Source of the DNA: Microbulbifer guangxiensis
GTDB lineage: Bacteria > Pseudomonadota > Gammaproteobacteria > Pseudomonadales > Cellvibrionaceae
Direction of reading: 5' to 3'
DNA length: 64,000 nucleotides
NCBI RefSeq assembly: GCF_021729075.1
Contig: NZ_JAJSAQ010000001.1
Location: 877,997-941,996 of the forward strand
The position numbers and the translations under genes were made by a program. The notes under the pieces were generated by a model. That model saw only the letters and a list, made by a program, of their open reading frames with translations. It searched no databases and was not told where the DNA came from. Below are positions 1 through 64,000 of the stretch, piece by piece; the stretch's first letter is position 1, and every line of letters begins with the position of its first letter.

Positions 1-1
1 G

Positions 2-217
2 ATATTCGCATTCTGGCGCCAGAGCCTCGACCGCCGCCAGAGCATTTTCTGCCTCAACAATATTTCAGACCGCGAACAGACGGTGCTGCTGTCGAGCCTG
101 AACCTGATCGGTATCGACCAGTGGAAGGACGTCATCAGTGGGCAGGTGTTCGAGGATATGATCGGGGAGATCACCCTCGCGCCCTACCAGACCATGTGGA
201 TTACCAACCGCTGGTAA
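2..217 (+). CDS. C-terminal fragment of a GH13 sucrose-phosphorylase-like enzyme (partial)
   Basis: Only the last 71 codons are in the window; the gene enters from the left edge and ends with TAA at 215–217. The readable tail includes FAFWRQSLDRRQ, NNISDREQ and the ending LAPYQTMWITNRW. A terminal beta-sheet domain ending in PYQT-WI-N is characteristic of GH13 subfamily 18 enzymes (sucrose phosphorylase, glucosylglycerate phosphorylase). The catalytic domain is outside the window, so substrate and exact subfamily cannot be judged. It converges on the minus-strand MFS gene, with 21 bp between the two stop codons. Confidence is limited by the short length. Confidence 0.55.
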   Translation: MFAFWRQSLDRRQSIFCLNNISDREQTVLLSSLNLIGIDQWKDVISGQVFEDMIGEITLAPYQTMWITNRW

Positions 218-238
218 AGCGCGGGGGATTCGCCGGGC

Positions 239-1465
239 TCAATCGTGGCTCTCATGGCTCTCGACCCGGTAGCGACGCAAATCGCCACTGAGGATCAGCA
301 GCACAAATGCGATCAGGCTGGCGATGCCCGCCCAGCGCAGGGTGGTGAACGGCGCAGCATATTCACTGACCACCCCGGCAGCGAGTGCGCCCAGGGCGGC
401 CGAGCCGAACAGGGCCAGCTGGTAGATGGAGATGATGCGGCTGCGGTACTCCTCAGGCGCCAGGATCTGCACCACCGCGCGCCCCAGCGCGGCCGAGGCC
501 GCCGCCACCACGCCCCACAGGGCACACAGCAACAGCAGCCCCAGTGGCGTTGGACCGAAGCTGATCGCCACCAGCAGGACAGCACTGTAGAGCAGACACA
601 TCAGGATACCGCGCCCCGGCTCCTGTCCCTGGCCGCGCCGCAGCATGGTCACCGTCGCTACCACCGTGCCAGCGATGAATGCCAGCTGCAGCGTGGCGTA
701 ATAACTGGCTCCCCTGCCATAGTCCTCTGCCAGCAACGGCAGCACCACCAGAAAGACTCCGATGTGAACGAAGCCGTTGAAGGCCACCAGTGCGATCAAC
801 TCTCGCAGTGCCGGTCGCTGCCAGGCCTGAACCATGCCATCGACGATCAACGCCAGCGGTAACTGCGGCCGCGGACGGCGCTCCCTTGAGCGGAGGCGCA
901 GGGAGAACAGCAGCAGTGCCGCCACCAGCAGCACGGTGACCTGGATCCCCAGCAGCCGCTCCACCCCCCACTGGTCAAAGCGACTGGCCAGCAGCATGCC
1001 CACCGCCTGACCACCATACTGGGCCAGCATCATCCAGGTCACGGTGTGCTGCACCCCGCTGTGTCCGCCCCGCGCCACCGGGCGGTGTGCACTGCGGTGG
1101 ACGAGATTGTCCCGTGCCGGCTGCAGGAATGCAGTGCAGGTGCCAAGGCTGATTCCGTAGAGCATCAGTACCGGCAGGTTGGGCACACTGTGAGCGAAAT
1201 ACAGCAACAGCGCACCGTGGCAGAGTGCCAGCCCCAGGCACGCGAGACCTGCGACCAGGGCCGGGTCCCGGCGGTCGGCAAGCACACCACCGAACAGCAG
1301 GAAAACCAGGTTCGGTAGCAACACAGAGGCCTGTACCCACCCCAGGTGCAGGGCCGGCAAGTCCACCACGGCAACTGCGATCCAGGGCAACAGGATCACC
1401 TGCAGTCCGGTGGCCAGCGCGGTGCCACCATAGCCGAGTAGGAATCTGGTCAGTCTTGCCGTCAT
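239..1465 (-). CDS. MFS transporter
   Basis: A 408-residue polytopic inner-membrane protein of the major facilitator superfamily. The start MTARLTRFLLGYGGTALATG is chosen because it gives a normal MFS N-terminus directly before TM1, with AAAAGG a few bases upstream. An upstream in-frame start at 1564 would add 33 hydrophilic residues and run into tgpA. About 11–12 hydrophobic segments are visible. The loop GGVLADRRDP after TM2 matches the conserved MFS loop 2–3 (G-x-x-x-D-R). The middle loop near residue 200 is rich in arginine (RLRSRERRPR). The substrate cannot be told; the family resembles enterobactin-exporter/multidrug-type MFS proteins. It is the last gene of the moxR–DUF58–tgpA cluster, 52 bp after tgpA. 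Confidence 0.8.
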   Translation of the reverse strand: MTARLTRFLLGYGGTALATGLQVILLPWIAVAVVDLPALHLGWVQASVLLPNLVFLLFGGVLADRRDPALVAGLACLGLALCHGALLLYFAHSVPNLPVLMLYGISLGTCTAFLQPARDNLVHRSAHRPVARGGHSGVQHTVTWMMLAQYGGQAVGMLLASRFDQWGVERLLGIQVTVLLVAALLLFSLRLRSRERRPRPQLPLALIVDGMVQAWQRPALRELIALVAFNGFVHIGVFLVVLPLLAEDYGRGASYYATLQLAFIAGTVVATVTMLRRGQGQEPGRGILMCLLYSAVLLVAISFGPTPLGLLLLCALWGVVAAASAALGRAVVQILAPEEYRSRIISIYQLALFGSAALGALAAGVVSEYAAPFTTLRWAGIASLIAFVLLILSGDLRRYRVESHESHD

Positions 1466-1517
1466 CGTGCCTTTTTGCCAACGGGTCGTATGGGATTGGA
1501 GAGTCGCCGGGGAATGC

Positions 1518-3563
1518 TCAGGCCTGCGTGCCACCACTGTCCAGCCCGGGGGTGGCAGTGGCACTGGCGACCGGGGATGTCGCCGTCAGCCGCCACTGAC
1601 GCAGTAACCGAGCCAGCTGCCGCTCAGCTGCGGGCTCCTCCGCGTAGGCCGCGCGCTCGTAAGCGGCGGTGACCGCCGCAGCCATCGCCGCCAGCCGGGG
1701 CGCCTCACTGGCGACTCGTGCGGCATAGTCCCGCGGTGCTTCACCCTGGCGGCGCGGGATCCCGGCGCGGGCCATCCTGCGGCAAAAGCGCAGGTACAGG
1801 CGCTGTGCCCGCGGCAGCCGTGCACCGCGACCGGTCCACCAGAGCCACGCCAGCAGCAGCACCAGCCCGACGCCCGCCGGCACCAGCAGGAGGATCGCCA
1901 GACGCAGTGGCGAGACCTCTCCCAGCACCCGCTGCAGGAGGTTCTGCTGACTGTCGCTGTCAAAACTCACCACCGTCTGGTACCAGCGGTAGTTGATCAT
2001 GTCCCACTCCAGGCGCAGCCGATTCAGCACAGAAATCCGGTGCAGCGGCAGCAGGGCATCTTCCATGAATTCTTCCGCGGCGGCAGTCTGCAGGCCATCG
2101 CGAATACGCTCCGGGGATACGGCAGCGGTCGGGTCGACCCGCTGCCAGCCCCGCGCCGGCGTCCAGATCTCCGCCCAGGCGTGTGCGTCATACTGCCTTA
2201 CCAGCAGGTACTCCTCCTGCTCCACCCACTCGCCGCCCTGGTATCCGGCGACCACCCGCGCGGGGATACCGGCGGCACGCATCATGAACACGTAACTGCC
2301 GGCGAAATGTTCACAGAATCCCTGCTGGCTCTCGAACAGGAACTCGTCGACGGAGTCGGCGCCCAGCGCCGGCGGTTTGAGGGTGTAGGTGAAGCTCCGG
2401 TTGAAGAACGCCAGCACCGCCGCGGATATCGAGTCGCCGTCCCCGTGCTCCTCCGCCAGGCGCCTGGCCCACGCCCTCGCCTGCGGATTGCCCTCAGCCG
2501 GCAGCTGCAGGTTGCGCCGGCGCTCGAAATCACCGAGTACCGACGATGGGGTCAGGCTGCTGCGCGGCCAGGAGCGAACGTCATAGGCAAAACGGCTGTA
2601 AACGGGGATGGAGCGCACCAGGCGGTCGTCGCCGGTCTCCCCCACCCCGTCCGTTTCCGAATGGGGGCGGGCCATGGCAAACAGCCACTGGTTGCGGGTT
2701 GGTTCCTGAATCACCCGGTAGCGATACCGTGGCCCCACCTCCGGCAGCGGCTGCTCATTCTCCCTCCAGGAAACCCGCGCGCCCTCGCGGGGATCCACCC
2801 CAAAACCCTGGCTCCAGCGCCGACCGTCGAAGTGGGAATAGACCAGGCCACGCCAGTAGCGTTGCTCCGGCGGTGGTACCGGGCCGTCGAAAGCGATCCT
2901 TAACGCCGGCTGGTCGGACTTCGACAGGCGGGTGAAGTCCCCCGGGGTCATGGAGTCGCTGATACCGGTACTGGCACCACCACTGTTCTGTGGCACCGCC
3001 CACAGCGGCTCCAGCCTCGGCATCACCACAAACAGCAACAGCATCAACGGTACCGACTGCGCCAGCAGGCGCAGGGAGAGACCGAACGCCCGGCGCGGAC
3101 GGGCACTGAAACCGCCCAGCTGAGCCGCCAGCGCCGCGGTCACGACCGCCGTTGCAAGCACACCATAGAGCGCGTAGGGAATGGTCTGTTCGAATACGAA
3201 CAGGGTGGCGGCAACGAAATAAGCCAGCAGCAGGCTCAGGAAGGCATCCCGCCGGCTCAGCAGTTCCAGGTTCTTCAGTGCAAAGGAAACGGCCAGCAGC
3301 GCCACCATCGGCTCCAGCGCGAACCAGCGCCGGTACGACAGCGCCAGCCCACCCACCGCCACCGCAACCGCCAGCAGTTTGACCAGGCGCCCGGGGAATT
3401 CCCGCCGGCCCCGGTAGACCTCGAAGCGCCACAGCACAGCGATCAACCAACCGAGGACGATCCACAGTGGCAGGCGAGCGAAGTGGGGCAGGAGGACGGT
3501 GAACTGGGCGGCAAAGATCCACAACAGGCTCTCCCGCGGCAACAGCTGTTCGGGGCGACTCAT
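1518..3563 (-). CDS. tgpA: TgpA-type membrane transglutaminase-like protein (DUF3488)
   Basis: The 681-residue protein has about six N-terminal transmembrane segments (residues 12–180), a large periplasmic region, and a C-terminal TM near 553–575 followed by a cytoplasmic tail. The transglutaminase-like core lies at about 385–480. It shows the triad: Cys417 in QQGFCEHF, His461 in YDAHAWAEIW and Asp477 in WQRVDPT. Family members with this DUF3488/transglutaminase/DUF4129-like layout include Pseudomonas aeruginosa TgpA, which is essential there. The gene overlaps the end of the DUF58 gene by 4 bp (ATGA), so translation is probably coupled. The cellular substrate is not established by sequence. 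Confidence 0.88.
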   Translation of the reverse strand: MSRPEQLLPRESLLWIFAAQFTVLLPHFARLPLWIVLGWLIAVLWRFEVYRGRREFPGRLVKLLAVAVAVGGLALSYRRWFALEPMVALLAVSFALKNLELLSRRDAFLSLLLAYFVAATLFVFEQTIPYALYGVLATAVVTAALAAQLGGFSARPRRAFGLSLRLLAQSVPLMLLLFVVMPRLEPLWAVPQNSGGASTGISDSMTPGDFTRLSKSDQPALRIAFDGPVPPPEQRYWRGLVYSHFDGRRWSQGFGVDPREGARVSWRENEQPLPEVGPRYRYRVIQEPTRNQWLFAMARPHSETDGVGETGDDRLVRSIPVYSRFAYDVRSWPRSSLTPSSVLGDFERRRNLQLPAEGNPQARAWARRLAEEHGDGDSISAAVLAFFNRSFTYTLKPPALGADSVDEFLFESQQGFCEHFAGSYVFMMRAAGIPARVVAGYQGGEWVEQEEYLLVRQYDAHAWAEIWTPARGWQRVDPTAAVSPERIRDGLQTAAAEEFMEDALLPLHRISVLNRLRLEWDMINYRWYQTVVSFDSDSQQNLLQRVLGEVSPLRLAILLLVPAGVGLVLLLAWLWWTGRGARLPRAQRLYLRFCRRMARAGIPRRQGEAPRDYAARVASEAPRLAAMAAAVTAAYERAAYAEEPAAERQLARLLRQWRLTATSPVASATATPGLDSGGTQA

Positions 3564-4561
3564 TCCACCCCCTGCACAGGGAATTCGGCCAGGGCTAACA
3601 ACGCGCGCTGCCGCTGGGACTCACCCAGTGATGGCTCGAGGCTGGTGCCCGGCAACCGCAGGCCATAGGGGATCTGCGCCCGCTCGGCTTCAAGCACCCA
3701 GTGACAGAGGCCGGAGAGGCGAGTCTCCACATCACGGCCAGCGAGCAGGTCCCAGTCGAGCCACAGCCGCGTATCGGCACCGGTGTCGTATTCCTTGCTG
3801 TGCAGGTCCCGCCCGCCAGCAAACTGCTTCCAGGCCACATGCCGCAGCGAGTGCCCGGGCTGGTAGGGACGCAAGCCGGCGAAGTCATCACCGCCGCGGC
3901 GGCGCTCGGGGCTCCTGCCCTCCCCCGCTGTGGCCCCCAGGGGCAACGATCCCGGGTCCCGGGGCGCCGGGTACACCAGGAATTCGATGTCCAGATCCAC
4001 ATGACTCCAGCAGCGAAACAGACCCAGCGGATAGCGGCTCTGCACCCTGAGCCGGGGGGCCCGGACCCTGCCGCGCCGATTGACCGGCAATGCGACCTCC
4101 ACCTCTGCCGATTCCGCATCCACCAGGTCCAGTTGCGCCCCGTCCTCGGGTGGCCAGGCGATCTCGATATGCTCCCGCAAGCGATGACCGCTGCGACTGA
4201 CCGCCAGGCGCGCGCGGGCATAGTCCCCGGCAAAGGTCGGCGGCGCCGCCAGCAGGCGCAGGGTCAGGCCGGAGAGGTTGGCAAAGGTGTGTACCGGCAG
4301 TACCGCGAACAGGCTCACCAGCAGGAAGGCCAGGGCGAATACCAGGTTGTTCTCGTAATTGGTGCCGAGCAGCCACAGCAGCAGTATGACCAGCAGGAAA
4401 CCGAGACCGGCGCGGGAGGGCAGGATGAACAGCTTGCGATGGCTCAGGGTCACAGTGCGGGCTGCCGGCGCCCGGCGCTCCAGCCAGCGACTGGTCAGTG
4501 CCTGCCAGCGCGCACGCAGACCCTGCGGGGGAATTTGCCGATCACCGGTGGAGACTCTCAT
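3560..4561 (-). CDS. DUF58 domain-containing membrane-anchored protein
   Basis: A 333-residue protein with two hydrophobic segments near residues 45–90 (FLLVILLLWLLGTNYENNLVFALAFLL), then a soluble region holding a DUF58 signature at about 200–245 (DDFAGLRPYQPGH followed by RHVAWKQFA). DUF58 proteins nearly always sit between a MoxR ATPase and a transglutaminase-like gene, as here, and are thought to work with the MoxR chaperone-like ATPase. The start is 2 bp after the moxR stop and its end overlaps tgpA by 4 bp, so the three form one transcription unit. Molecular role unknown. Confidence 0.85.
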   Translation of the reverse strand: MRVSTGDRQIPPQGLRARWQALTSRWLERRAPAARTVTLSHRKLFILPSRAGLGFLLVILLLWLLGTNYENNLVFALAFLLVSLFAVLPVHTFANLSGLTLRLLAAPPTFAGDYARARLAVSRSGHRLREHIEIAWPPEDGAQLDLVDAESAEVEVALPVNRRGRVRAPRLRVQSRYPLGLFRCWSHVDLDIEFLVYPAPRDPGSLPLGATAGEGRSPERRRGGDDFAGLRPYQPGHSLRHVAWKQFAGGRDLHSKEYDTGADTRLWLDWDLLAGRDVETRLSGLCHWVLEAERAQIPYGLRLPGTSLEPSLGESQRQRALLALAEFPVQGVE

Positions 4562-4563
4562 CC

Positions 4564-5475
4564 CTAGGCAGCAATCACGTCAACCTGGTGCATCAGTCGC
4601 TCCACCAGCTGGGAGCCGTCACCGCTCTCGCTGTGCAGGCGATGCCCGGCCACCGAGGGCAGCACGGCCTGGATATCCTCGGGCAACAGATGGCTGCGAC
4701 CATCGATCAGCGCCCAGGCACGGGCGGCATGCAACAGTGCCAGGGCTCCCCGCGGAGAGAGGCCCACGGTGCAATCCGGGCTCTGGCGGGTGAAGGACAC
4801 CAGGCGCTCAAGATAGTCCAATACGCTCTCCGAGGCCTTCACCTGGCCTACCAGTGCCTGCAACCGCTTGAGGTCTGACACATCGATACGCGGCTGCAGT
4901 TGCCGCAGCTCTGCCCGTGGATCCACGCCCTGGAACAGCGCCCGCTCTGCTTCCCGGGTCGGGTAGCCGAGGCTGATGCGCATCAGGAAACGGTCCAGCT
5001 GGGATTCCGGCAGGGCAAAAGTACCGGACTGGTGCAGGGGATTCTGGGTGGCAATGACAAAAAACGGGTCCGGCAATGCGCGGGTTTCACCGTCGACGCT
5101 GACCTGCCGCTCCTCCATCGCTTCCAGCAGCGCGCTCTGCGTCTTTGGCGAGGAGCGGTTGATCTCGTCTGCCAGCAGCAACTGGCTGAACACCGGCCCC
5201 TCGTGGAAACGGAAGTTGCCGCTGTCCCGCTCGAAGATGGAAACACCGAGGATATCCGCCGGCAGCATATCGCTGGTGAACTGGACCCGGTTGTAGGAGA
5301 GCCCCAGTACCTGGGCCAGGGCGTGGGCCAGGGTGGTCTTGCCCATGCCCGGGAGGTCCTCGATCAACAGGTGTCCCCGGGAGAGCAGGCATGCCAGCGC
5401 CAGTTTCACCTGGTGCTCCTTGCCCAACAACACCCTGCCGATATCACTGACGATGGCGGAAATAATCTTTTGCAC
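4564..5475 (-). CDS. MoxR-family AAA+ ATPase
   Basis: The 303-residue cytoplasmic AAA+ ATPase starts at GTG; the nearest upstream ATG is out of frame. Walker A is DLPGMGKTT (about residues 40–48) and Walker B is LLADEINRSSPKTQ, with the MoxR-typical sequence LLEAMEERQVS just after. Sensor-type sequence FVIATQNP follows, and the C-terminal lid contains GLSPRGALALLHAARAWA. MoxR proteins are thought to assist maturation of partner complexes; the adjacent DUF58 and TgpA genes are the usual partners. It is the first gene of the minus-strand set and is preceded by a 174 bp gap that should hold the promoter. Confidence 0.9.
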   Translation of the reverse strand: MQKIISAIVSDIGRVLLGKEHQVKLALACLLSRGHLLIEDLPGMGKTTLAHALAQVLGLSYNRVQFTSDMLPADILGVSIFERDSGNFRFHEGPVFSQLLLADEINRSSPKTQSALLEAMEERQVSVDGETRALPDPFFVIATQNPLHQSGTFALPESQLDRFLMRISLGYPTREAERALFQGVDPRAELRQLQPRIDVSDLKRLQALVGQVKASESVLDYLERLVSFTRQSPDCTVGLSPRGALALLHAARAWALIDGRSHLLPEDIQAVLPSVAGHRLHSESGDGSQLVERLMHQVDVIAA

Positions 5476-5649
5476 GGCTAGTCCATTACTGCTCAGTTTT
5501 TTGTCGCTCGGTGGCGTAATCCTCTACGCCGGCACCGGGTCGGCGGCCCTACCAGTGGGTACCGGGCCGGGGATTCAACCCCACCTTTTATCATAGGTGG
5601 CCGCCACCTGCGGTCGGCCGGAGGCGCCACATTCGGCGCCTATCGCGCG

Positions 5650-6837
5650 TTATTTCGCCAACAGGGCCAAACCCCGCGCCAGGTCCCGCTGCAGGTCCTC
5701 GACATCCTCGAGCCCCACGGATACCCGGATCAGGTTCTCAGTGATACCCGCCCGCGCTTTCTCCTCCTCGCTGAGGCGTCCATGGGTGGTGGTAGCCGGG
5801 TGCACGATGGTGCTCTTGGCATCGCCCAGGTTCGCGGTCACGGAGAAAATGCGGCAGGCATCGATCACCTTCCACGCCTCTTCCCGGTCGCCGCGCACAG
5901 TAAAGCTGAGCACACCGCCAAACCCGGACTGCTGGCTCGCCGCCAGCAGGTGACCGGCATTCTTGGGCAGGCCGGTGTAATTCACTTTCTCCACGCCGGG
6001 CTGCTCATCCAACCACCAGGCCAGAGCCAGCGCATTGCGCGAGTGTGCCTGCATGCGCAGGCTGAGCGTCTCCAGCCCCTTGAGGAAAACCCAGGCATTG
6101 AACGGACTCATACTCGGGCCGGCGGTACGCAGGAAGATTACCAGTTCATCCATCACCGCCTTCCTGCCGACCACGACACCGCCGACACAGCGGCCCTGCC
6201 CGTCCAGGTACTTGGTTGCGGAATGCACCACGATATCGGCCCCCAGGGTCAGCGGGCGCTGCAGGGCGGGGGTGCAGAAGCAGTTATCCACCACCAGCTG
6301 GGCGCCGGCACTGTGGGCTAGGTCGGCCAGCGCACGGATGTCTGCCACCTCGCACAGGGGGTTGGACGGGGTTTCCATGAACAACAGCTTCGTATCCCCG
6401 TCGAGGGCATCGCGCCAGGCCTGCATGTCGGTCAGGTCGACGAAAGCCACCCGCACACCAAACTTTTCCATATAGCGGGTGAACAATGCCGTGGTCGTGC
6501 CGAACACGCTGCGCGAACAAATCACCTTGTCGCCACTTTTCAGCAGGGCCATGCACAGGCTCAGGATTGCAGCCATACCGCTGGAAGTGGCCACTGCCGC
6601 CTCCCCCTGCTCCAGCGCCGCGATGCGCTGCTCGAAAGTGCGCACGGTGGGATTGGTGTAGCGGGAGTAGACGTTGCCGGGGCTCTCACCGGAAAAACGC
6701 GCCGCCGCTTCAGCAGCGGAGGGAAATACGTAACTGGAGGTCAGGTAGATCGCTTCGGAGTGCTCGCCCTCATCGGAGCGAACCTGGCCGGCGCGCACCG
6801 CCAGCGTTTCCAGGGAGTAACCGTCGTCTTCAAACAT
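5650..6837 (-). CDS. metZ: O-succinylhomoserine sulfhydrylase
   Basis: This 395-residue PLP enzyme makes homocysteine from O-succinylhomoserine and sulfide. It belongs to the Cys/Met metabolism (fold type I) family. Visible family motifs are YSRYTNPT, the substrate-binding region AVATSSGMAAI, FMETPSNP, and the PLP lysine in VHSATKYLDGQG. MetZ and MetB/MetC share these motifs; the neighbouring purF–cvpA order is that of Pseudomonas metZ, which favours MetZ. A strong hairpin terminator separates it from purF, so it probably has its own promoter in 6838–6941. An AGGCGCC hairpin lies just past the stop but has no U tract. Confidence 0.88.
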   Translation of the reverse strand: MFEDDGYSLETLAVRAGQVRSDEGEHSEAIYLTSSYVFPSAAEAAARFSGESPGNVYSRYTNPTVRTFEQRIAALEQGEAAVATSSGMAAILSLCMALLKSGDKVICSRSVFGTTTALFTRYMEKFGVRVAFVDLTDMQAWRDALDGDTKLLFMETPSNPLCEVADIRALADLAHSAGAQLVVDNCFCTPALQRPLTLGADIVVHSATKYLDGQGRCVGGVVVGRKAVMDELVIFLRTAGPSMSPFNAWVFLKGLETLSLRMQAHSRNALALAWWLDEQPGVEKVNYTGLPKNAGHLLAASQQSGFGGVLSFTVRGDREEAWKVIDACRIFSVTANLGDAKSTIVHPATTTHGRLSEEEKARAGITENLIRVSVGLEDVEDLQRDLARGLALLAK

Positions 6838-6941
6838 GCATACACCGTCCCGGGTTGTGGTCTGTACAGACTACTGCAAAGTCCCCGATTGTAAACGATA
6901 TTGCCGCCAGTTCGCTTCCCTGGAACAAACCCGCAAAAACG

Positions 6942-6972
6942 AAAAAGCCCGCGGGCTGAGCGCGGGCTTTTT
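6942..6972 (-). terminator. rho-independent terminator after purF
   Basis: A 12 bp perfect inverted repeat (AAAAAGCCCGCG at 6942–6953, CGCGGGCTTTTT at 6961–6972) with a 7 nt loop. It is flanked by A and T runs, so it is symmetric; read on the minus strand it lies 24 bp after the purF stop codon. Confidence 0.9.
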
Positions 6973-6995
6973 CTCGGAACGGAGTCAACGAAGCA

Positions 6996-8483
6996 TTACA
7001 GCGGGCTCTGGTTGCCCTTGCCGCTTTTGGCCTGGTCGTTACGCTCGGCGTGCAGTCGCTGCAGGTACTGCTCACTCACATCCCCGGTCACATAATCCCC
7101 ATTGAATACGGAGCAGTCGAAACGCTCGATCTCGCTGTTGCCTTCACCGGAACTCTCGATCAGGTCATCGAGATCCTGGTAAATCAGCCAGTCGGCTCCG
7201 ATCTCCCTGCACACTTCTTCCGTGGTGCGGTCGTGGGCTACCAGCTCCTCGGCGGAGGGCATATCGATACCGTAGACATTGGGGAATTTCACCGCGGGTG
7301 CCGCCGAGGCGAAATACACCTTGGCCGCACCGGCATCACGGGCCATCTGGATGATCTGCTTGCAGGTGGTGCCGCGGACGATGGAATCATCCACCAGCAG
7401 CACGTTCTTGCCGCGGAATTCCAGCTCGATGGCGTTCAGTTTCTGGCGCACGGACTTCTTGCGCTGCTTCTGTCCCGGCATGATGAAGGTGCGGCCGATA
7501 TAGCGGTTCTTGACCATACCCTCACGGAACTTCACCCCCAGACGGTGGGCCACGGTCTGGCCAGCGGTGCGGGCGGAATCCGGTACCGGGATAACCACGT
7601 CGATATCGTGATCGGGGCGCTCGCGCAGGATCTTGTCGGCCAGGTGCTCGCCCTGGCGCAGGCGCGCCTTGTGCACGGAGACACCATCCATGATGGAGTC
7701 CGGACGGGCAAAGTAGACGTGCTCAAAGATACAGGGGTTCAGGCTCGCGTTTTCCGCGCACTGCTCCGCGTGTACGGTGCCATCCAGCTCAATGTAGATG
7801 GCTTCTCCCGGGGCCACATCGCGCACCAGGGTGTAACCCAGCACGTCCAGGGCCACAGATTCGGAGGCCACCATATATTCAGTGCCCTGGTCCGTCTCAC
7901 GCTTGCCGTAAACGAGCGGGCGGATGCCGTGGGGATCCCGGAAAGCGACGATGCCATAACCCACGATCAGGGCGACGCAGGCATAACCGCCGCGCACACG
8001 TTTGTGCACTGCGCGCATCGCGGTAAAGATATCCTCGGCCTTGGGCTGCAACTTGCCCAGCTTGTGGAGCTCGTGGGCGAAGACATTCAACAGCACTTCC
8101 GAATCGGAATCGGTATTGATGTGGCGCAGGTCCTGCTGGAAGATCTCGTCGACCACCTCTTTCATATTGGTGAGGTTGCCGTTGTGCGCCATGGCGATGC
8201 CATACGGGGAATTGACATAAAACGGCTGGGCCAGCGCCGGACCGGAGCTGCCGGCCGTGGGGTAACGCACGTGGCCGATCCCAAAGTTGCCCTTCAGGCG
8301 CTCCATGTGCCGCGCGCGAAACACATCGCGGACCAGGCCATTGGCCTTCTGCTGGTTGAGACGGTCACGGTCGCAAGTGACGATGCCGGCGGCGTCCTGT
8401 CCGCGGTGTTGCAACAGGGTAAGCGCATCGTAGAGTTGCAGATTGACGTCACTCTTACCGACGATACCGACAATACCACACAT
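6996..8483 (-). CDS. purF: Amidophosphoribosyltransferase
   Basis: Catalyses the first committed step of purine synthesis, glutamine plus PRPP to phosphoribosylamine. The start is fixed at MCGIVGIVG because Cys2 becomes the N-terminal nucleophile of the class II glutamine amidotransferase domain; an upstream in-frame start at 8534 would bury it. The protein is 495 residues. The glutaminase half includes RYPTAGSS and the phosphoribosyltransferase half holds the PRPP-binding motif [14 protein letters not shown]. It follows cvpA by 102 bp, the conserved cvpA–purF arrangement, and is closed by the hairpin at 6942–6972. Confidence 0.96.
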
Positions 8484-8585
8484 AGTTTCAGCCCTACTGG
8501 TCGAGCGGGGTGGCGAGACACCCCGGGAAAACATTCATTCAACGAACCGGCAACCCTCCTGGCACTGCCGGTATCCACCTCCGGC

Positions 8586-9086
8586 TCAGCCGGAAGCGCT
8601 CTCCACAAACAGGTCCTTGATCGCCACTGCCAGGTCCCGCGCGCGGTCCTCGAACTCGAGGAAATGCGGGATCAGTACCGATTGCTGCCACCAGCCGTCT
8701 TCCTCCACCGGCACCAGCGCCGGCGCCAGGATCAGCAGCGCCATCACCACCACGCCACCGCGCAGCAGGCCGAATACCATCCCCAAAACCCGGTCGGTAC
8801 CGGACAGCCCGGTGGCTTCTACGAAAGCCGAGAGGGTCATGTTGAGGCCGGCTCCCGCCAGCAGCGTGAAGATAAACAGGATCGCAAAGGCAGCAATGAT
8901 CTGGAGGGACGGTGTGTCCACGAGATTTGACAATAGCGGCGCCAGTTCATCACGGAACATGGTGGCGACGATGAAGGCGGCTACCCAGGTGAGCATGGAC
9001 AGCACTTCGCGCACGAAGCCCCGGCTGAGGCCGATCAGGGTCGAGATGGCCACGATTGCCAGAATGGTCCAGTCAGCCCAGTTCAT
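8586..9086 (-). CDS. cvpA: CvpA family inner-membrane protein
   Basis: A 166-residue protein with four hydrophobic segments, starting MNWADWTILAIVAISTLIGL and including SRGFVREVLSMLTWVAAF, the conserved N-terminal part of the family. CvpA is named for colicin V production in E. coli; its biochemical role is not settled, though it is linked to envelope stress tolerance. It sits directly upstream of purF, as in most gammaproteobacteria, and is separated from dedD by 135 bp. Confidence 0.9.
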   Translation of the reverse strand: MNWADWTILAIVAISTLIGLSRGFVREVLSMLTWVAAFIVATMFRDELAPLLSNLVDTPSLQIIAAFAILFIFTLLAGAGLNMTLSAFVEATGLSGTDRVLGMVFGLLRGGVVVMALLILAPALVPVEEDGWWQQSVLIPHFLEFEDRARDLAVAIKDLFVESASG

Positions 9087-9221
9087 TCCACCTTACCTGC
9101 CGCCGGGCGGCTGCCGCGAAGAGCGCGCATTCTAACAGAGTAGCGGCCGCTGACCAGAGCCCTGTGCGGCAGTGCTGCGGATCGCTGGTCAGCGTTTTCG
9201 GGCCAGAAAGTCGCCGGGCCA

Positions 9222-9857
9222 CTACTTGAGGCGCATGACCAGGGTCTGGGCCGCGAGCAGCTGATCCAGTTCCTGCTTGGCGGTCTCGGCGTCCGCCCGA
9301 TCCACCTTGGGTCCGACAAAGACCCGCACGAAAGTGCCCCTGTCTGTGCTCGCAGAGCGGGTGTAGGCCTTGAAGCCCTCATCCATCAGGCGATCGCGCA
9401 GGCGGTCTGCCCTGTCCTGCTCCCGATAGGAGGCCACCTGAACGACCCACGAGATCGGCAAGCCGTTCTCATCCAGCACCGGTGCCTGCTTCTCCGGTGC
9501 CGGCTCCTCTGCAGAGGGCCCGGTTGCCGGGGCAGCATCGGCCGGCAGCGCCTTTGCGGGCTCAGGTTTGGCTTCCGGGGCCGGCTCGGTGACGGCAACC
9601 GGCTGGAAGACGGCCTCAGGCTCCGGAGCGGGTGCTACGTCGTCCAGAGGCTGCGCTGTGGCGATTTCAATGGGCTGGATATCCGGCGCCGGGGGTATCT
9701 GGCTGGTGATATCGATATAGCGGGCGCCTTCGCGGTCGAACAGGCTCGGCAAAAAGATCACGGCCAGCGCCAGCAGCACCAGGGCGCCGACGATGCGCTG
9801 CTTGAAGCCATCGTTCAGACGCCCCGTGGAGCTCAGGTCATTTTTCTGACTTGCCAT
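9222..9857 (-). CDS. dedD: DedD-like SPOR domain protein
   Basis: This 211-residue bitopic membrane protein has a short cytoplasmic N-terminus, one TM at about 24–41 (IVGALVLLALAVIFLPSLF), a proline/alanine/glutamate-rich periplasmic linker, and a C-terminal SPOR domain at about 132–211 (SWVVQVASYREQDRADRL … VFVGPKVDRADAE). SPOR domains bind denuded peptidoglycan at the division septum, so a role in cell division is expected. The gene overlaps the end of folC by 20 bp, so it is translated from the folC message. Confidence 0.88.
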   Translation of the reverse strand: MASQKNDLSSTGRLNDGFKQRIVGALVLLALAVIFLPSLFDREGARYIDITSQIPPAPDIQPIEIATAQPLDDVAPAPEPEAVFQPVAVTEPAPEAKPEPAKALPADAAPATGPSAEEPAPEKQAPVLDENGLPISWVVQVASYREQDRADRLRDRLMDEGFKAYTRSASTDRGTFVRVFVGPKVDRADAETAKQELDQLLAAQTLVMRLK

Positions 9858-11106
9858 CGCCGTGCTCTCTCACGCGCTGTAAAACTTCCGCAACGGTAAA
9901 GAAAGAACCGAAGACAAGCAACCTGTCTCCCTCTTTCATGTCGGCCACCAACAGCTCCAGGGCCTCCGTTACCGGGCGGTCATGGGGATCGACATCCTTT
10001 AGCGGCGCACCCGCCTTTACCAGCGCACCACGCAGCGTTTCAGCACTGGCTGCCCGGTCATTACCCGGCAGTTCGGACGGCTGCCAGTGCGCCACCCGCC
10101 CGACCAGTGGCTCGAACAGCCCCGGCAAGTCCTTATCAGCCATGGCGGCGGTCAGTGCGATGGTGCGACCCGGTATCGGATGGTCGTCCAGCCAGCGGGC
10201 CAGATAGGCTGCTGCCGCCGGGTTGTGCCCAACATCCAGCAGCAGCTGGCGACCGTGCCACTCCAATTGCTGGCAACGACCCGGCAGACGGATACGCTCG
10301 ATGGCCGTGCGGATGGCTGCCTCGCCACCAGCGGGCAGGCTCTCGAGCAGCGCGAGGGCGGTGATGGCGGCAGCGATACTCGGCCGCGGCAGACTCACCG
10401 GCGGCAGGGCCACCGTCAGGTCCCCGAACTGATACTGATCCCCCGCCACGGTGAAATCCCGGCCGATGAAACAGGCCGGCGCCGCCTGTCCCGCCGCTGC
10501 CGAGGATACCGACAGGGGCGGCTCCGGATCGGCGCAGACGAAGGGGCTGCCGGGGCGCAGGATACCGGCCTTTTCACGGCCGATCACCTCGCGGTCACTG
10601 CCGAGCCAGGCCTCGTGGTCGATGGCGATGCTGGTGATCACGGCGACATCCGCATCCACCAGGTTGACGGCATCCAGACGGCCGCCCAGTCCCACCTCGA
10701 GTAACGCAAACTCCACCCCGGCGCGCTGGAACAACCACAGGGCAGCCAGTGTGGTGAACTCGAAATAGGTCAGGCTCGTCGCCCCCCGCGCACTGTCGAT
10801 CACCTCCAGCGCTTCAACCAGAGCCTCATCGGAAACCTCCTGACCATCGATGCGAATGCGCTCGTTGAAGCGCAGCAGGTGCGGGGAACTGTAGGCCCCC
10901 ACCCTGTGATTGCCGGCCAGCAGCAATGCCTCCATGGTGGCCACACAGGAACCCTTGCCATTGGTGCCAGCCACGGTCACGACTTTCGGCGCCGGCTTCT
11001 GTACCCCAAGGGTCTGGGCCACCGCGGCAACGCGACTGAGGCCCAGTTCAATTTCAGTGGGGTGCAGGCGCTCCAGGCGTTTGAGCCAGGACTGCAGATC
11101 ACTCAT
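9838..11106 (-). CDS. folC: Bifunctional folylpolyglutamate synthase / dihydrofolate synthase
   Basis: Adds glutamate to dihydropteroate and to folates in the cytoplasm. The 422-residue protein has the Mur-ligase-like P-loop GTNGKGSCVATMEALL at about 47–62, followed by SSPHLLRFNERIRIDG (the substrate loop), and EVGLGGRLDAVN. The C-terminal Mur-ligase domain contains LLDVGHNPAAA. ATG start at 11106. It is separated from accD by a terminator hairpin, so it needs its own promoter in 11107–11198, and it overlaps dedD by 20 bp. Confidence 0.95.
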   Translation of the reverse strand: MSDLQSWLKRLERLHPTEIELGLSRVAAVAQTLGVQKPAPKVVTVAGTNGKGSCVATMEALLLAGNHRVGAYSSPHLLRFNERIRIDGQEVSDEALVEALEVIDSARGATSLTYFEFTTLAALWLFQRAGVEFALLEVGLGGRLDAVNLVDADVAVITSIAIDHEAWLGSDREVIGREKAGILRPGSPFVCADPEPPLSVSSAAAGQAAPACFIGRDFTVAGDQYQFGDLTVALPPVSLPRPSIAAAITALALLESLPAGGEAAIRTAIERIRLPGRCQQLEWHGRQLLLDVGHNPAAAAYLARWLDDHPIPGRTIALTAAMADKDLPGLFEPLVGRVAHWQPSELPGNDRAASAETLRGALVKAGAPLKDVDPHDRPVTEALELLVADMKEGDRLLVFGSFFTVAEVLQRVREHGDGKSEK

Positions 11107-11198
11107 AGGATGGATTCCACTTAGACTGCCATGCGGGCAGAGCCTACCGGAGTTCTCGCCGCAAAAGCCAGTGTTTTGCCCGGGCGGGCCAAACGCAA

Positions 11199-11221
11199 AA
11201 CGGGGCCCGCCGGGCCCCGTT
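11199..11221 (-). terminator. terminator after accD
   Basis: Inverted repeat of 10 bp, AACGGGGCCC and GGGCCCCGTT, with a 3 nt loop. On the minus strand it is followed by a T-rich stretch (TTTTGCGTTT). It sits 50 bp beyond the accD stop and before folC. Confidence 0.8.
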
Positions 11222-11271
11222 CCTGCATTCGTTGCATCATTGCCCCGGTACCATCACCGGGTTGATCACTC

Positions 11272-12126
11272 TCAATCGTTCATGAGCTTGCCCAGCAGCC
11301 GCGCCAGCGTATCGCGCATAACGGTGCGGGGAATGATCATGTCGATGGCGCCGTGCTCCAGCAGGAATTCACTGCGCTGGAAACCTTTGGGTAGTTTCTG
11401 GCGGATGGTCTGCTCGATGATGTTGGGACCGGCAAAACCTGCACGGGCACCGGGCTCGGCCGCATTGATGTCTCCCAGCAGTGCCAGCGAGGCGGACACA
11501 CCACCGTACACCGGATCGGTCATCACCGAAATGTAGGGCACGCCGGCCATTTTCATTTTTTCGAGTACCGCTGAGGTCTTGGCCATCTGCATCAACGAGA
11601 TCAGGGCCTCCTGCATGCGGGCACCGCCGGTGGCCGAAAAACAGACCAGCGGGATCCGCTCCTCCAGCGCGCGCTGGGCGGCACGGGTAAAGCGCTCACC
11701 CACCACATAGCCCATGGAACCGCCGTGGAAAGCGAACTCGAAAGCCACCGCCACCACCGGCTTGCCCTTGAGGGTGCCGCGCATGGCGATCAGCGCATCC
11801 TTCTCCCCGGTGGCCTTCTGGGCCTGGGTCAGGCGGTCTTTGTACTTCTTCACGTCCTTGAACTTGAGGCGGTCCACCGGCACCACATCGGTGGCCAGCT
11901 CCTCTCGACCTTCCTCATCGAGGAAGATGTCCAGGCGGCGTCGGGCACCGATACGCATGTGGTGATCGCACTTCGGGCAGACGTCCAGATTACGCTCCAG
12001 CTCCGGGCGATAGAGCATAGCGTCGCACTTGACGCACTTCTTCCAGACGCCCTCCGGCACCTTGCTCGCGCCCGGGCGGCGCTCGGTGCGAATGACTGCG
12101 GGAACAATTTTCTCTAACCAGCTCAT
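11272..12126 (-). CDS. accD: Acetyl-CoA carboxylase carboxyltransferase subunit beta
   Basis: Beta subunit of the carboxyltransferase that transfers CO2 from biotin to acetyl-CoA, partnering AccA in malonyl-CoA synthesis. The start MSWLEKIVP is chosen because all AccD proteins begin M-S-W; a TTG 33 bp upstream would also be in frame. The protein is 284 residues. A Cys4 zinc ribbon is formed by Cys31, Cys34, Cys50 and Cys53 (CVKC … CPKC). The crotonase-fold core includes [14 protein letters not shown] and [10 protein letters not shown]. It lies downstream of trpA, a common trp–accD linkage, with a 162 bp gap. Confidence 0.96.
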
Positions 12127-12288
12127 CTCGTTACCCAATCCCGATTCAGTGTTGGCCAATTCCTGCCTGTCGACGGATGGCGTAAAAGGAGAGAATTAAA
12201 ACACTATCTGCGGCGATCCACTTGGCCGGTTCAGCCGCTATTTTTGGCTTTCTGGCCAAGCCTGACTTCATGGTCGCACCTGATGCTG

Positions 12289-13104
12289 TCAGCGGTCCAG
12301 CTCGCCGCGGATCTCGGCCACCAATTCGGCCACCCGCTCCCGCGCCAGGGCACCGTCGCCGGCTTCGCCGATCGCCGACACCAGCACACTACCCACCACC
12401 GCGCCATCGCCATCGGCACTGACCGCACGGGCCGAGGCCCCATCCTTGATACCAAAACCGACGCAGAGGGGCAGGTCCGTGTGCCGGCGGATACGGGCCA
12501 GGTTCTCGCGCACGGAATCCAGGTCCAGGTTGCCGGCCCCGGTGACCCCCTTCAGGGAAACGTAGTAGATAAAACCACTGGCCAGCTCGGTAATTGCGCG
12601 GATGCGCTGCTCACTGGTGGTGGGGGTCAGCAGGAAGATGTTACGCAGGTTGCGCGCCGCCAGCAGCTCGCTGAGCGGTCCCGCCTCCTCGGCCGGCAGG
12701 TCTACGGTCAGGGCGCCGTCGACGCCCGCGTCACGGGCCGCGTCGGCAAATACCTCGGCACCCATACGCTCAATGGGATTGGCATAGCCCATCAGGATCA
12801 CCGGGGTTTCCGGATCGTCGCGCCGGAATTCCGCCACCATCTCCAGGCAGCGGCGCAGGGACGCCTTGTGCGCCAGGGCCCGCTCGTGCCCCTTCTGGAT
12901 CACCGGCCCTTCCGCCATCGGGTCGGAGAATGGGACCCCGAGTTCAATCAGGTCCGAACCGGAGGCCACCAGCTGGTGCATCAGCGGCACCGTGTTCTCG
13001 ATACCGCCGTCGCCGGCAACGATGTAGGTCACCAGCGCCTTGCGGCCCTCGGCACGCAACGCGGCAAAGCGTCGGTCTATGCGGTTTTCTACTTGCTCGC
13101 TCAA
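12289..13104 (-). CDS. trpA: Tryptophan synthase alpha subunit
   Basis: Cleaves indole-3-glycerol phosphate to indole, which is channelled to TrpB. I chose a TTG start at 13104 (SEQVENRIDRRFAALRAEGR, 271 residues): it has GAGGGGG a few bases upstream and leaves a 13 bp gap after trpB. A longer TTG start at 13137 would overlap trpB by 20 bp and has no visible ribosome site. The catalytic residues are in DLIELGVPFSDP and the phosphate loop near GFGIKDGA. It is the last gene of trpF–trpB–trpA. A weak inverted repeat (CTTGGCC at 12221 / GGCCAAG at 12254) lies about 30 bp past the stop. Confidence 0.92.
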   Translation of the reverse strand: MSEQVENRIDRRFAALRAEGRKALVTYIVAGDGGIENTVPLMHQLVASGSDLIELGVPFSDPMAEGPVIQKGHERALAHKASLRRCLEMVAEFRRDDPETPVILMGYANPIERMGAEVFADAARDAGVDGALTVDLPAEEAGPLSELLAARNLRNIFLLTPTTSEQRIRAITELASGFIYYVSLKGVTGAGNLDLDSVRENLARIRRHTDLPLCVGFGIKDGASARAVSADGDGAVVGSVLVSAIGEAGDGALARERVAELVAEIRGELDR

Positions 13105-13117
13105 CCTCGATTCCCCC

Positions 13118-14335
13118 TCAGACCTCGATGCCGTCAATCGCGGCTACGGTAAAGATATCCTTGTCGCCGCGTCCGGACAGGTTCACGACAATGTTCTGCT
13201 CCGGCTTCATGGTGCCCGCCAGCTTGAGCGCATAGGCCACCGCGTGGCTCGATTCCAGTGCCGGCAGGATGCCCTCGGTGCGGGTCAGGGCACGGAACGC
13301 ATCCAGCGCCTCGGTATCATTTGCGGCCACATACTCGACCCGGCCGATATCCTTCAGCCAGGCGTGCTCGGGGCCGACCCCCGGATAGTCGAGGCCGGCG
13401 GAGACCGAGTGGGTCTCGATGATCTGGCCGTCTTCATCCTCCATCAGGTAGGTGCGGTTGCCGTGCAGCACCCCCGGAACGCCTGCGCTGAGGGGTGCCG
13501 CGTGACGACCGGTTTCCAGACCATCACCACCCGCCTCAACACCGAACATCCTGACGTCGCCGTCGTTGAGGAAGGGGTAGAACAGTCCCATGGCATTGGA
13601 GCCGCCACCGACACAGGCCACCAGTGCATCCGGCAGCTGCCCGAACTCCTCCAGGCTCTGGCGGCGGGCCTCGCGGCCGATCACCGAATTGAAATCCCGC
13701 ACCAGCTGCGGGTAGGGGTGCGGTCCGGCGACGGTGCCGATGATGTAGAAAGTGTCGTCCACGTTGGTGACCCAGTCCCGCATGGCTTCGTTCATGGCGT
13801 CTTTGAGCGTCTTGGAACCGGACTCCACCGGAATCACCTCGGCCCCCAGCAGCTTCATGCGGTAGACGTTGGGCGACTGGCGCTTGACGTCCTCGGCACC
13901 CATATAAACAGCGCACTCCAGTCCCAGTCTGGCCGCGACGGTGGCGGTGGCAACACCGTGCTGGCCGGCACCGGTTTCCGCGATGACACGCCGTTTGCCA
14001 CTGCGCTTGGCCAGCAGCGCCTGCCCCACGGTGTTATTCACCTTGTGGGCACCGGTGTGGTTGAGATCCTCGCGCTTGAGCCAGATGCGCGCGCCCCCGG
14101 CGCGCTCGGTCAGCCGTTCAGCCAGGTAGAGGGGCGAGGGACGGCCCACATAGTGCGCCAGGTCATAGTCGAATGCGGCCTGGAATTCCGGGTCGTCCTT
14201 GAGGCTTGCATACATTTCCTGCAGATGGTCCAGCGCGTCGATCAATGTCTCGGAAACGAAACGGCCACCATAGGGCCCAAAGTGTCCCCGGGCATCCGGA
14301 AAAGCGGAATAATCCACCGGTTTGCGATCGCTCAC
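13118..14335 (-). CDS. trpB: Tryptophan synthase beta subunit
   Basis: PLP enzyme that condenses indole with serine to tryptophan. The 405-residue protein begins at GTG, and that GTG overlaps the trpF stop (GTGA), which suggests translational coupling. Family motifs seen are [10 protein letters not shown], the PLP lysine in [26 protein letters not shown] and the phosphate-binding [10 protein letters not shown]. It is the catalytic partner of the following trpA. Confidence 0.96.
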
Positions 14336-15009
14336 TTCTCTACTCCTTCACACTTGCCCGCGCCGGCGCGCTCCAGCCCGCCGGCACTCGAAAATTTTCC
14401 TGCCTGTTTGGCAGCCTGCACGAATGCCGCCACGCTCTGCGGATCCTTCCTGCCCGGCGCCATCTCAACGCCGCCACTGACATCCACCGCGTCGGGTGCC
14501 GCCACGCGGATTGCCTCGGCCACGTTGTCGGGCCCCAGCCCCCCGGCGAGGACGATCGGCCGGCCACAGTCCCGGGGGACCCGCTGCCAGTCAAACGATT
14601 CTCCCGTGCCGCCGGGCACGCCTGGCCGGTAGGCATCCAGTAAAAAGCCCCGCGCACGCGGATGGGCCGCCATGGCCGCATACGTATCCATTCCCGGTTT
14701 CATACGCAGCGCCTTGATGTATGGACGATGAAACTGCTCGCAGTAGGGTGCGGTTTCCCTGCCGTGAAACTGCAGCAGGTTGAGCGGCACCGCGGTGAGA
14801 ATTTCACGGACAAATTCGGGGTGGGCATCGACAAACAGGCCAACCAGTTGCACGAAAGGCGGCACTGCATGGGCAATTTCCGCCGCCTGCTCTGGTGTCA
14901 CGAAGCGCGGGCTCTTGCCATAGAAAACCAGGCCGAGCGCATCGGCCCCGGCAGCCGCCGCGGTTTCGGCGTCCCCGGTGCAGGTAATGCCGCAGATTTT
15001 TACTCGCAT
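14332..15009 (-). CDS. trpF: Phosphoribosylanthranilate isomerase
   Basis: Converts phosphoribosylanthranilate to CdRP in tryptophan synthesis. The start MRVKICGIT is the canonical TrpF N-terminus, carrying the catalytic cysteine Cys6; a start 30 bp upstream is possible, but neither has a strong ribosome site. The 225-residue beta/alpha barrel contains [22 protein letters not shown] and, near the end, the phosphate site AGGLGPDNV followed by VDVSGGVE. It opens the overlapping trpFBA cluster, which lacks trpE, trpG, trpD and trpC here. Confidence 0.93.
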
Positions 15010-15089
15010 CGCTGTAACCGCGCTCGACCGAACGTTCATAAGAGAGGGAACTGGCGATACTAGCAGATCGGCGCCAGTCGCGAAATGAA

Positions 15090-15968
15090 TCAGGTTGGCA
15101 GGCCGCCCAGCGGTAGAGGCACCAGTAGCGGCCCCGGCTCACGGACCGGTAAACCGAACCCGGGCGGATACTCCACATCCACCAGGTACAGCCCGTAGGG
15201 CGGCGCCGTCACCCCGGCCACCGTGCGGTCACGCGCCGCCAGGACCTCGCCGATCCATTCCGACGGCCGCTCCCCGCGCCCGACTGCCATCAGTGCACCG
15301 GTAATGTTGCGCACCATATGGTGCAGGAACGCATTGGCGCTCACCTCCAGCACGACCAGCTGGCCCACCTGGGCGATGTCCAGGCGCGTCAGTTCACGCA
15401 CCGGGCTCCTGGCTTGGCACTGGCTGGCGCGGAAACTGGTGAAGTCGTGGCGTCCCAGCAGGTGTGCGGCTCCGGCCCGCATGGCATTCAGGTCCAGGGG
15501 ATACTGGGTCCAGGTGACTTCCGCAGCGCAATGGGCCGAGCGGGTCGGTGCACTGTGGATCAGGTAACGATAACTCCGTGCACGGGCGGAAAAGCGGGCG
15601 TGAAACTGGGCCGGCACCTCCTTTGCCCACCGCACCCGCACCTCATCCGGCAGCTTGGTGTTGACGCCCTGCACCCAGGCGCGGTCGGGACGCCGGGCAC
15701 GGGTATCGAAATGGATGACCTGTCCGGTGGCGTGCACACCGGCATCTGTGCGGCCGGCACAGACGAGGGTGACAGGCTCTGCGGCAATGGCCGAGAGCGC
15801 TTTTTCCAGCCAGGCCTGCACCGTGTCGGCCGCGGACTTCTGTTTCTGGAAACCGTGCAGCTTCGCACCACTGTATTCGACTCCCAGCGCCACGCGGCAA
15901 ACCCCCTCCGGCAGCGTCTCACCCTGGGGCACTTCTCCATTGGGCTTGTAAATGTATTCGCCGCGCAT
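15090..15968 (-). CDS. truA: tRNA pseudouridine(38-40) synthase
   Basis: Modifies uridines 38–40 of tRNA anticodon arms. The catalytic aspartate lies in CAGRTDAGVHATGQVIHF. Other TruA motifs are GVEYSGAKLHGFQKQ and NAFLHHMVRNITGALMAVG. I list the ATG at 15968 (292 residues); a GTG at 15992 would give 300 residues, and neither has a clear ribosome site. It is separated from fimV by a terminator, and trpF follows 80 bp later. The fimV–truA–trpF order matches Pseudomonas. Confidence 0.92.
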   Translation of the reverse strand: MRGEYIYKPNGEVPQGETLPEGVCRVALGVEYSGAKLHGFQKQKSAADTVQAWLEKALSAIAAEPVTLVCAGRTDAGVHATGQVIHFDTRARRPDRAWVQGVNTKLPDEVRVRWAKEVPAQFHARFSARARSYRYLIHSAPTRSAHCAAEVTWTQYPLDLNAMRAGAAHLLGRHDFTSFRASQCQARSPVRELTRLDIAQVGQLVVLEVSANAFLHHMVRNITGALMAVGRGERPSEWIGEVLAARDRTVAGVTAPPYGLYLVDVEYPPGFGLPVREPGPLLVPLPLGGLPT

Positions 15969-16006
15969 AGGCCGCCAGCACTCTTCGCTCACTGAATCAC
16001 AAACAT

Positions 16007-16038
16007 AAAAAAACCCCGCAGCCTGTGCGAGGTTTTTT
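16007..16038 (-). terminator. terminator after fimV
   Basis: A-run, 7 bp stem (one G-U pair when read on the minus strand) and T-run, 15 bp after the fimV stop. The flanking A/T runs make it a strong minus-strand rho-independent terminator. It lies just upstream of truA. Confidence 0.85.
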
Positions 16039-16052
16039 CTCCGGAAACGCTG

Positions 16053-19001
16053 TTACGCCATGCGCTCCAGCATCTCCCGGGCCCGGTCGCGATGCTCGCC
16101 CTGACCTTCCTCAACCACCTCGTTGAGAATATCGCGGGCGCCGTCGCGGTCTCCCATATCCATATAGGCCTGCGCCAGCTCCAGTTTGGTACCGACTTCG
16201 TCACTGCCATCGAGCAGGTTCAGCTCGGAGTCCAGGTCACCCTCCAGGTCGAATCCCAGGTCCTCGAAATCCTCCTCGCTGGTGGAAGCCGCAGCGGGCT
16301 GTTCAGAGACTTCGGAAACAGCTTCACGGGTCTCGCCGGGCTGCTGCTGGCTGGACGGCTGGGACGGCTCCAGGTCGCCACTGATATCATCCAGATCGAC
16401 GGAATCCAGGTCCAGCTCGCCACCGAGGTCGCTGAAGTCCTCCAGAGCATCGCTGTCATAGCCCTCATCGGACTTCGCAGCGGTCGCGTCAGACGACCCT
16501 GCCTCGCTGTCACCGACGGGAGTCAGATCTAGGTCAAAGTCCAGGCCGCCATCACGCTCGCCCGCCTGCTGAGCACTCACCGGCTTTTCGTTAGCGGCCG
16601 GGTCAGTACCCAGGTCGAGGTCCAGATCCAGGGAACCAAAGTCTTCTTCCTGAGCGTGTTCACTGCTGTCGGCTTCGGCTTTGGTGTTCGCGTCGCTATC
16701 GCTGTCCAGTTCCAGGCTTTCCAGCTCCAGGTCAGCGGAAACCAGATCGTCGAGATTGAAGTCATCGCTCTCACTCTCTGACGCCACATTACCCGCCTTT
16801 TCCTGACCTTCGAAATCACTGTCGAGGTCAAAATCAGTATCGAGGTCGAGGGAGAAGTCATCCTCGAACTTGTCGCTACCCTGAGCGCCGCCTTCGAGAC
16901 TGTAGTCGTTATCGCTTGAGTAGTCCGCTGCCAGATCGTCCAGCAGGCCCGCATCGCCCTTGGATGAAGGTTCTTCCGCAGAGAACTCGCTGTCGAAAGA
17001 GGCGCTGATATCATCGAGTTGCGCTGCTTCCAGAGACTCACTGGAGAAATCCATGGAGGACGGTGCCTCGAAGGGTCCGGCACCCGCAATGCTCTCGCGG
17101 AGGCGAGCGGCGCGGTCTGCCGCAGGTCCGTCACTGACCTCGAGAAGCTTGCGGTAGTGCTCGTCAAACTTGCCTGCATCCTGCTGGTGCGCGTAGACCT
17201 CCAGCAACATCAGGCGCGCATCCACGTTTTGGGGCGAATTCTCGAGTCCGGCGATCAGCTTGCTCTCGGCTTCGCCATACTGGCCCAGGGACAGATGGAT
17301 CTCCGCCTCGGATACCGGATCATCAGTACCGATGTCATCCAGCTCACCCAGGTCAAAGTTGTCATCCATTTCAGCACTGCGCGCTGCGGCAAACCCGTCT
17401 TCTGAACCGGACTCAGAGGGCGCATCGGCAAGGGAGCGCTCGGCAGCCATTTCGGCTTCCACGCGGCGCATTGCTTCTTCCTCTTCCCGGCGACGGCGCC
17501 AGGAAACGAAACCTGCCAATGCGATCAGCAGTCCGCCGATACCAATACCGATCAGCTGAATGTTTTCCATCAGGCGATCGAGCAGGGTCGGTTCGGACTG
17601 TGTCTGTACCACCACCCGGTTGCGCTGGTCAGCCAGGCTGTCTGCCTCCGCGGGCTCTTCCGCTGCAGCAGCTGTCTCAGAGGTGCCCTCCCCTGCCGGC
17701 TCGACTGCATCTTCAGCAGCAGAGAACTCAGCGCTCTCCGCCTCGTCGGCCACCGACAGGGGGTCGACGGACGGCTCAGCCTGGCTGGAGGCGTCCTGAA
17801 CTGCCTTGAGCTCTTCATTGGACACCTCGACGAGGCGCTCCATGGTGTCGATCTGCTCGTCGAGTTCGGAGATACGCTCCTGAAGCTCCTCATTTTCGAG
17901 ACGGGACTTGTCGAGCTCTTCCTCGGTCACGGCCAACTCACCGGCCAGCGCATCGCTTTCACCGGCACCACTGCCGGAACCGGACTGTACGGATTCATTG
18001 TCGCCCGGCGCGGCCAGGCTTAAACGGCCCTCGACAGATTCGCCGACGCCGCTATCGGCGGCAGCGGCCCGGGCATCCAGCGGCGCTCCGGTGGCCTCCG
18101 GGGCTCCGGTGCGCTGGCGCCAGGATTCATTCTGGGTGGCCACCTCGGCGACGGCCTCGGACAGCGTCAGCTGACGAACCTGGTCGGCATTCGGCAACCG
18201 CAGCACAGCACCCCGCTTCAGCAGGTTGATGTTGTCATTGATGAACGCTTCCGGGTTCAGGCGCTGGATGGCCAGCATGGTCTGGTGGACAGAGAATTCT
18301 CCACCGGCGCGGTTTTCCAGCGCGATTTCCCACAGGGTCTCATTGGCCGACACGGGGCCATATACCTGGCTCTGCTCGGCGGCCGGGGTCGCGGGTTCAC
18401 TGCGCAGCTCGACCGGTTCTTCCGCGACGGGCTCGGGACGCGGCTCGGGCTGGGTGGGTTCTTCTTCCAGCGCCGGTTCAGACTGGGGAACCGGCTCGGG
18501 TTGTACGGGAGCGACCGGCTGCGGGCGCGGTGCCGGTGCCTGGCGCTGCACCTGCTGGCGCTCGCGTTCGGCGGCGCGGACCGGCTGGCTGGGCGCGGTA
18601 TCGGAGAACGCCGGCAGGTCCATCAGCAGGGTGTATTCACGCAGCAGGCGACCACTGGGCCAGCGGGTTTCCACGAGGAAATTGAGGAAAGGTTCGCGAA
18701 TGGGAGCGCGGCTGCTGATGCGAATCACCGGCTCACGCCCGGAATAATCCACATCGAAACTCAGTTCGGTCAGTAAATAGGAGCGATCGACACCGGCCCG
18801 CTCAAAGTCCTCGGGGCTGGCGAGGCGCACTTTGATCTCGCCTTCGCCGAGGCCACGAGTCTGCAACAGACTGATTTCTGCATTGAGAGGCTGGTTGAGG
18901 GCCGAGTTCAGTTTAACTTCACCCAGGCCGAGCGCTAGAGCCGCGTTGCCACCCAGTGCGCTGACCAGACCCACCGCAAGTGCCAGCTTTCGCACACGCA
19001 T
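16053..19001 (-). CDS. fimV: FimV-family LysM/TPR polar protein
   Basis: A 982-residue envelope protein. Order of parts: signal peptide (1–24), FimV N-terminal domain (about 25–130, LGEVKLNSALNQPLNAEI), proline/glutamate-rich linker (135–210), LysM-type peptidoglycan-binding segment (about 212–272), coiled coil (355–400), one TM (about 481–500) followed by WRRRR, a cytoplasmic TPR-like block (560–625), a long acidic segment full of Asp-Leu and Asp-Ser repeats (650–920), and the conserved C-terminal FimV motif (935–982, GTKLELAQAYMDMGDRDGAR). In Pseudomonas FimV organises the pole for type IV pili and twitching. Only fimV of the pilus genes is in the window. Confidence 0.92.
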   Translation of the reverse strand: MRVRKLALAVGLVSALGGNAALALGLGEVKLNSALNQPLNAEISLLQTRGLGEGEIKVRLASPEDFERAGVDRSYLLTELSFDVDYSGREPVIRISSRAPIREPFLNFLVETRWPSGRLLREYTLLMDLPAFSDTAPSQPVRAAERERQQVQRQAPAPRPQPVAPVQPEPVPQSEPALEEEPTQPEPRPEPVAEEPVELRSEPATPAAEQSQVYGPVSANETLWEIALENRAGGEFSVHQTMLAIQRLNPEAFINDNINLLKRGAVLRLPNADQVRQLTLSEAVAEVATQNESWRQRTGAPEATGAPLDARAAAADSGVGESVEGRLSLAAPGDNESVQSGSGSGAGESDALAGELAVTEEELDKSRLENEELQERISELDEQIDTMERLVEVSNEELKAVQDASSQAEPSVDPLSVADEAESAEFSAAEDAVEPAGEGTSETAAAAEEPAEADSLADQRNRVVVQTQSEPTLLDRLMENIQLIGIGIGGLLIALAGFVSWRRRREEEEAMRRVEAEMAAERSLADAPSESGSEDGFAAARSAEMDDNFDLGELDDIGTDDPVSEAEIHLSLGQYGEAESKLIAGLENSPQNVDARLMLLEVYAHQQDAGKFDEHYRKLLEVSDGPAADRAARLRESIAGAGPFEAPSSMDFSSESLEAAQLDDISASFDSEFSAEEPSSKGDAGLLDDLAADYSSDNDYSLEGGAQGSDKFEDDFSLDLDTDFDLDSDFEGQEKAGNVASESESDDFNLDDLVSADLELESLELDSDSDANTKAEADSSEHAQEEDFGSLDLDLDLGTDPAANEKPVSAQQAGERDGGLDFDLDLTPVGDSEAGSSDATAAKSDEGYDSDALEDFSDLGGELDLDSVDLDDISGDLEPSQPSSQQQPGETREAVSEVSEQPAAASTSEEDFEDLGFDLEGDLDSELNLLDGSDEVGTKLELAQAYMDMGDRDGARDILNEVVEEGQGEHRDRAREMLERMA

Positions 19002-19199
19002 AACCGATTCCCTTTATTGTTAGAATCTACCGGGTGTTCCGAAACAGACGCGCCTTCCGAAAACCCCATCACTGTACAGTAAACGTTCAACAGAACGTTT
19101 GCCGCAAATGTCATCGCCGGCGGCTGTTCAATTCGCCACCACCCCAAGACCGGTGAAAGTTAAGGTGAAACCTTCACTATGGCCGCTAAGTATTAATTA

Positions 19200-20195
19200 T
19201 CAGTGGTTTTTTAGCAACAAGTGCACAACCTGGGCGCAATTCATTGCCAGATCCCGACGCAAATTGTCTGAAGCTGCACAAAAATTGAACTGCTTCGGGT
19301 TCAGCAGGCTCTGTCTCAGCCGGCCTACCAGTGTTTCCTCTCCGCCGACAGCCTCCTGTGCAGAGGGGCGCTCTGTCATCTTCAGGCGAGCACCGTTGCG
19401 CAACAGTGCAGCGATTTTCTCCACACCAGCCTCGTCTTTAAGCGCCACCCGAAGGTTCGCAACCTGGCCGTGAAAGACCGAGGCGGTGTTGATGGTGGCA
19501 TCCATCGCGACCTGCTCGCCGAGGAGCCGGCGCAGGTCATGGATCAGCGCCAGCTCACTGAGGTTGTGGCCACTGGCCAGGGGCTTCTCCGCCGAGCTCA
19601 GGTGATTGAAGGCCAGGCGATGCCCAATGGACGGATCGATGTCCGCCTCCTGCCCGTTGAACATTTTTGCAGTTTGCGCCGCCATGGCATCCACGGCTGA
19701 CTTGCCCAGCGCCGATACCGGCTGGTTCAGTACTACTTCCACGGCCTGGATCTGCTCCCGCAGCGGCAGCAGCGCCTCGGCCACCATGGCAGCCCCGGCC
19801 GAGGGCAGAGCCAGCACGCGTCGCTCGGCCTCCGCCAGGCCGGCAGCGTTCAGCATCGGATGTACCAGGGTGACGGTTTCATCACCGCGGGTGTTGTCCG
19901 CCGCATCGATCACCCAGGCACCCGCACTTTCGGCTGCCGTCAGCGCCGCCTGGGCCGCAGCGCCACCTTTCAGTAATACCACCACCTGTTCCGGGGCAAA
20001 GCGGAACTTCTCCAGGGATTCCACCGGCACATTGCGGTTGGCGAACACCTGGGGGTCCACCTCGCTCTCCTCCTCTTCCAGCAGCCTCAACTGACCCGCC
20101 TTGATGATCTCGCGCTCTTCGAGCACTTCCAGCAACGGCGGGAAGGCGGCATTGTCGATACCGATCAGTATCAGTTCGCGATTCACTTCGGACAT
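19200..20195 (-). CDS. Aspartate-semialdehyde dehydrogenase paralogue lacking the catalytic Cys (USG-1-like)
   Basis: The 331-residue protein aligns in layout with Asd: an N-terminal nucleotide-binding half and a C-terminal dimerisation half (SIGHRLAFNHLSSAEKPLASGH, and MDATINTASVFHGQVANLRVAL like Asd sequences near the substrate-binding histidine). Where Asd has the catalytic N-C-T/S, this protein reads ALPSAGAAMVAEAL, with no cysteine, so it cannot be a normal dehydrogenase. Such paralogues sit beside fimV and asd in Pseudomonas and are often misannotated as a second Asd. The ATG at 20195 is preferred to a GTG 9 bp upstream. Role unknown. Confidence 0.8.
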   Translation of the reverse strand: MSEVNRELILIGIDNAAFPPLLEVLEEREIIKAGQLRLLEEEESEVDPQVFANRNVPVESLEKFRFAPEQVVVLLKGGAAAQAALTAAESAGAWVIDAADNTRGDETVTLVHPMLNAAGLAEAERRVLALPSAGAAMVAEALLPLREQIQAVEVVLNQPVSALGKSAVDAMAAQTAKMFNGQEADIDPSIGHRLAFNHLSSAEKPLASGHNLSELALIHDLRRLLGEQVAMDATINTASVFHGQVANLRVALKDEAGVEKIAALLRNGARLKMTERPSAQEAVGGEETLVGRLRQSLLNPKQFNFCAASDNLRRDLAMNCAQVVHLLLKNH

Positions 20196-20242
20196 AGAGC
20201 TCACTTCATAACAGAGGAGGGAAAAAGAGGGGGGCGATTATA

Positions 20243-20273
20243 CCGATTGGCTGTTCAGAGAACAGCCAATCGG
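20243..20273 (-). repeat. 14-bp perfect hairpin, probable terminator of the 433-aa gene
   Basis: CCGATTGGCTGTTC (20243–20256) and its exact complement (20260–20273) with a 3 nt loop. It lies 20 bp beyond the minus-strand stop at 20293. The sequence after it on that strand is TATAATCG rather than a T-run, so termination is plausible but not certain. Confidence 0.6.
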
Positions 20274-20292
20274 GTTTGGATGCCGAGGGGAT

Positions 20293-21594
20293 TCAGAGGG
20301 GGAAATCGTGCCTGCCTCTTTCCCCCTTGGCCAGACCAATGAACTTGACGATACTGCCATTTTCCAACGGCAGCGGCTCCCCGGTATAGGGATTGACCAG
20401 CCCGGATTCTTCCGCGGGATTGCCGGCGCGTAACTGCGCAGCGAGTAGAGCCGCCCGGCGCACGCCCTCGAGATCTGCCACCCTGACGACATATTCCTCG
20501 TATTCCGGAAGCCCAACTTCCCAACTGGTCAATAATCGCCCGGGGAGGTTATAGAGCCCCAGTCCGCGCCCCTGGTTATCCAGCTGCCTGCGTGTCGACT
20601 CCAGCGCTGCCGTAAGATCCTCGAGAGGCACTTCGAGAGGCGCTCCCCAACGGGCCAGAGTCTCGGCTCGACGATTTTCGAGATCCTGTGGCTGGAAGAG
20701 GGGTTTCATCAGCAATGAGAGCATGGGCTCATATTCCCCGCTCTCCAGAATATCCTTCAGCACCCGGTTACCATACAGCCACTCCCCGGCCATTACCCGC
20801 TGGAGAGAGCGCTCTTCCACTGTCAGGGGCTCGCGCCATGCCTCCGGCACACCGCTCACATCAGGCGAGTCAGATTCCGCCAGTCGGCGCAGAATTTCGT
20901 TGCCCAGCTGAAAATGCCGGCCGACCGCCGCCCCGGCAACCATCTTGGTAATGAGCAACTCGGATTCCGCCAGCACCATGCGCCAGAAACGCAGATCCCG
21001 CTCCAGCAGCGCACTGACCTCATCCCCATTGCCCGCGGCAGCGGCCAGCATGGCCTTGCCCATCAGTAATTTCTGCCCCTCCATCACATCACTGAAGGGA
21101 ACAAACGGCTCGGCGGCGTTGCGTGGGATACCTCCGCGCCAGTGCGGGTAACCGGTCAGTGTCAGGTAGCGATCCAGCAACCAGGCCTCATCCGCCACCC
21201 AGTCCGCCAGCATTGCATCGTCGGTGGACAGAAAAGCGTCCGGGTCAGAGGCAAACACACGAAAGCGGGGATCTCGATCCCGGGACACTGACCAGGTCTC
21301 ACCCGGGGTGTCACCGTAATCAACCTCGTTGGCGTTGCCGGTCACAGACGACAGCCAATCTAGTTTTTTGCGCCCCCACTCCTGCGCCGATGCACCCTTC
21401 TCGCCATCAAAACCGAGCGCAGCGACGTAGGCGTTGCTGGCCTCGTCCAGCTTGGGCCGCTCGACTACGAGCGCACGCATTTGCTGGGCCACCGGGGATG
21501 GTGAGGCGTCTTCGAGATTGATGATCAGTGCGGCAACATAAGTGCCAAGAAGAAGAACAACAGGCAGGGAAATGAGCCAGACAAGGCGTTTCAT
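20293..21594 (-). CDS. Hypothetical membrane-anchored protein
   Basis: I do not recognise this 433-residue protein. It starts MKRLVWLISLPVVLLLGTYVAALI, a single N-terminal TM or uncleaved signal, with GGAGAG about 6 bp upstream; a longer start at 21645 is rejected. The remainder is soluble, mostly helical in appearance, rich in Leu/Glu/Arg, and carries no obvious catalytic motif or cysteine pattern. The C-terminal part contains NPYTGEPLPLENGSIVKF, resembling a short segment seen in uncharacterised proteins. It interrupts the usual pairing of asd and its paralogue. Likely a periplasm-facing protein. Confidence 0.6.
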   Translation of the reverse strand: MKRLVWLISLPVVLLLGTYVAALIINLEDASPSPVAQQMRALVVERPKLDEASNAYVAALGFDGEKGASAQEWGRKKLDWLSSVTGNANEVDYGDTPGETWSVSRDRDPRFRVFASDPDAFLSTDDAMLADWVADEAWLLDRYLTLTGYPHWRGGIPRNAAEPFVPFSDVMEGQKLLMGKAMLAAAAGNGDEVSALLERDLRFWRMVLAESELLITKMVAGAAVGRHFQLGNEILRRLAESDSPDVSGVPEAWREPLTVEERSLQRVMAGEWLYGNRVLKDILESGEYEPMLSLLMKPLFQPQDLENRRAETLARWGAPLEVPLEDLTAALESTRRQLDNQGRGLGLYNLPGRLLTSWEVGLPEYEEYVVRVADLEGVRRAALLAAQLRAGNPAEESGLVNPYTGEPLPLENGSIVKFIGLAKGERGRHDFPL

Positions 21595-21695
21595 AGAGAG
21601 CTCTCCGGTTTTGGTGTGCAGTCCGTTGCACACCCGATACCGCAAAGCTACGGCAGACTGCCGCGCTCGTCAAAGCGCGGCAGTAGCGCTTGGGC

Positions 21696-22811
21696 TCAGA
21701 GCTTGCCCAGCAGGATCAGCAGCACACGGCGCAGCGGTTCGGCAGCGCCCCACAGCAACTGGTCACCCACGGTAAATGCAGACAGGTATTCTGGGCCCAT
21801 GCTCAGTTTGCGCAGGCGGCCCACCGGAATATCCAGCTTGCCGGTAACTGCCGTGGGAGTCAGTTTTTCCAGGGTGGCCTCGCGCTCGTTCGGCACCACG
21901 GAAACCCAGTCATTGGCGCCGTCAATCAGGCGCTCAATCTCCTCCATGGGCACGTCTTTCTTCAGCTTCACGGTGAACGCCTGGCTGTGGCAACGCATGG
22001 CGCCGATTCGCACGCAGGTGCCATCCACGGGAATGGTGCTGTCGGTGCCGAGGATCTTGTTGGACTCCACCTGGGCCTTCCACTCCTCGCGGCTCTGGCC
22101 GGATTCCATCTGCTTGTCGATCCACGGCAGCAGGCTGCCGGCCAGCGGCGCACCGAATTCCGCCGTCGGGAATTCACCGGAGCGCATGGAATCTGCCACC
22201 TTACGATCGATCTCCAGAATGGCGGAGGCCGGGTCGGCCAGTTCATCGGCCACGCCGTCACGGATGGCGCCCATCTGCGAGATCAGCTCCCGCATGTTCT
22301 TGGCACCGGCGCCGCTGGCGGCCTGGTAAGTCATGGCGGAAATCCACTCCACCAGGCCAGCCTTGTACAGACCACCCAGCGCCATCAACATCAGGCTCAC
22401 GGTGCAGTTACCACCGATGAAATTTTTCACGCCACTATCGATACCCTTGTCGATCACTCCACGGTTGACCGGGTCCAGGACGATGATGGCATCGTCCTCC
22501 ATGCGCAGGCTCGAGGCGGCATCGATCCAGTAACCCTGCCAGCCTTTTTCACGCAGCTTTGTGAACACTTCCTTGGTGTAATCACCGCCCTGACAGCTGA
22601 CGATGGCGTCCAGTGCCGCCAGTGCATCCAGATCGTAGGCATCACCCAGTGGCGCTACCTCACGGCCGATATCCGGTGCCTTGCCCCCCGCATTGGAAGT
22701 GGAGAAGAAAACCGGCTCGGCGATGTGGGCAAAATCGTTCTCGGCGAGCATGCGCTCCATCAACACCGAGCCAACCATGCCGCGCCAACCAATAAAACCT
22801 ACTTTTTGCAT
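21696..22811 (-). CDS. asd: Aspartate-semialdehyde dehydrogenase
   Basis: NADPH enzyme that reduces aspartyl phosphate to the semialdehyde, feeding lysine, methionine and threonine. The 371-residue protein starts [21 protein letters not shown] with the nucleotide-binding glycine motif. The catalytic Cys136 is in [10 protein letters not shown] and the substrate-binding histidine region is [12 protein letters not shown]. It lies 79 bp after leuB on the minus strand. It is the active counterpart of the Cys-less paralogue at 19200–20195. Confidence 0.95.
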
Positions 22812-22890
22812 TGCAGTATCCTGTTCTTTCTATGTTCGTTTGCGCCCCTGTCAGTCGGGGCATCCGGTGCCGTGAAAAGAAACGGGAATA

Positions 22891-23964
22891 TCAGAAAGCG
22901 GCCACCACTGCCGCGCCCATCTCTGCGGTAGAAACCTTCCTGGAACCATCGGTAACGATGTCCGCAGTGCGCAGTCCTTCGTCGAGAACCTTGCTGACGG
23001 CGCTTTCGATCGCGGCGGCCGCCTCGCCCATATCCAGTGAATAGCGCAGCATCATCGCCGCAGACAGAATCGTCGCCAGCGGATTGGCCACGCCCTGCCC
23101 GGCGATATCCGGTGCTGAACCATGACAGGGCTCGTAAAGACCGAAGCCACTCTCGTTCAGGGACGCTGACGGCAGCATACCGATAGAACCGGTGAGCATG
23201 GCGGCCGCATCGGACAGGATGTCACCGAACATATTGCCGGTCACCATCACGTCAAACTGCTTGGGTGCGCGCACCAGCTGCATGGCCGCGTTGTCCACAT
23301 ACATGTGGGACAACTCCACATCCGGATATTCCGGGGCCAGGCGATCCAGCACTTCGCGCCACAGCACAGTCACTTCCAGCACGTTGGCCTTGTCCACTGA
23401 GCATAGCTTGCCGTTGCGCTTGCGCGCCGCCTCGAAGGCAGTGCGGGCAATGCGCTCGATCTCTGACTCGCTGTACACGTAGGTGTTGTAGCCCTGCTTC
23501 TCGCCGTTCTCCAATGTACGGATGCCGCGCGGCTCACCGAAGTAGATGCCGCCGGTGAGCTCGCGCACGATCAGGATATCCAGACCGGAAACCACCTCCG
23601 GCTTCAATGACGAAGCCGCAGCCAGCTGCGGGTACAGGATTGCCGGGCGCAGGTTGGCATAGAGGCCCAGCTTGCTGCGGATCTTCAGCAGGCCTTTTTC
23701 CGGGCGGATATCCCGCTCCAGCTTGTCCCACTTGGGACCACCGACTGCGCCCAGAAGCACTGCGTCGCAAGCGCCCGCCGCCTCGAGCTGCGCATCGGTG
23801 AGCGGTTCGCCGTGGGCGTCGATCGAGGCACCACCGATCAGGCCCTGCTCGAAACTGAGACCCAGATTGAATTTCTTGTCTGCGGCTTCCAGTACGGCCA
23901 CCGCCTGCTCAACGATTTCCGGGCCAATACCGTCGCCCGGGAGGATCATGATTTTCTTGCTCAT
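22891..23964 (-). CDS. leuB: 3-Isopropylmalate dehydrogenase
   Basis: Oxidative decarboxylation of 3-isopropylmalate in leucine synthesis. The 357-residue start [21 protein letters not shown] has AGGAAAG upstream; an in-frame start at 24042 is rejected because its extension runs through the repeat element at 24011–24122. Visible motifs are [12 protein letters not shown] and the metal/NAD region [25 protein letters not shown]. It is the third gene after leuC and leuD, but a 379 bp spacer holding two bulged-hairpin elements separates it from leuD. Confidence 0.95.
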
Positions 23965-24010
23965 ATTCTTTCCTGATGTGGAACCGCGTTTCTTTTCTGG
24001 CTCCTGGAGC

Positions 24011-24122
24011 GGCGCTGGTGCTGGTAGCCTCTTGCGAGACACGCCGTGAATACATCCCTGTAGGCTTGTCGGCGAGGTCCCTCTCGCCGACAGTCCCGCA
24101 AGAGGCTACCAGCACCAGCGCC
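24011..24122 (+). repeat. Bulged-hairpin repeat element, copy A
   Basis: Outer inverted repeat of 26 bp, perfect (24011–24036 with 24097–24122). Inside is an inner hairpin GTCGGCGAG / CTCGCCGAC (24068–24076, 24083–24091) with loop GTCCCT. The 31 nt between outer-left and inner-left carries GTGAATACATCCCTGTAGG. Only 5 nt separate the inner and outer helices on the other side. Tag-first orientation on plus. It is in the leuD–leuB spacer. Confidence 0.92.
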
Positions 24123-24193
24123 TTCGCATTTAAGTTCAGCGCAATATCGAACTGCGCGGTTCGACGTCCAGCTCTTTGAAGCGAAGGCTTCGA

Positions 24194-24289
24194 TGGTGAG
24201 GGACCTTTGCCAGACCTTCACCGCCATGGATGGCGGTGCAGAGCCCCCAGGGATGGGTTTACGGCGTGTCTGGCAAAGATCCCTCTCCA
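24194..24289 (-). repeat. Bulged-hairpin repeat element, copy B
   Basis: Outer helix 24198–24215 with 24268–24285 (18 bp, one mismatch), extended imperfectly by TGG/CCA to 24194–24289. Inner hairpin CACCGCCA / TGGCGGTG at 24219–24238. The 29 nt bulge follows the inner hairpin, so the tag reads on the minus strand as GTAAACCCATCCCTGGGGG, the most diverged of the six. It is 71 bp from copy A, in opposite orientation. Confidence 0.82.
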
Positions 24290-24343
24290 GTGGAGCCGCC
24301 CGGGGCCCTGCCCTTACTGCCCGGGCCACTGATTCGTAAAAAC

Positions 24344-24991
24344 CTATTTCACCGCATCAAACAACCAGGGTGCCTGCTCACGGCGCTTGGCTTCATAAGT
24401 GCGGATATCGTCGGCGTCTTCCAGTGTCAGGCCGATATCATCGAGGCCGTTCAGCAGACAGTGCTTGCGGAAGGCGTCAACCTCAAAGGCGATGGCCTCG
24501 CCATTCGGCTTGATCACCTGCTGCTTTTCCAGGTCGATGGTCAGCTCGTAACCTTCCTGGGCATACATTTCTTCAAACAACTGAGCGACGACGTCCTCGT
24601 CCAGCACGATCGGCAGCAAGCCATTCTTGAAGCAGTTGTTGAAGAAGATATCGGCGAAGCTCGGCGCGATGATGGCGCGAAAACCGAAATCGTCCAGCGC
24701 CCAGGGCGCGTGTTCACGGCTGGAACCGCAGCCGAAATTCTTCCGCGCCAGCAGCACCGAGGCGCCCTGGTAACGGGGAAAATTCAGCGGAAAATCCGGG
24801 TTCAACGGCCGGTTCGAGCAATCCTGTCCGGGAAAACCCTCGTCCAGGTAACGCAGCTCATCGAAAAGGTTGGGGCCAAAACCGGTGCGCTTGATGGACT
24901 TCAGGAACTGCTTCGGGATGATCAGGTCCGTATCCACGTTGGCGCGATCCATCGGTGCCACCAGGCCCTTATGCTGGGTAAAGGCTTTCAT
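24344..24991 (-). CDS. leuD: 3-Isopropylmalate dehydratase small subunit
   Basis: Small subunit of the [4Fe-4S] isomerase that converts 2- to 3-isopropylmalate. The 215-residue protein has the substrate-loop region [13 protein letters not shown] near the N-terminus and the swivelling-domain motif [13 protein letters not shown]. It starts 2 bp after the leuC stop, so the two are co-translated, as expected for subunits of one enzyme. The next gene in the pathway, leuB, is 379 bp away. Confidence 0.95.
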
Positions 24992-24993
24992 CG

Positions 24994-26445
24994 TTAAATC
25001 TCCTCTCCGCTCAGGGCTTCTTGCCGGGTGAACTCCCGCACATCGACGAAGTGGCCGGCAATCGCGGCAGCGGCCGCCATGCTGGGGCTGACCAGGTGTG
25101 TGCGTCCGCCGTAACCCTGGCGACCCTCGAAATTGCGGTTGGAAGTGGAGGCACAGTGCTCACCGGCGCCCAGCTTGTCCGCATTCATCGCCAGACACAT
25201 GGAGCAGGAGGGCTCGCGCCATTCAAAGCCGGCATCGATAAAGATCTCGTGCAGGCCCTCTTTCTCCGCCTGGGCCTTCACCGCCTGGGAACCGGGCACG
25301 ATTAATACCTGCTTCACGCTGTCCGCCTTCTGGCGACCTTTGGCCACCGCAGCTGCTGCACGCAAGTCCTCAATGCGGGAGTTGGTGCAGGAACCGATGA
25401 ACACGCGGTCCAGCTTGATATCGGTAATTTTCTGGCCGGCTTCGAGCCCCATGTATTCCAGTGCCCGCTCGATACCCGTGCGCCGGGTGGCATCGGCCTC
25501 AGCCGCCGGGTCTGGCACAGTCGCGCTCACCGGTGCCACCATTTCCGGGGAAGTCCCCCAGCTCACCTGCGGCTCGATTTCCTCGGCCTTCAGTTCCACG
25601 ACGGCATCGAACACCGCGTCGTCATCCGAGTGCAGCTGGTTCCAGGCTGCCACCGCCTTTTCCCACTGCGCACCTTTCGGCGCGTAGGGCTTGTCTTTTA
25701 CATAGTCGAGTGTGACCTGGTCCACCGCTACCATGCCGGCGCGGGCACCGGCTTCGATGGCCATGTTGCAGATGGTCATGCGCCCTTCCATGGACAGGCT
25801 GCGGATCGCCGAGCCACCGAATTCGATGGCATAGCCGGTACCACCGGCCGTGCCGATCTTGCCGATGATCGCCAGCACCACGTCCTTGGCGGTAACACCG
25901 GGTCCGAGCTCCCCGTCGACGCGCACCAGCATGTTCTTCATTTTCTTCTGGATCAGGCACTGGGTGGCCATCACGTGCTCGACTTCGGAAGTGCCGATAC
26001 CGTGTGCCAGCGCACCGAGGGCGCCGTGGGTCGATGTGTGGGAGTCCCCGCAGACCACGGTCATGCCCGGCAGGGTGGCGCCGGTCTCGGGGCCGATTAC
26101 ATGCACGATGCCCTGCCCCGGTTCATTGATGCCGAACTGCACAACGTCAAAGTCGCGGCAATTCTCATCCAGGGTCTGGACCTGGATGCGGGACACCTCG
26201 TCGCGGATACCGGCCACACCGCCGGCACGCTCGGCAGCCTCGGAGGGCACATTGTGATCAGGGGTCGCCACCAGCGAGTCCTTGCGCCAGAGCTGGCGGC
26301 CCGCCAGGCGCAGGCCTTCGAATGCCTGCGGGGAAGTCACCTCGTGAATCAGGTGACGGTCGATGTAGATCAGTGCAGTGCCGTCTTCGCGGCTCTTGAC
26401 CAGATGGTCCTGCCAGAGTTTGTCGTAGAGCGTCTGCCCGGCCAT
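24994..26445 (-). CDS. leuC: 3-Isopropylmalate dehydratase large subunit
   Basis: Large, iron-sulfur subunit of isopropylmalate isomerase, 483 residues. Cluster cysteines are visible in [13 protein letters not shown] and in [12 protein letters not shown]. Other aconitase-family sequence is [29 protein letters not shown]. The ATG at 26445 is preceded by GAGGAGAG. It is the first gene of the leucine set and is divergent from the LysR gene, with the shared control region at 26446–26577. Confidence 0.96.
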
Positions 26446-26490
26446 GGCCGTCTCTCCTCTTTTTTGGATGGCAGCAGTCTAAGGGGAGGC

Positions 26491-26522
26491 ATTGAATAAC
26501 ATCAATTTATATTTATTATAAA
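26491..26522. promoter_or_regulatory. Divergent leuC / lysR control region with LysR-type site
   Basis: A markedly A+T-rich stretch in a GC-rich background. It contains the inverted repeat ATTGA-N6-TCAAT (26491–26506), which also fits the LysR box T-N11-A (T26492, A26504). TTGAAT (26492) and TATAAA (26517) on plus are 19 bp apart, a weak promoter for the regulator. The location suggests binding by the adjacent LysR protein; that is inference. Confidence 0.5.
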
Positions 26523-26577
26523 GAGCAGTCCTAAAGGGAATGCATATTCCGGCACACCAACAGGGTAGTGAAACACG

Positions 26578-27477
26578 ATGGAAATCCAGTGGCTGAGGGC
26601 CTTCCTCAGCATCGCCGAACAGGGCTCTGTCTCCGAGGCGGCAGAGCACCTGCACCTGACCCAGCCCGCTGTCAGCAAGCGCCTGGCGGCGCTGGAGCAA
26701 CAGCTGGGCACTCCGCTTTTCGACCGCATCGGTCGCAAGCTGCAGCTGACCGATGCCGGCCGCGCCCTGCTGCCGCGGGCCCGGCATATCCTCAACGAGG
26801 TGAGCGACGCCGAACGCGAGTTGCGCAGCCTCGGTGGCGAGGTGAGTGGCAGCCTGCGTATCGCCACCAGCCACCACGTGGGGCTCCACCACCTGCCGCC
26901 GGTACTCAGGGAGTACAGCAACCGCTACCCCGAAGTGGCCCTGGATATCGATTTCGTGGATTCGGAGCAGGCCTACGAGGCGCTGATGGCGGGGGAATAT
27001 GAATTGGCAGTGGTCACCCTGGCCCTGAAGGAATACCCGAACCTCAACGCCCGGGTGGTCTGGCCCGACCCCTGCGTGGTGGTGGCAGCACCTGACCACC
27101 CGCTGGCGCAGATGACCACTCTCGACCTGCCGGACCTGGCCCGCTATCCGGCCATCCTGCCGGATCTCAACACCTACACAGGCCGCCTGATCAAGCGGGA
27201 ATTCGACGCCCAGGGCCTCAAGCTCACTGCCAAACTGGCCACCAACTTCCTCGAGACCATCAAGATGATGGCCGGGGTAGGCCTGGGCTGGAGCGTACTG
27301 CCGCGCACGCTGGTGGACGAATCACTGGCCGAACTGCCCGTCCCGCAGTTAAACGTGGTGCGCAACCTCGGGGTCATCAACCACCGCGCCCGCACACTGA
27401 GCAATGCCGCCAGCGCCCTGCAGCAGATGCTCCTGGACACGGCGTGCCACCAGGAACCACCCAAAACCGGCACTTGA
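26578..27477 (+). CDS. LysR-family transcriptional regulator, probable leu regulator
   Basis: A 299-residue LysR protein. The N-terminal winged helix-turn-helix covers residues 1–60 (MEIQWLRAFLSIAEQGSVSE … LTQPAVSKRLAALEQQLG), then the linker helix and a periplasmic-binding-like effector domain. It is divergent from leuC with 132 bp between, the usual layout for a regulator controlling its neighbour. The equivalent gene beside leuC in Pseudomonas is also a LysR regulator. The effector is likely a leucine-pathway intermediate, but this is inference. Confidence 0.88.
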   Translation: MEIQWLRAFLSIAEQGSVSEAAEHLHLTQPAVSKRLAALEQQLGTPLFDRIGRKLQLTDAGRALLPRARHILNEVSDAERELRSLGGEVSGSLRIATSHHVGLHHLPPVLREYSNRYPEVALDIDFVDSEQAYEALMAGEYELAVVTLALKEYPNLNARVVWPDPCVVVAAPDHPLAQMTTLDLPDLARYPAILPDLNTYTGRLIKREFDAQGLKLTAKLATNFLETIKMMAGVGLGWSVLPRTLVDESLAELPVPQLNVVRNLGVINHRARTLSNAASALQQMLLDTACHQEPPKTGT

Positions 27478-27584
27478 TCACGGAAATTGCCGAATCTGTG
27501 CACTGGACACCGCGCCGTCATGAAAAAATTAGTAAACTACGCGCCAAAACAAGAACTGGCCACATCTGACACGGAGTGAGAACC

Positions 27585-28322
27585 ATGAAAAAAATAACCC
27601 TGGCCCTCGCGGTCGCCCTCGCCAGCGGCACTGCCAGCGCGGACACCATCCTCGGCTTTGACGCCAGCGCCGGCGTCTGGATGCCGTCCTACACCGGCGG
27701 CATCGGCAACGACGGCTTCGATATCGAGGAGTTTGCGCCCGCTGAGGACAACATCACCTTCATCCAGGCGGCGCTGGAACACCCGATCCCGCTGATCCCG
27801 AACATTCTGGTTGCCCACAGCAGCATCGAGACCGACGGCATGGCCCAGCTGGATGAGTTCGTGACCTTCGGTGACGAGACCTTCCTGATCGGCAGTGAAG
27901 TAAATGCCGACCTGAACCTGAGCCACACCGACGCCACGCTCTACTACGAACTGCTGGATAACTGGGTGAACCTCGACATCGGCCTCACTGCACGCCAGTA
28001 CGCTGGTGAGCTGAATGTCTCCAGCGCACTGCAGGCCGAGACCGTCGAACTGTCCGGCTACCTGCCGATGGCCTACGGCATGGCCCGTTTCGACCTGCCC
28101 TTCACCGGCTGGTCCATCGTGGCCCAGGGCAACGGCACCGGTTACAAGGGTGACACCATCACCGACTTCACCGCCAAGGTCCGCTGGGACTTCGTACCCG
28201 CGCTGGACTTCGCCATCGAGGCCGGTTACCGCAGCATGTCCCTCGAACTGCAGGAGCTGGACGAACTCCAGAGCGACCTCGAAATCAAGGGCCCCTACCT
28301 GGGTCTGAACCTGCACCTGTAA
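27585..28322 (+). CDS. TIGR04219-type outer membrane protein
   Basis: The 245-residue protein begins MKKITLALAVALASGTASAD, a signal peptide cleaved after ASA. The rest alternates hydrophobic and polar residues in strands of an 8-stranded-type beta-barrel and ends in an outer-membrane-like terminal strand (GPYLGLNLHL). Sequence style such as ADTILGFDASAGVWMPSYTGGIG is typical of the TIGR04219 family, whose function is unknown. GGAGTGAG precedes the ATG; a GTG 9 bp upstream is rejected. A strong terminator follows. Confidence 0.82.
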   Translation: MKKITLALAVALASGTASADTILGFDASAGVWMPSYTGGIGNDGFDIEEFAPAEDNITFIQAALEHPIPLIPNILVAHSSIETDGMAQLDEFVTFGDETFLIGSEVNADLNLSHTDATLYYELLDNWVNLDIGLTARQYAGELNVSSALQAETVELSGYLPMAYGMARFDLPFTGWSIVAQGNGTGYKGDTITDFTAKVRWDFVPALDFAIEAGYRSMSLELQELDELQSDLEIKGPYLGLNLHL

Positions 28323-28350
28323 GCCTTCACCGGCTCCGGGTACGGACAAG

Positions 28351-28377
28351 AAAGGCGGCCATTGGCCGCCTTTTTTG
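28351..28377 (+). terminator. terminator after the outer membrane protein gene
   Basis: AAGGCGGCC and GGCCGCCTT (28353–28361, 28365–28373), loop of 3, then a T-run to 28377. It lies 30 bp past the stop at 28322. Confidence 0.92.
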
Positions 28378-28504
28378 CTTCTGCCTCCTGCAATCCGCCA
28401 AACAGGCGAGACACTACCAACAAGCTGCCGAGCACATCGTGAGCACAAGAACAAAAAACTGGAGATCTGCCTTTGCTTGAAGAGAGCCGGTAGCCGGAAT
28501 CGAA

Positions 28505-28614
28505 GGCAAGGCGCCTGCACGGGTATTTCGAACCGTCGGCGCCATGGACGGCGCCGACGGAGCGTACACGGATGTATTTACAGCGTTTCGAAATACCCGT
28601 GCAGGTGCTTTGCC
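28505..28614 (-). repeat. Bulged-hairpin repeat element, copy C
   Basis: Outer helix of 28 bp (28505–28532 with 28587–28614), broken only by two positions that become G-U pairs in plus-strand RNA. Inner hairpin CCGTCGGCGCC / GGCGCCGACGG (28533–28543, 28550–28560), loop ATGGAC (GTCCAT on the minus strand). The inner helix abuts the outer directly on one side; the 26 nt bulge reads on minus as GTAAATACATCCGTGTACGC. Confidence 0.92.
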
Positions 28615-28722
28615 GCCACCACACCTCCCTGCAACGGGAACAGGGGTTTACCACCTTCGGTTCTCCCGCTCCGATTTGGTCCAACAGGAGCAGTGCTACA
28701 TAACTGAAGTAGCGTCGAAGCA

Positions 28723-28815
28723 CCTGGCGAAGACTTTCGAAAACGCACAAGTACTTCCCTGTATGCTCCGGCGGCGCCGTCCATGGCGCCGACGGTTTCG
28801 AAAGTCTTCGCCAGG
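28723..28815 (+). repeat. Bulged-hairpin repeat element, copy D
   Basis: Perfect 20 bp outer helix (28723–28742 with 28796–28815). Inner hairpin CCGGCGGCGCC / GGCGCCGACGG (28768–28778, 28785–28795, one mismatch), loop GTCCAT. The 25 nt bulge contains CAAGTACTTCCCTGTATGC. It is 108 bp from copy C, in the opposite orientation, between the outer membrane protein and aroC. Confidence 0.9.
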
Positions 28816-28871
28816 CACTCCGCCTTCGCATCACGCTTTTCACGCTGAACCGCAGGGATACGACGGATTGT

Positions 28872-29963
28872 TCAGCCGCCGACAGTCACAACCCCCGACT
28901 TCACATCGGCGTTCTGTGCCCGCTGGCGCAGCACATGATCCATCAGCACCAGTGCCATCATCGCCTCGGCGATCGGTGTCGCACGGATGCCCACGCAGGG
29001 ATCGTGGCGACCTTTGGTCACGACTTCGATCGGGTTGCCATGGGTATCGATGCTCCTGCCGGGAATGCGCAGGCTGGAAGTGGGTTTCAGGGCGATATGG
29101 GCGATCAGCTCCTGGCCACTGGAGATCCCCCCCAGCACGCCGCCGGCGTGATTGGAGAGGAAGCCGTCCGGGGTGATTTCATCGCGGTGCTCGGTGCCCT
29201 TCTGCTCCACGCAGGCGAAACCGGCCCCGATCTCCACGCCTTTTACCGCATTGATACTCATCAGGGCATGGGCCAGATCCGCATCCAGGCGATCGAAAAT
29301 GGGCTCGCCCAGGCCCGCCGGGACGCCAGAGGCGTGGACAGAGATGCGCGCACCGATCGAGTTGCCCTCCTTGATCAGCGCCTGCATGTAGGCCTCCATC
29401 TCAGGCACCTTGTCCGCGTCCGGGCAGAAAAAGGGGTTCTGGTCCACCTGGTCCCAGTCCAGCTTCTCCACCTTGATCGGTCCCAGCTGGGAAAGATAAC
29501 CGCGCACCTCGATACCCAGCCGCTCCCGCAACCACTTCTTGGCGATGGCACCGGCAGCCACACGCATGGCCGTCTCGCGGGCCGAAGAGCGACCGCCGCC
29601 GCGGTAGTCGCGTACACCGTACTTTTGCCAGTAGGTGTAATCCGCGTGGGCCGGGCGCACCTGTTCTGCGATGTTGGCGTAATCCTTGGAACGCTGGTCA
29701 GTATTCTCGATCAGCAGGCCGATTGGGGTCCCGGTGGTCTTACCCTCGAACACCCCGGAGAGGATTTTCACCTCGTCACCCTCGCGGCGCTGGGTGGTGT
29801 AGCGGGAGGTGCCGGGTTTGCGGCGGTCCAGGTCCCCTTGCAGGTCTTCGACAGAAATTTCCAGTCCGGGCGGGCAGCCGTCCACGATACAGCCCAGTGC
29901 CGGACCGTGGCTCTCGCCGAACGTGGTGACACAGAAGAGCTTGCCAAAGGTGTTGCCCGACAT
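28872..29963 (-). CDS. aroC: Chorismate synthase
   Basis: Converts EPSP to chorismate with reduced FMN, the last common aromatic step. The start [20 protein letters not shown] is the canonical N-terminus; an in-frame start at 30053 adds 30 unrelated residues and is rejected. The protein is 363 residues. Signature motifs are [37 protein letters not shown] and, near the C-terminus, [16 protein letters not shown]. It lies downstream of prmB, as in many gammaproteobacteria. Confidence 0.97.
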
Positions 29964-30096
29964 ACGCGAAGGTCCCTGCCTGCTGGATTTTTTATTGGGT
30001 GAAAACCGCGCATTATAAAGGATTAGCCGCCGGTGCGGCCGCGCGCCGGGCAAAAAGCACAGATCACTTCGCCCGGCCCGCCGACAAAGAGAGGAA

Positions 30097-31038
30097 TTAC
30101 TCTTCTGCGAAGTGGGCGTGGTAGGCGAGTAGCTCCTCGCGGCTGATCACGAAAACCCCGTGACCACCATCCTCGAATTCCGGCCACAGGAACGGCACCT
30201 CCGGGAAGGTGCGCTCCAGCGCCTCCCAGCTGTTGCCGACTTCACACACCAGGATGCCCTCCGGCTGCAGGTGGTTGGCCGCCTCCCGCAACAACCGGCG
30301 GGTAAAGTCGAGGCCGTCATCGCCGGAACCCAGTGCAATCTCCGGCTCGGCCTGGTACTCCGCCGGCATCTCGGCAAGATCGCGGGCATCCACGTACGGG
30401 GGATTGCAGACGATCAGCTCGTAGCTGCACCCTTCCAGTCCCGCAAACAGATCTGACTGCACAGCGCGGACCCGCTCGTTGAGCTGCTGCCGGTTGATGT
30501 TGATTTGCGCCACTTCCACCGCGCCGGAAGAAATGTCACTGAGGTCAACCCGCGCTTCCGGAAAGGTCTCCGCGCAGGCGATACCGATACAGCCACTGCC
30601 GCAACAGAGATCGAGGATCGCCAGTGGCTCCACCGTCAGCCACGGCTGAAATTCCTGGCGAATCAGCTCGGCGATGGGTGAGCGCGGCACCAGCACACGA
30701 CTGTCGACATAGAAGGTCATATCGCAGAAGTGGGCCTCATGGGTAAGGTAGGCCGCGGGCAGCCGCTCGCTCACCCGCCGCTGCAGGATCGCCATGACCT
30801 CCCGCCGCTCGCTCATGGTCAGCCGGGCCTGGAGCACTTCCGGCTTGCTGTCCATCGGCAGGTGCAGGGTGTGCATCACCAGCGTGAGTGCCTCATCCCA
30901 GGCATTGTCGGTGCCATGGCCGAACCAGAGACCAGCCTCGTTGAAACGGCTGGTTCCCCAGCGTACGAAATCCAGCAGAGTGCTGAGGTCGCGAAGGTTT
31001 TCCGGGTTTCCCGGCGCCGATTCACGGTTTTCGGTCAT
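30097..31038 (-). CDS. prmB: Ribosomal protein L3 N5-glutamine methyltransferase
   Basis: SAM-dependent enzyme that methylates a glutamine of ribosomal protein L3. The 313-residue start [10 protein letters not shown] follows AAGGATAG; a longer start at 31089 is rejected. The catalytic NPPY motif is in [23 protein letters not shown] and the SAM loop in [17 protein letters not shown]. The YVD-RDL sequence after NPPY is more like PrmB than PrmC. It precedes aroC with 133 bp between, the usual prmB–aroC pairing. Confidence 0.92.
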
Positions 31039-31226
31039 TGGCTCTATCCTTGAAGAGCACGGGCCAGCAGGCCCGCGACGCCCCGCCACGTGATCCGCCG
31101 GCGTTGGCGCAAAGTAAAACAGTCCTGGAGCGCCGACACCTGTGCGCCGGATCTTTACTCAAAGGTGACAAACGCTTAGGGTAGCGCACCCCGCCCCCGG
31201 GCAGTGAAAGTAGACAGCAGGACCAG

Positions 31227-31766
31227 ATGAAAGAACATTACGCGCGAATTATTGAGGCAATCGGCGAGGATCTGCAACGCCCGGGCCTGAGAGATACGCC
31301 CGAACGTGCGGCCAAGGCCATGGCCTACCTCACCAGGGGCTATGAGCAGACGGTGGAAGAAGTGGTCAACGATGCGCTCTTCCCCTCCGATTGCAGCGAG
31401 ATGGTACTGGTCAAGGACATCGAACTCTACTCCCTCTGCGAGCACCATATGCTGCCGTTTATCGGTAAGGCGCACGTTGCCTATATTCCCGACGGTAAGG
31501 TGCTGGGGCTGTCCAAGATTGCCCGCATCGTCGACATGTTTGCCCGCCGCCTGCAGATTCAGGAGCAGCTGACAGTGCAGGTCGCCGAGACCATTCAGCG
31601 CGTTACCGGTGCCGCAGGCGTCGGCGTCATCATTGAGGCCAAGCACATGTGCATGATGATGCGCGGCGTCGAAAAGCAGAATTCCGTGATGAAGACCTCC
31701 GCCATGCTGGGTTCCTTCCGCGACCAGCAGGCCACCCGTACCGAGTTCCTCTCCCTGATCCGCTGA
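31227..31766 (+). CDS. folE: GTP cyclohydrolase I
   Basis: Converts GTP to dihydroneopterin triphosphate, the first step to folate. The 179-residue protein has the zinc ligands Cys71 and His74 ([12 protein letters not shown]) and Cys142 ([10 protein letters not shown]), plus [21 protein letters not shown]. This is the zinc-dependent type (FolE, FolE1). A tautomerase gene follows 70 bp later on the same strand. It is divergent from prmB. Confidence 0.96.
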
Positions 31767-31836
31767 GGTCTAAGATTGCATGCTGGGGCACATGGATGTG
31801 TCCGCCGGCCAGAGCCCTGTTCAAGGAGTGAAGACA

Positions 31837-32181
31837 ATGCCCCACCTGGTGATCGAGTACGCCGAAAAACTCGAGGAATCAATTTCCATCCCCGCCCTGG
31901 TCAGTTCTGCCCAGGAAGCCATGAACCGCTCCGGGCTTTTCGCCCCACACACCATCAAGACCCGCGCCATTCCGTTCCGCCACTTTATTGCCGGCGAGAA
32001 GGGTGGCAGTTTCATCCATGCAGAAGTGCGCCTGTTCGAGGGGCGCAGTGAGCGGGACCGGGAGTCGTTGAGTTCCACCGTGTTCAACACCCTGTGCCAG
32101 TTCGCAGACGGTGTACCGGCGGTGACGGTCGAAGTGCGTGAAATGGATCCGAGCTGTTATTCAAAGCGCCTGCCGTTCTAG
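31837..32181 (+). CDS. 5-Carboxymethyl-2-hydroxymuconate delta-isomerase-like tautomerase
   Basis: The 114-residue protein begins MPHLVIEYAEKLEESI; after Met removal Pro1 is the catalytic base of the tautomerase superfamily. An AAGGAG site just upstream fixes this start. Matching CHMI features include ACA-length and RAIPFRHFIAGEKGGSFIHAEVRL. CHMI acts in homoprotocatechuate breakdown, but no other hpa gene is nearby, so this may be a stand-alone family member with a different substrate. It follows folE on the same strand. Confidence 0.82.
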   Translation: MPHLVIEYAEKLEESISIPALVSSAQEAMNRSGLFAPHTIKTRAIPFRHFIAGEKGGSFIHAEVRLFEGRSERDRESLSSTVFNTLCQFADGVPAVTVEVREMDPSCYSKRLPF

Positions 32182-32185
32182 GCGT

Positions 32186-33052
32186 TCAGCTTTCCTGCCC
32201 GCGCAGAAAGGGTCCGATCCAATCGGCGACTTCAGCGGCTCCGCCCTCCATATGCAGGTGGTGGCCGCCGTCCATTTCCCGCACGGCAATATTATCCCGC
32301 CCTGACAACAGCGGCCGCATGCGCTCGATCATGTCCAGAATTCCATCCCGAGCCAGCACCAGCCGTACCGGCATGGTGACCCGATCGAGAAACGCCCGGA
32401 CCTGGGGACTGGTGAGTTTGCCGGTGGAAGTGGCCATCAGGCGCGGATCGCTGCTCCAGGTCAAGCGCTGACCAAGGTCGCGGGTGCCCCGCTGTACCAG
32501 CAGCAGCGCGGCCTGGTCCGAGAGGCGGAACATCCCATTCTTGCGCGCCTCCACGGCCTCATCCAGCGTGGCGAACTCCCGCGGTTTGCGGTGCGCATAT
32601 CGGGCCCGCTGGGCGATCGCCCGCGCCAGATTCTCCGGCGCCTCCTCCGCCCTGGCCGGCGGTGGCACCAGCCCATCGATCAGCGCCAGGCGGCAGATGC
32701 GATCCGGGAAGGTGCCGGCAGTGAGCATGGCAGCGACGGCACCGCGGGAATGGGCGAGCAGGGAGAACCGGCGCCATCCCAGCGCATGCGTGATGCCGAT
32801 GACATCCTCCACCTCTTCCCAGATGTTGTAGTTGGCATCGCCGGAACGATGATAGCTGCGACCGTGGCCAGCCATATCCACTGCTACCAGGTCGAGCCCA
32901 TCGAGCAGCGGAGCCAGGCTGGCGAAGCTGGCGCAGTTGTCCAACCAGCCGTGCAGTGCCAGCACCGGCTCGCCCCCCTCGCTGCCGTAGCGACGGGCGG
33001 CGATGGCGCGGCCATCGAATTCGAGGGTAATTTCCCGGAAAATCTCAGACAT
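32186..33052 (-). CDS. Alpha/beta hydrolase
   Basis: A 288-residue alpha/beta-hydrolase fold protein. The oxyanion region is LALHGWLDNCASF, the nucleophile elbow is LLAHSRGAVAAML (Ser in A-H-S-R-G rather than the usual G-H-S-x-G), and the terminal catalytic histidine is likely in MDGGHHLHMEG. An acid near the DGILDM segment would complete the triad. Substrate unknown. Tail-to-tail with the tautomerase gene, only 4 bp apart; an open gap of 117 bp separates it from sixA. Confidence 0.85.
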   Translation of the reverse strand: MSEIFREITLEFDGRAIAARRYGSEGGEPVLALHGWLDNCASFASLAPLLDGLDLVAVDMAGHGRSYHRSGDANYNIWEEVEDVIGITHALGWRRFSLLAHSRGAVAAMLTAGTFPDRICRLALIDGLVPPPARAEEAPENLARAIAQRARYAHRKPREFATLDEAVEARKNGMFRLSDQAALLLVQRGTRDLGQRLTWSSDPRLMATSTGKLTSPQVRAFLDRVTMPVRLVLARDGILDMIERMRPLLSGRDNIAVREMDGGHHLHMEGGAAEVADWIGPFLRGQES

Positions 33053-33169
33053 GGTGCAACGGTCCAGCAGAAAGAACCGCCATGCTGCCAGCCACGTTTG
33101 CAGCTAGCAATGACCATGCAGCTCAGCGGCGATGGTCTCAGGCCATGGGGAAAGCGCGCAACGCCGGGC

Positions 33170-33625
33170 CTACTTTTCAGCGTGCTGCAGCCACTCCAGC
33201 TCGGCGCAGTTGTTGGCCCAGACCTCGGCGCTGAGGCAGGCCAGCGAGGACGTGCCCATCGGGTGCTGGTTACCGCTACCGCACAGGCCATTGACGAGAC
33301 TGCCCACCAGCGGCTGGTGGCTGACCAACAGGAGCGGGAAATCCTGGGCTGCCGCGAGTGCGTCCAGTACCACCGAGGGTGGCGTGTCACCCAACAGAAC
33401 CGGCTCGGTCCGCACCGGCAGGCCGAGTAGTTCTGCCGCGATTGCCGCAGTCTGCTGGGTGCGCACGAATGGACTCGCCCAGATGGCACGCACTTCGGCA
33501 AGCTCCGTTGCCCGGGCCCGACACAGGGCCGCCACCTGCTGGCGGCCGTGTTCAGTGAGTTCCCGGGAGGAATCGTCACCCCGATGGGGTTCCGCCTGGC
33601 CGTGGCGCAAAATCAGTAGCTTCAC
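33170..33625 (-). CDS. sixA: Phosphohistidine phosphatase
   Basis: The 151-residue protein belongs to the histidine phosphatase superfamily, with the active-site RHG at residues 7–9 (KLLILRHGQAE) and the second conserved region LLVSHQPLVGSLV. SixA removes phosphate from the HPt domain of ArcB or NPr in E. coli; the target here is unknown. The start is GTG, preceded by GGAGGTAACG. It lies 21 bp after the DUF4389 gene in a gpsA–DUF4389–sixA set. Confidence 0.87.
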   Translation of the reverse strand: MKLLILRHGQAEPHRGDDSSRELTEHGRQQVAALCRARATELAEVRAIWASPFVRTQQTAAIAAELLGLPVRTEPVLLGDTPPSVVLDALAAAQDFPLLLVSHQPLVGSLVNGLCGSGNQHPMGTSSLACLSAEVWANNCAELEWLQHAEK

Positions 33626-33646
33626 CGTTACCTCCCGCAGGGCAAA

Positions 33647-34180
33647 TCAGCTTTTGTCGCTATCGCCTGACGCATTTTTCTTGGACGAACTTTTGCCGCT
33701 GCCCTTGCTGCCAGCTCCGGCATCACTTTCCTTTTCCACGTCCTCGGCAGCCTTTTCTACGTCTTCGGCCTCCAGTTCAACCGGAACGTAGGCACCGGCA
33801 CCCTTCGCCCCTTTATCTTCACTCTCGCGCTCATCGTCTTCTTCTGCCACGACTTCGCCATTCACTTCCTCGGCGCTCTCGTAGCCAGACAGGTCTTCCA
33901 CCTCCGACTCCGGCCATTCGGAGAAGGGAAATGGCTTCTCTTCCGAGTTGTAGATCAGGAACTGCAGGGTCTGATAGACATAGGAGGCGATCTGGTCCCC
34001 CAGCCGGCGCAGGTTATCGTTGGCACTGCCGGTAAACAGGGCGAACAGGAACTGCAGCACCACCACAGCCAGCATCACTACGCCGGCGATTTCCAGCAGA
34101 ATGAAAAAGAGCACCATGTAGAGCAGGCGCATCCACTGGTTGCCGGAGGAAATGTTCTTTTTGAGTTCTTCGTTATCCAT
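33647..34180 (-). CDS. DUF4389 membrane protein
   Basis: A 177-residue protein with one long or two short TM segments at about 18–50 (LLYMVLFFILLEIAGVVML), the DUF4389 core ending near LIYNSEEKPFPFSEWP, then a charged, low-complexity tail (Glu/Asp/Lys/Ser-rich). The core is conserved in marine gammaproteobacteria and has no known function. It starts 12 bp after gpsA, so co-transcription with gpsA and sixA is likely. Confidence 0.83.
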   Translation of the reverse strand: MDNEELKKNISSGNQWMRLLYMVLFFILLEIAGVVMLAVVVLQFLFALFTGSANDNLRRLGDQIASYVYQTLQFLIYNSEEKPFPFSEWPESEVEDLSGYESAEEVNGEVVAEEDDERESEDKGAKGAGAYVPVELEAEDVEKAAEDVEKESDAGAGSKGSGKSSSKKNASGDSDKS

Positions 34181-34192
34181 GTGCGATCACCA

Positions 34193-35227
34193 TCAGGGTT
34201 TGGCCGAGTAGGCCACGTCAAAAGTTTGCGCGCCGGACATCAGATCCCTGATCACCTCGGGAATCGGGCGCTCTTCAAATAATATGGCGTGAATTGCCGA
34301 AACCAAGGGCATGTACACCCCGAGTTCGTCTGCCTTGCGCTTGATCAGGCGTACTGTGTTCACCCCTTCGGCGACCTGACCGATTTCTGCGACGGCCTGT
34401 TCCAGCGGCATCCCCTTGCCCACCAGGTAGCCGACACGGTAGTTGCGGCTCAGGTCGGAAGAGCAGGTAAGAATCAGGTCGCCGACGCCGGCGAGCCCGA
34501 TAAAGGTCATGGGATCCGCCCCCATCGCCTCGGCGAGACGCATCATTTCCGCCAATGCACGGGTAATCAACAGGCTGGTGGTGTTGCCGCCGCGCCCCAG
34601 TGCCTTGGCCATGCCGGTGACAATGGCGTAGATATTTTTCAGTGCCCCGGCCAGTTCCACCCCAAACACATCATTGCTGGAATAGACACGGAAAGTCTCG
34701 GAATGCAGAACATTCTGGATGGTCTTGCAGAGTTCCTCGTGCTCACTGGCAATCACCGTTGCGGTGTAATGCCCCTCGACAATTTCTTTCGCAAAATTCG
34801 GGCCACTCAACACTCCCACCCGCATACCGCTGGTCTCTTCCAGCAGAATGTCGCTCATCAGGTGGAAACTGTCGTGCTCGATCCCCTTGGTGGTGGATAT
34901 CAGCATGGTGCCGGGCGCAAGCATGGGGGCAACGGTCTTGACCACCTGCCGGAAAGATTTGCTGGGGATGGCCACAAAGACAATCCTGCAGTCCTTCACC
35001 GCCGCTTGCAGGTCGCTGGTGATAGTCAACTCGGGATGCAGGGGCACTCCGGGCAGGTAATAGGTATTCTCGCGCAGCTGGCGGCAGCTGGCGGCTTTTT
35101 CAGGGTCACGCATCCACTGGCGCGTATCATGCCCGTTGCCGGCAACAATATTGGCAATGGCAGTACCAAAACTGCCGCCACCCAGTACGGCAATGGAAAC
35201 AGGCGCTGAAGTTTCCGTCTGTGTCAT
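34193..35227 (-). CDS. gpsA: Glycerol-3-phosphate dehydrogenase [NAD(P)+]
   Basis: Makes sn-glycerol 3-phosphate for phospholipids. The 344-residue protein has the Rossmann motif [21 protein letters not shown], the catalytic lysine region [22 protein letters not shown] and the [14 protein letters not shown] segment. The ATG at 35227 has no strong ribosome site. It is first of the gpsA–DUF4389–sixA set. Confidence 0.95.
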
Positions 35228-35416
35228 AAAAGCCCGGGGTAAGTCAGAGGGAAGTTGTCGTTGTTGGGCCGATTATAGAGGCCAAGAGGAGGCAGCCCAA
35301 TGAACCCGGAAAAAAAGTGCGGACTCCGTTCACTTCACAACCAGTAAACGTCATTTCCCGCACAATTCGCGTGATATTTCATCGGACGGGGGAAGAAACA
35401 GCCGGCATCAGGGCAC

Positions 35417-35443
35417 AAAAAAGGGCGGCACCAGGCCGCCCTT
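35417..35443 (-). terminator. terminator after htpG
   Basis: AAGGGCGGC (35421–35429) and GCCGCCCTT (35435–35443) with a 5 nt loop; on the minus strand it ends in a T-run. It lies 24 bp past the htpG stop. Confidence 0.9.
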
Positions 35444-35466
35444 CCCCGCTGATTTGCCGATACGGC

Positions 35467-37380
35467 TCAGCCGTTCAGCTCCAGCAACAGCGTATTGAGA
35501 CGCCGCACATAGTCCGCCGGGTCGGCGAGCTGATTGCCCGCCGCCAGGTTGGCCTGATCCATCAGGATGTTGGTCAGGTCCGCAAAACGGTCCTCGTCCT
35601 GCTCCTGGTCCAGGCGCTGTACCAGCGGGTGGGAGGGGTTGACCTCGAAAATCGGCTTGGCCTCCGGCAGCGCCTGACCAGCCTGCTCCAGGATACGGCG
35701 CATCTGCGGGCCCATATCCTGCTCGCTGACCACCAGGCAGGCCGGTGAATCCACCAGCCGGGTGGTGGCGCGTACATCTTCTACACGGTTCTTCAGTACT
35801 TCCTTGACCCGCTCCACCAGCGCGCCGGCCTGCTCTTCTACCTTCTCGCGCTCGGCCTTGTCTTCCTCGCTCTCGGCCTCGCCCAGGTCCAGGGCACCTT
35901 TGGCCACATCCTGGAACGGCTTGCCGTCAAACTCGTGCATATGGCCCACGAACCACTCGTCGATCTGGTCGGTGAGCAGCAGCACTTCGATACCCTTCTT
36001 GCGGAACACTTCCAGGTACGGGCTGGATTTGGCGGTGGCAAAGTTGTCGGCGCAGACATAGTAGATGTATTTCTGCCCATCTTTCATCCGGCCGGCATAG
36101 TCCTCCAGGGACTGGTCCTGCTTCGGCTCGTCGGTATGGGTGGAGGAGAAACGCAGCAGCTTGGCAATCTTCTCCTTGTTGGCGAAGTCCTCTGCCGGAC
36201 CCTCTTTGAGGACATTGCCGAACAGGTCCCAGAACTTCTGGTACTCGTCCGCATCTTTGCTCGCCAGTTTGCCCAGCATGTCCAGCACGCGCTTGGTCAG
36301 CGCACTCTTGATCGCGTCGGTGTTGCGATCCTTCTGCAGGATTTCGCGGGACACGTTCAGCGGCAGATCGTTGGAGTCCAGCACACCCTTGACGAAGCGC
36401 AGGTACAGCGGCAGGAACTGCTCGGCGTCGTCCATGATGAAAGTGCGCTGCACATACAGCTTCAGGCCGCGGGCAGCGTCACGCTGGTACAGGTCGAACG
36501 GCGCACGGCCGGGGATGTACAGCAGGCTGGTGTAATCCAGCTTGCCCTCGACGCGGTTATGGCTCCAGGTGAGCGGATCATCGAAATCGTGGGCGATGTG
36601 CTTGTAGAATTCCTTGTACTCCTCGGACTTGATGTCGCTGCGGGAGCGGGTCCACAGGGCCTGGGCAGCGTTGACCGCTTCGAATTCCGGGGCCTTGTCT
36701 TCCTTCTCCTCACCCTCTGCCGCCGGAGCCTCCTCCTTCAGCATCTCCACCGGCAGGGCGATATGGTCGGAGTACTTCTTGATGATGGAGCGCAGGCGCC
36801 AGCCGTCGGCGAACTCTTTCGCGTCCTCTTTCAGGTGCAGGACGACACGGGTGCCGCGCTGCGGCCACTCGACGTTCTCCACCGAGTACTCGGCCTCACC
36901 ACTGCACTCCCAGTGCACGCCCTGGTCGGTACCGGCACCAGCACGGCGGGTAAAGACCTCGACCCGGTCAGCAACGATAAACGCGGAGTAGAAGCCCACA
37001 CCGAACTGGCCAATCAGGTGCGCGTCCTTCTTCTGGTCGCCGGTCAGGTTCTGCATGAAGCTGGCCGTACCGGAGCGGGCAATGGTACCCAGGTTCTCGA
37101 TCACCTCGTCGCGGCTCATGCCGATACCGTTGTCGGTGATGCTGATGGTGCCCTCTTCCTTATCGAACTCGATGCGAATACGCAGGTCCGGGTCCTCCTC
37201 CAGCAACTCGGGCCTGGAGAGGGCCTCGAAGCGCAGCTTGTCAGCGGCATCGGAGGCGTTGGATACCAGCTCGCGCAGGAAAATCTCCTTGTTGGAGTAA
37301 AGCGAGTGGATCATCAGGTGCAGCAGCTGCTTGGCTTCCGTCTGGAAACCGTGGCGCTCTTTGTGGGCCTCAACGGTCAT
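35467..37380 (-). CDS. htpG: Hsp90-family chaperone HtpG
   Basis: A 637-residue cytosolic ATP-dependent chaperone. The N-terminal GHKL ATPase contains [23 protein letters not shown] and [14 protein letters not shown], then the middle domain and the C-terminal dimerisation domain. Full length for bacterial HtpG. ATG start at 37380. The upstream region 37381–37500 must hold its promoter; the repeat element E begins 121 bp upstream of the start, so the elements lie behind the promoter rather than within the gene. Confidence 0.96.
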
Positions 37381-37500
37381 AAATTGGTCTCCCCGTACAC
37401 TTCATTCGGAACAGGGAGCAGATATAGGGGTCACTGGCGGGGTTTCAAGGCCTACATGGGGCTCCACGAATACTCCTTCGGGCCCTCGGGGCGGCACGGC

Positions 37501-37594
37501 ACCCGGTGCGCCCTTTCGAAAACGCATGAATACATCCCTGTAGCTCCGTCCGCGCCGTCCCTGGCGCGGACGGTTTCGAAAGGGCGCACCGGGT
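37501..37594 (+). repeat. Bulged-hairpin repeat element, copy E
   Basis: Perfect 21 bp outer helix (37501–37521 with 37574–37594), perfect 11 bp inner helix CCGTCCGCGCC / GGCGCGGACGG (37546–37556, 37563–37573), loop GTCCCT. The inner helix abuts the outer with no gap on the right; the 24 nt bulge on the left carries ATGAATACATCCCTGTAG. The cleanest copy, tag-first on plus. Confidence 0.95.
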
Positions 37595-37684
37595 ACCACG
37601 CCTTAGCGGATCGCTGAGAAAGACAAAGCAATCGCCAGCAGGTCAGGCCCAGAGCGACTGCCGCGCAATACGCTGCGCAGGCCG

Positions 37685-37784
37685 GCTGGCGGGGGTGGGG
37701 ATTCAAAACTGTCGATGCCAGGGACGGCATCGACAGAGCTACAGGGAGGTATTCATGCGGTTTTGAAGCCCCACCCCCGCCAGC
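37685..37784 (-). repeat. Bulged-hairpin repeat element, copy F
   Basis: Outer helix of 25 bp with one mismatch (37685–37709 with 37760–37784). Inner helix TGTCGATGCC / GGCATCGACA (37710–37719, 37726–37735), loop AGGGAC (GTCCCT on minus). The 24 nt bulge reads on minus as ATGAATACCTCCCTGTAG. It is 90 bp from copy E, in opposite orientation, and its right end is 62 bp from the serine hydrolase stop. Confidence 0.95.
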
Positions 37785-37845
37785 AGGCCGCCCGGGAGTC
37801 AGCTTTGGGCACCATTAACGGGGATCAGGGGAACAATCCCGAGAA

Positions 37846-39042
37846 CTATTTATTGGCCATCGCCGTGGCCAGGTTGCCGTTGCCGGTGATATCGATGACG
37901 AAATTAGCGGTCAGGTCGGCGATCACGCGGGATTCTGCATTCATCAGAATGGCGATACCGACCTTCTGCTTCTCGGAGTAGGCGACCGCAGCGCGGAAGC
38001 CCGCAACCCAGCCACCGTGGTAGATGATGCGGTCATCGCCCATGGTGTAGAGGCGCCAGCCGAGGCCGTAACCAGCATGGGACAGGTGGTCACGCCAGAT
38101 CCGGTGGCGCATATGACGCTGGGTGGACACACGCTCGGTGGTAATGTCCTGTATGACCTCGGGCGACAGCACCTTGGGGTAGTAGCCCATCTGCGCCTTC
38201 AGCCACTGGGCCATGTCGGAAATGCTGGCGTTCACCCCGGCAGCTGGCGCCGCGTAATAGTACTCCCGCTCCACCTTGGTCGCCCGCCAGCCCCGGCCGG
38301 TCTGCACATGGGGTGCAGCGCGGTTGTCGGACGCCATGAAACTCTCCCAGCCCACCGAGGCGTCGCCCATCTTCAGGGGGGTGAAGAAGCGCTCTCTCAG
38401 CTGGCGCTCGTAGCTCACACCGGTGGTCTTGAGGATCACGTCCTCGATGAGGCTGAACAGTACATTCTGGTAGCCGTAACACTTGCCCGGCTTGCAGCGC
38501 GGGTCGATGTTGGCGAACTTGGGCAGGATCTTGCTGAGCGGCTTGTCATCCTCGAGATAGTTGTCGTAGGCATTGGGTGTCAGGCCTGAGGAATGACTCA
38601 GCAGGTGCTCCACCTGCAGCTCGCGGGAGAGCGACGGGGTCTTGAAGCGCAGATCGGGAACGTAATTGACGACGCGGTCACGCCAGTCAAACATCTCTTC
38701 GTGGGCGAGCACCGCCGCCATGCTGCCGGCAAAAGTCTTGGAAACCGACGCCAGGCGGAACACGGTATGCGGGTCCACCTTGGCCCTTTTGCCCCTGACG
38801 CGGACCCCATAGGTGTCCATGGCCACCACCTGGTCGCCATCGACGATCACATAGGCCCCGCCCGGGATCTCCTTTTCCTTCATCAGCTGGCGGAAATAGC
38901 GATCAAACTGCTTGGCCTTTGACTGCACGTCCGCCGCACGCACGGGCGTCCAGACACAGAAAAGTGCCAGCAGGAGGATGCAGTAACGGGCGCCTCCATG
39001 GCGTCCGGTCGCGATCAGGGTGAGGAAAGATATAGTCTTCAT
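37846..39042 (-). CDS. Class C beta-lactamase-like serine hydrolase
   Basis: A 398-residue secreted or periplasmic protein of the beta-lactamase/EstB family. It has an N-terminal signal region (hydrophobic core ILLLALFCVW before TPVRAAD). Active-site motifs are SxxK in RLASVSKTF, Y-x-N in CYGYQNVLF, and HxG in YHGGWVAG. Family members include carboxylesterases and D-aminopeptidases as well as AmpC; there is no sign here that it is a resistance enzyme. The start MKTISFL is preferred over a GTG 30 bp upstream; its n-region is unusually long. Confidence 0.85.
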   Translation of the reverse strand: MKTISFLTLIATGRHGGARYCILLLALFCVWTPVRAADVQSKAKQFDRYFRQLMKEKEIPGGAYVIVDGDQVVAMDTYGVRVRGKRAKVDPHTVFRLASVSKTFAGSMAAVLAHEEMFDWRDRVVNYVPDLRFKTPSLSRELQVEHLLSHSSGLTPNAYDNYLEDDKPLSKILPKFANIDPRCKPGKCYGYQNVLFSLIEDVILKTTGVSYERQLRERFFTPLKMGDASVGWESFMASDNRAAPHVQTGRGWRATKVEREYYYAAPAAGVNASISDMAQWLKAQMGYYPKVLSPEVIQDITTERVSTQRHMRHRIWRDHLSHAGYGLGWRLYTMGDDRIIYHGGWVAGFRAAVAYSEKQKVGIAILMNAESRVIADLTANFVIDITGNGNLATAMANK

Positions 39043-39215
39043 GCCGTACTTCGCGCCGCCGCGGCAACACACTGTGTTGTACTAAGACTAGCAGGCCGCC
39101 GAAAAATTCTCTCGCGGCCAGCAGCGTCACAGTTGCTCATTGTAAGTGCAAACTCACGCCAGCGCACGGCCACTGCGCGACTGACCACACCGCCACGGCC
39201 GCAAACTCCGGGCAT

Positions 39216-39241
39216 AAAAAAACCGCCTTGCGGCGGTTTTT
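39216..39241 (-). terminator. terminator after the peroxiredoxin gene
   Basis: AAAAACCGCC and GGCGGTTTTT around a 4 nt loop, with A and T runs on both sides. It lies 58 bp beyond the peroxiredoxin stop. Confidence 0.88.
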
Positions 39242-39299
39242 ACGGAAGCGGGGGCACCCACGCACCCGCCGCCTTTGCGACCCGAAAGTCACATCAGGC

Positions 39300-39902
39300 T
39301 TACAGCTTCTCGGAGTGCTCGCTCAGGTAAGCGGCAACGCCTTCCGGGGAAGCGTTCATGCCCTTGTCACCTTCCTGCCAGCCAGCCGGACAAACTTCGC
39401 CGTGCTCCTGGTGGAACGCCAGCGCGTCAACCATGCGCAGCATTTCGTCAACGTTACGGCCCAGCGGCAGGTCGTTGACAACCTGGTGACGCACAACACC
39501 TTCCTCGTCGATCAGGAAGGAGCCACGGAAAGCAACACCGCCCTCGGACTCTACGTCGTAGGCCTGGCAGATTTCGTGCTTCACGTCGGCAACCAGGGAG
39601 TACTGAACCGGGCCGATACCGCCCTCGTTCACCGGGGTGTTACGCCAGGCGTTGTGGGAGAACTGGGAATCGATGGAAACACCGATCACCTCAACACCGC
39701 GCTTCTTGAATTCCTCAAAGCGGTGGTCGAAAGCGATCAGCTCGGACGGGCAAACAAAGGTGAAGTCCAGCGGGTAGAAGAAAATAACCGCTTTCTTGCC
39801 CTTGATGGCTTCTTTCAGGTTGTAGTTTTCAACGATCTCGCCGTTGCCCAGTACCGCTGCAGCGGTGAAGTCCGGAGCCGGCTTGCCTACCAGAACTGCC
39901 AT
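39300..39902 (-). CDS. 2-Cys peroxiredoxin (AhpC/Prx1 type)
   Basis: A 200-residue thiol peroxidase that reduces peroxides. The start MAVLVGKPAPDFTAAAV has GAGGAGG just upstream; a start 39 bp further up is rejected. The peroxidatic Cys51 lies in FYPLDFTFVCPSELIAF, and the resolving cysteine is in the C-terminal HGEVCPAGW. No AhpF or thioredoxin-reductase gene is adjacent, so thioredoxin is the likely reductant. A possible OxyR half-site lies upstream (39997–40011). Confidence 0.93.
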   Translation of the reverse strand: MAVLVGKPAPDFTAAAVLGNGEIVENYNLKEAIKGKKAVIFFYPLDFTFVCPSELIAFDHRFEEFKKRGVEVIGVSIDSQFSHNAWRNTPVNEGGIGPVQYSLVADVKHEICQAYDVESEGGVAFRGSFLIDEEGVVRHQVVNDLPLGRNVDEMLRMVDALAFHQEHGEVCPAGWQEGDKGMNASPEGVAAYLSEHSEKL

Positions 39903-39996
39903 GAGAACCTCCTCGTTCCAATGTAATGATGGGTTGATCAAATACCTGCCCCAGCGATCATTTTATATGCAATCGCTATGAGCAAAATCGGATGCA

Positions 39997-40011
39997 ATAG
40001 TGGTCCGCTAT
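39997..40011. promoter_or_regulatory. Possible OxyR half-site upstream of the peroxiredoxin
   Basis: ATAG-N7-CTAT (39997–40000, 40008–40011) matches the tetranucleotide ends of one OxyR half-site. A CTAT also occurs at 39976–39979, but not at the exact spacing for a second half-site. It is 95 bp before the peroxiredoxin start. The rest of 39903–40308 shows only the bfd promoter. Confidence 0.3.
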
Positions 40012-40232
40012 GATACACAGGGGGTCTGGCGAGTCCCATTAAATTTTTATATCAATCCTATAGCGGACGGGCATGAACGCCGGCCGCACAGCGGCACACC
40101 TGCTCCGGTGCCATCCCGCCATCAAAGCGTCCCCTCGCCCCTTCTACGAACACGGTTACCAACACGGTCCACAGCTGACCTGCAGGTCGCTTTTTGGCCA
40201 CCTAGACTGAATATTGCACGCGTGAAATCTTG

Positions 40233-40261
40233 TTGACAATCATTCTCAATTTCAATACGAT
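40233..40261 (+). promoter_or_regulatory. bfd promoter overlapped by a Fur-like site
   Basis: TTGACA (40233–40238) and TACGAT (40256–40261) separated by 17 bp form a good sigma-70 promoter. Overlapping it is CAATCATTCTC (40237–40247), with the surrounding GACAATCATTCTCAATTTC resembling a Fur box. It is about 50 bp before bfd. Iron-starvation induction of bfd is known in other bacteria. Confidence 0.7.
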
Positions 40262-40308
40262 CCATACAAGTCATTTTTTGGGCAATTGAGCGCCAGGGTT
40301 GAGTAAAG

Positions 40309-40521
40309 ATGTACGTCTGTATCTGTAAAGGCATTACTGACCGCCAGATCAAGGAAGCCGTGTACGACGGCACCACCTCCGTGCGCGCCCTGCGCCGGCA
40401 GCTCGGTGTCTCTTCCCAGTGTGGCCGCTGTGCCGAGCTGACCCAGGAAATCATCGACGAGACCATGGGCGCCGGCGTAATGGCAGCAGCCAACAACGGG
40501 CTGTTTTACTCCGCTTCCTGA
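40309..40521 (+). CDS. bfd: Bacterioferritin-associated ferredoxin
   Basis: A 70-residue [2Fe-2S] protein that donates electrons to bacterioferritin to release stored iron. The four ligands are Cys4 and Cys6 (VCICKG) and Cys38 and Cys41 (QCGRC), the Bfd spacing. Its own promoter carries a Fur-like site. The matching bacterioferritin gene is 1.8 kb downstream, separated by a DUF2254 gene. A GC hairpin without a T-run follows at 40540–40563. Confidence 0.93.
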   Translation: MYVCICKGITDRQIKEAVYDGTTSVRALRRQLGVSSQCGRCAELTQEIIDETMGAGVMAAANNGLFYSAS

Positions 40522-40539
40522 TACACTGCCGAGCCCCCC

Positions 40540-40563
40540 GGCACCGGACTCTCAGCCGGTGCC
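40540..40563 (+). repeat. GC hairpin after bfd, no T-run
   Basis: GGCACCGG and CCGGTGCC (40540–40547, 40556–40563) with an 8 nt loop, 18 bp after the bfd stop. It may slow or terminate transcription but lacks the usual T tract. Confidence 0.4.
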
Positions 40564-40687
40564 TGCCCTGCCCTTTACCACCAACTCCCGGCCCGTGCCG
40601 GCCCACATCCGACAGCGTTCCCCGCACTGACCTATCTTTAAGCCCTGACTTTTCCACGGCAGAAGCCGGCATTGATCGAGGGCGTGC

Positions 40688-42013
40688 ATGCAACACAGGC
40701 TACGACTGATCAGCGAACGGATGCGCAGCAGCTTCTGGATGATTCCTGCGCTGATGATGGCGGCCTCCATCGGGCTCGCGCAGCTGATGCTGTATCTGGA
40801 TAAGGTGACCACACTCAGCACCCTCCCCGGTCTCAGCTGGATGGGTCTGGAGGACCCGGACAGCGCGCGCTCCCTGCTCACCACCATCGCGGCGTCCACC
40901 ATTACCGTGGCCGGTACAGTTTTTTCCATCACCATGGTGGCCCTGACGCTGGCCTCCAACCAGTTTGGTCCGCGGCTGGTGCGCAACTTTATGCGCGACC
41001 GCGGTACCCAGGTCGCGCTGGGTATATTCCTCGCCACTTTTATCTATGCGCTGATGGTGCTGCGCGGCATCAACGCGCTGCAGGATCCGGGCGCCAGCCA
41101 TGATCTCTCGGTGCATACCGCCTTTGTCCTGTCGCTGATCAGCATTGCCTTCCTGATCTATTTCATCCACAACGTCGCGCTCTCCATCCAGGTGGACAAC
41201 GTGACCTATCACATCAACAGGGAATTCAGCGCCGCCATTGACGAGCACTATCCCAGTGAGCGCAAGTTCGACAAGCGGGTGCAGTGCTACCCACCGGACA
41301 AGCTGAAACTCGGTGAGAATTACCTCAGTATTTTTACCGAGGAGAGCGGCTACCTGCTGGCAGTGGACAAGTCCGCCCTGATCGCCTGGGCAGAGAAACA
41401 CGATTGCAGTATCCGGCTGGATTGGCACCCGGGCAGTTTCATCAACCACTGGTCCAGGGTAGCGCGCATTTACGAGCCGCCCCGGCAGCTCGACAGTGAA
41501 GATATCAGCGCCACCATCAACGGCGCCATCAGCATGGGGCCGCTGCCGACTGCGGAACAGGATGTGGTGTTCTCCATCCACCAGATGGCACAGATCGCCG
41601 TGCGGGCACTGTCCCCCGGCATCAACGACCCGTTTACTGCCTACTCCTGTATCGACCGATTGGTGGACGGCATCGGCAAGGTATTGCAGCGCCCGGAGCT
41701 GCCCAACTGTTTCCATGATGAACAGGGCAAGCTGCGCCTGGTCACCACCGTGCTGGACTTTACCGACCTGCTCAATGCCGCCTTTGATGAAATCCGCGAG
41801 TATGGCCGCGAGAGTGGCGTCGTCATGCGCCACCTGCTGAATGCACTGCGTGACCTCGCAGAAATCTGTACCCGAAAAAAAGATATCCACTGTTTCAACG
41901 CCTACCTGGACCGGCTGGAGGAGGACGTTGCCATCAGCGTCGAAGACCAGTTCGACCGCAAAGCGGCGGAAGAAAAAATCACCGAAATCCGCTACCGCCT
42001 GTCCCGTCACTGA
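40688..42013 (+). CDS. DUF2254 membrane protein
   Basis: A 441-residue protein with four TM segments in the N-terminal 170 residues (for example FWMIPALMMAASIGLAQLML and TITVAGTVFSITMVALTLAS) and a large soluble C-terminal part. DUF2254 signatures include FSITMVALTLASNQFGPRLVRNFMRDRG and ISIAFLIYFIHNVALSIQV, and later MAQIAVRALSPGINDPFTA. Function unknown. Located between bfd and bfr on the same strand but with 166 bp before it and 301 bp after, so not obviously part of an iron operon. Confidence 0.88.
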   Translation: MQHRLRLISERMRSSFWMIPALMMAASIGLAQLMLYLDKVTTLSTLPGLSWMGLEDPDSARSLLTTIAASTITVAGTVFSITMVALTLASNQFGPRLVRNFMRDRGTQVALGIFLATFIYALMVLRGINALQDPGASHDLSVHTAFVLSLISIAFLIYFIHNVALSIQVDNVTYHINREFSAAIDEHYPSERKFDKRVQCYPPDKLKLGENYLSIFTEESGYLLAVDKSALIAWAEKHDCSIRLDWHPGSFINHWSRVARIYEPPRQLDSEDISATINGAISMGPLPTAEQDVVFSIHQMAQIAVRALSPGINDPFTAYSCIDRLVDGIGKVLQRPELPNCFHDEQGKLRLVTTVLDFTDLLNAAFDEIREYGRESGVVMRHLLNALRDLAEICTRKKDIHCFNAYLDRLEEDVAISVEDQFDRKAAEEKITEIRYRLSRH

Positions 42014-42070
42014 TGGAATTTCCCGCAATGGGGCAGCGGATCAGTGTCGCGAGCGGATCAATCTAAACAG

Positions 42071-42112
42071 CAATCATTCTCGTTGTTTTTACTGGCAAAA
42101 TTCCGCTAAATA
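42071..42112 (+). promoter_or_regulatory. Possible bfr promoter with Fur-like site
   Basis: CAATCATTCTC (42071–42081) is identical to the motif in the bfd promoter. Just after it are TTGTTT (42083–42088) and TAAATA (42107–42112), 18 bp apart. The rest of the 301 bp gap from 42014 to 42314 shows nothing else clear. The start of bfr is about 200 bp downstream. Confidence 0.45.
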
Positions 42113-42314
42113 ATTGTGATTTCATCGCACAACTCTGCAGGTCGGCGGTGCTTGACTTGCCACGATCACCACCGCAAACTCGACCGGCATAGCGACTCAG
42201 GCCCTATGATTTGAGGACCCGTTGAGCGCAATTTCCCGCAACAGAAGCAAAAACAATTCCGGAGAATCCACTGCAGCAAATGCAATTTCTCCCGGGGCCA
42301 AAGGAGCAACAGCT

Positions 42315-42797
42315 ATGAAAGGCGATCCTAAAGTCATCGAACACCTGAACAAGGCGCTTGGCAATGAACTGGTAGCCATCAACCAGTATTTCCTGCACTC
42401 GCGTATGTTCAAGGACTGGGGCCTGAAAGAACTGGCGGACAAGGAGTACCACGAGTCCATCGATGAAATGAAGCACGCCGACTGGCTGATCGAGCGTATC
42501 CTGTTTCTCGAGGGAATCCCCAACCTGCAGCACCTCGGCAAGCTGTACATCGGCGAGAATACCCAGGAAATGCTGGAGTGCGACCTGAAGCTGGAAACCA
42601 AGGCCATTCCCGATCTGCGCGATGGCATCGCCTACTGTGAATCCGTGCGCGATTACGGCAGCCGCGAGCTGCTGGAAAAAATCCTCGATTCCGAGGAGGA
42701 ACATGTGGACTGGCTGGAAACCCAGCTGAGCCTGATCGACAAGGTAGGGCTGCAGAACTACCTGCAGACCCAGATGGAAAAAGCATCCGACGAATAA
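42315..42797 (+). CDS. bfr: Bacterioferritin
   Basis: A 160-residue subunit of the 24-mer iron-storage cage. The start [19 protein letters not shown] has AAAGGAG upstream; a start 93 bp earlier is rejected. Ferroxidase ligands are seen in [34 protein letters not shown] and SEEEHVDW. The methionine in DEMKHADW is at the position of the heme ligand Met52, so this is the heme-binding type. Paired functionally with bfd upstream. Confidence 0.94.
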
Positions 42798-42840
42798 GCC
42801 CCCGGGCCCGAATTGTCCGTGCCGACATTTTCCAGCCACA

Positions 42841-42868
42841 AAAAAACCGCGGCATGCCGCGGTTTTTT
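42841..42868. terminator. bidirectional terminator between bfr and grxD
   Basis: A perfect 28 nt palindrome: A6, then CCGCGGCA and its complement, then T6. It serves both converging genes, 44 bp after bfr and 21 bp after grxD. Confidence 0.93.
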
Positions 42869-42888
42869 ATTGCCGGGATCAGGCGCCG

Positions 42889-43221
42889 TTATTCGCCACC
42901 CTCGCTCTCCGCTGCCGCCTCGTCGATGAGGGTCTTCAGCTCGCCGTTTTCATACATCTCCATGATGATGTCACAGCCACCGACCAGCTCGCCTTTTACC
43001 CACAGCTGCGGGAAGGTCGGCCAGTTGGCGTATTTGGGCAGTTCGCTGCGGATATCCGGGTTGGACAGCACATCCACGTAGGCAAAGCGCTTGCCGCAGG
43101 CCATCAACGCCTGCGAGGCGCGCATGGAAAAGCCGCACTGGGGCGCGTTGGGGCTGCCCTTCATGTAAAGCAGGATGGCGTTGTCGGCGATCTGCTGCTT
43201 GATGTTCTCCAGTGTATCCAT
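42889..43221 (-). CDS. grxD: Monothiol glutaredoxin (Grx4 type)
   Basis: A 110-residue protein with the CGFS active site at residues 29–32 (PQCGFSMRA). The later motif ANWPTFPQLWVKGELVGGCDI is the glutathione-binding part. Grx4-type proteins carry or sense [2Fe-2S] clusters and link to iron homeostasis, which fits the bfd/bfr neighbourhood. It faces bfr across a shared terminator. ATG at 43221. Confidence 0.94.
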   Translation of the reverse strand: MDTLENIKQQIADNAILLYMKGSPNAPQCGFSMRASQALMACGKRFAYVDVLSNPDIRSELPKYANWPTFPQLWVKGELVGGCDIIMEMYENGELKTLIDEAAAESEGGE

Positions 43222-43483
43222 AGGGAAGACTAACCTCGGTTAATGGGACCGTTTGATGCTGTTGGGCGCGGCACCGGCGCTGGGCAGCTGCGCGCAGGCC
43301 GGCATTGTACCCTAGTGTGCAGTGCGGTACGAAAGCGGGCTTTTTGCACCGGCAGCCACTGGCCTGCCACCGGCCTTATGCTAGTATTGCCGGCTTTCCC
43401 GGGGAAACTGCTGGTCAACAGCGGCAATTCCGCACTTTCTGCGGCCCGGTAATTGAGGCCCGTTCATATAGAGGAGACGTACC

Positions 43484-44668
43484 GTGGCCACACCCGCGCT
43501 GATGCACAACTATGGCGAGAGGACCCTGACCCTGGTCCGGGGCGAGGGGAGCTATGTGTGGGATGACGGCGGCCGACGATACCTGGATGCCCTCTCAGGT
43601 ATCGCTGTCTGTGGCCTCGGCCATTGCCACCCCGCAGTGACCGCCGCCGTCCGGGAGCAGGCGGGCACGCTGCTGCACGTCTCCAACCTGTACAACATTC
43701 CGGCGCAGGAACAGCTCGCGGAGAACATCGCCTCCCTGTCCGGCATGGACAACGTGTTCTTCTCCAATTCCGGAGCCGAGGCCAATGAGGCGGCCATCAA
43801 GCTGGCGCGCCGGCTCGGTAATGCGCGCGGGCTGGCGGTGCCCAGGATCCTGGTGATGGAGGGCGCCTTCCACGGCCGTACCCTCGCCACCCTCACCGCC
43901 ACCGGCAACGAGAAGGTACAGGCCGGCTTCGCGCCGCTGCCCGAGGGATTCCTGCGGGTACCGTTCAACGATGTCGCCGCCATCGAGAAAATGGCGGCGG
44001 CCCACGACGATATCGTCGCCATTCTGGTGGAGCCGGTGCAGGGCGAGGGCGGTATCCGCGTACCGGCACCGGACTACCTCAAGCAGCTGCGAAAAATCTG
44101 TGATGCGCAGGACTGGCTGTTGATGCTGGACGAAATCCAGACCGGCAATGGTCGCACCGGCAAACTTTTCGCCTACCAGCACAGCGACGTGCTGCCGGAT
44201 GTCGTGACCACCGCCAAGGGGCTTGGCAATGGCGTGCCCATTGGGGCCTGCCTGGCCCGCGGCAAGGCCGCACAGCTTTTTACGGCCGGCACCCACGGCT
44301 CCACTTTCGGCGGCAATCCGCTGGCCTGCCGCGCCGGCCTCGCGGTGCTGGAAACCCTAATCAATGAAAAACTGATCGAACGCGCGGCCACACTCGGCGA
44401 GCAACTGCTGGTACAGTTGCGCGAAGCACTGGCCGATTGCACCGCAGTGAGAGAGATCCGCGGCCTCGGCCTGCTGGTGGGCATCGAACTCGACCGCCCC
44501 TGCGGGGCGCTGGTGGAACAGGCCCGGCAAGAGGGCCTGCTGATCAATGTCACAGCAGGCAATGTGGTGCGCCTGCTGCCGCCACTGACAATGACTGATA
44601 ATGAGTGCGCCCGGATTGCCGCTACGGTGGGCACACTCGTACAACAATTTGCCCGGGAAGAGGCCTGA
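43484..44668 (+). CDS. argD: Acetylornithine aminotransferase
   Basis: A 394-residue class III PLP aminotransferase. GTG start preceded by GAGGAG. Motifs include [49 protein letters not shown] and the PLP lysine in [10 protein letters not shown]. Related aminotransferases use succinylornithine or GABA; argF 16 bp downstream argues for ArgD in arginine synthesis. Plus strand, after the grxD gap. Confidence 0.93.
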
Positions 44669-44684
44669 ATCAAGGGGAGTCACC

Positions 44685-45599
44685 ATGGCCATACGACATT
44701 TTCTCAGCCTGATGGACCTGTCCAGAGAGGAGCTCAACAGCGTCATCGAGCGCGCCATCGAACTCAAGGCGCTGCGCAACCAGGGGATCGCCACCGAGCC
44801 CTTCCGGGACAAGGTGCTGGGCATGATCTTCGAGAAGTCCTCCACCCGCACCCGGGTCTCCTTCGAGGCGGGTATGGCGCAGATGGGTGGCAGTGCCCTC
44901 TTCCTGTCCCCCCGGGATACGCAACTGGGTCGTGGCGAGCCCATCGAGGACAGCGCCAGGGTGATCTCGCGGATGGTGGATATGGTGATGATCCGCACCT
45001 TCGGCCATAACGTGCTGGAGCGCTTCGCCGCCTATTCACGGGTTCCGGTGATCAACGCCCTGTCCGACAGTTTCCACCCCTGCCAGCTGCTGGCGGACAT
45101 CCAGACCTACGTCGAGCACCGCGGCAGCCCCGCCGGCAAGGTGGTCGCCTGGGTGGGTGACGGCAACAACATGTGCAACTCCTACATCAACGCCGCCCGC
45201 CAGTGCGACTTTGAGCTGCGCATCGCCTGCCCGGAAGGCTATGAACCGGACGAAGCGGTGCTCACCGCTGCCGGCGACCGCGTCACCATCGTCCGCAAGC
45301 CAGTGGATGCCGTGCGCGGCGCCGACTGGGTGGCGACCGATGTCTGGGCCTCCATGGGCCAGGAGACGGAACAGGCGGTGCGCCTGAAGGCCTTCGAAGG
45401 CTTCCTGGTGGATCACGAACTGATGAGCCATGCCAATGACCGCGCTGTGTTCATGCACTGCCTGCCCGCGCACCGCGGCGAAGAAGTGAGCGGCGAGCTG
45501 CTGGAAGACGACAGCATTTCCGTGGTGTGGGATGAAGCGGAGAACCGCTTGCACGCACAGAAGGCACTGATGGAGTTCCTGCAGGAAAACAGCCGCTGA
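44685..45599 (+). CDS. argF: Ornithine carbamoyltransferase
   Basis: Converts ornithine and carbamoyl phosphate to citrulline. The 304-residue start [13 protein letters not shown] has AAGGGGAG upstream; a start 84 bp earlier inside argD is rejected. The carbamoyl phosphate motif STRTR is at 53–57, followed by HPCQ (DSFHPCQLL) and the ornithine loop [11 protein letters not shown]. It follows argD by 16 bp, so the two form an operon that ends at the hairpin 45621–45658. Confidence 0.96.
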
Positions 45600-45620
45600 T
45601 TTTTTAGCCACACTAGCGAA

Positions 45621-45658
45621 ATGCGCGCCGCTCACAAAATAAGCAGCGCGCATTTTTT
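45621..45658 (+). terminator. terminator after argF
   Basis: A 12 bp stem with one mismatch (ATGCGCGCCGCT / AGCAGCGCGCAT), 9 nt loop and a T-run. It is 22 bp after the argF stop. Confidence 0.88.
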
Positions 45659-45700
45659 ATTGCGCTTTTGGCGCCATTTTGTCGCCCCGTTGCACAGAGA

Positions 45701-45802
45701 CTGTACAGTGCAAAATGGTTATTGCTCTGGTTAATTTAAGGGGCCCCGATTATTAAAAAAAATTCTTAGAATCTCGGCCCCCTGTGGATGGGCTGTACAG
45801 TG
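45701..45802. repeat. Two CTGTACAGTG copies in the argF–nrdA gap
   Basis: CTGTACAGTG occurs at 45701–45710 and 45793–45802, 92 bp apart. Both contain the palindrome CTGTACAG. Between them is an A+T-rich stretch with an imperfect GGGGCC inverted repeat. Possible operators; the spacing does not match the LexA pattern CTGT-N8-ACAG. Confidence 0.5.
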
Positions 45803-45872
45803 TTTAACCACCCCCAGTAATGGCGGGAGCTGGCGCCCGAGTAACTACTGACGTTCACCCAATCCCCACAAG

Positions 45873-45903
45873 TTATCCACAAAAAACCACAGACTTATCC
45901 GCC
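45873..45903 (+). promoter_or_regulatory. DnaA boxes upstream of nrdA
   Basis: TTATCCACA at 45873–45881 is a consensus DnaA box. TTATCCGCC at 45895–45903 is a weaker second copy; TGTGGATGG at 45783–45791 is a possible third on the other strand. DnaA regulates nrdAB in E. coli, so the same is expected here. Confidence 0.65.
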
Positions 45904-45969
45904 TTGAATTAGACCCCTCACCGCATTATCTTGTTGCCCAGTCGAGCAGCTACCCCAATATATTGGGGT
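45904..45969 (+). promoter_or_regulatory. nrdA promoter with two NrdR-like boxes
   Basis: TTGAAT (45904–45909) and TATCTT (45927–45932) are 17 bp apart. A palindrome CCCCAATATATTGGGG (45953–45968) contains CAATATATTG, matching the NrdR core C-w-A-T-A-T-A-T-w-G. A weaker box, CATTATCTTG (45924–45933, two mismatches), starts 32 bp upstream and covers the -10. Paired boxes three helical turns apart over a promoter are the known NrdR layout. Confidence 0.75.
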
Positions 45970-45971
45970 GA

Positions 45972-46014
45972 GAGCCGGATACCGCCCCAACGCAGGTGGC
46001 ACGCAATCCGGCTC
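45972..46014 (+). other. Stem in the long nrdA leader
   Basis: GAGCCGGAT (45972–45980) pairs perfectly with ATCCGGCTC (46006–46014), with a 25 nt loop. It lies early in the untranslated stretch that runs some 380 nt from the probable promoter to the nrdA ATG. I see no recognised riboswitch in that stretch. Confidence 0.45.
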
Positions 46015-46317
46015 CGGCGCACTGCAACGTCTCGGGTTTTTACCCGGCAGTTGACGCCAACATCCAGACGCAGCTTATCCAGGCGATTTCAGAGGTAAAC
46101 AGGCGGAAAGGATTCTCCGCCGCAGGCACAGGCCGGTAGACCTTCGGGGGGAAATCCGGCCATCGAGCGGCCTGTAGTACCAGTGGTATCCGGCACTGCC
46201 GCGGCACCGCTGGCAAAACGACGGACCCGTGCCGCAAACAAGGCCGCCGTCCGGGGGCGCTGCCCAAAAGGCAGCAGCGGAACAAAAACAGTACAAATCT
46301 TTCTTGCGGAGATCTTC

Positions 46318-49245
46318 ATGCACACAGAGACAGGGCGCTCTCAGTCCGTGCCTTCAGAAAAGCCGGGCACTACCAAGGAACAGGCCGACAGCTCTTCACT
46401 GACTGCCACGGCACCGGGCCAGATTCGCGTCATCAAGCGCAACGGCACCGTAGTCCCTTACGACGACAGCAAAATCTCCGTTGCTGTCACCAAGGCATTC
46501 CTCGCGGTCGAGGGCGGCACTGCCGCGGCCTCCAGCCGCATCCACGACCAGGTGCAGGAACTGGTGGGCCAGATCTCCGCCACCTTCAAGCGTCGCATGC
46601 CTTCCGGTGGCACGATCCACATCGAGGAAATCCAGGACCAGGTGGAACTGGCGCTGATGCGCTCCGGGGCCCACAAGGTCGCCCGCGATTACGTTCTCTA
46701 CCGTGAGGAGCACGCCCGCCTGCGCGCCGAGAAAGAGCAGCAGAAGAAAGCGGCAGCCCAGCCGGCCGATACCCACCCCAGCATCCGCGTGAAGCTGGAA
46801 GACGGCAGCCTGGTGCCGCTGGACATGGAGCGCCTGCGCACCATCGTCAGCGAAGCCTGTGAGGGCCTGAAGGATGTCGATGGCGACGTCATCCTCAACG
46901 AGGCACTGAAGAACCTCTACGACGGCGTTTCCGAAAACGACATCAACACTGCGCTGGTGATCACCGCGCGCACCCTGGTGGAGCAGGAGCCGAACTACAC
47001 CTACGCCACCGCCAGCCTACTGCTGGACAAGCTGCGCTCCGAGGCCCTGCGTTTCCTCGGCGTCGCCGAGCGCGCCACCGCCCATGAGATGGCCGAGCTC
47101 TACGCCGCCGCCCTGCCCGCCTATGTGGAAAAGGGTATCGAACTGGAACTGCTGGATCCTGCACTCGCTACCTTCGACCTGGAGAAGCTGGGTGCAGCCA
47201 TCAAGAGCGAGCGCGATCACCAGTTCACCTACCTGGGCCTGCAGACCCTGTATGACCGCTACTTCCTGCACAGCGATGACACCCGTTTTGAGCTGCCGCA
47301 GATCTTCTTCATGCGCGTCGCCATGGGCCTCGCCATCAATGAGGAAGACAAGAACGAGCGCGCGATCGAGTTCTACAGCCTGCTGAGCTCTTTTGACTAC
47401 ATGAGCTCCACCCCGACCCTGTTCAACGCCGGCACCCTGCGCCCGCAGCTGTCCTCCTGCTACCTGACCACGGTACCGGACGACCTGCACGGCATTTACG
47501 GCGCTATCCAGGACAACGCCATGCTGTCCAAGTGGGCCGGCGGCCTGGGTAACGACTGGACGCCTGTGCGTTCGCTGGGCTCCTACATCAAGGGCACCAA
47601 CGGCAAGTCCCAGGGCGTGGTCCCATTCCTGAAAGTCGCCAACGACACCGCGGTAGCGGTGAACCAGGGCGGCAAGCGCAAGGGCGCTGTCTGTGCCTAC
47701 CTGGAAACCTGGCACCTGGATATCGAGGAGTTCCTCGAACTGCGCAAGAACACCGGTGACGACCGCCGCCGTACCCACGACATGAACACCGCCAACTGGG
47801 TACCGGACCTGTTCATGAAGCGTGTATTCGAGGACAAGGAGTGGACCCTGTTCTCCCCGGCCACCTGCCCGGATCTGCACGACCTGTTCGGCACCGCGTT
47901 TGAAGAGCGCTACGAGCACTACGAGAAGCTGGCCGCCGAAGGCAAGCTGAAGCTGCACAAGAAAGTCCGCGCGGTCGACCTGTGGCGCAAGATGCTCGGC
48001 ATGCTGTTCGAGACCGGCCACCCCTGGATCACCTTCAAGGACAGCTGCAACCTGCGCAGCCCGCAGCAGCACGCCGGTGTCGTGCACAGCTCCAACCTGT
48101 GCACCGAGATCACCCTGAACACCAAGGCGAACGAAGAGATCGCAGTTTGTAACCTGGGCTCCGTGAACCTGGCACAGCACATCGGTGAAGACGGCAAGCT
48201 GGACCAGGCCAAGCTGGCCAAGACCGTGAAGACCGCGGTGCGCATGCTCGATAACGTCATCGACATCAACTACTACTCCGTGGAAACCGCGCGCGCCTCC
48301 AACATGCGTCACCGCCCGGTGGGCCTGGGCCTGATGGGCTTCCAGGATGCGCTGTACAAGGCCGGCATCTCCTACGCTAGCGACGAAGCGGTTGCCTTCG
48401 CCGATACCTCCATGGAGGCCATCAGCTTTGAGGCCATCTCCGCTTCCAGCGACCTGGCAGCAGAGCGCGGCAAGTACCAGAGCTACGACGGCTCACTGTG
48501 GAGCAAGGGCATCCTGCCGCTGGACAGCATCAAGATCCTGAGCGAGCAGCGCGGCGAGCAGTTCATCGAGCAGGACACCGGCAGTACGCTGGACTGGGAC
48601 AGCCTGCGCAAGAAAGTTTCCAAGCAGGGCATGCGTAACTCCAACGTGATGGCGATCGCCCCGACCGCGACCATCGCCAACATTACCGGCGTATCCCAGT
48701 CCATCGAGCCGACGTACCAGAACCTGTACGTGAAATCGAACCTGTCCGGCGAGTTCACCGTGGTGAACCCCTACCTGGTCCACGACCTGAAAGATCGCGG
48801 CCTGTGGGACAAGGTGATGGTCAACGACCTGAAGTACTACGAAGGCTCCGTGCAGAAGATCGACCGCGTACCGGCCGACCTGAAAGCCAAGTACGCCACC
48901 GCGTTCGAGGTGGAGCCGCGCTGGATCGTGGATGCCGCCAGCCGTCGCCAGAAGTGGATCGACCAGGCGCAGTCCCTGAACCTGTATATCGCCGGCGCCG
49001 ACGGCCGCAAACTGGACCTGACCTACCGCATGGCCTGGTACCGCGGTCTGAAAACCACTTACTACCTGCGCGCCCTCGCTGCCACCAGCACGGAAAAATC
49101 CACCGTGAATGGCGGTACCCTGAACGCGGTAAGTGCAAGCGGTGGCAACGGTGCGGCGGCAGCCGCCCCGGCAGCAAAGCCGCAAGCGGCTCCGGTTCCC
49201 CAGGCCTGTTCCCTGGACGACCCGGACTGTGAGGCCTGTCAGTAA
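46318..49245 (+). CDS. nrdA: Class Ia ribonucleotide reductase, large subunit
   Basis: A 975-residue R1 subunit that reduces ribonucleotides. The start MHTETGRSQ has GCGGAGA upstream; a longer start at 46183 is rejected. Two ATP-cone domains are visible at the N-terminus (about 38–140 and 155–245). The catalytic core has SSCYLTTVPDDL, SNLCTEITLN and the active-site glycine/radical region. The C-terminus ends in a reducible CxxC (DCEACQ). Two ATP cones match Pseudomonas NrdA. NrdR and DnaA sites lie upstream; nrdB follows after 407 bp. Confidence 0.96.
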   Translation: MHTETGRSQSVPSEKPGTTKEQADSSSLTATAPGQIRVIKRNGTVVPYDDSKISVAVTKAFLAVEGGTAAASSRIHDQVQELVGQISATFKRRMPSGGTIHIEEIQDQVELALMRSGAHKVARDYVLYREEHARLRAEKEQQKKAAAQPADTHPSIRVKLEDGSLVPLDMERLRTIVSEACEGLKDVDGDVILNEALKNLYDGVSENDINTALVITARTLVEQEPNYTYATASLLLDKLRSEALRFLGVAERATAHEMAELYAAALPAYVEKGIELELLDPALATFDLEKLGAAIKSERDHQFTYLGLQTLYDRYFLHSDDTRFELPQIFFMRVAMGLAINEEDKNERAIEFYSLLSSFDYMSSTPTLFNAGTLRPQLSSCYLTTVPDDLHGIYGAIQDNAMLSKWAGGLGNDWTPVRSLGSYIKGTNGKSQGVVPFLKVANDTAVAVNQGGKRKGAVCAYLETWHLDIEEFLELRKNTGDDRRRTHDMNTANWVPDLFMKRVFEDKEWTLFSPATCPDLHDLFGTAFEERYEHYEKLAAEGKLKLHKKVRAVDLWRKMLGMLFETGHPWITFKDSCNLRSPQQHAGVVHSSNLCTEITLNTKANEEIAVCNLGSVNLAQHIGEDGKLDQAKLAKTVKTAVRMLDNVIDINYYSVETARASNMRHRPVGLGLMGFQDALYKAGISYASDEAVAFADTSMEAISFEAISASSDLAAERGKYQSYDGSLWSKGILPLDSIKILSEQRGEQFIEQDTGSTLDWDSLRKKVSKQGMRNSNVMAIAPTATIANITGVSQSIEPTYQNLYVKSNLSGEFTVVNPYLVHDLKDRGLWDKVMVNDLKYYEGSVQKIDRVPADLKAKYATAFEVEPRWIVDAASRRQKWIDQAQSLNLYIAGADGRKLDLTYRMAWYRGLKTTYYLRALAATSTEKSTVNGGTLNAVSASGGNGAAAAAPAAKPQAAPVPQACSLDDPDCEACQ

Positions 49246-49345
49246 AACTCTCGGGGGAGAGCGTCGCAGCCGCTAAGCGGCCAAGACCAAGTGGTACATG
49301 CGGTTAATAAGGTAGCCGCAGGGACCACCAGCACCGGCCCCGGTC

Positions 49346-49374
49346 CCCGCCCTTCTCTGGGGAGAGAAGGCGGG
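49346..49374 (+). repeat. Hairpin in the nrdA–nrdB spacer
   Basis: CCTTCTCT / AGAGAAGG with a GGGG loop, extended by CCCG/CGGG across a one-base bulge. No T-run follows, so it looks like an mRNA stability or processing element rather than a terminator. A second small hairpin GCTGGCGC / GCGCCAGC is at 49514–49532. The rest of the 407 bp spacer shows no gene. Confidence 0.5.
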
Positions 49375-49652
49375 AATGGAAAAGACCGGGGTGCGGGTGC
49401 AACCAGGACAACCCGGAAAGCTGAAAAGATATAAAAAAGAACAACACACAATTGATCTGGCGCAGACGGTTCCGCGCCACTTTGAGAAAGAATCCTCTCA
49501 CAGGAACCGGGAAGCTGGCGCCTTGCGCCAGCGGACTGGATAAAGTTCTCAACCAATTTCGGGGATCGCGCTCTTGACTCAACAACGGGCAGCGGCAACA
49601 AATTCGAACACACACAAACGTTCTTACGTTTCAAAGACGGAAGGCAGACAAT

Positions 49653-50921
49653 ATGCTTAGCTGGGACGACTTCGAACAACCGTCACAACAACAGAAGAAA
49701 AGCGCCGAACCGCGACCGGCGCCGGAAACGCTGCAACAAGAAGTATCCGAACCGGCTGTCTCTTATGAGAGCCACAGCGCACCGGCGTCGCCCGCGGCCC
49801 AATCCACTGTGACCACCGCGCCGGCCTCCGACGCCGTGGCCGCAGCCCGGGCCGCCGTAGCTGACCTGGACCCGGCTCCGGGTCTGGAAGAGCTGGAAAT
49901 GGGTGCCGCCCGTATCCAGGTGGACGAAAAGCGCATCATCAACTGCCGCGCCGACCTGAACCAGCTGGTACCGTTCAAGTACGACTGGGCCTGGCAGAAA
50001 TACCTGGATGGCTGCGCCAACCACTGGATGCCGCAGGAAGTGAACATGAACAAAGACGTGTCCATGTGGAAAGACCCCGAGGGTCTGACCGAGGACGAGC
50101 GTCGCATCGTGGAATACTCCCTGGGCTACTTCTCCACTGCCGACTCCCTGGTGGCAAACAACCTGGTGCTGGCCATCTACCGCCACATCACCAACCCGGA
50201 GTGCCGCCAGTACCTGCTGCGCCAGTCCTTCGAGGAAGCCATCCACACCCACGCCTACCAGTACTGCGTGGAGTCCCTGGGCATGGACGAAGGCGAAGTG
50301 TTCAACATGTACCGCGAAGTCCCGAGCGTGGCCAAGAAAGCTGCCTGGAGCCTCAAGCACACCCAGGCCATCGGCGACCCGAACTTCAAGACCGGCTCTG
50401 TGGAAACCGACCAGGAGCTGCTGCGCAACCTGATCGCCTTCTACGCCGTCACCGAGGGGATCTTCTTCTACTGCGGCTTCACCCAGATCCTGTCCATGGG
50501 TCGCCGCAACAAGATGACCGGCGTTGCCGAGCAGTTCCAGTACATCCTGCGTGACGAGTCCATGCACCTGAACTTCGGCATCGACGTCATCAACCAGATC
50601 AAGCTGGAAAACCCGCACCTGTGGACCGCCGAGTTCCAGCAGGAAGTGACCCAGATGATCCTGGAAGGCATGGAGCTGGAAGTGGCCTACGCCCGCGACA
50701 CCATGCCCCGCGGCGTACTGGGCATGAACGCGAACATGATGGAGGAATACCTCCACTTCATCGCCAACCGCCGTCTGAGCCAGCTGGGCCTGAAGGAACA
50801 CTTCCCCGGCGCCCAGAACCCCTTCCCGTGGATGTCCGAGATCATGGACCTGCGCAAGGAGAAGAACTTCTTCGAAACGCGGGTTATTGAATACCAGACG
50901 GGTGGTGCGCTGCAGTGGTAA
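49653..50921 (+). CDS. nrdB: Class Ia ribonucleotide reductase, small subunit
   Basis: A 422-residue R2 subunit carrying the diiron centre and tyrosyl radical. After a variable N-terminus (Gln/Ala/Pro-rich, about 1–85) the R2 core begins near [21 protein letters not shown]. Iron ligand and radical regions are seen in [19 protein letters not shown], where the Tyr is probably the radical site, and in [14 protein letters not shown]. The ATG has GGAAGG upstream. A strong terminator follows. It is the partner of NrdA. Confidence 0.95.
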
Positions 50922-50993
50922 CAGGAACTACCAAGAAGTAAGAAAGCAAGGACAACTACAACAAGTAGTCGCTCACAGGAAGAGAGGTTTTGA

Positions 50994-51018
50994 AAGCGGG
51001 CGAAAGCCCGCTTTTTTT
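50994..51018 (+). terminator. terminator after nrdB
   Basis: AGCGGGC-GAAA-GCCCGCT with a T-run to 51018. It is 73 bp after the nrdB stop. Confidence 0.93.
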
Positions 51019-51117
51019 ATCTGCGGGAAAAGTCCCCTGGACCGACCTCAGCTCCCAAATAGCACCAGAGCAACGGTCCACCAGAGCCCGGAAATACCCG
51101 ACAGAGAAATCCATCGA

Positions 51118-51570
51118 ATGCACACGGACGAGATTGCAGACTACCTCGCCAGTCATTATGAGGGGCTGATTCCAGTTGACGCCTGGGGGGAGCGATCATT
51201 CTTTTACAACCCAGAAAAAAGACTACCCCGGGGCATTTACTTTGCCACACTCAAGGAAAAGGACGGCGAAAACGATCGTGCCTCCGACCTTGGCCGGGAG
51301 GGCGTATTCCGTTTTAACTTTGGCATCAGCAGGGCAACTTACGAGTCTGTTCTGGGTCCAAAACCGTCCAGGCCTGTTGCGGGCGGCGTGGTGGATACTG
51401 GACACGACTTTCGACGGCTCAACACGCTCATGCCCCACCCGGTCTATGGTTGGATGTCGTGGGTGTGCATCCTCAACCCCGAGCGGGGCTCTTTTGAAAA
51501 TCTCCTGCCGCTGCTGGAAGAATCCTACGCTCTGGCTGTTCGCAAATATGAGAAGCGGATAAGGAGTTAG
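51118..51570 (+). CDS. DUF6194 family protein
   Basis: The 150-residue protein starts MHTDEIADYLASHYEGL; an in-frame start at 50887 would run through the nrdB end and terminator, so it is rejected. Family-like segments are LPRGIYFATLKEKDGEND, FRFNFGISRATYESVLG and HPVYGWMSWVCILNP. DUF6194 proteins are small and uncharacterised, often in accessory regions. No catalytic motif is evident. The stop TAG is followed in the same frame by 80 further open codons (see next entry). Confidence 0.72.
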   Translation: MHTDEIADYLASHYEGLIPVDAWGERSFFYNPEKRLPRGIYFATLKEKDGENDRASDLGREGVFRFNFGISRATYESVLGPKPSRPVAGGVVDTGHDFRRLNTLMPHPVYGWMSWVCILNPERGSFENLLPLLEESYALAVRKYEKRIRS

Positions 51571-51813
51571 GATGCGCCCCCCTGCCCCGCGCACCAATGG
51601 GTTAAAGATGGACGAAATCAAGCATGTGCGCTCACCAATGTAGCAAGGGCGCTGCTGGAACGGGCCATTGGCGTCATCTACCGACCGGAGACGGAGCGCC
51701 AGAGCCACAATCTTTATGTGGATATTTGCGCCCGGTTCGATGTGGCTGTGTACCTGGATGAGACCACCGCACTCGCCCCCCGATCTCACCGAGGGCGGGG
51801 AGCCGCCGGATAG
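51571..51813 (+). pseudogene. Protein-like fragment in frame with the DUF6194 gene
   Basis: After the DUF6194 stop, the same frame stays open for 80 codons to TAG at 51811. It reads like real protein in places (TNVARALLERAIGVIYRPE and LYVDICARFDVAVYLDE) but has no start codon or ribosome site. I do not recognise it; it may be a decayed gene remnant. The rest of the gap to 51945 shows nothing clear. Confidence 0.4.
51594..51624 (+). repeat. Copy of the 5' end of the NYN gene
   Basis: Matches 52496–52526 at 26 of 31 positions, including ATGGACGAAATCAA. In the second place this is the start of the NYN-domain gene; here it opens a short frame (MDEIKHVRSPM) that stops after 11 codons. Looks like a truncated duplicate. 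Confidence 0.55.
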
Positions 51814-51945
51814 CCTGTCGTTCAGAATTTAAGCTGCCGCACCCGGATGAGCAGCCCGCCAGGCTTGGAGAAGTCCCAAAACACCTTTCTACAATCCCTG
51901 GGGGAAGGTATAAATTCCGATATGACAGGCAACCCATAACAATCC

Positions 51946-52437
51946 GTGGCTCCCGTGCAACAGTTTAATACCCGATTTACGCTATCCCGCGAATACCTGG
52001 CCGAGTGTTTCGACCAGTCTTTACCACACGGTAAAGGTGCCAAGCCCAACTACCTGTTCCCGCTGTTACTATTTGCTGCCGGTGCAGGCTTACTGTCGTT
52101 CACCGAGCAGCCCAGGGTCGCCAGTTACATGCTGATCGCTTTAGCGATTCTGGAGCTGCTGCATATTCGATTCCGGCGCGCCTGGTGGTTGACACGGCAG
52201 ATGTGGGGCAAGGGTGCCGGCGGCGAAGTGAAATTGACGGTGGATGATGAAGGCATCCAGACCCAGAGCACCCATACGAAAACAGCGCTATCGTGGTCTG
52301 ATATAGAGCACGTCATTGAAACCGACTTGGGACTGATTCTGGTGGCTAAATCCGGCGGCCGGCAGTACTTGTCCAAATCGCTGTTTCCGGCCGACTTGGT
52401 GCCCAAAATCATTGCCAGGGCCAATGGGGAAATTTGA
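51946..52437 (+). CDS. YcxB-like membrane protein
   Basis: The 163-residue protein has two TM segments at about 37–75 (LFPLLLFAAGAGLLSF, ASYMLIALAILELL) and a C-terminal YcxB-type domain (VKLTVDDEGIQTQSTHTKTALSW … LFPADLVPKII). GTG start at 51946 is tentative; another GTG 9 bp later is equally possible and neither has a clear ribosome site. YcxB proteins have no known function. It precedes the NYN gene by 72 bp. Confidence 0.7.
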   Translation: MAPVQQFNTRFTLSREYLAECFDQSLPHGKGAKPNYLFPLLLFAAGAGLLSFTEQPRVASYMLIALAILELLHIRFRRAWWLTRQMWGKGAGGEVKLTVDDEGIQTQSTHTKTALSWSDIEHVIETDLGLILVAKSGGRQYLSKSLFPADLVPKIIARANGEI

Positions 52438-52509
52438 ACCTACTTCAGGCACACGGCCGGGTGAATTCGTACACAGCTTCCCCAAACTCGCTACACCCAT
52501 GGATTCAAA

Positions 52510-53226
52510 ATGGACGAAATCAAACAGAAGATTGCGCTATTCATCGACGCCGACAATGCCCCGGCCGGCAAGTTTGAGGATGTACTGAGCGAGGTGGCCA
52601 AATACGGCGTGGTCACCATCCGCAAGGCCTATGGAAACTGGAAGTCACCGACTCTGAGGCCCTGGGAGGAACTACTGCATGAACATGCGATTCAGCCGAT
52701 ACAACAATACGATCTGACCAAAGGAAAGAACGCCTCAGATATCGCCCTGGTAATCGATGCGATGGATGTCATGTATACCAAAGATATCGACGTGATGTGC
52801 TTCATCTCATCGGATTGTGACTTTACACCGATGGTGACCAGGGCGCTGGCAGAGGGCAAGGTGGTTCTTGGTTTTGGCGAACGCAAGACACCATCGCCTT
52901 TCGTGAACGCCTGCTCCAAGTTCCTCTTTCTCGACCAATCCGAAGTGGTCAAAGAAAAGAGTGGCGAAAAACGCAAGAACATCAAGTCGGATGCCAAGCT
53001 GATTACCCTGCTCAGGCATGCCATCGAAGCCACCGAGGACGATGATGGTTGGGCAGAACTCGGCGCCGTCGGCTCCAACATCTCCAACCGGACTTCATTC
53101 GACTGCCGTAACTACGGTTTCAAGAACCTGAGCAGTCTGTTCCGGGCCATCGACCTGTTCGAATTGAAACGCGGCCAGGGCAAGTCATACTTGGTCAGGG
53201 ATACGAGGCGAAGTAAGAAAAGCTGA
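52510..53226 (+). CDS. NYN-domain nuclease-like protein with OST-HTH domain
   Basis: A 238-residue protein. The N-terminal NYN (PIN-like) domain has acidic residues at Asp13 and Asp15 (LFIDADNAP), a further Asp in GKNASDIALVIDAMD, and FISSDCDFTPMV, consistent with a metal-dependent RNase site. The C-terminal region from about 155 (LITLLRHAIEATEDDDGWAELGAVG) fits an OST-HTH/LOTUS domain. This NYN-plus-OST-HTH pairing occurs in bacterial homologues of eukaryotic RNA regulators. Target and role unknown. The 5' end is duplicated at 51594–51624. Confidence 0.88.
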   Translation: MDEIKQKIALFIDADNAPAGKFEDVLSEVAKYGVVTIRKAYGNWKSPTLRPWEELLHEHAIQPIQQYDLTKGKNASDIALVIDAMDVMYTKDIDVMCFISSDCDFTPMVTRALAEGKVVLGFGERKTPSPFVNACSKFLFLDQSEVVKEKSGEKRKNIKSDAKLITLLRHAIEATEDDDGWAELGAVGSNISNRTSFDCRNYGFKNLSSLFRAIDLFELKRGQGKSYLVRDTRRSKKS

Positions 53227-53311
53227 TTACATCGCGTCGATTGGTTGGCATTGAATCCTCAAATCTAATAGCTGCCAAAATTTCACCCGGGACTTATTTC
53301 GGTTTTATATC

Positions 53312-53995
53312 TTACATAGCGGCTTTCTTCGCCAGAAATATCGTGTGCCGCGCCCCCTTCCCGGGACGCTCGCGCACGGTCTTGACCTCGACTTTAAAAC
53401 CGGCTTTCTTCAGCCGATTGACGTAATGAGTATCCGGCCCCGCCGACCACACCGCCAGCATGCCGCCCAGCGTCAGGCTCTCGTAGATACAGCTGGTACC
53501 CTCGAGGGAATACAGCCAGTTGTTGTCGCTTTGGGTCAGACCTTCGGGCCCGTTATCCACATCCAGCAGTATGGCGTCATAATCGCTGTCGCCCTTCTCA
53601 AGTAGCACAGCAACGTCGCCGATATAGACCTGAACACGGCTGTCGTCCAGTGGCCGGCCGGCGCAGCTGCCCAAGGGCCCGCGGTTCCACTCCACCACCT
53701 CGGGGATCAGGTCGGCGACGATGACTTCTGCATCGTCTGGCAGCACCTCAAGCGCGGCTGCAAGCGTATAGCCCATGCCCATGCCACCCACCACCACACG
53801 AGCATTCGTATGTTTCTTCAGATGGGCGCAGCCCAGCAGCGACAGCTCCCGCTCGCTGTTGAAGCGGCGGCTATTCATCAGTTCGCCACGTGGGCCACTC
53901 AGTGAGATAGAAAACTCCTGATCACGCTGGCGTAGGGTAAGGATGCCGCCGTTATTGGGAATCTGGGCAGTGCCGAGTTCGATCCAGGGTTTCAT
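53312..53995 (-). CDS. Spermidine synthase-like methyltransferase-fold protein
   Basis: The 227-residue protein has a Rossmann core with VVVGGMGMGYTLAAALEVLP (the SAM/dcSAM loop), EVIVADLIPEVVEWNRG, and the polyamine-like acidic segment YDAILLDVDNGPEGL. It resembles the truncated spermidine-synthase-like proteins common in bacteria, which lack the N-terminal domain and are not proven polyamine enzymes. Minus strand, between the NYN gene and the DMT transporter; no polyamine gene is near. Confidence 0.8.
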   Translation of the reverse strand: MKPWIELGTAQIPNNGGILTLRQRDQEFSISLSGPRGELMNSRRFNSERELSLLGCAHLKKHTNARVVVGGMGMGYTLAAALEVLPDDAEVIVADLIPEVVEWNRGPLGSCAGRPLDDSRVQVYIGDVAVLLEKGDSDYDAILLDVDNGPEGLTQSDNNWLYSLEGTSCIYESLTLGGMLAVWSAGPDTHYVNRLKKAGFKVEVKTVRERPGKGARHTIFLAKKAAM

Positions 53996-54218
53996 AGCGC
54001 GGGCTCATGGGGAGATCAGAGGGACCAGAACTAGTGATTCTACGTCAACAACATCTGAACCAGTAGGGTGCTGTGCACAACCCCTGAAACATCCTACGCT
54101 CAGGATCTGCACCGCGGCATCCAATCTGTCATGCCGAAAGTGATTCTGGCCATTTGTGGGAAGCACCCCCGAAGTGTGCTGTAGTGTACTGAAAATATTG
54201 CCTTCAAGGAGATGTCAG

Positions 54219-55109
54219 GTGGCTGGTGCCAGTGCAGCTCTCGTGGCCCTGGCAGCGATGTGCTGGGGGCTCTCCGGCGGTATTGCCGGCATGCTGATAG
54301 CCGATGGCTGGAACCCGTTAGTCGTCTCATTCTTCCGTGGAGCGATCGGCTTCGTGCTGTTCTTTGCCTGGCTGCTAATTCGGCGTGATTACACAGGGTT
54401 GGGCGATAGCCGGTTGTGGTTCTGGTCCGTGCTTGCCGGACTCGGGGTTTCCGGTAACTTTGCCTTCTATTTCATCAGCATCGCCTATAGCGGCGTCGCC
54501 GTTGCCGTAACATTGATGTACAGTGCGCCAGTGATTGTATATCTCGTATCGTTTGCGCTCCGGCTTGAACAGCCCTCGCCAATAAAACTTATGGCGATCG
54601 CCTCGGTAATGCTCGGTATCCTGTTGCTGACACAGGTCTATGAGTCCGGTCGTGATGGCATCGCCCTTCCAGGTATTGCCACCGGGCTGCTGGCAGGGCT
54701 CTCCTACGCGGTGTTTATTTTCAGCTTCCAATATGCAGCTCCACGCGGCAACCCTCGCGCTGTGCTCACGATTGCCTTTGCCATGGTTGCCCTTAGCCTT
54801 GTTTGGCCTGCAGGTACTGATCTGTCCCTTGCCATGCTCGATGGAAAAGCCCTGCCATCACTTTTGCTACTCGGTGTCCTCGGCTCCGGCTTGTCATTTT
54901 TCTTTTTTGTGATCGCTCTGAAGCACATCACCCCTACGGTGGCTGCCGTTTTAGCGATGGTCGAGCCAGTTACCGCCTCGCTTTTTGGGTTACTGGTTTT
55001 GGATGAAAACCTGACTACACCGCAGGTCGTGGGTATGGCTTTAATATTGTTTACGGTGACTGCGTTGGTAATCCATTCCCGAACACGCCCTCTAAAAGAT
55101 GGTGGGTGA
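54219..55109 (+). CDS. EamA/DMT-family transporter
   Basis: A 296-residue inner-membrane protein with about ten TM helices and two EamA repeats, beginning VAGASAALVALAAMCWGLSG. GTG start is chosen because AAGGAGATGTCAG precedes it; an upstream in-frame GTG at 54156 would add 21 polar residues. The second repeat includes VVGMALILFTVTALVIH near the end. Substrate unknown; DMT proteins export metabolites or drugs. Flanked by small gaps on both sides. Confidence 0.85.
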   Translation: MAGASAALVALAAMCWGLSGGIAGMLIADGWNPLVVSFFRGAIGFVLFFAWLLIRRDYTGLGDSRLWFWSVLAGLGVSGNFAFYFISIAYSGVAVAVTLMYSAPVIVYLVSFALRLEQPSPIKLMAIASVMLGILLLTQVYESGRDGIALPGIATGLLAGLSYAVFIFSFQYAAPRGNPRAVLTIAFAMVALSLVWPAGTDLSLAMLDGKALPSLLLLGVLGSGLSFFFFVIALKHITPTVAAVLAMVEPVTASLFGLLVLDENLTTPQVVGMALILFTVTALVIHSRTRPLKDGG

Positions 55110-55354
55110 AGTAACCTCTCAGAATAATGACGGTCTTCATCTTTCAATGGAGTCCAAGCCAAATCGGCCGCCCCAATTGCCCATCCTGCCACGCCTACTC
55201 CTCAGGTAAAACCTGTCACTAATGCAATTCCAACCAGTTAATAGGAACTCGGCTTAACAAGCAGGAAAGATTGGCGCGCCCCTCCCCACTCATAAGCCGA
55301 ACTTATCTCAATTGCCATTATCATGGCGGGAATCAAGAACAATAAGGGGGCGTT

Positions 55355-56179
55355 ATGCCATATCGTCATGCAAGGTACTGGGTTAGCTTTGTCCTGATCG
55401 TCATTTTGGTCGGCTTTTGGGACAGCTATTTTACAACACTGAAAACAGTGCCACTTGCCTTCCATGCCCATGCGATAACGGCTCTTGCCTGGGTATTCCT
55501 TCTGCTACTTCAGGACTGGTCTATCCGCAGCCGGAGAAGAAATCTACATAGAATAGGTGGCACTCTTAGCCTTTTTTTGTTTCCATTCCTCATTGTCGGC
55601 TTTGTCATGATCATCAATATGACAGCAGCCAACTATGCGGCTAATGAAAATGAGATATTCCGCTTCCTTGGCCCAAGTTTCGCACTCTCGATGCTGATTG
55701 CCATCACTGCTTACCTGACGCTGTTCTACCTCGCCCTGAAACACCGCCGCAACACCCGGCTTCATGCGGGCTATATGCTCTCGACACCACTGGTCCTGTT
55801 CGAATCCCCGTTCAGCCGTGTGATTATGGGCATGATGCCCTTCCTGATCATCACGGGCTCTGAAATTCCTCAGCGCATATTGGATGCCATCGCCACTGCA
55901 ATGATGATATCTGCAGTATTTGGTTTACTGATGTACCTCCGTGACCGCAAGGGTGGGGTGCCTTTCCTCCTGGCCGCGATATTCCTGGTGATAGAGACAA
56001 TCTGCATCTACATGGGAACGCATATCCAGTGGGTTCGACAAGGTCTTGAGTACTACGCGCAAATACCGGCAGAATTGACTGTCGCTTCAGCTTTCCTGCT
56101 CGGCACTGCTGTCTCCTGGCTAGGCTGGAATGCTGCGAAAGGGCCTAAAGTGCAGGGAACGGCTGTGCTGCCCTCCTGA
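55355..56179 (+). CDS. Hypothetical multi-pass membrane protein
   Basis: A 274-residue protein with about seven TM segments (VSFVLIVILVGFWDSYFTTL first, ending in LLGTAVSWLGWNAAKG). A histidine-rich second segment (AFHAHAITALAWVFLLLLQDW) and a short basic loop RSRRRNLHRIGG recall heme- or quinone-binding membrane proteins, but I cannot name a family. AAGGGGG precedes the ATG. A second small membrane gene follows 146 bp later. Confidence 0.65.
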   Translation: MPYRHARYWVSFVLIVILVGFWDSYFTTLKTVPLAFHAHAITALAWVFLLLLQDWSIRSRRRNLHRIGGTLSLFLFPFLIVGFVMIINMTAANYAANENEIFRFLGPSFALSMLIAITAYLTLFYLALKHRRNTRLHAGYMLSTPLVLFESPFSRVIMGMMPFLIITGSEIPQRILDAIATAMMISAVFGLLMYLRDRKGGVPFLLAAIFLVIETICIYMGTHIQWVRQGLEYYAQIPAELTVASAFLLGTAVSWLGWNAAKGPKVQGTAVLPS

Positions 56180-56325
56180 GAACTGCGCCAGTGAATTTCT
56201 TCGCAGTAGCATCTGTAGTCAGACTATAGACGGGTGAGCCATGCAATTTGATAGTGGAATTGACGATTTTTCTGGATTCAGTCGTCACAATTTGAAGAAG
56301 AAGCGTATCCAAGAAAGGGCAAGTC

Positions 56326-56826
56326 ATGCATGTAAGACTCCTCAAGATCATGTTTACGGTCTATATCGGCCTGTTTGCATTGATCTATGTACTGCAGAAT
56401 ATCGCCAATACTGACGCGGCTTACGGACACATCCATTTTGTATTGAGTGGCCAGGGGCATAATGCCTACCCATCAAGTATTGGATTTTTCACATCCAGTC
56501 TCCTCATGACTTGGATAACACTGGTGATCATTTTTGGTCTCGAGTTACTGACCGGGATCGTGCTACTCAAAGGCGCTATCGATATGTGGCGGTCTCGGAA
56601 AGCGGATGCTGGGACGTTCCATGCTGCCAAGAAATGGGCATTACTCGGGGCGGGCCTAGGCATCACCGTGTGGTTTGGCTTGTTTATCCTGATTGGCGGC
56701 GGCTTTTTCAATATGTGGCAAACCCCCGTAGGAGGCAGCTCCTTCAACGGGTCTTTCCAGATATTTGGAGCCATGGCGCTTTGCCTGATCTTTTTGAATC
56801 AACAGGACTACGACATAGATAACTGA
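56326..56826 (+). CDS. DUF2165-family small membrane protein
   Basis: A 166-residue protein with about four TM segments (KIMFTVYIGLFALIYVLQNI, the later WITLVIIFGLELLTGIVLL, WFGLFILIGGGFFNMW and a C-terminal hydrophobic stretch). The WFGLF-IGG-F region matches the DUF2165 style. Function unknown. Near the preceding membrane gene but with 146 bp between. The 309 bp gap after it, 56827–57135, shows no gene or clear signal. Confidence 0.75.
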   Translation: MHVRLLKIMFTVYIGLFALIYVLQNIANTDAAYGHIHFVLSGQGHNAYPSSIGFFTSSLLMTWITLVIIFGLELLTGIVLLKGAIDMWRSRKADAGTFHAAKKWALLGAGLGITVWFGLFILIGGGFFNMWQTPVGGSSFNGSFQIFGAMALCLIFLNQQDYDIDN

Positions 56827-57135
56827 TTCAGGTCTTCTTTAGCACTGCATTCAGTGATAAACCCTGGTATGTGCCCCTATAAAAAACCTCCCCCTTCTTG
56901 AGGAAATGCCTCCTGCTTACAATGCAAATCCCCCAAAACCTGACGCGATCGCGCTGCACCGCGCTGCAAGCTTGAGAAAAGCGGGCGTGGATAGTGTCGG
57001 CTTCCTGTAAACCGGAAGAGTGAGGGCTGCAGAAAGGCCTCTTTACCAGATGGCCATAAAACAAGAAGAAAGCCTCAAAGGCCAAAATAGCTGGGCTCAC
57101 TCCATTAATGCGCAATGAAAGCTCGCTCTCGACGT

Positions 57136-60100
57136 TCACTTCACGACAAGCCCGAGCCTGTTGCAACGATGCCGTCGCCGGAAGGCCACCAGTGCCACTA
57201 GCATCAGCAGCGTTAGTAGATTGGTACTGCCAGAGCTACCGCTGCTGTTTTGCTTCGGTACGGGGGGAGTCGAATTACTGGTATCACTGGTATTGCTGGT
57301 ATCACTGATACCAGTGCTCTGCTGTTCCACTGCATCATCGTCTTCGATGAAAATGACTACCGTATCTGGTTCACCAGCAACGTCCACGGGCGATACGGGC
57401 CAGAGCTGGATCTGCACCGCCTCGGTGTCCTCCTCCCTGTCATCATCGTTGATCTGAAGGCTCACCGTCAGCCTTTCCTGCCCCGCGGAAAACTCCGCGG
57501 TCGACTGCGTGAAGGTATAGTCATCCCAACTCGCTTGGCGCCAGTCATCTTCTGCAGTCTGACGTTCATAGCCGTCAGCCTTCAGAATGATTGCGCTCGA
57601 ACGAGACAGATTTTTTCCCGACCGGAGAATGGTCAGGTCCACAAACTCTACTCCCTCCTCCACCCGGTACTCGCTCTGCTCCCACTGGTAGTTGATAGAG
57701 TCCGCATCGGTCGCCGCCAACCACCACTCACGATTCACCAGATGCCCACCAGTCTCGGCCGGCTGGAGATCAGATGCATAGAAGTAGAGTGGCCAGCCAT
57801 TCAGCGTGAGTTGCAGGGTGCCATCATCACGCTCGATCACGCCAACATCCCACTCCTGTGGCAAATCTTTAATCTCTGCGATATCACTGATCGTGGCCGG
57901 TGGCCAGAATTGAGTGCAGGTCTTGTCGCACAAGCTACGGGTATAAGGCTCATCTTGAGAAAAATGATACAAGGTGTGCCCTTCTCTACCCGAGGAGACC
58001 CCGCCCACCAGCCGCGCGCCATGGATTTCGTCTTCCCAAAGCTGAAGGGGAGACCCATAGCAGGCATCCCCGCGCCCATCGCCATCCATATCATCCTGGC
58101 TGGCGTTGGAGACGTACGGACAGTTATCGAGCGCATTATCCACGCCATCACCATCGGCGTCCGGCACCAGATAGGCTAAATCAGAAGAGCGTATCGCGCT
58201 CAGGTGTATATGCTCACTGACCGGCAGTGCGTAGGCAAAATCGCTTGCAGAAACAAAATCATTCCAGACGGCGAACGCCCCGGTATCATGGCCCTTGGCC
58301 CGGCTAGCCTCCAGTCGCTGTATCTCAGCCTCGGGAATATTAACTTCGAGAATAAAGTCCTTCACCTCGTCAGGCACATAGCGTTCGAAATTCGAGAGAT
58401 TGGTGTCCGTAACGCTCCTGTTACCCACCCAGGTTGTCATCATGTTGAAGTGATTGTAATTACGGTGATAAGCCGGATTCAGGCTTACATGGAGTTGTAG
58501 TTTGAATGCCCCACCAGGTGGGATTACCACGCTATCACCCTGGGACAGATTCAGTATCTCGACATTGGAGGAGCCAATTGGGTTTGCAATGCGGTGATCG
58601 GGTGACAGCGCCGGCATTGTAAACCGGTGGAAACCATAATTGGCCCGCCCGACCCGGTCATTAAAGAAGAAAACCACCTTTGTGGGATAGGACTCCTCAC
58701 GCTGGAAATTTATAAGGCTGACAGCACCAAATATCTCACCCGGTGACTCGGCGAAGGGCGGCTCCAACCTTGCCCAACGAAATCTACCGAGCACGCTACC
58801 CCCCAGATGGGGAATCACCTGTGCCGATGCAGACACATCCTGTTTGTGGTCAATATCAATAGGCCCAAAATCGTCCAAAACTTCAACGGCACCACGAAAG
58901 GTACTGATGTCACCACCCGGAGATGAGTGCATCGGTTCCGGCCCGATAAGCCGCCGGTCAAGTTGCATTTTCGGCAGATGAAAATCACCGTCAGGGGCCG
59001 GATTATTGTTACGGGAAACGACGGTAATATGCCCCACATCGAAATCTGCTTGATATAGCTCCCCGGGATGATTCATCGGGTGGATGTGCACACTGAGAAG
59101 GTTTTCACCATCAAAGAATTCGCGGCTATCCAGCGTGAAGTGCCGTATCCAAGGATCAGCATCGACCATATGGCCATGGCCTTCGGTGTGCAATACACGG
59201 AAATTCTTGTAAAACTGCGCATGCTGGCCCATGTAGTTCCTGACAGTAACCTTGCCAGTGACAGTGCCAGTGATCTCTTCCCCCGGAGGAATGGGCACAC
59301 CGTGTTCATCGAATAATTCGATCTCAACATCCCGATTGACGACCGTCACTTCAAGGGTCGTCTCTGCTAATCGCCCGTTGGCATTGGCACGGATTACCAT
59401 CCGGTCGCGACCCGGAAAGTCCATTGCAGAGACGGTAAGCAAGTCACCATCTATGTGACTCACAAGCATTCCACTGCCGCTCTCCAGTTCCACCACGTAT
59501 GCCAGCATGTCACCTTCGGGATCAGTAAAAACAGAGGAAAGATCAATAGTGAAGGTCTCCTCCTGCCCAACCGTGCGGTCTTCAGGCGGAGCGACAACCT
59601 GTGGGGCGGCATCATGAGTGGCAACAGGGTGACTAACCTGATAGGCACGGACGACTCCACCTGCGGCATAGAGCACGCCATTGGCGATCGACAGCGCCTC
59701 AGCGGCAAAGTCAATGATGTGCAGTGGGCTCAGGGTAAACCGGTCGAGGATATAGATTTGCTGGCCAGTGGCCACAATAACGCTATCATCGGTCAGCACG
59801 GGTTGGGTCGTGACAAATCGAGCCCCCTCAAAACGAGCCAGGGTATCGCCAGTGTCAGCCTGAATCATTATCAGCTCACGGCCACTGACAAGATACACAA
59901 GCCCGCTTCCCATAGCCGCGGCTTCGCTTCCCCCAAAAGGGGCAGTCCACAGCACTGCAAAGCTTTCCAGATCGATTGCCTTGATCTGGCCAAAGCTACG
60001 AATTAGCGCGATGCCGTTATCGAGGGCCAGATGAAGGTCACTGGGCTGCCCCTCCAGGCTCAGGCTGCGCAAAACAGCTCCTGTTTTTGGGTCGTGCTCG

Positions 60101-61101
60101 TCCAAACAGCCAGGAGTCATGGAATACAGTTTTTCATTATAGAAAGCAGGCCAGGACATCTCGTCATTTTGCGAGCAGTTTTTGACAACACTACCCAGGG
60201 CATCACCACTTGCGCTTTCAAAGGCATGCAGGGCTCGCGGATAAGCTGTGCTGACCCAGACGTTGTCAAGGATGGGCACAGGAGGGGATAAACCGGAGGT
60301 AAAATCATCGCCGAGCGTGCTGCGCCAGCGCTGCTGGCCGGATAGCACATCATACGAATACAGGGAACCACCCAACTCCATTTGAAAGGCTTCAAATATG
60401 AACTGATCATCGACAATCGCGGCCCCGCCCATGTAGCTCTCGATGGGGAAGTCCTTGGACCACACTTTGTCGCCAGTGTGTGCAGACAACGCGGTAAAGC
60501 CATAATTCCAGTTCCTGATACTGTCACCAAAACGCCGCTCGTCTTTAGTGAGCAGAAACAGCTGACCGGAGGCTACGAGTGGTCTCTGGTAATAGCGTCT
60601 GCCCGGACCATGGTCGGCCTCCCACAACAGCTTCGGCTCTTGCTGCCAGAGGAAGCCCTGCTGGTAGGCCGTGTGCGCTGAGGTCTTGCCTACCATGGGC
60701 CAGTCGCCCGGTATTTGGTGATTGTCCTGGGCAGCAGGCGCAACGTGAAAGATGACTAGCCCCTGACTGGTCAGGGACTCTTCATCGGTTACGGTATAGA
60801 GCAGCCGGTCATTGCCAGTAAAGCCAGGCTCAGGTTCATAGGTGAAGGAACCATCATTATTCCACTGCAGGTTGCCATGCTCAGGGCCTCGCTTGATTGC
60901 GGTTACCTGCAGCCCACCTCCCTCGGGATCACTGTCATTGGCCAACCACCCATTGAGGGCATCTGCCTGGTAGCTTCCACCACTCTGTAATCGGTACACG
61001 TCAAAGCCAACGTCCGGTGACTCAGCCTTTGTACTCGGCGATAAAAACAGTGACGCTGCAAATAAACCAGACAAAGCGGCAGTAAAGAGATCTTTTCGCA
61101 T
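57136..61101 (-). CDS. Large secreted multidomain protein with PQQ-like propeller and C-terminal sorting signal
   Basis: A 1321-residue protein with signal peptide (1–28). Order: an Ig/cadherin-like domain (about 30–125), a PQQ-like beta-propeller (about 135–490, repeated trp-poor blades such as LLYTVTDEES … TGDKVWSKDFPIES), another Ig-like domain (about 500–590), an unassigned region (about 590–985) rich in His, a thrombospondin type-3 repeat (about 990–1030, DADGDGVDNALDNCPYVSN), a COG4315-like repeat (about 1035–1150, ending YFYASDLQPAETGGH), a Calx-beta-like domain (about 1160–1260) and a C-terminal tail. The tail (Ser/Gly-rich, then a TM, then RRRHR) looks like a GlyGly-CTERM-type sorting signal with SGSSGS in place of GG. 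Likely cell-surface or exported. Function unknown. Confidence 0.8.
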   Translation of the reverse strand: MRKDLFTAALSGLFAASLFLSPSTKAESPDVGFDVYRLQSGGSYQADALNGWLANDSDPEGGGLQVTAIKRGPEHGNLQWNNDGSFTYEPEPGFTGNDRLLYTVTDEESLTSQGLVIFHVAPAAQDNHQIPGDWPMVGKTSAHTAYQQGFLWQQEPKLLWEADHGPGRRYYQRPLVASGQLFLLTKDERRFGDSIRNWNYGFTALSAHTGDKVWSKDFPIESYMGGAAIVDDQFIFEAFQMELGGSLYSYDVLSGQQRWRSTLGDDFTSGLSPPVPILDNVWVSTAYPRALHAFESASGDALGSVVKNCSQNDEMSWPAFYNEKLYSMTPGCLDEHDPKTGAVLRSLSLEGQPSDLHLALDNGIALIRSFGQIKAIDLESFAVLWTAPFGGSEAAAMGSGLVYLVSGRELIMIQADTGDTLARFEGARFVTTQPVLTDDSVIVATGQQIYILDRFTLSPLHIIDFAAEALSIANGVLYAAGGVVRAYQVSHPVATHDAAPQVVAPPEDRTVGQEETFTIDLSSVFTDPEGDMLAYVVELESGSGMLVSHIDGDLLTVSAMDFPGRDRMVIRANANGRLAETTLEVTVVNRDVEIELFDEHGVPIPPGEEITGTVTGKVTVRNYMGQHAQFYKNFRVLHTEGHGHMVDADPWIRHFTLDSREFFDGENLLSVHIHPMNHPGELYQADFDVGHITVVSRNNNPAPDGDFHLPKMQLDRRLIGPEPMHSSPGGDISTFRGAVEVLDDFGPIDIDHKQDVSASAQVIPHLGGSVLGRFRWARLEPPFAESPGEIFGAVSLINFQREESYPTKVVFFFNDRVGRANYGFHRFTMPALSPDHRIANPIGSSNVEILNLSQGDSVVIPPGGAFKLQLHVSLNPAYHRNYNHFNMMTTWVGNRSVTDTNLSNFERYVPDEVKDFILEVNIPEAEIQRLEASRAKGHDTGAFAVWNDFVSASDFAYALPVSEHIHLSAIRSSDLAYLVPDADGDGVDNALDNCPYVSNASQDDMDGDGRGDACYGSPLQLWEDEIHGARLVGGVSSGREGHTLYHFSQDEPYTRSLCDKTCTQFWPPATISDIAEIKDLPQEWDVGVIERDDGTLQLTLNGWPLYFYASDLQPAETGGHLVNREWWLAATDADSINYQWEQSEYRVEEGVEFVDLTILRSGKNLSRSSAIILKADGYERQTAEDDWRQASWDDYTFTQSTAEFSAGQERLTVSLQINDDDREEDTEAVQIQLWPVSPVDVAGEPDTVVIFIEDDDAVEQQSTGISDTSNTSDTSNSTPPVPKQNSSGSSGSTNLLTLLMLVALVAFRRRHRCNRLGLVVK

Positions 61102-61358
61102 TATTCTTGTTTTTCCGCATCAAGTGGCGATAGGTGGGGAAGGCCCCCCTCGCCTCATAGCTTTATGCATTGAGGAGCATTCGAGAACGGCGTTTGTGCC
61201 AACAGTGTGGGGAATATACCGACTTACAGCGCCCGCTAACGCCCATGGAAGAGATTCTGGCGTCTATAGCCACACATAAGCATCGTATGGCTACTGGCCA
61301 AAGGCTTATGTCACCGCAAGGCAAGAAATGAACAGCAAAAGGACAACATCACTGACTG

Positions 61359-61375
61359 GCCGCACAAGGTGCGGC
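61359..61375. repeat. Small hairpin past the antiporter stop
   Basis: GCCGCAC / GTGCGGC around a 3 nt loop, at the left edge of the 61102–61379 gap. Read on plus it lies just before the antiporter stop codon; no T-run follows on minus. Weak evidence for termination. Confidence 0.35.
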
Positions 61376-61379
61376 ACTA

Positions 61380-63227
61380 TCATACGGCGCCGTCCGGCAA
61401 TGGTGTGTCACCTGCAGGCTTTTCGGCGGCCTCTTCCGGCGCAATCAGGCTGACAATCTGCCAGTCTGGTTTGAGTGCGAACTCATGTGAAACCGTGTTG
61501 ATGTGCACTTTCCCGCGCGGATCCACAGCATAGAGACGCGTGGCGCGATTACCGTAGGTTTCCTTGTAATCTTCGATCGTAAAGCTGTCCGTCAGGCGCG
61601 TGGTCCTGATCGTCGCCCCCTTCGCGACCAGGCTGGCAAGCCGCCCATAGGTAGCATTCTCAGAGAACAATTCCAGCTTCTTGGCGTATTCCTCCGACAC
61701 CTGGTGCCGTGCCCGCCCCTCCTGTGATCCATGGCCGAGCCCGAGCACCGAGCCCTGCCCCAGCACGTGCTCGAAGTGGTAGTTCACCAGCGGGTTAAGC
61801 TGTTTATAGGGGGACAACACCAGCACCTTACCCACCGACGACAGGTCCAGGGTCATGCTGGCGTGTTCAGAGATCGGGTTACCGTAGTAGGTAGGGATAT
61901 TGTCCATCCTGGCCTCGCGGATAGCATCCCAGTTGGTATCAGCAATGATGACCGGGATATCCTTTTCCATCAGGTCTTTGGCCAGCATACGGGCAAACTT
62001 GCTGCCACCGAAGATCAGATAGCCGTTGGGATAGCGCGCACGAACACCCAGCAGCTTGGCAATGCCCTTGGAAGTCAGGCTCTGCAGAACCACCGTGGCG
62101 ATGATCACCAGGAACACCATCGGTACCAGCAGTTCAGACTTTGGCAGCCCGAATTCGTCGAGCTTCAGGGCAAACAGAGCGGATACCGCTGCTGCAACGA
62201 TCCCCCGTGGCGCAATCCAGCTCAGCATCGCCAGTTCGCGCCAGTTCAGGCCCGACCCGGGTGAGGACAGGAACACCGAGAGCGGCCGGGCAACAAACAT
62301 GATCGCCGCCAGCACCAGCGCCGCGCCCCAGCCCAGTTGCGTCAAGGTGAACAACTCCACCCGCGCCGCCAGCAGAATAAACAGCGCCGAGATCAGCAGC
62401 ACGCTGAGCGTCTCCTTGAACTCGAGGATGTCGTCCACATCCAGGCCTTTCATGTTAGCCATCCAGATACCCATCACCGTCACCGTGAGCAGGCCGGATT
62501 CATGGCTCATCAGATCGGAGGCGGCATAGGCGCCGAGCATCAGGGTGAGCACCGCGGTATTGCGCAGGTAGTGGGGAATCCAGTTCTTTTTCAGCAGGGT
62601 GCCCAGCAGGAAGCCCATCAGGGAGCCGAGCCCGAAGCCGATGGCAACGACCTTCAGGAAGATAAGCAGGGTGTGCTCGAAAGCGCCCTGCGCGGCCACG
62701 ACATACTCGTACACCAGTACGGCGAGCAGTGCGCCGATGGGATCGATGACAATGCCCTCCCAGCGCAGGATATTGGAGATGCGGGCATTGGGACGTACCG
62801 TGCGCAACATGGGGACGATGACAGTTGGCCCCGTCACGGTGACGATGGCACCAAATAAAGCCGCCAGCTGCAGGGGCATTCCGAGGAAATAGTAGGCGGC
62901 AGGCGTGGCAATCAACCAGGTTACCAGCGCACCGAGGGTGCACAGGTTACGCACCATGATGCCGTGTCCGGCAATGTCAGAGAATTTGAGGGTCAGTGCG
63001 CCCTCGAACAGGATAATCGCGACTGCCAGTGAAACGAGAGGAAACAGCAGGTCCCCGAACAGGGCATCAGGCTCGAGTACCCCGGTCACGGGGCCAAGGA
63101 CCAGGCCAGCCAGCAGCAGCGGCAGGATCGCCGGTAACTTGAGCATAAAGGCCAGGTACTGACAGGCAATCGAGACGATTCCGACCATCACCAGCAGGGC
63201 CATCGGATTCGTGATGATCTGTTCCAT
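61380..63227 (-). CDS. CPA1-type cation:proton antiporter with TrkA-N domain
   Basis: A 615-residue protein. The N-terminal two-thirds has 11–13 TM helices of a sodium/hydrogen exchanger: FEGALTLKFSDIAGHG, a conserved GAIVTVTGPTVIVPML (a T-x-P in the usual ion-binding stretch) and WEGIVIDPIGALLAVLVYE, where ID is the conserved ND/ID motif. The C-terminal part (about 400–520) is a TrkA-N nucleotide-binding domain (YLIFGGSKFARMLAKDLMEK). Similar to KefF/NhaP-like proteins of Pseudomonas. Potassium or sodium export coupled to protons is likely. A 159 bp gap separates it from the DUF4862 gene. Confidence 0.88.
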   Translation of the reverse strand: MEQIITNPMALLVMVGIVSIACQYLAFMLKLPAILPLLLAGLVLGPVTGVLEPDALFGDLLFPLVSLAVAIILFEGALTLKFSDIAGHGIMVRNLCTLGALVTWLIATPAAYYFLGMPLQLAALFGAIVTVTGPTVIVPMLRTVRPNARISNILRWEGIVIDPIGALLAVLVYEYVVAAQGAFEHTLLIFLKVVAIGFGLGSLMGFLLGTLLKKNWIPHYLRNTAVLTLMLGAYAASDLMSHESGLLTVTVMGIWMANMKGLDVDDILEFKETLSVLLISALFILLAARVELFTLTQLGWGAALVLAAIMFVARPLSVFLSSPGSGLNWRELAMLSWIAPRGIVAAAVSALFALKLDEFGLPKSELLVPMVFLVIIATVVLQSLTSKGIAKLLGVRARYPNGYLIFGGSKFARMLAKDLMEKDIPVIIADTNWDAIREARMDNIPTYYGNPISEHASMTLDLSSVGKVLVLSPYKQLNPLVNYHFEHVLGQGSVLGLGHGSQEGRARHQVSEEYAKKLELFSENATYGRLASLVAKGATIRTTRLTDSFTIEDYKETYGNRATRLYAVDPRGKVHINTVSHEFALKPDWQIVSLIAPEEAAEKPAGDTPLPDGAV

Positions 63228-63386
63228 AGTGACGGCCAGCCGCTTGCGATAGGAAAGTAGACGCGAGCTAATAAATTAGCGGATCAGCCCCGAAATTCAA
63301 CGAGTCGAACCCCGCGACATGTGCTGCCCAGCGGTGGAACTGCCGCACTACTCAGGCACCCGTTCCTGCGCGGCTGCGGCCACGAC

Positions 63387-63998
63387 TCACTCAGTGAGCT
63401 GATCGAGGATATGCAGCGCCCCACTGACATAGGCCAGGCGTTCATCGACACTGAGGGAGTCCGGGCGCACCGAAATCTTTATACCCATAATGTCGAGTCC
63501 GTCGGCGATCTGCAGGCAGCGGCGGAATTCCGTCTCGGTCAGCAGTGAACAGGGCTCGAACGCCGGAATGCCGAAAGCCTGCGCCGGCGGCATATGGGTA
63601 TCGCGCCAGGCACCGTAGGCGCTGTCCTCCCCAGAAACACCGGAAAACATCAGCCCACGCAGCAAGCCCGCGGCCCGCGCTGACTGCAGATGGTGCACCG
63701 GCCCATCGACGCCGCGCGCCTCCAGGGCCGAGCGCCCCCAGTTGATGCACAGACCTATCGGGCTACCACCCTTGCCGTTGGCAGCGATTAGCGCCTCGAT
63801 TTCTGCCTCAATGGGCATAAAGCCCTTGTCAGCGCTCTGGCCCGGGACCTTGGCATCGCAATGCTCGAGAACCAGTGCCGCCCCATCCCAATCCCAGGAC
63901 GCCAGTGTTTCAAGCGAGCTTATCAGGGCCGCCTTGTCGGGCTGTTTATCACCGGCTACCCGCGGCGCCCCGTGAATCAGCAGGGCTGTGACAGCCTG
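63387..63998 (-). CDS. DUF4862-family protein (partial, runs off the right edge)
   Basis: At least 203 residues of a longer protein; the reading frame stays open to the window edge and the start is outside. Readable family-like stretches are DGAALVLEHCDAKVPGQSADKGF, PIEAEIEALIAANGKG and LCINWGRSALEARGVDGPVHHLQ. DUF4862 proteins look like TIM-barrel xylose-isomerase-like enzymes and have no named reaction. An internal ATG at 63818 is not the true start. The end is the TGA at 63387. Confidence 0.8.
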   Translation of the reverse strand, partial: QAVTALLIHGAPRVAGDKQPDKAALISSLETLASWDWDGAALVLEHCDAKVPGQSADKGFMPIEAEIEALIAANGKGGSPIGLCINWGRSALEARGVDGPVHHLQSARAAGLLRGLMFSGVSGEDSAYGAWRDTHMPPAQAFGIPAFEPCSLLTETEFRRCLQIADGLDIMGIKISVRPDSLSVDERLAYVSGALHILDQLTE

Positions 63999-64000
63999 GC

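Follow-up and report, generated by a model that had tools for sequence, protein, structure and literature searches.

Six related elements in the window, the whole 64-kb stretch of DNA analyzed here, are probably non-autonomous mobile repeats of the YPAL/RU-2 type whose conserved payload is a dual CsrA/RsmA-type hairpin RNA module. The observations behind this reading are (i) a common fold, (ii) covariation throughout that fold, (iii) GGA loops, (iv) a mismatch bias in the outer helix, (v) uneven copy number within the genus, (vi) presence and absence at syntenic sites, (vii) a YPAL core, and (viii) a MITE form in G005, a relative within the genus. The preliminary description had reported one fold at six sites, which was borne out by reading and folding all six, by the covariance model R1 (trained on 8 copies of the genome, E and F among them), and by a regular-expression-plus-arm search. 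Its positions were also right, except that the outer helices of B, D, E, and F extend slightly beyond the limits it gave. The elements are listed below with their full extents; the strand is the one on which ANGGA is read, and the spacing is measured from GGA to GGA.

Element A: 24011..24122, minus strand; R1 score 92.4 bits; hairpin-1 loop AGGGAC at 24077-24082; hairpin-2 site TACAGGGATGTA at 24051-24062; spacing 23 nt; lies between leuD and leuB.
Element B: 24186..24297, plus strand; R1 score 62.6 bits; pairs with A, facing away; hairpin-1 loop ATGGAT at 24226-24231; hairpin-2 site CCCAGGGATGGG at 24246-24257, with a covarying stem; spacing 23 nt; antisense relative to leuD-leuB.
Element C: 28505..28614, plus strand; R1 score 96.8 bits; hairpin-1 loop ATGGAC at 28544-28549; hairpin-2 site TACACGGATGTA at 28565-28576; spacing 24 nt; 3′ of an outer-membrane protein ORF (27576-28322, plus strand).
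Element D: 28716..28822, minus strand; R1 score 99 bits; hairpin-1 loop ATGGAC at 28779-28784; hairpin-2 site TACAGGGAAGTA at 28752-28763; spacing 24 nt; 3′ of aroC (28872-30053, minus strand).
Element E: 37493..37602, minus strand; R1 score 126.8 bits, E being in R1's own alignment; hairpin-1 loop AGGGAC at 37557-37562; hairpin-2 site TACAGGGATGTA at 37531-37542; spacing 23 nt; 5′ of htpG (minus strand).
Element F: 37680..37789, plus strand; R1 score 116.2 bits, F being in R1's own alignment; pairs with E, facing away; hairpin-1 loop AGGGAC at 37720-37725; hairpin-2 site TACAGGGAGGTA at 37740-37751; spacing 23 nt.

With the ANGGA strand being minus in A, D, and E and plus in B, C, and F, the pairs A/B and E/F diverge, while C and D face one another. 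A search of the 64-kb window with R1 returned A-F and four additional matches of 31-40 bits, which are reverse-strand shadows of C-F. The regular-expression-plus-arm search, which is motif-based too, returned the identical six sites and no others in the 64 kb. The 16-mer taken from the preliminary description occurs 35 times in the whole genome at up to 2 mismatches, versus 0 times for a reversed control; two of its matches (L015 and L023) were folded and are unlike the element.

The insertion on one side of the fold had been taken for an unpaired, one-sided bulge. This interpretation is ruled out by folding and covariation, as the region forms a second, covarying stem-loop when read on the opposite strand. 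The strand originally read carries GAATACATCCCTGTAG and is the complement of the ANGGA strand, on which the order is outer arm, hairpin 1 (ANGGAY hexaloop), AGC linker, hairpin 2 (UACA-NGGA-NGUA), about 5 unpaired bases, and outer arm. The resulting architecture is a three-way junction, in which a long, sequence-variable outer helix (about 25-32 bp) meets a long, GC-rich hairpin-1 stem and a short hairpin 2. Among the copies of this genome, L035:1249 has lost the first GGA (loop ATAGAC), and L072 lacks one hairpin.

All 46 modelled pairs are changed on both sides somewhere in each of two larger sets. One set has 95 rows, drawn from 78 of the 80 listed loci of a genome scan with a 19-base pattern that itself fixes hairpin 2; the other comprises 108 matches in relatives, 6 of which are reverse-strand shadows. 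In these alignments, both structure-fitted, paired cells amount to 90.8% (95 rows) and 94.6% (108 rows) versus 52.9% and 60.1% after shuffling, with none of 500 shuffles reaching the real value; slid controls give at most 42.7%. The outer helices of 45 elements of this genome, scored in a wobble-neutral manner, contain 1207 Watson-Crick pairs, 87 G-U and 12 A-C oppositions, 79 other mismatches, and 3 gaps, so that sequence drifts while pairing is maintained. In the two larger sets, G-U likewise exceeds A-C in the outer helix on the ANGGA strand (159:39 and 188:24), although these wobbles are partly non-independent owing to one tandem wobble common to many copies (112:17 in the 108-row set without its two columns). 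Folding of single-stranded DNA might equally yield such a bias, as G-T. The hairpin-1 stem shows no excess of G-U over A-C in either set (13:25 and 22:26), and an RNA reading is therefore unsupported for that stem.

The two loops closely resemble CsrA docking sites. Passages of PMC7652899 give RUACARGGAUGU as the SELEX consensus for CsrA, with ACA and GGA invariant, for RsmE complexes an ANGGAN hexaloop, and for two bridged sites a distance of 10-63 nt with an optimum above 18 nt; they also state that very stable stems may impede CsrA binding, a point against the present reading given the length and GC richness of the hairpin-1 stem. In A and E, hairpin 2 fits this consensus at all bases but the first; in B, C, D, and F it deviates in at least one position of stem or loop and retains CA-NGGA-NG. 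Hairpin 1 presents an ANGGAY hexaloop in all six window copies, 23-24 nt from the second site by GGA-GGA spacing. Among the 108 matches in relatives, hairpin 1 has an ANGGAN hexaloop in 85 and an AGGA pentaloop in another 10, and hairpin 2 retains CA-NGGA-NG with a free N in 97, counts that lean on a model itself trained with such loops. The element thus has the sequence features expected of a CsrA/RsmA-binding RNA, namely A(N)GGA in hairpin loops and two sites at bridging distance, and the genome encodes a single csrA gene whose product has L4 and R44. This resemblance makes the element a strong candidate CsrA target when read on the ANGGA strand. A copy transcribed on that strand would allow one CsrA dimer to bridge both loops, 23-24 nt apart; the bound hairpin would then shield the upstream mRNA at its 3′ end or divert CsrA from other targets. 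Summed over all copies, the elements may constitute a dispersed Csr sponge with a size that varies by species.

Further copies, predicted for the genome and its relatives, are indeed present in both. The genome holds at least 45 (at or above 40 bits, in 40 source stretches searched), a lower bound because the best 150 of 401 candidates were scored and element B was missed by this search. R1 matches occur in 16 of 23 genomes (this one and its relatives), including 14 of 16 within the genus, where numbers per genome range from 0 to at least 145, reverse-strand shadows included and the best 150 candidates scored in each. Beyond the genus, one 19-base variant was scanned against 84,980 species genomes and found in at least 117 stretches. 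By title, 78 of the 80 matches listed belong to gammaproteobacteria, and the remaining two come from MAGs, one of Rhodobacteraceae and one of unplaced Proteobacteria. Hosts among the matches listed include Rheinheimera, Yersinia, Pantoea, Pseudomonas, Halopseudomonas, Marinobacter, Methylotuvimicrobium, Lysobacter, Luteimonas, Sedimenticola, Cellvibrio, and others. The element core recurs across Gammaproteobacteria.

As to whether copies are always intergenic, 41 of the 45 in this genome are free of called ORFs, and 4 overlap one each; the overlap of A is due to a far-upstream start called for leuB. Gene context, as assigned by a home-made gene caller, places 20 of the 45 elements in convergent gaps, 12 in sense and 9 in antisense orientation in tandem gaps, and 1 in a divergent gap, with 3 unclear. 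When merged, the 38 element-bearing gaps comprise 17 tandem, 17 convergent, 1 divergent, and 3 unclear, compared with 19 tandem, 3 convergent, and 5 divergent in the small background formed by window gaps of 100 bp or more. The median distance from the end of the upstream sense gene to the element is 74 nt. With 12 sense and 9 antisense copies in tandem gaps there is no sense preference there; sense orientation is therefore unsupported as proof of an mRNA role, and many copies would escape reading on the ANGGA strand from their neighbors.

Dispersed intergenic copies in large numbers, with filled and empty sites, are a YPAL-type trait found here as well. The leuD-leuB gap holds an element pair in 3 of 21 genomes (G000, which is the present genome, G012, and G027), and the gap upstream of htpG holds elements in 2 of 21. 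The clearest mobile form is in G005, where 20 copies, fetched as the best-scoring rather than at random, share a common unit with sharp edges. Eighteen of the 20 end in GGAACCTCTGATTAATTCGC or close variants, giving a unit of 210-213 bp; the flanking 4 bp are identical in 14 of these 18, versus 0 of 18 for the next 4 bp taken as a control, and the left flank fits YTAR in 16 of 18. Duplication of YTAR is typical of IS5. Fragments of IS5-family transposases lie at G005 contig ends, in L387 and L388 next to the related end GGAACCTCTGATCAA, and no intact autonomous IS5-type copy was seen at the loci with transposase fragments. With terminal inverted repeats, a short target duplication, and related IS5-family fragments, the G005 copies are IS5-type MITEs. 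Searched as an exact pattern, the end is present 119 times in G005 and absent from 7 other members of the genus, including G000; the element was therefore picked up by this MITE in G005. Likewise, GGAACCTCTG is absent from the loci of the present genome that were examined, and the window copies do not have these MITE terminal repeats.

Paired changes in the arms are frequent even between closely related copies. Among the G005 copies, six positions in the arms (model columns 17-22) are hypervariable, and their partners nearly always change too: across the full set of 190 copy pairs, themselves non-independent, 391 double versus 17 single differences were counted. Outside the arms, L350 and L360 are identical at all but 2 of 148 positions, yet they show two double changes within the arm box. 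In 20 copies from G001, columns 17-23 vary and all 140 cells are Watson-Crick paired. Strong selection or hairpin-templated copying could each cause such paired changes. Wobbles at columns 10-11 persist in 15-19 of the 20 copies of each set (G005 and G001), and some mismatches therefore escape repair.

Orientation also differs between genomes. Of the elements in the present genome, 29 have an orthologous gap in the loci fetched from G012 and G013; the G012 gap holds an element in 27 of these cases, of which 19 have the same orientation, 7 the opposite one (C, D, L050, L060, L062, L064, and L075), and 1 is unclear (L065). The counterpart of L058 is found in G013 only, in the same orientation, and the gap of L069 has no element by the search, despite an R1 score of 64 bits (L191). 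L096 and L097, with flanks 94.7% identical over 3.1 kb and a reversed core, raised the idea that the core flips within fixed arms. This idea is rejected, as the bases adjoining the element flip too in C; whole-unit inversion or a second insertion is possible.

A broader form of the preferred reading can be put forward tentatively. The elements might represent a mobile, Gammaproteobacteria-wide RNA element with a ready-made dual CsrA site, by whose transposition lineages gain or lose a Csr sponge or regulon tag, and whose two arms are altered together, hairpin-templated copying being one example of a mechanism, such that structure stays near-perfect as sequence drifts.

It is somewhat unlikely that the elements are mobile and nothing more, such that a transposition or replication protein recognizes one folded strand of the DNA and the resemblance to CsrA sites is convergent. 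The range of 0 to at least 145 matches per genome in one genus, the syntenic gaps filled in 3 and 2 of 21 genomes, the G005 MITE with its duplications, and the tolerance of both orientations are all in keeping with it, and a folded DNA strand would likewise prefer G-T over A-C mismatches. However, the mobile ends in G005 are terminal repeats of a MITE and lie outside the element, and their exact pattern is absent from 7 other genomes of the genus. To our knowledge, no hairpin transposase demands an invariant ACA, GGA, and GU with a free N. The same set of bases corresponds to the requirement of CsrA according to passages of PMC7652899, which again speaks against mobility as the sole explanation.

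Gene context bears on a different alternative, in which the long helix acts as a 3′-UTR stabilizer, terminator, or RNase III hairpin without CsrA. The 17 convergent gaps among 38, versus a single divergent one, and the median of 74 nt from the upstream sense gene end favor such a role, as do passages of PMC2267715, which describe repeats of the YPAL kind as determinants of mRNA stability in Yersinia. It leaves the conservation of the GGA loops unaccounted for, the copies that were read have no T-run after the 3′ arm, and the sense strand is not preferred in tandem gaps, all of which make it decidedly unlikely. A repeat of the REP/BIME type moved by a RAYT transposase is rejected: PF01797 (the Y1 transposase of RAYT kind) is without a match in this genome, although an identical search was positive in 5 of 14 control genomes. 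The GTAG located 5′ of the inner hairpin on the strand first read, together with the existence of inverted pairs, recalls such repeats, but GTAG disappears in copies with a covarying hairpin-2 stem (e.g., B), and many copies are single, leaving this origin very improbable. Integron attC sites were likewise considered as a reading and set aside.

Should CsrA bind the copies, a selfish-looking repeat would rewire or buffer a global regulator, and YPAL would gain a molecular partner. The copy number, which varies from 0 to more than 100 matches between species of one genus, would then represent a natural dose series. The paired arm changes in near-identical copies offer a rare chance to study the upkeep of long palindromes in bacterial chromosomes.

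Contrary to the initial impression that no named family fits, kinship of the window elements with YPAL is close to certain. RU-2 is the same repeat as YPAL, with its sequence printed in PMC2759123, and the Yersinia similis copies L245, L268, and L305, which score 50.7, 45, and 48.3 bits with R1, fold like the window copies and agree by eye with that printed sequence. Compared by eye, YPAL and the window elements share the ANGGA hairpin, a hairpin 2 core of the GAGCCTACATGGATGTATTTACGGCGT type, and the hairpin layout. YPAL, reported from Yersinia and Erwinia in the source passages, is a mobile repeat of 167-168 bp with duplications of 3-26 bp and targets within or adjoining dyad symmetry, as stated in PMC2229807; like the elements described here, it is intergenic, palindromic, mobile, and of high copy number (passages of PMC2229807, PMC2267715, PMC2847712, and PMC2759123). 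In their arms and flanks the window copies bear no relation to the Yersinia repeats, and the two do not have the same ends over 167-168 bp, which makes the present elements YPAL-type relatives and not YPAL proper. A known repeat family thus accounts in part for the copies, whereas the YPAL passages drawn on mention neither CsrA nor a wide spread. CsrA is mentioned in none of PMC2229807, PMC2267715, PMC10969869, and PMC5193452, and no paper linking YPAL with CsrA was found among the open-access full-text matches listed.

An Rfam search of the window gave no match at gathering level, and two Rfam families share parts of the design. TwoAYGGAY (RF01731, clan CL00106), described in passages of PMC4333381 as a pair of A(Y)GGA(Y) hairpins closed by an outer stem and as a proposed CsrA binder, has the same two-hairpin, outer-stem plan; its best score in the genome is 30.5 bits versus a gathering threshold of 43, with 5 matches at E up to 10. 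The consensus of Ysr224 (RF02770) includes the complement of hairpin 2, linker, and hairpin 1, but it is annotated on the opposite strand and scores 16.6-28.8 bits here versus a gathering threshold of 70. With CsrB, RsmY, RsmZ, and their kin, the elements have in common ANGGA hexaloops in hairpins, several per RNA, at a spacing within bridging range. In contrast to these RNAs, the present element carries two sites per copy and is mobile, with many copies dispersed over the chromosome.

Both arms contain a hypervariable box at model columns 17-23 in the copies of two related genomes (L343-L362 of G005; L363-L382 of G001). In both sets, changes in the box nearly always come in matched pairs, and in the G005 copies the element outside the box is far more constant than the box itself. 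Matched changes account for the arm differences between two relatives, L096 (G010) and L097 (G003), whose flanks are 94.7% identical over 3.1 kb; around positions 1500-1610, the same gap carries the element in reversed orientation in one relative with respect to the other.

Upstream of htpG, locus L144 of G013 holds a long palindrome from which both GGA hairpins are missing. Its arms and flanks are of the same kind as those of the element, and the arms thus seem to outlast loss of the core.

In the divergent pairs A/B and E/F, both 5′ ends look onto a middle piece roughly 60-80 nt long, and that of A/B bears GCCTTCGC...GCGAAGGC at its ends:
window 24123-24185, middle piece of pair A/B
window 37603-37679, middle piece of pair E/F

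A subset of elements carries an additional GGGGGGCGCCTAGC-like insert 3′ of hairpin 2 and may constitute a subfamily with a third arm. The insert occurs in the own genome, in relatives, and in distant genomes:
L076:2502-2629, element with the insert
L113 (G012), element with the insert
part of the rows in element alignments A5 and A6

Among annotated RNAs, the Yersinia sRNA Ysr224 of Rfam has its core in common with the element, but on the strand opposite to ANGGA:
window 28530-28631, minus strand, Ysr224 match sharing the core
L009:1534-1644, minus strand, Ysr224 match sharing the core
Given this shared core, the Ysr224 entry may itself derive from a YPAL copy.
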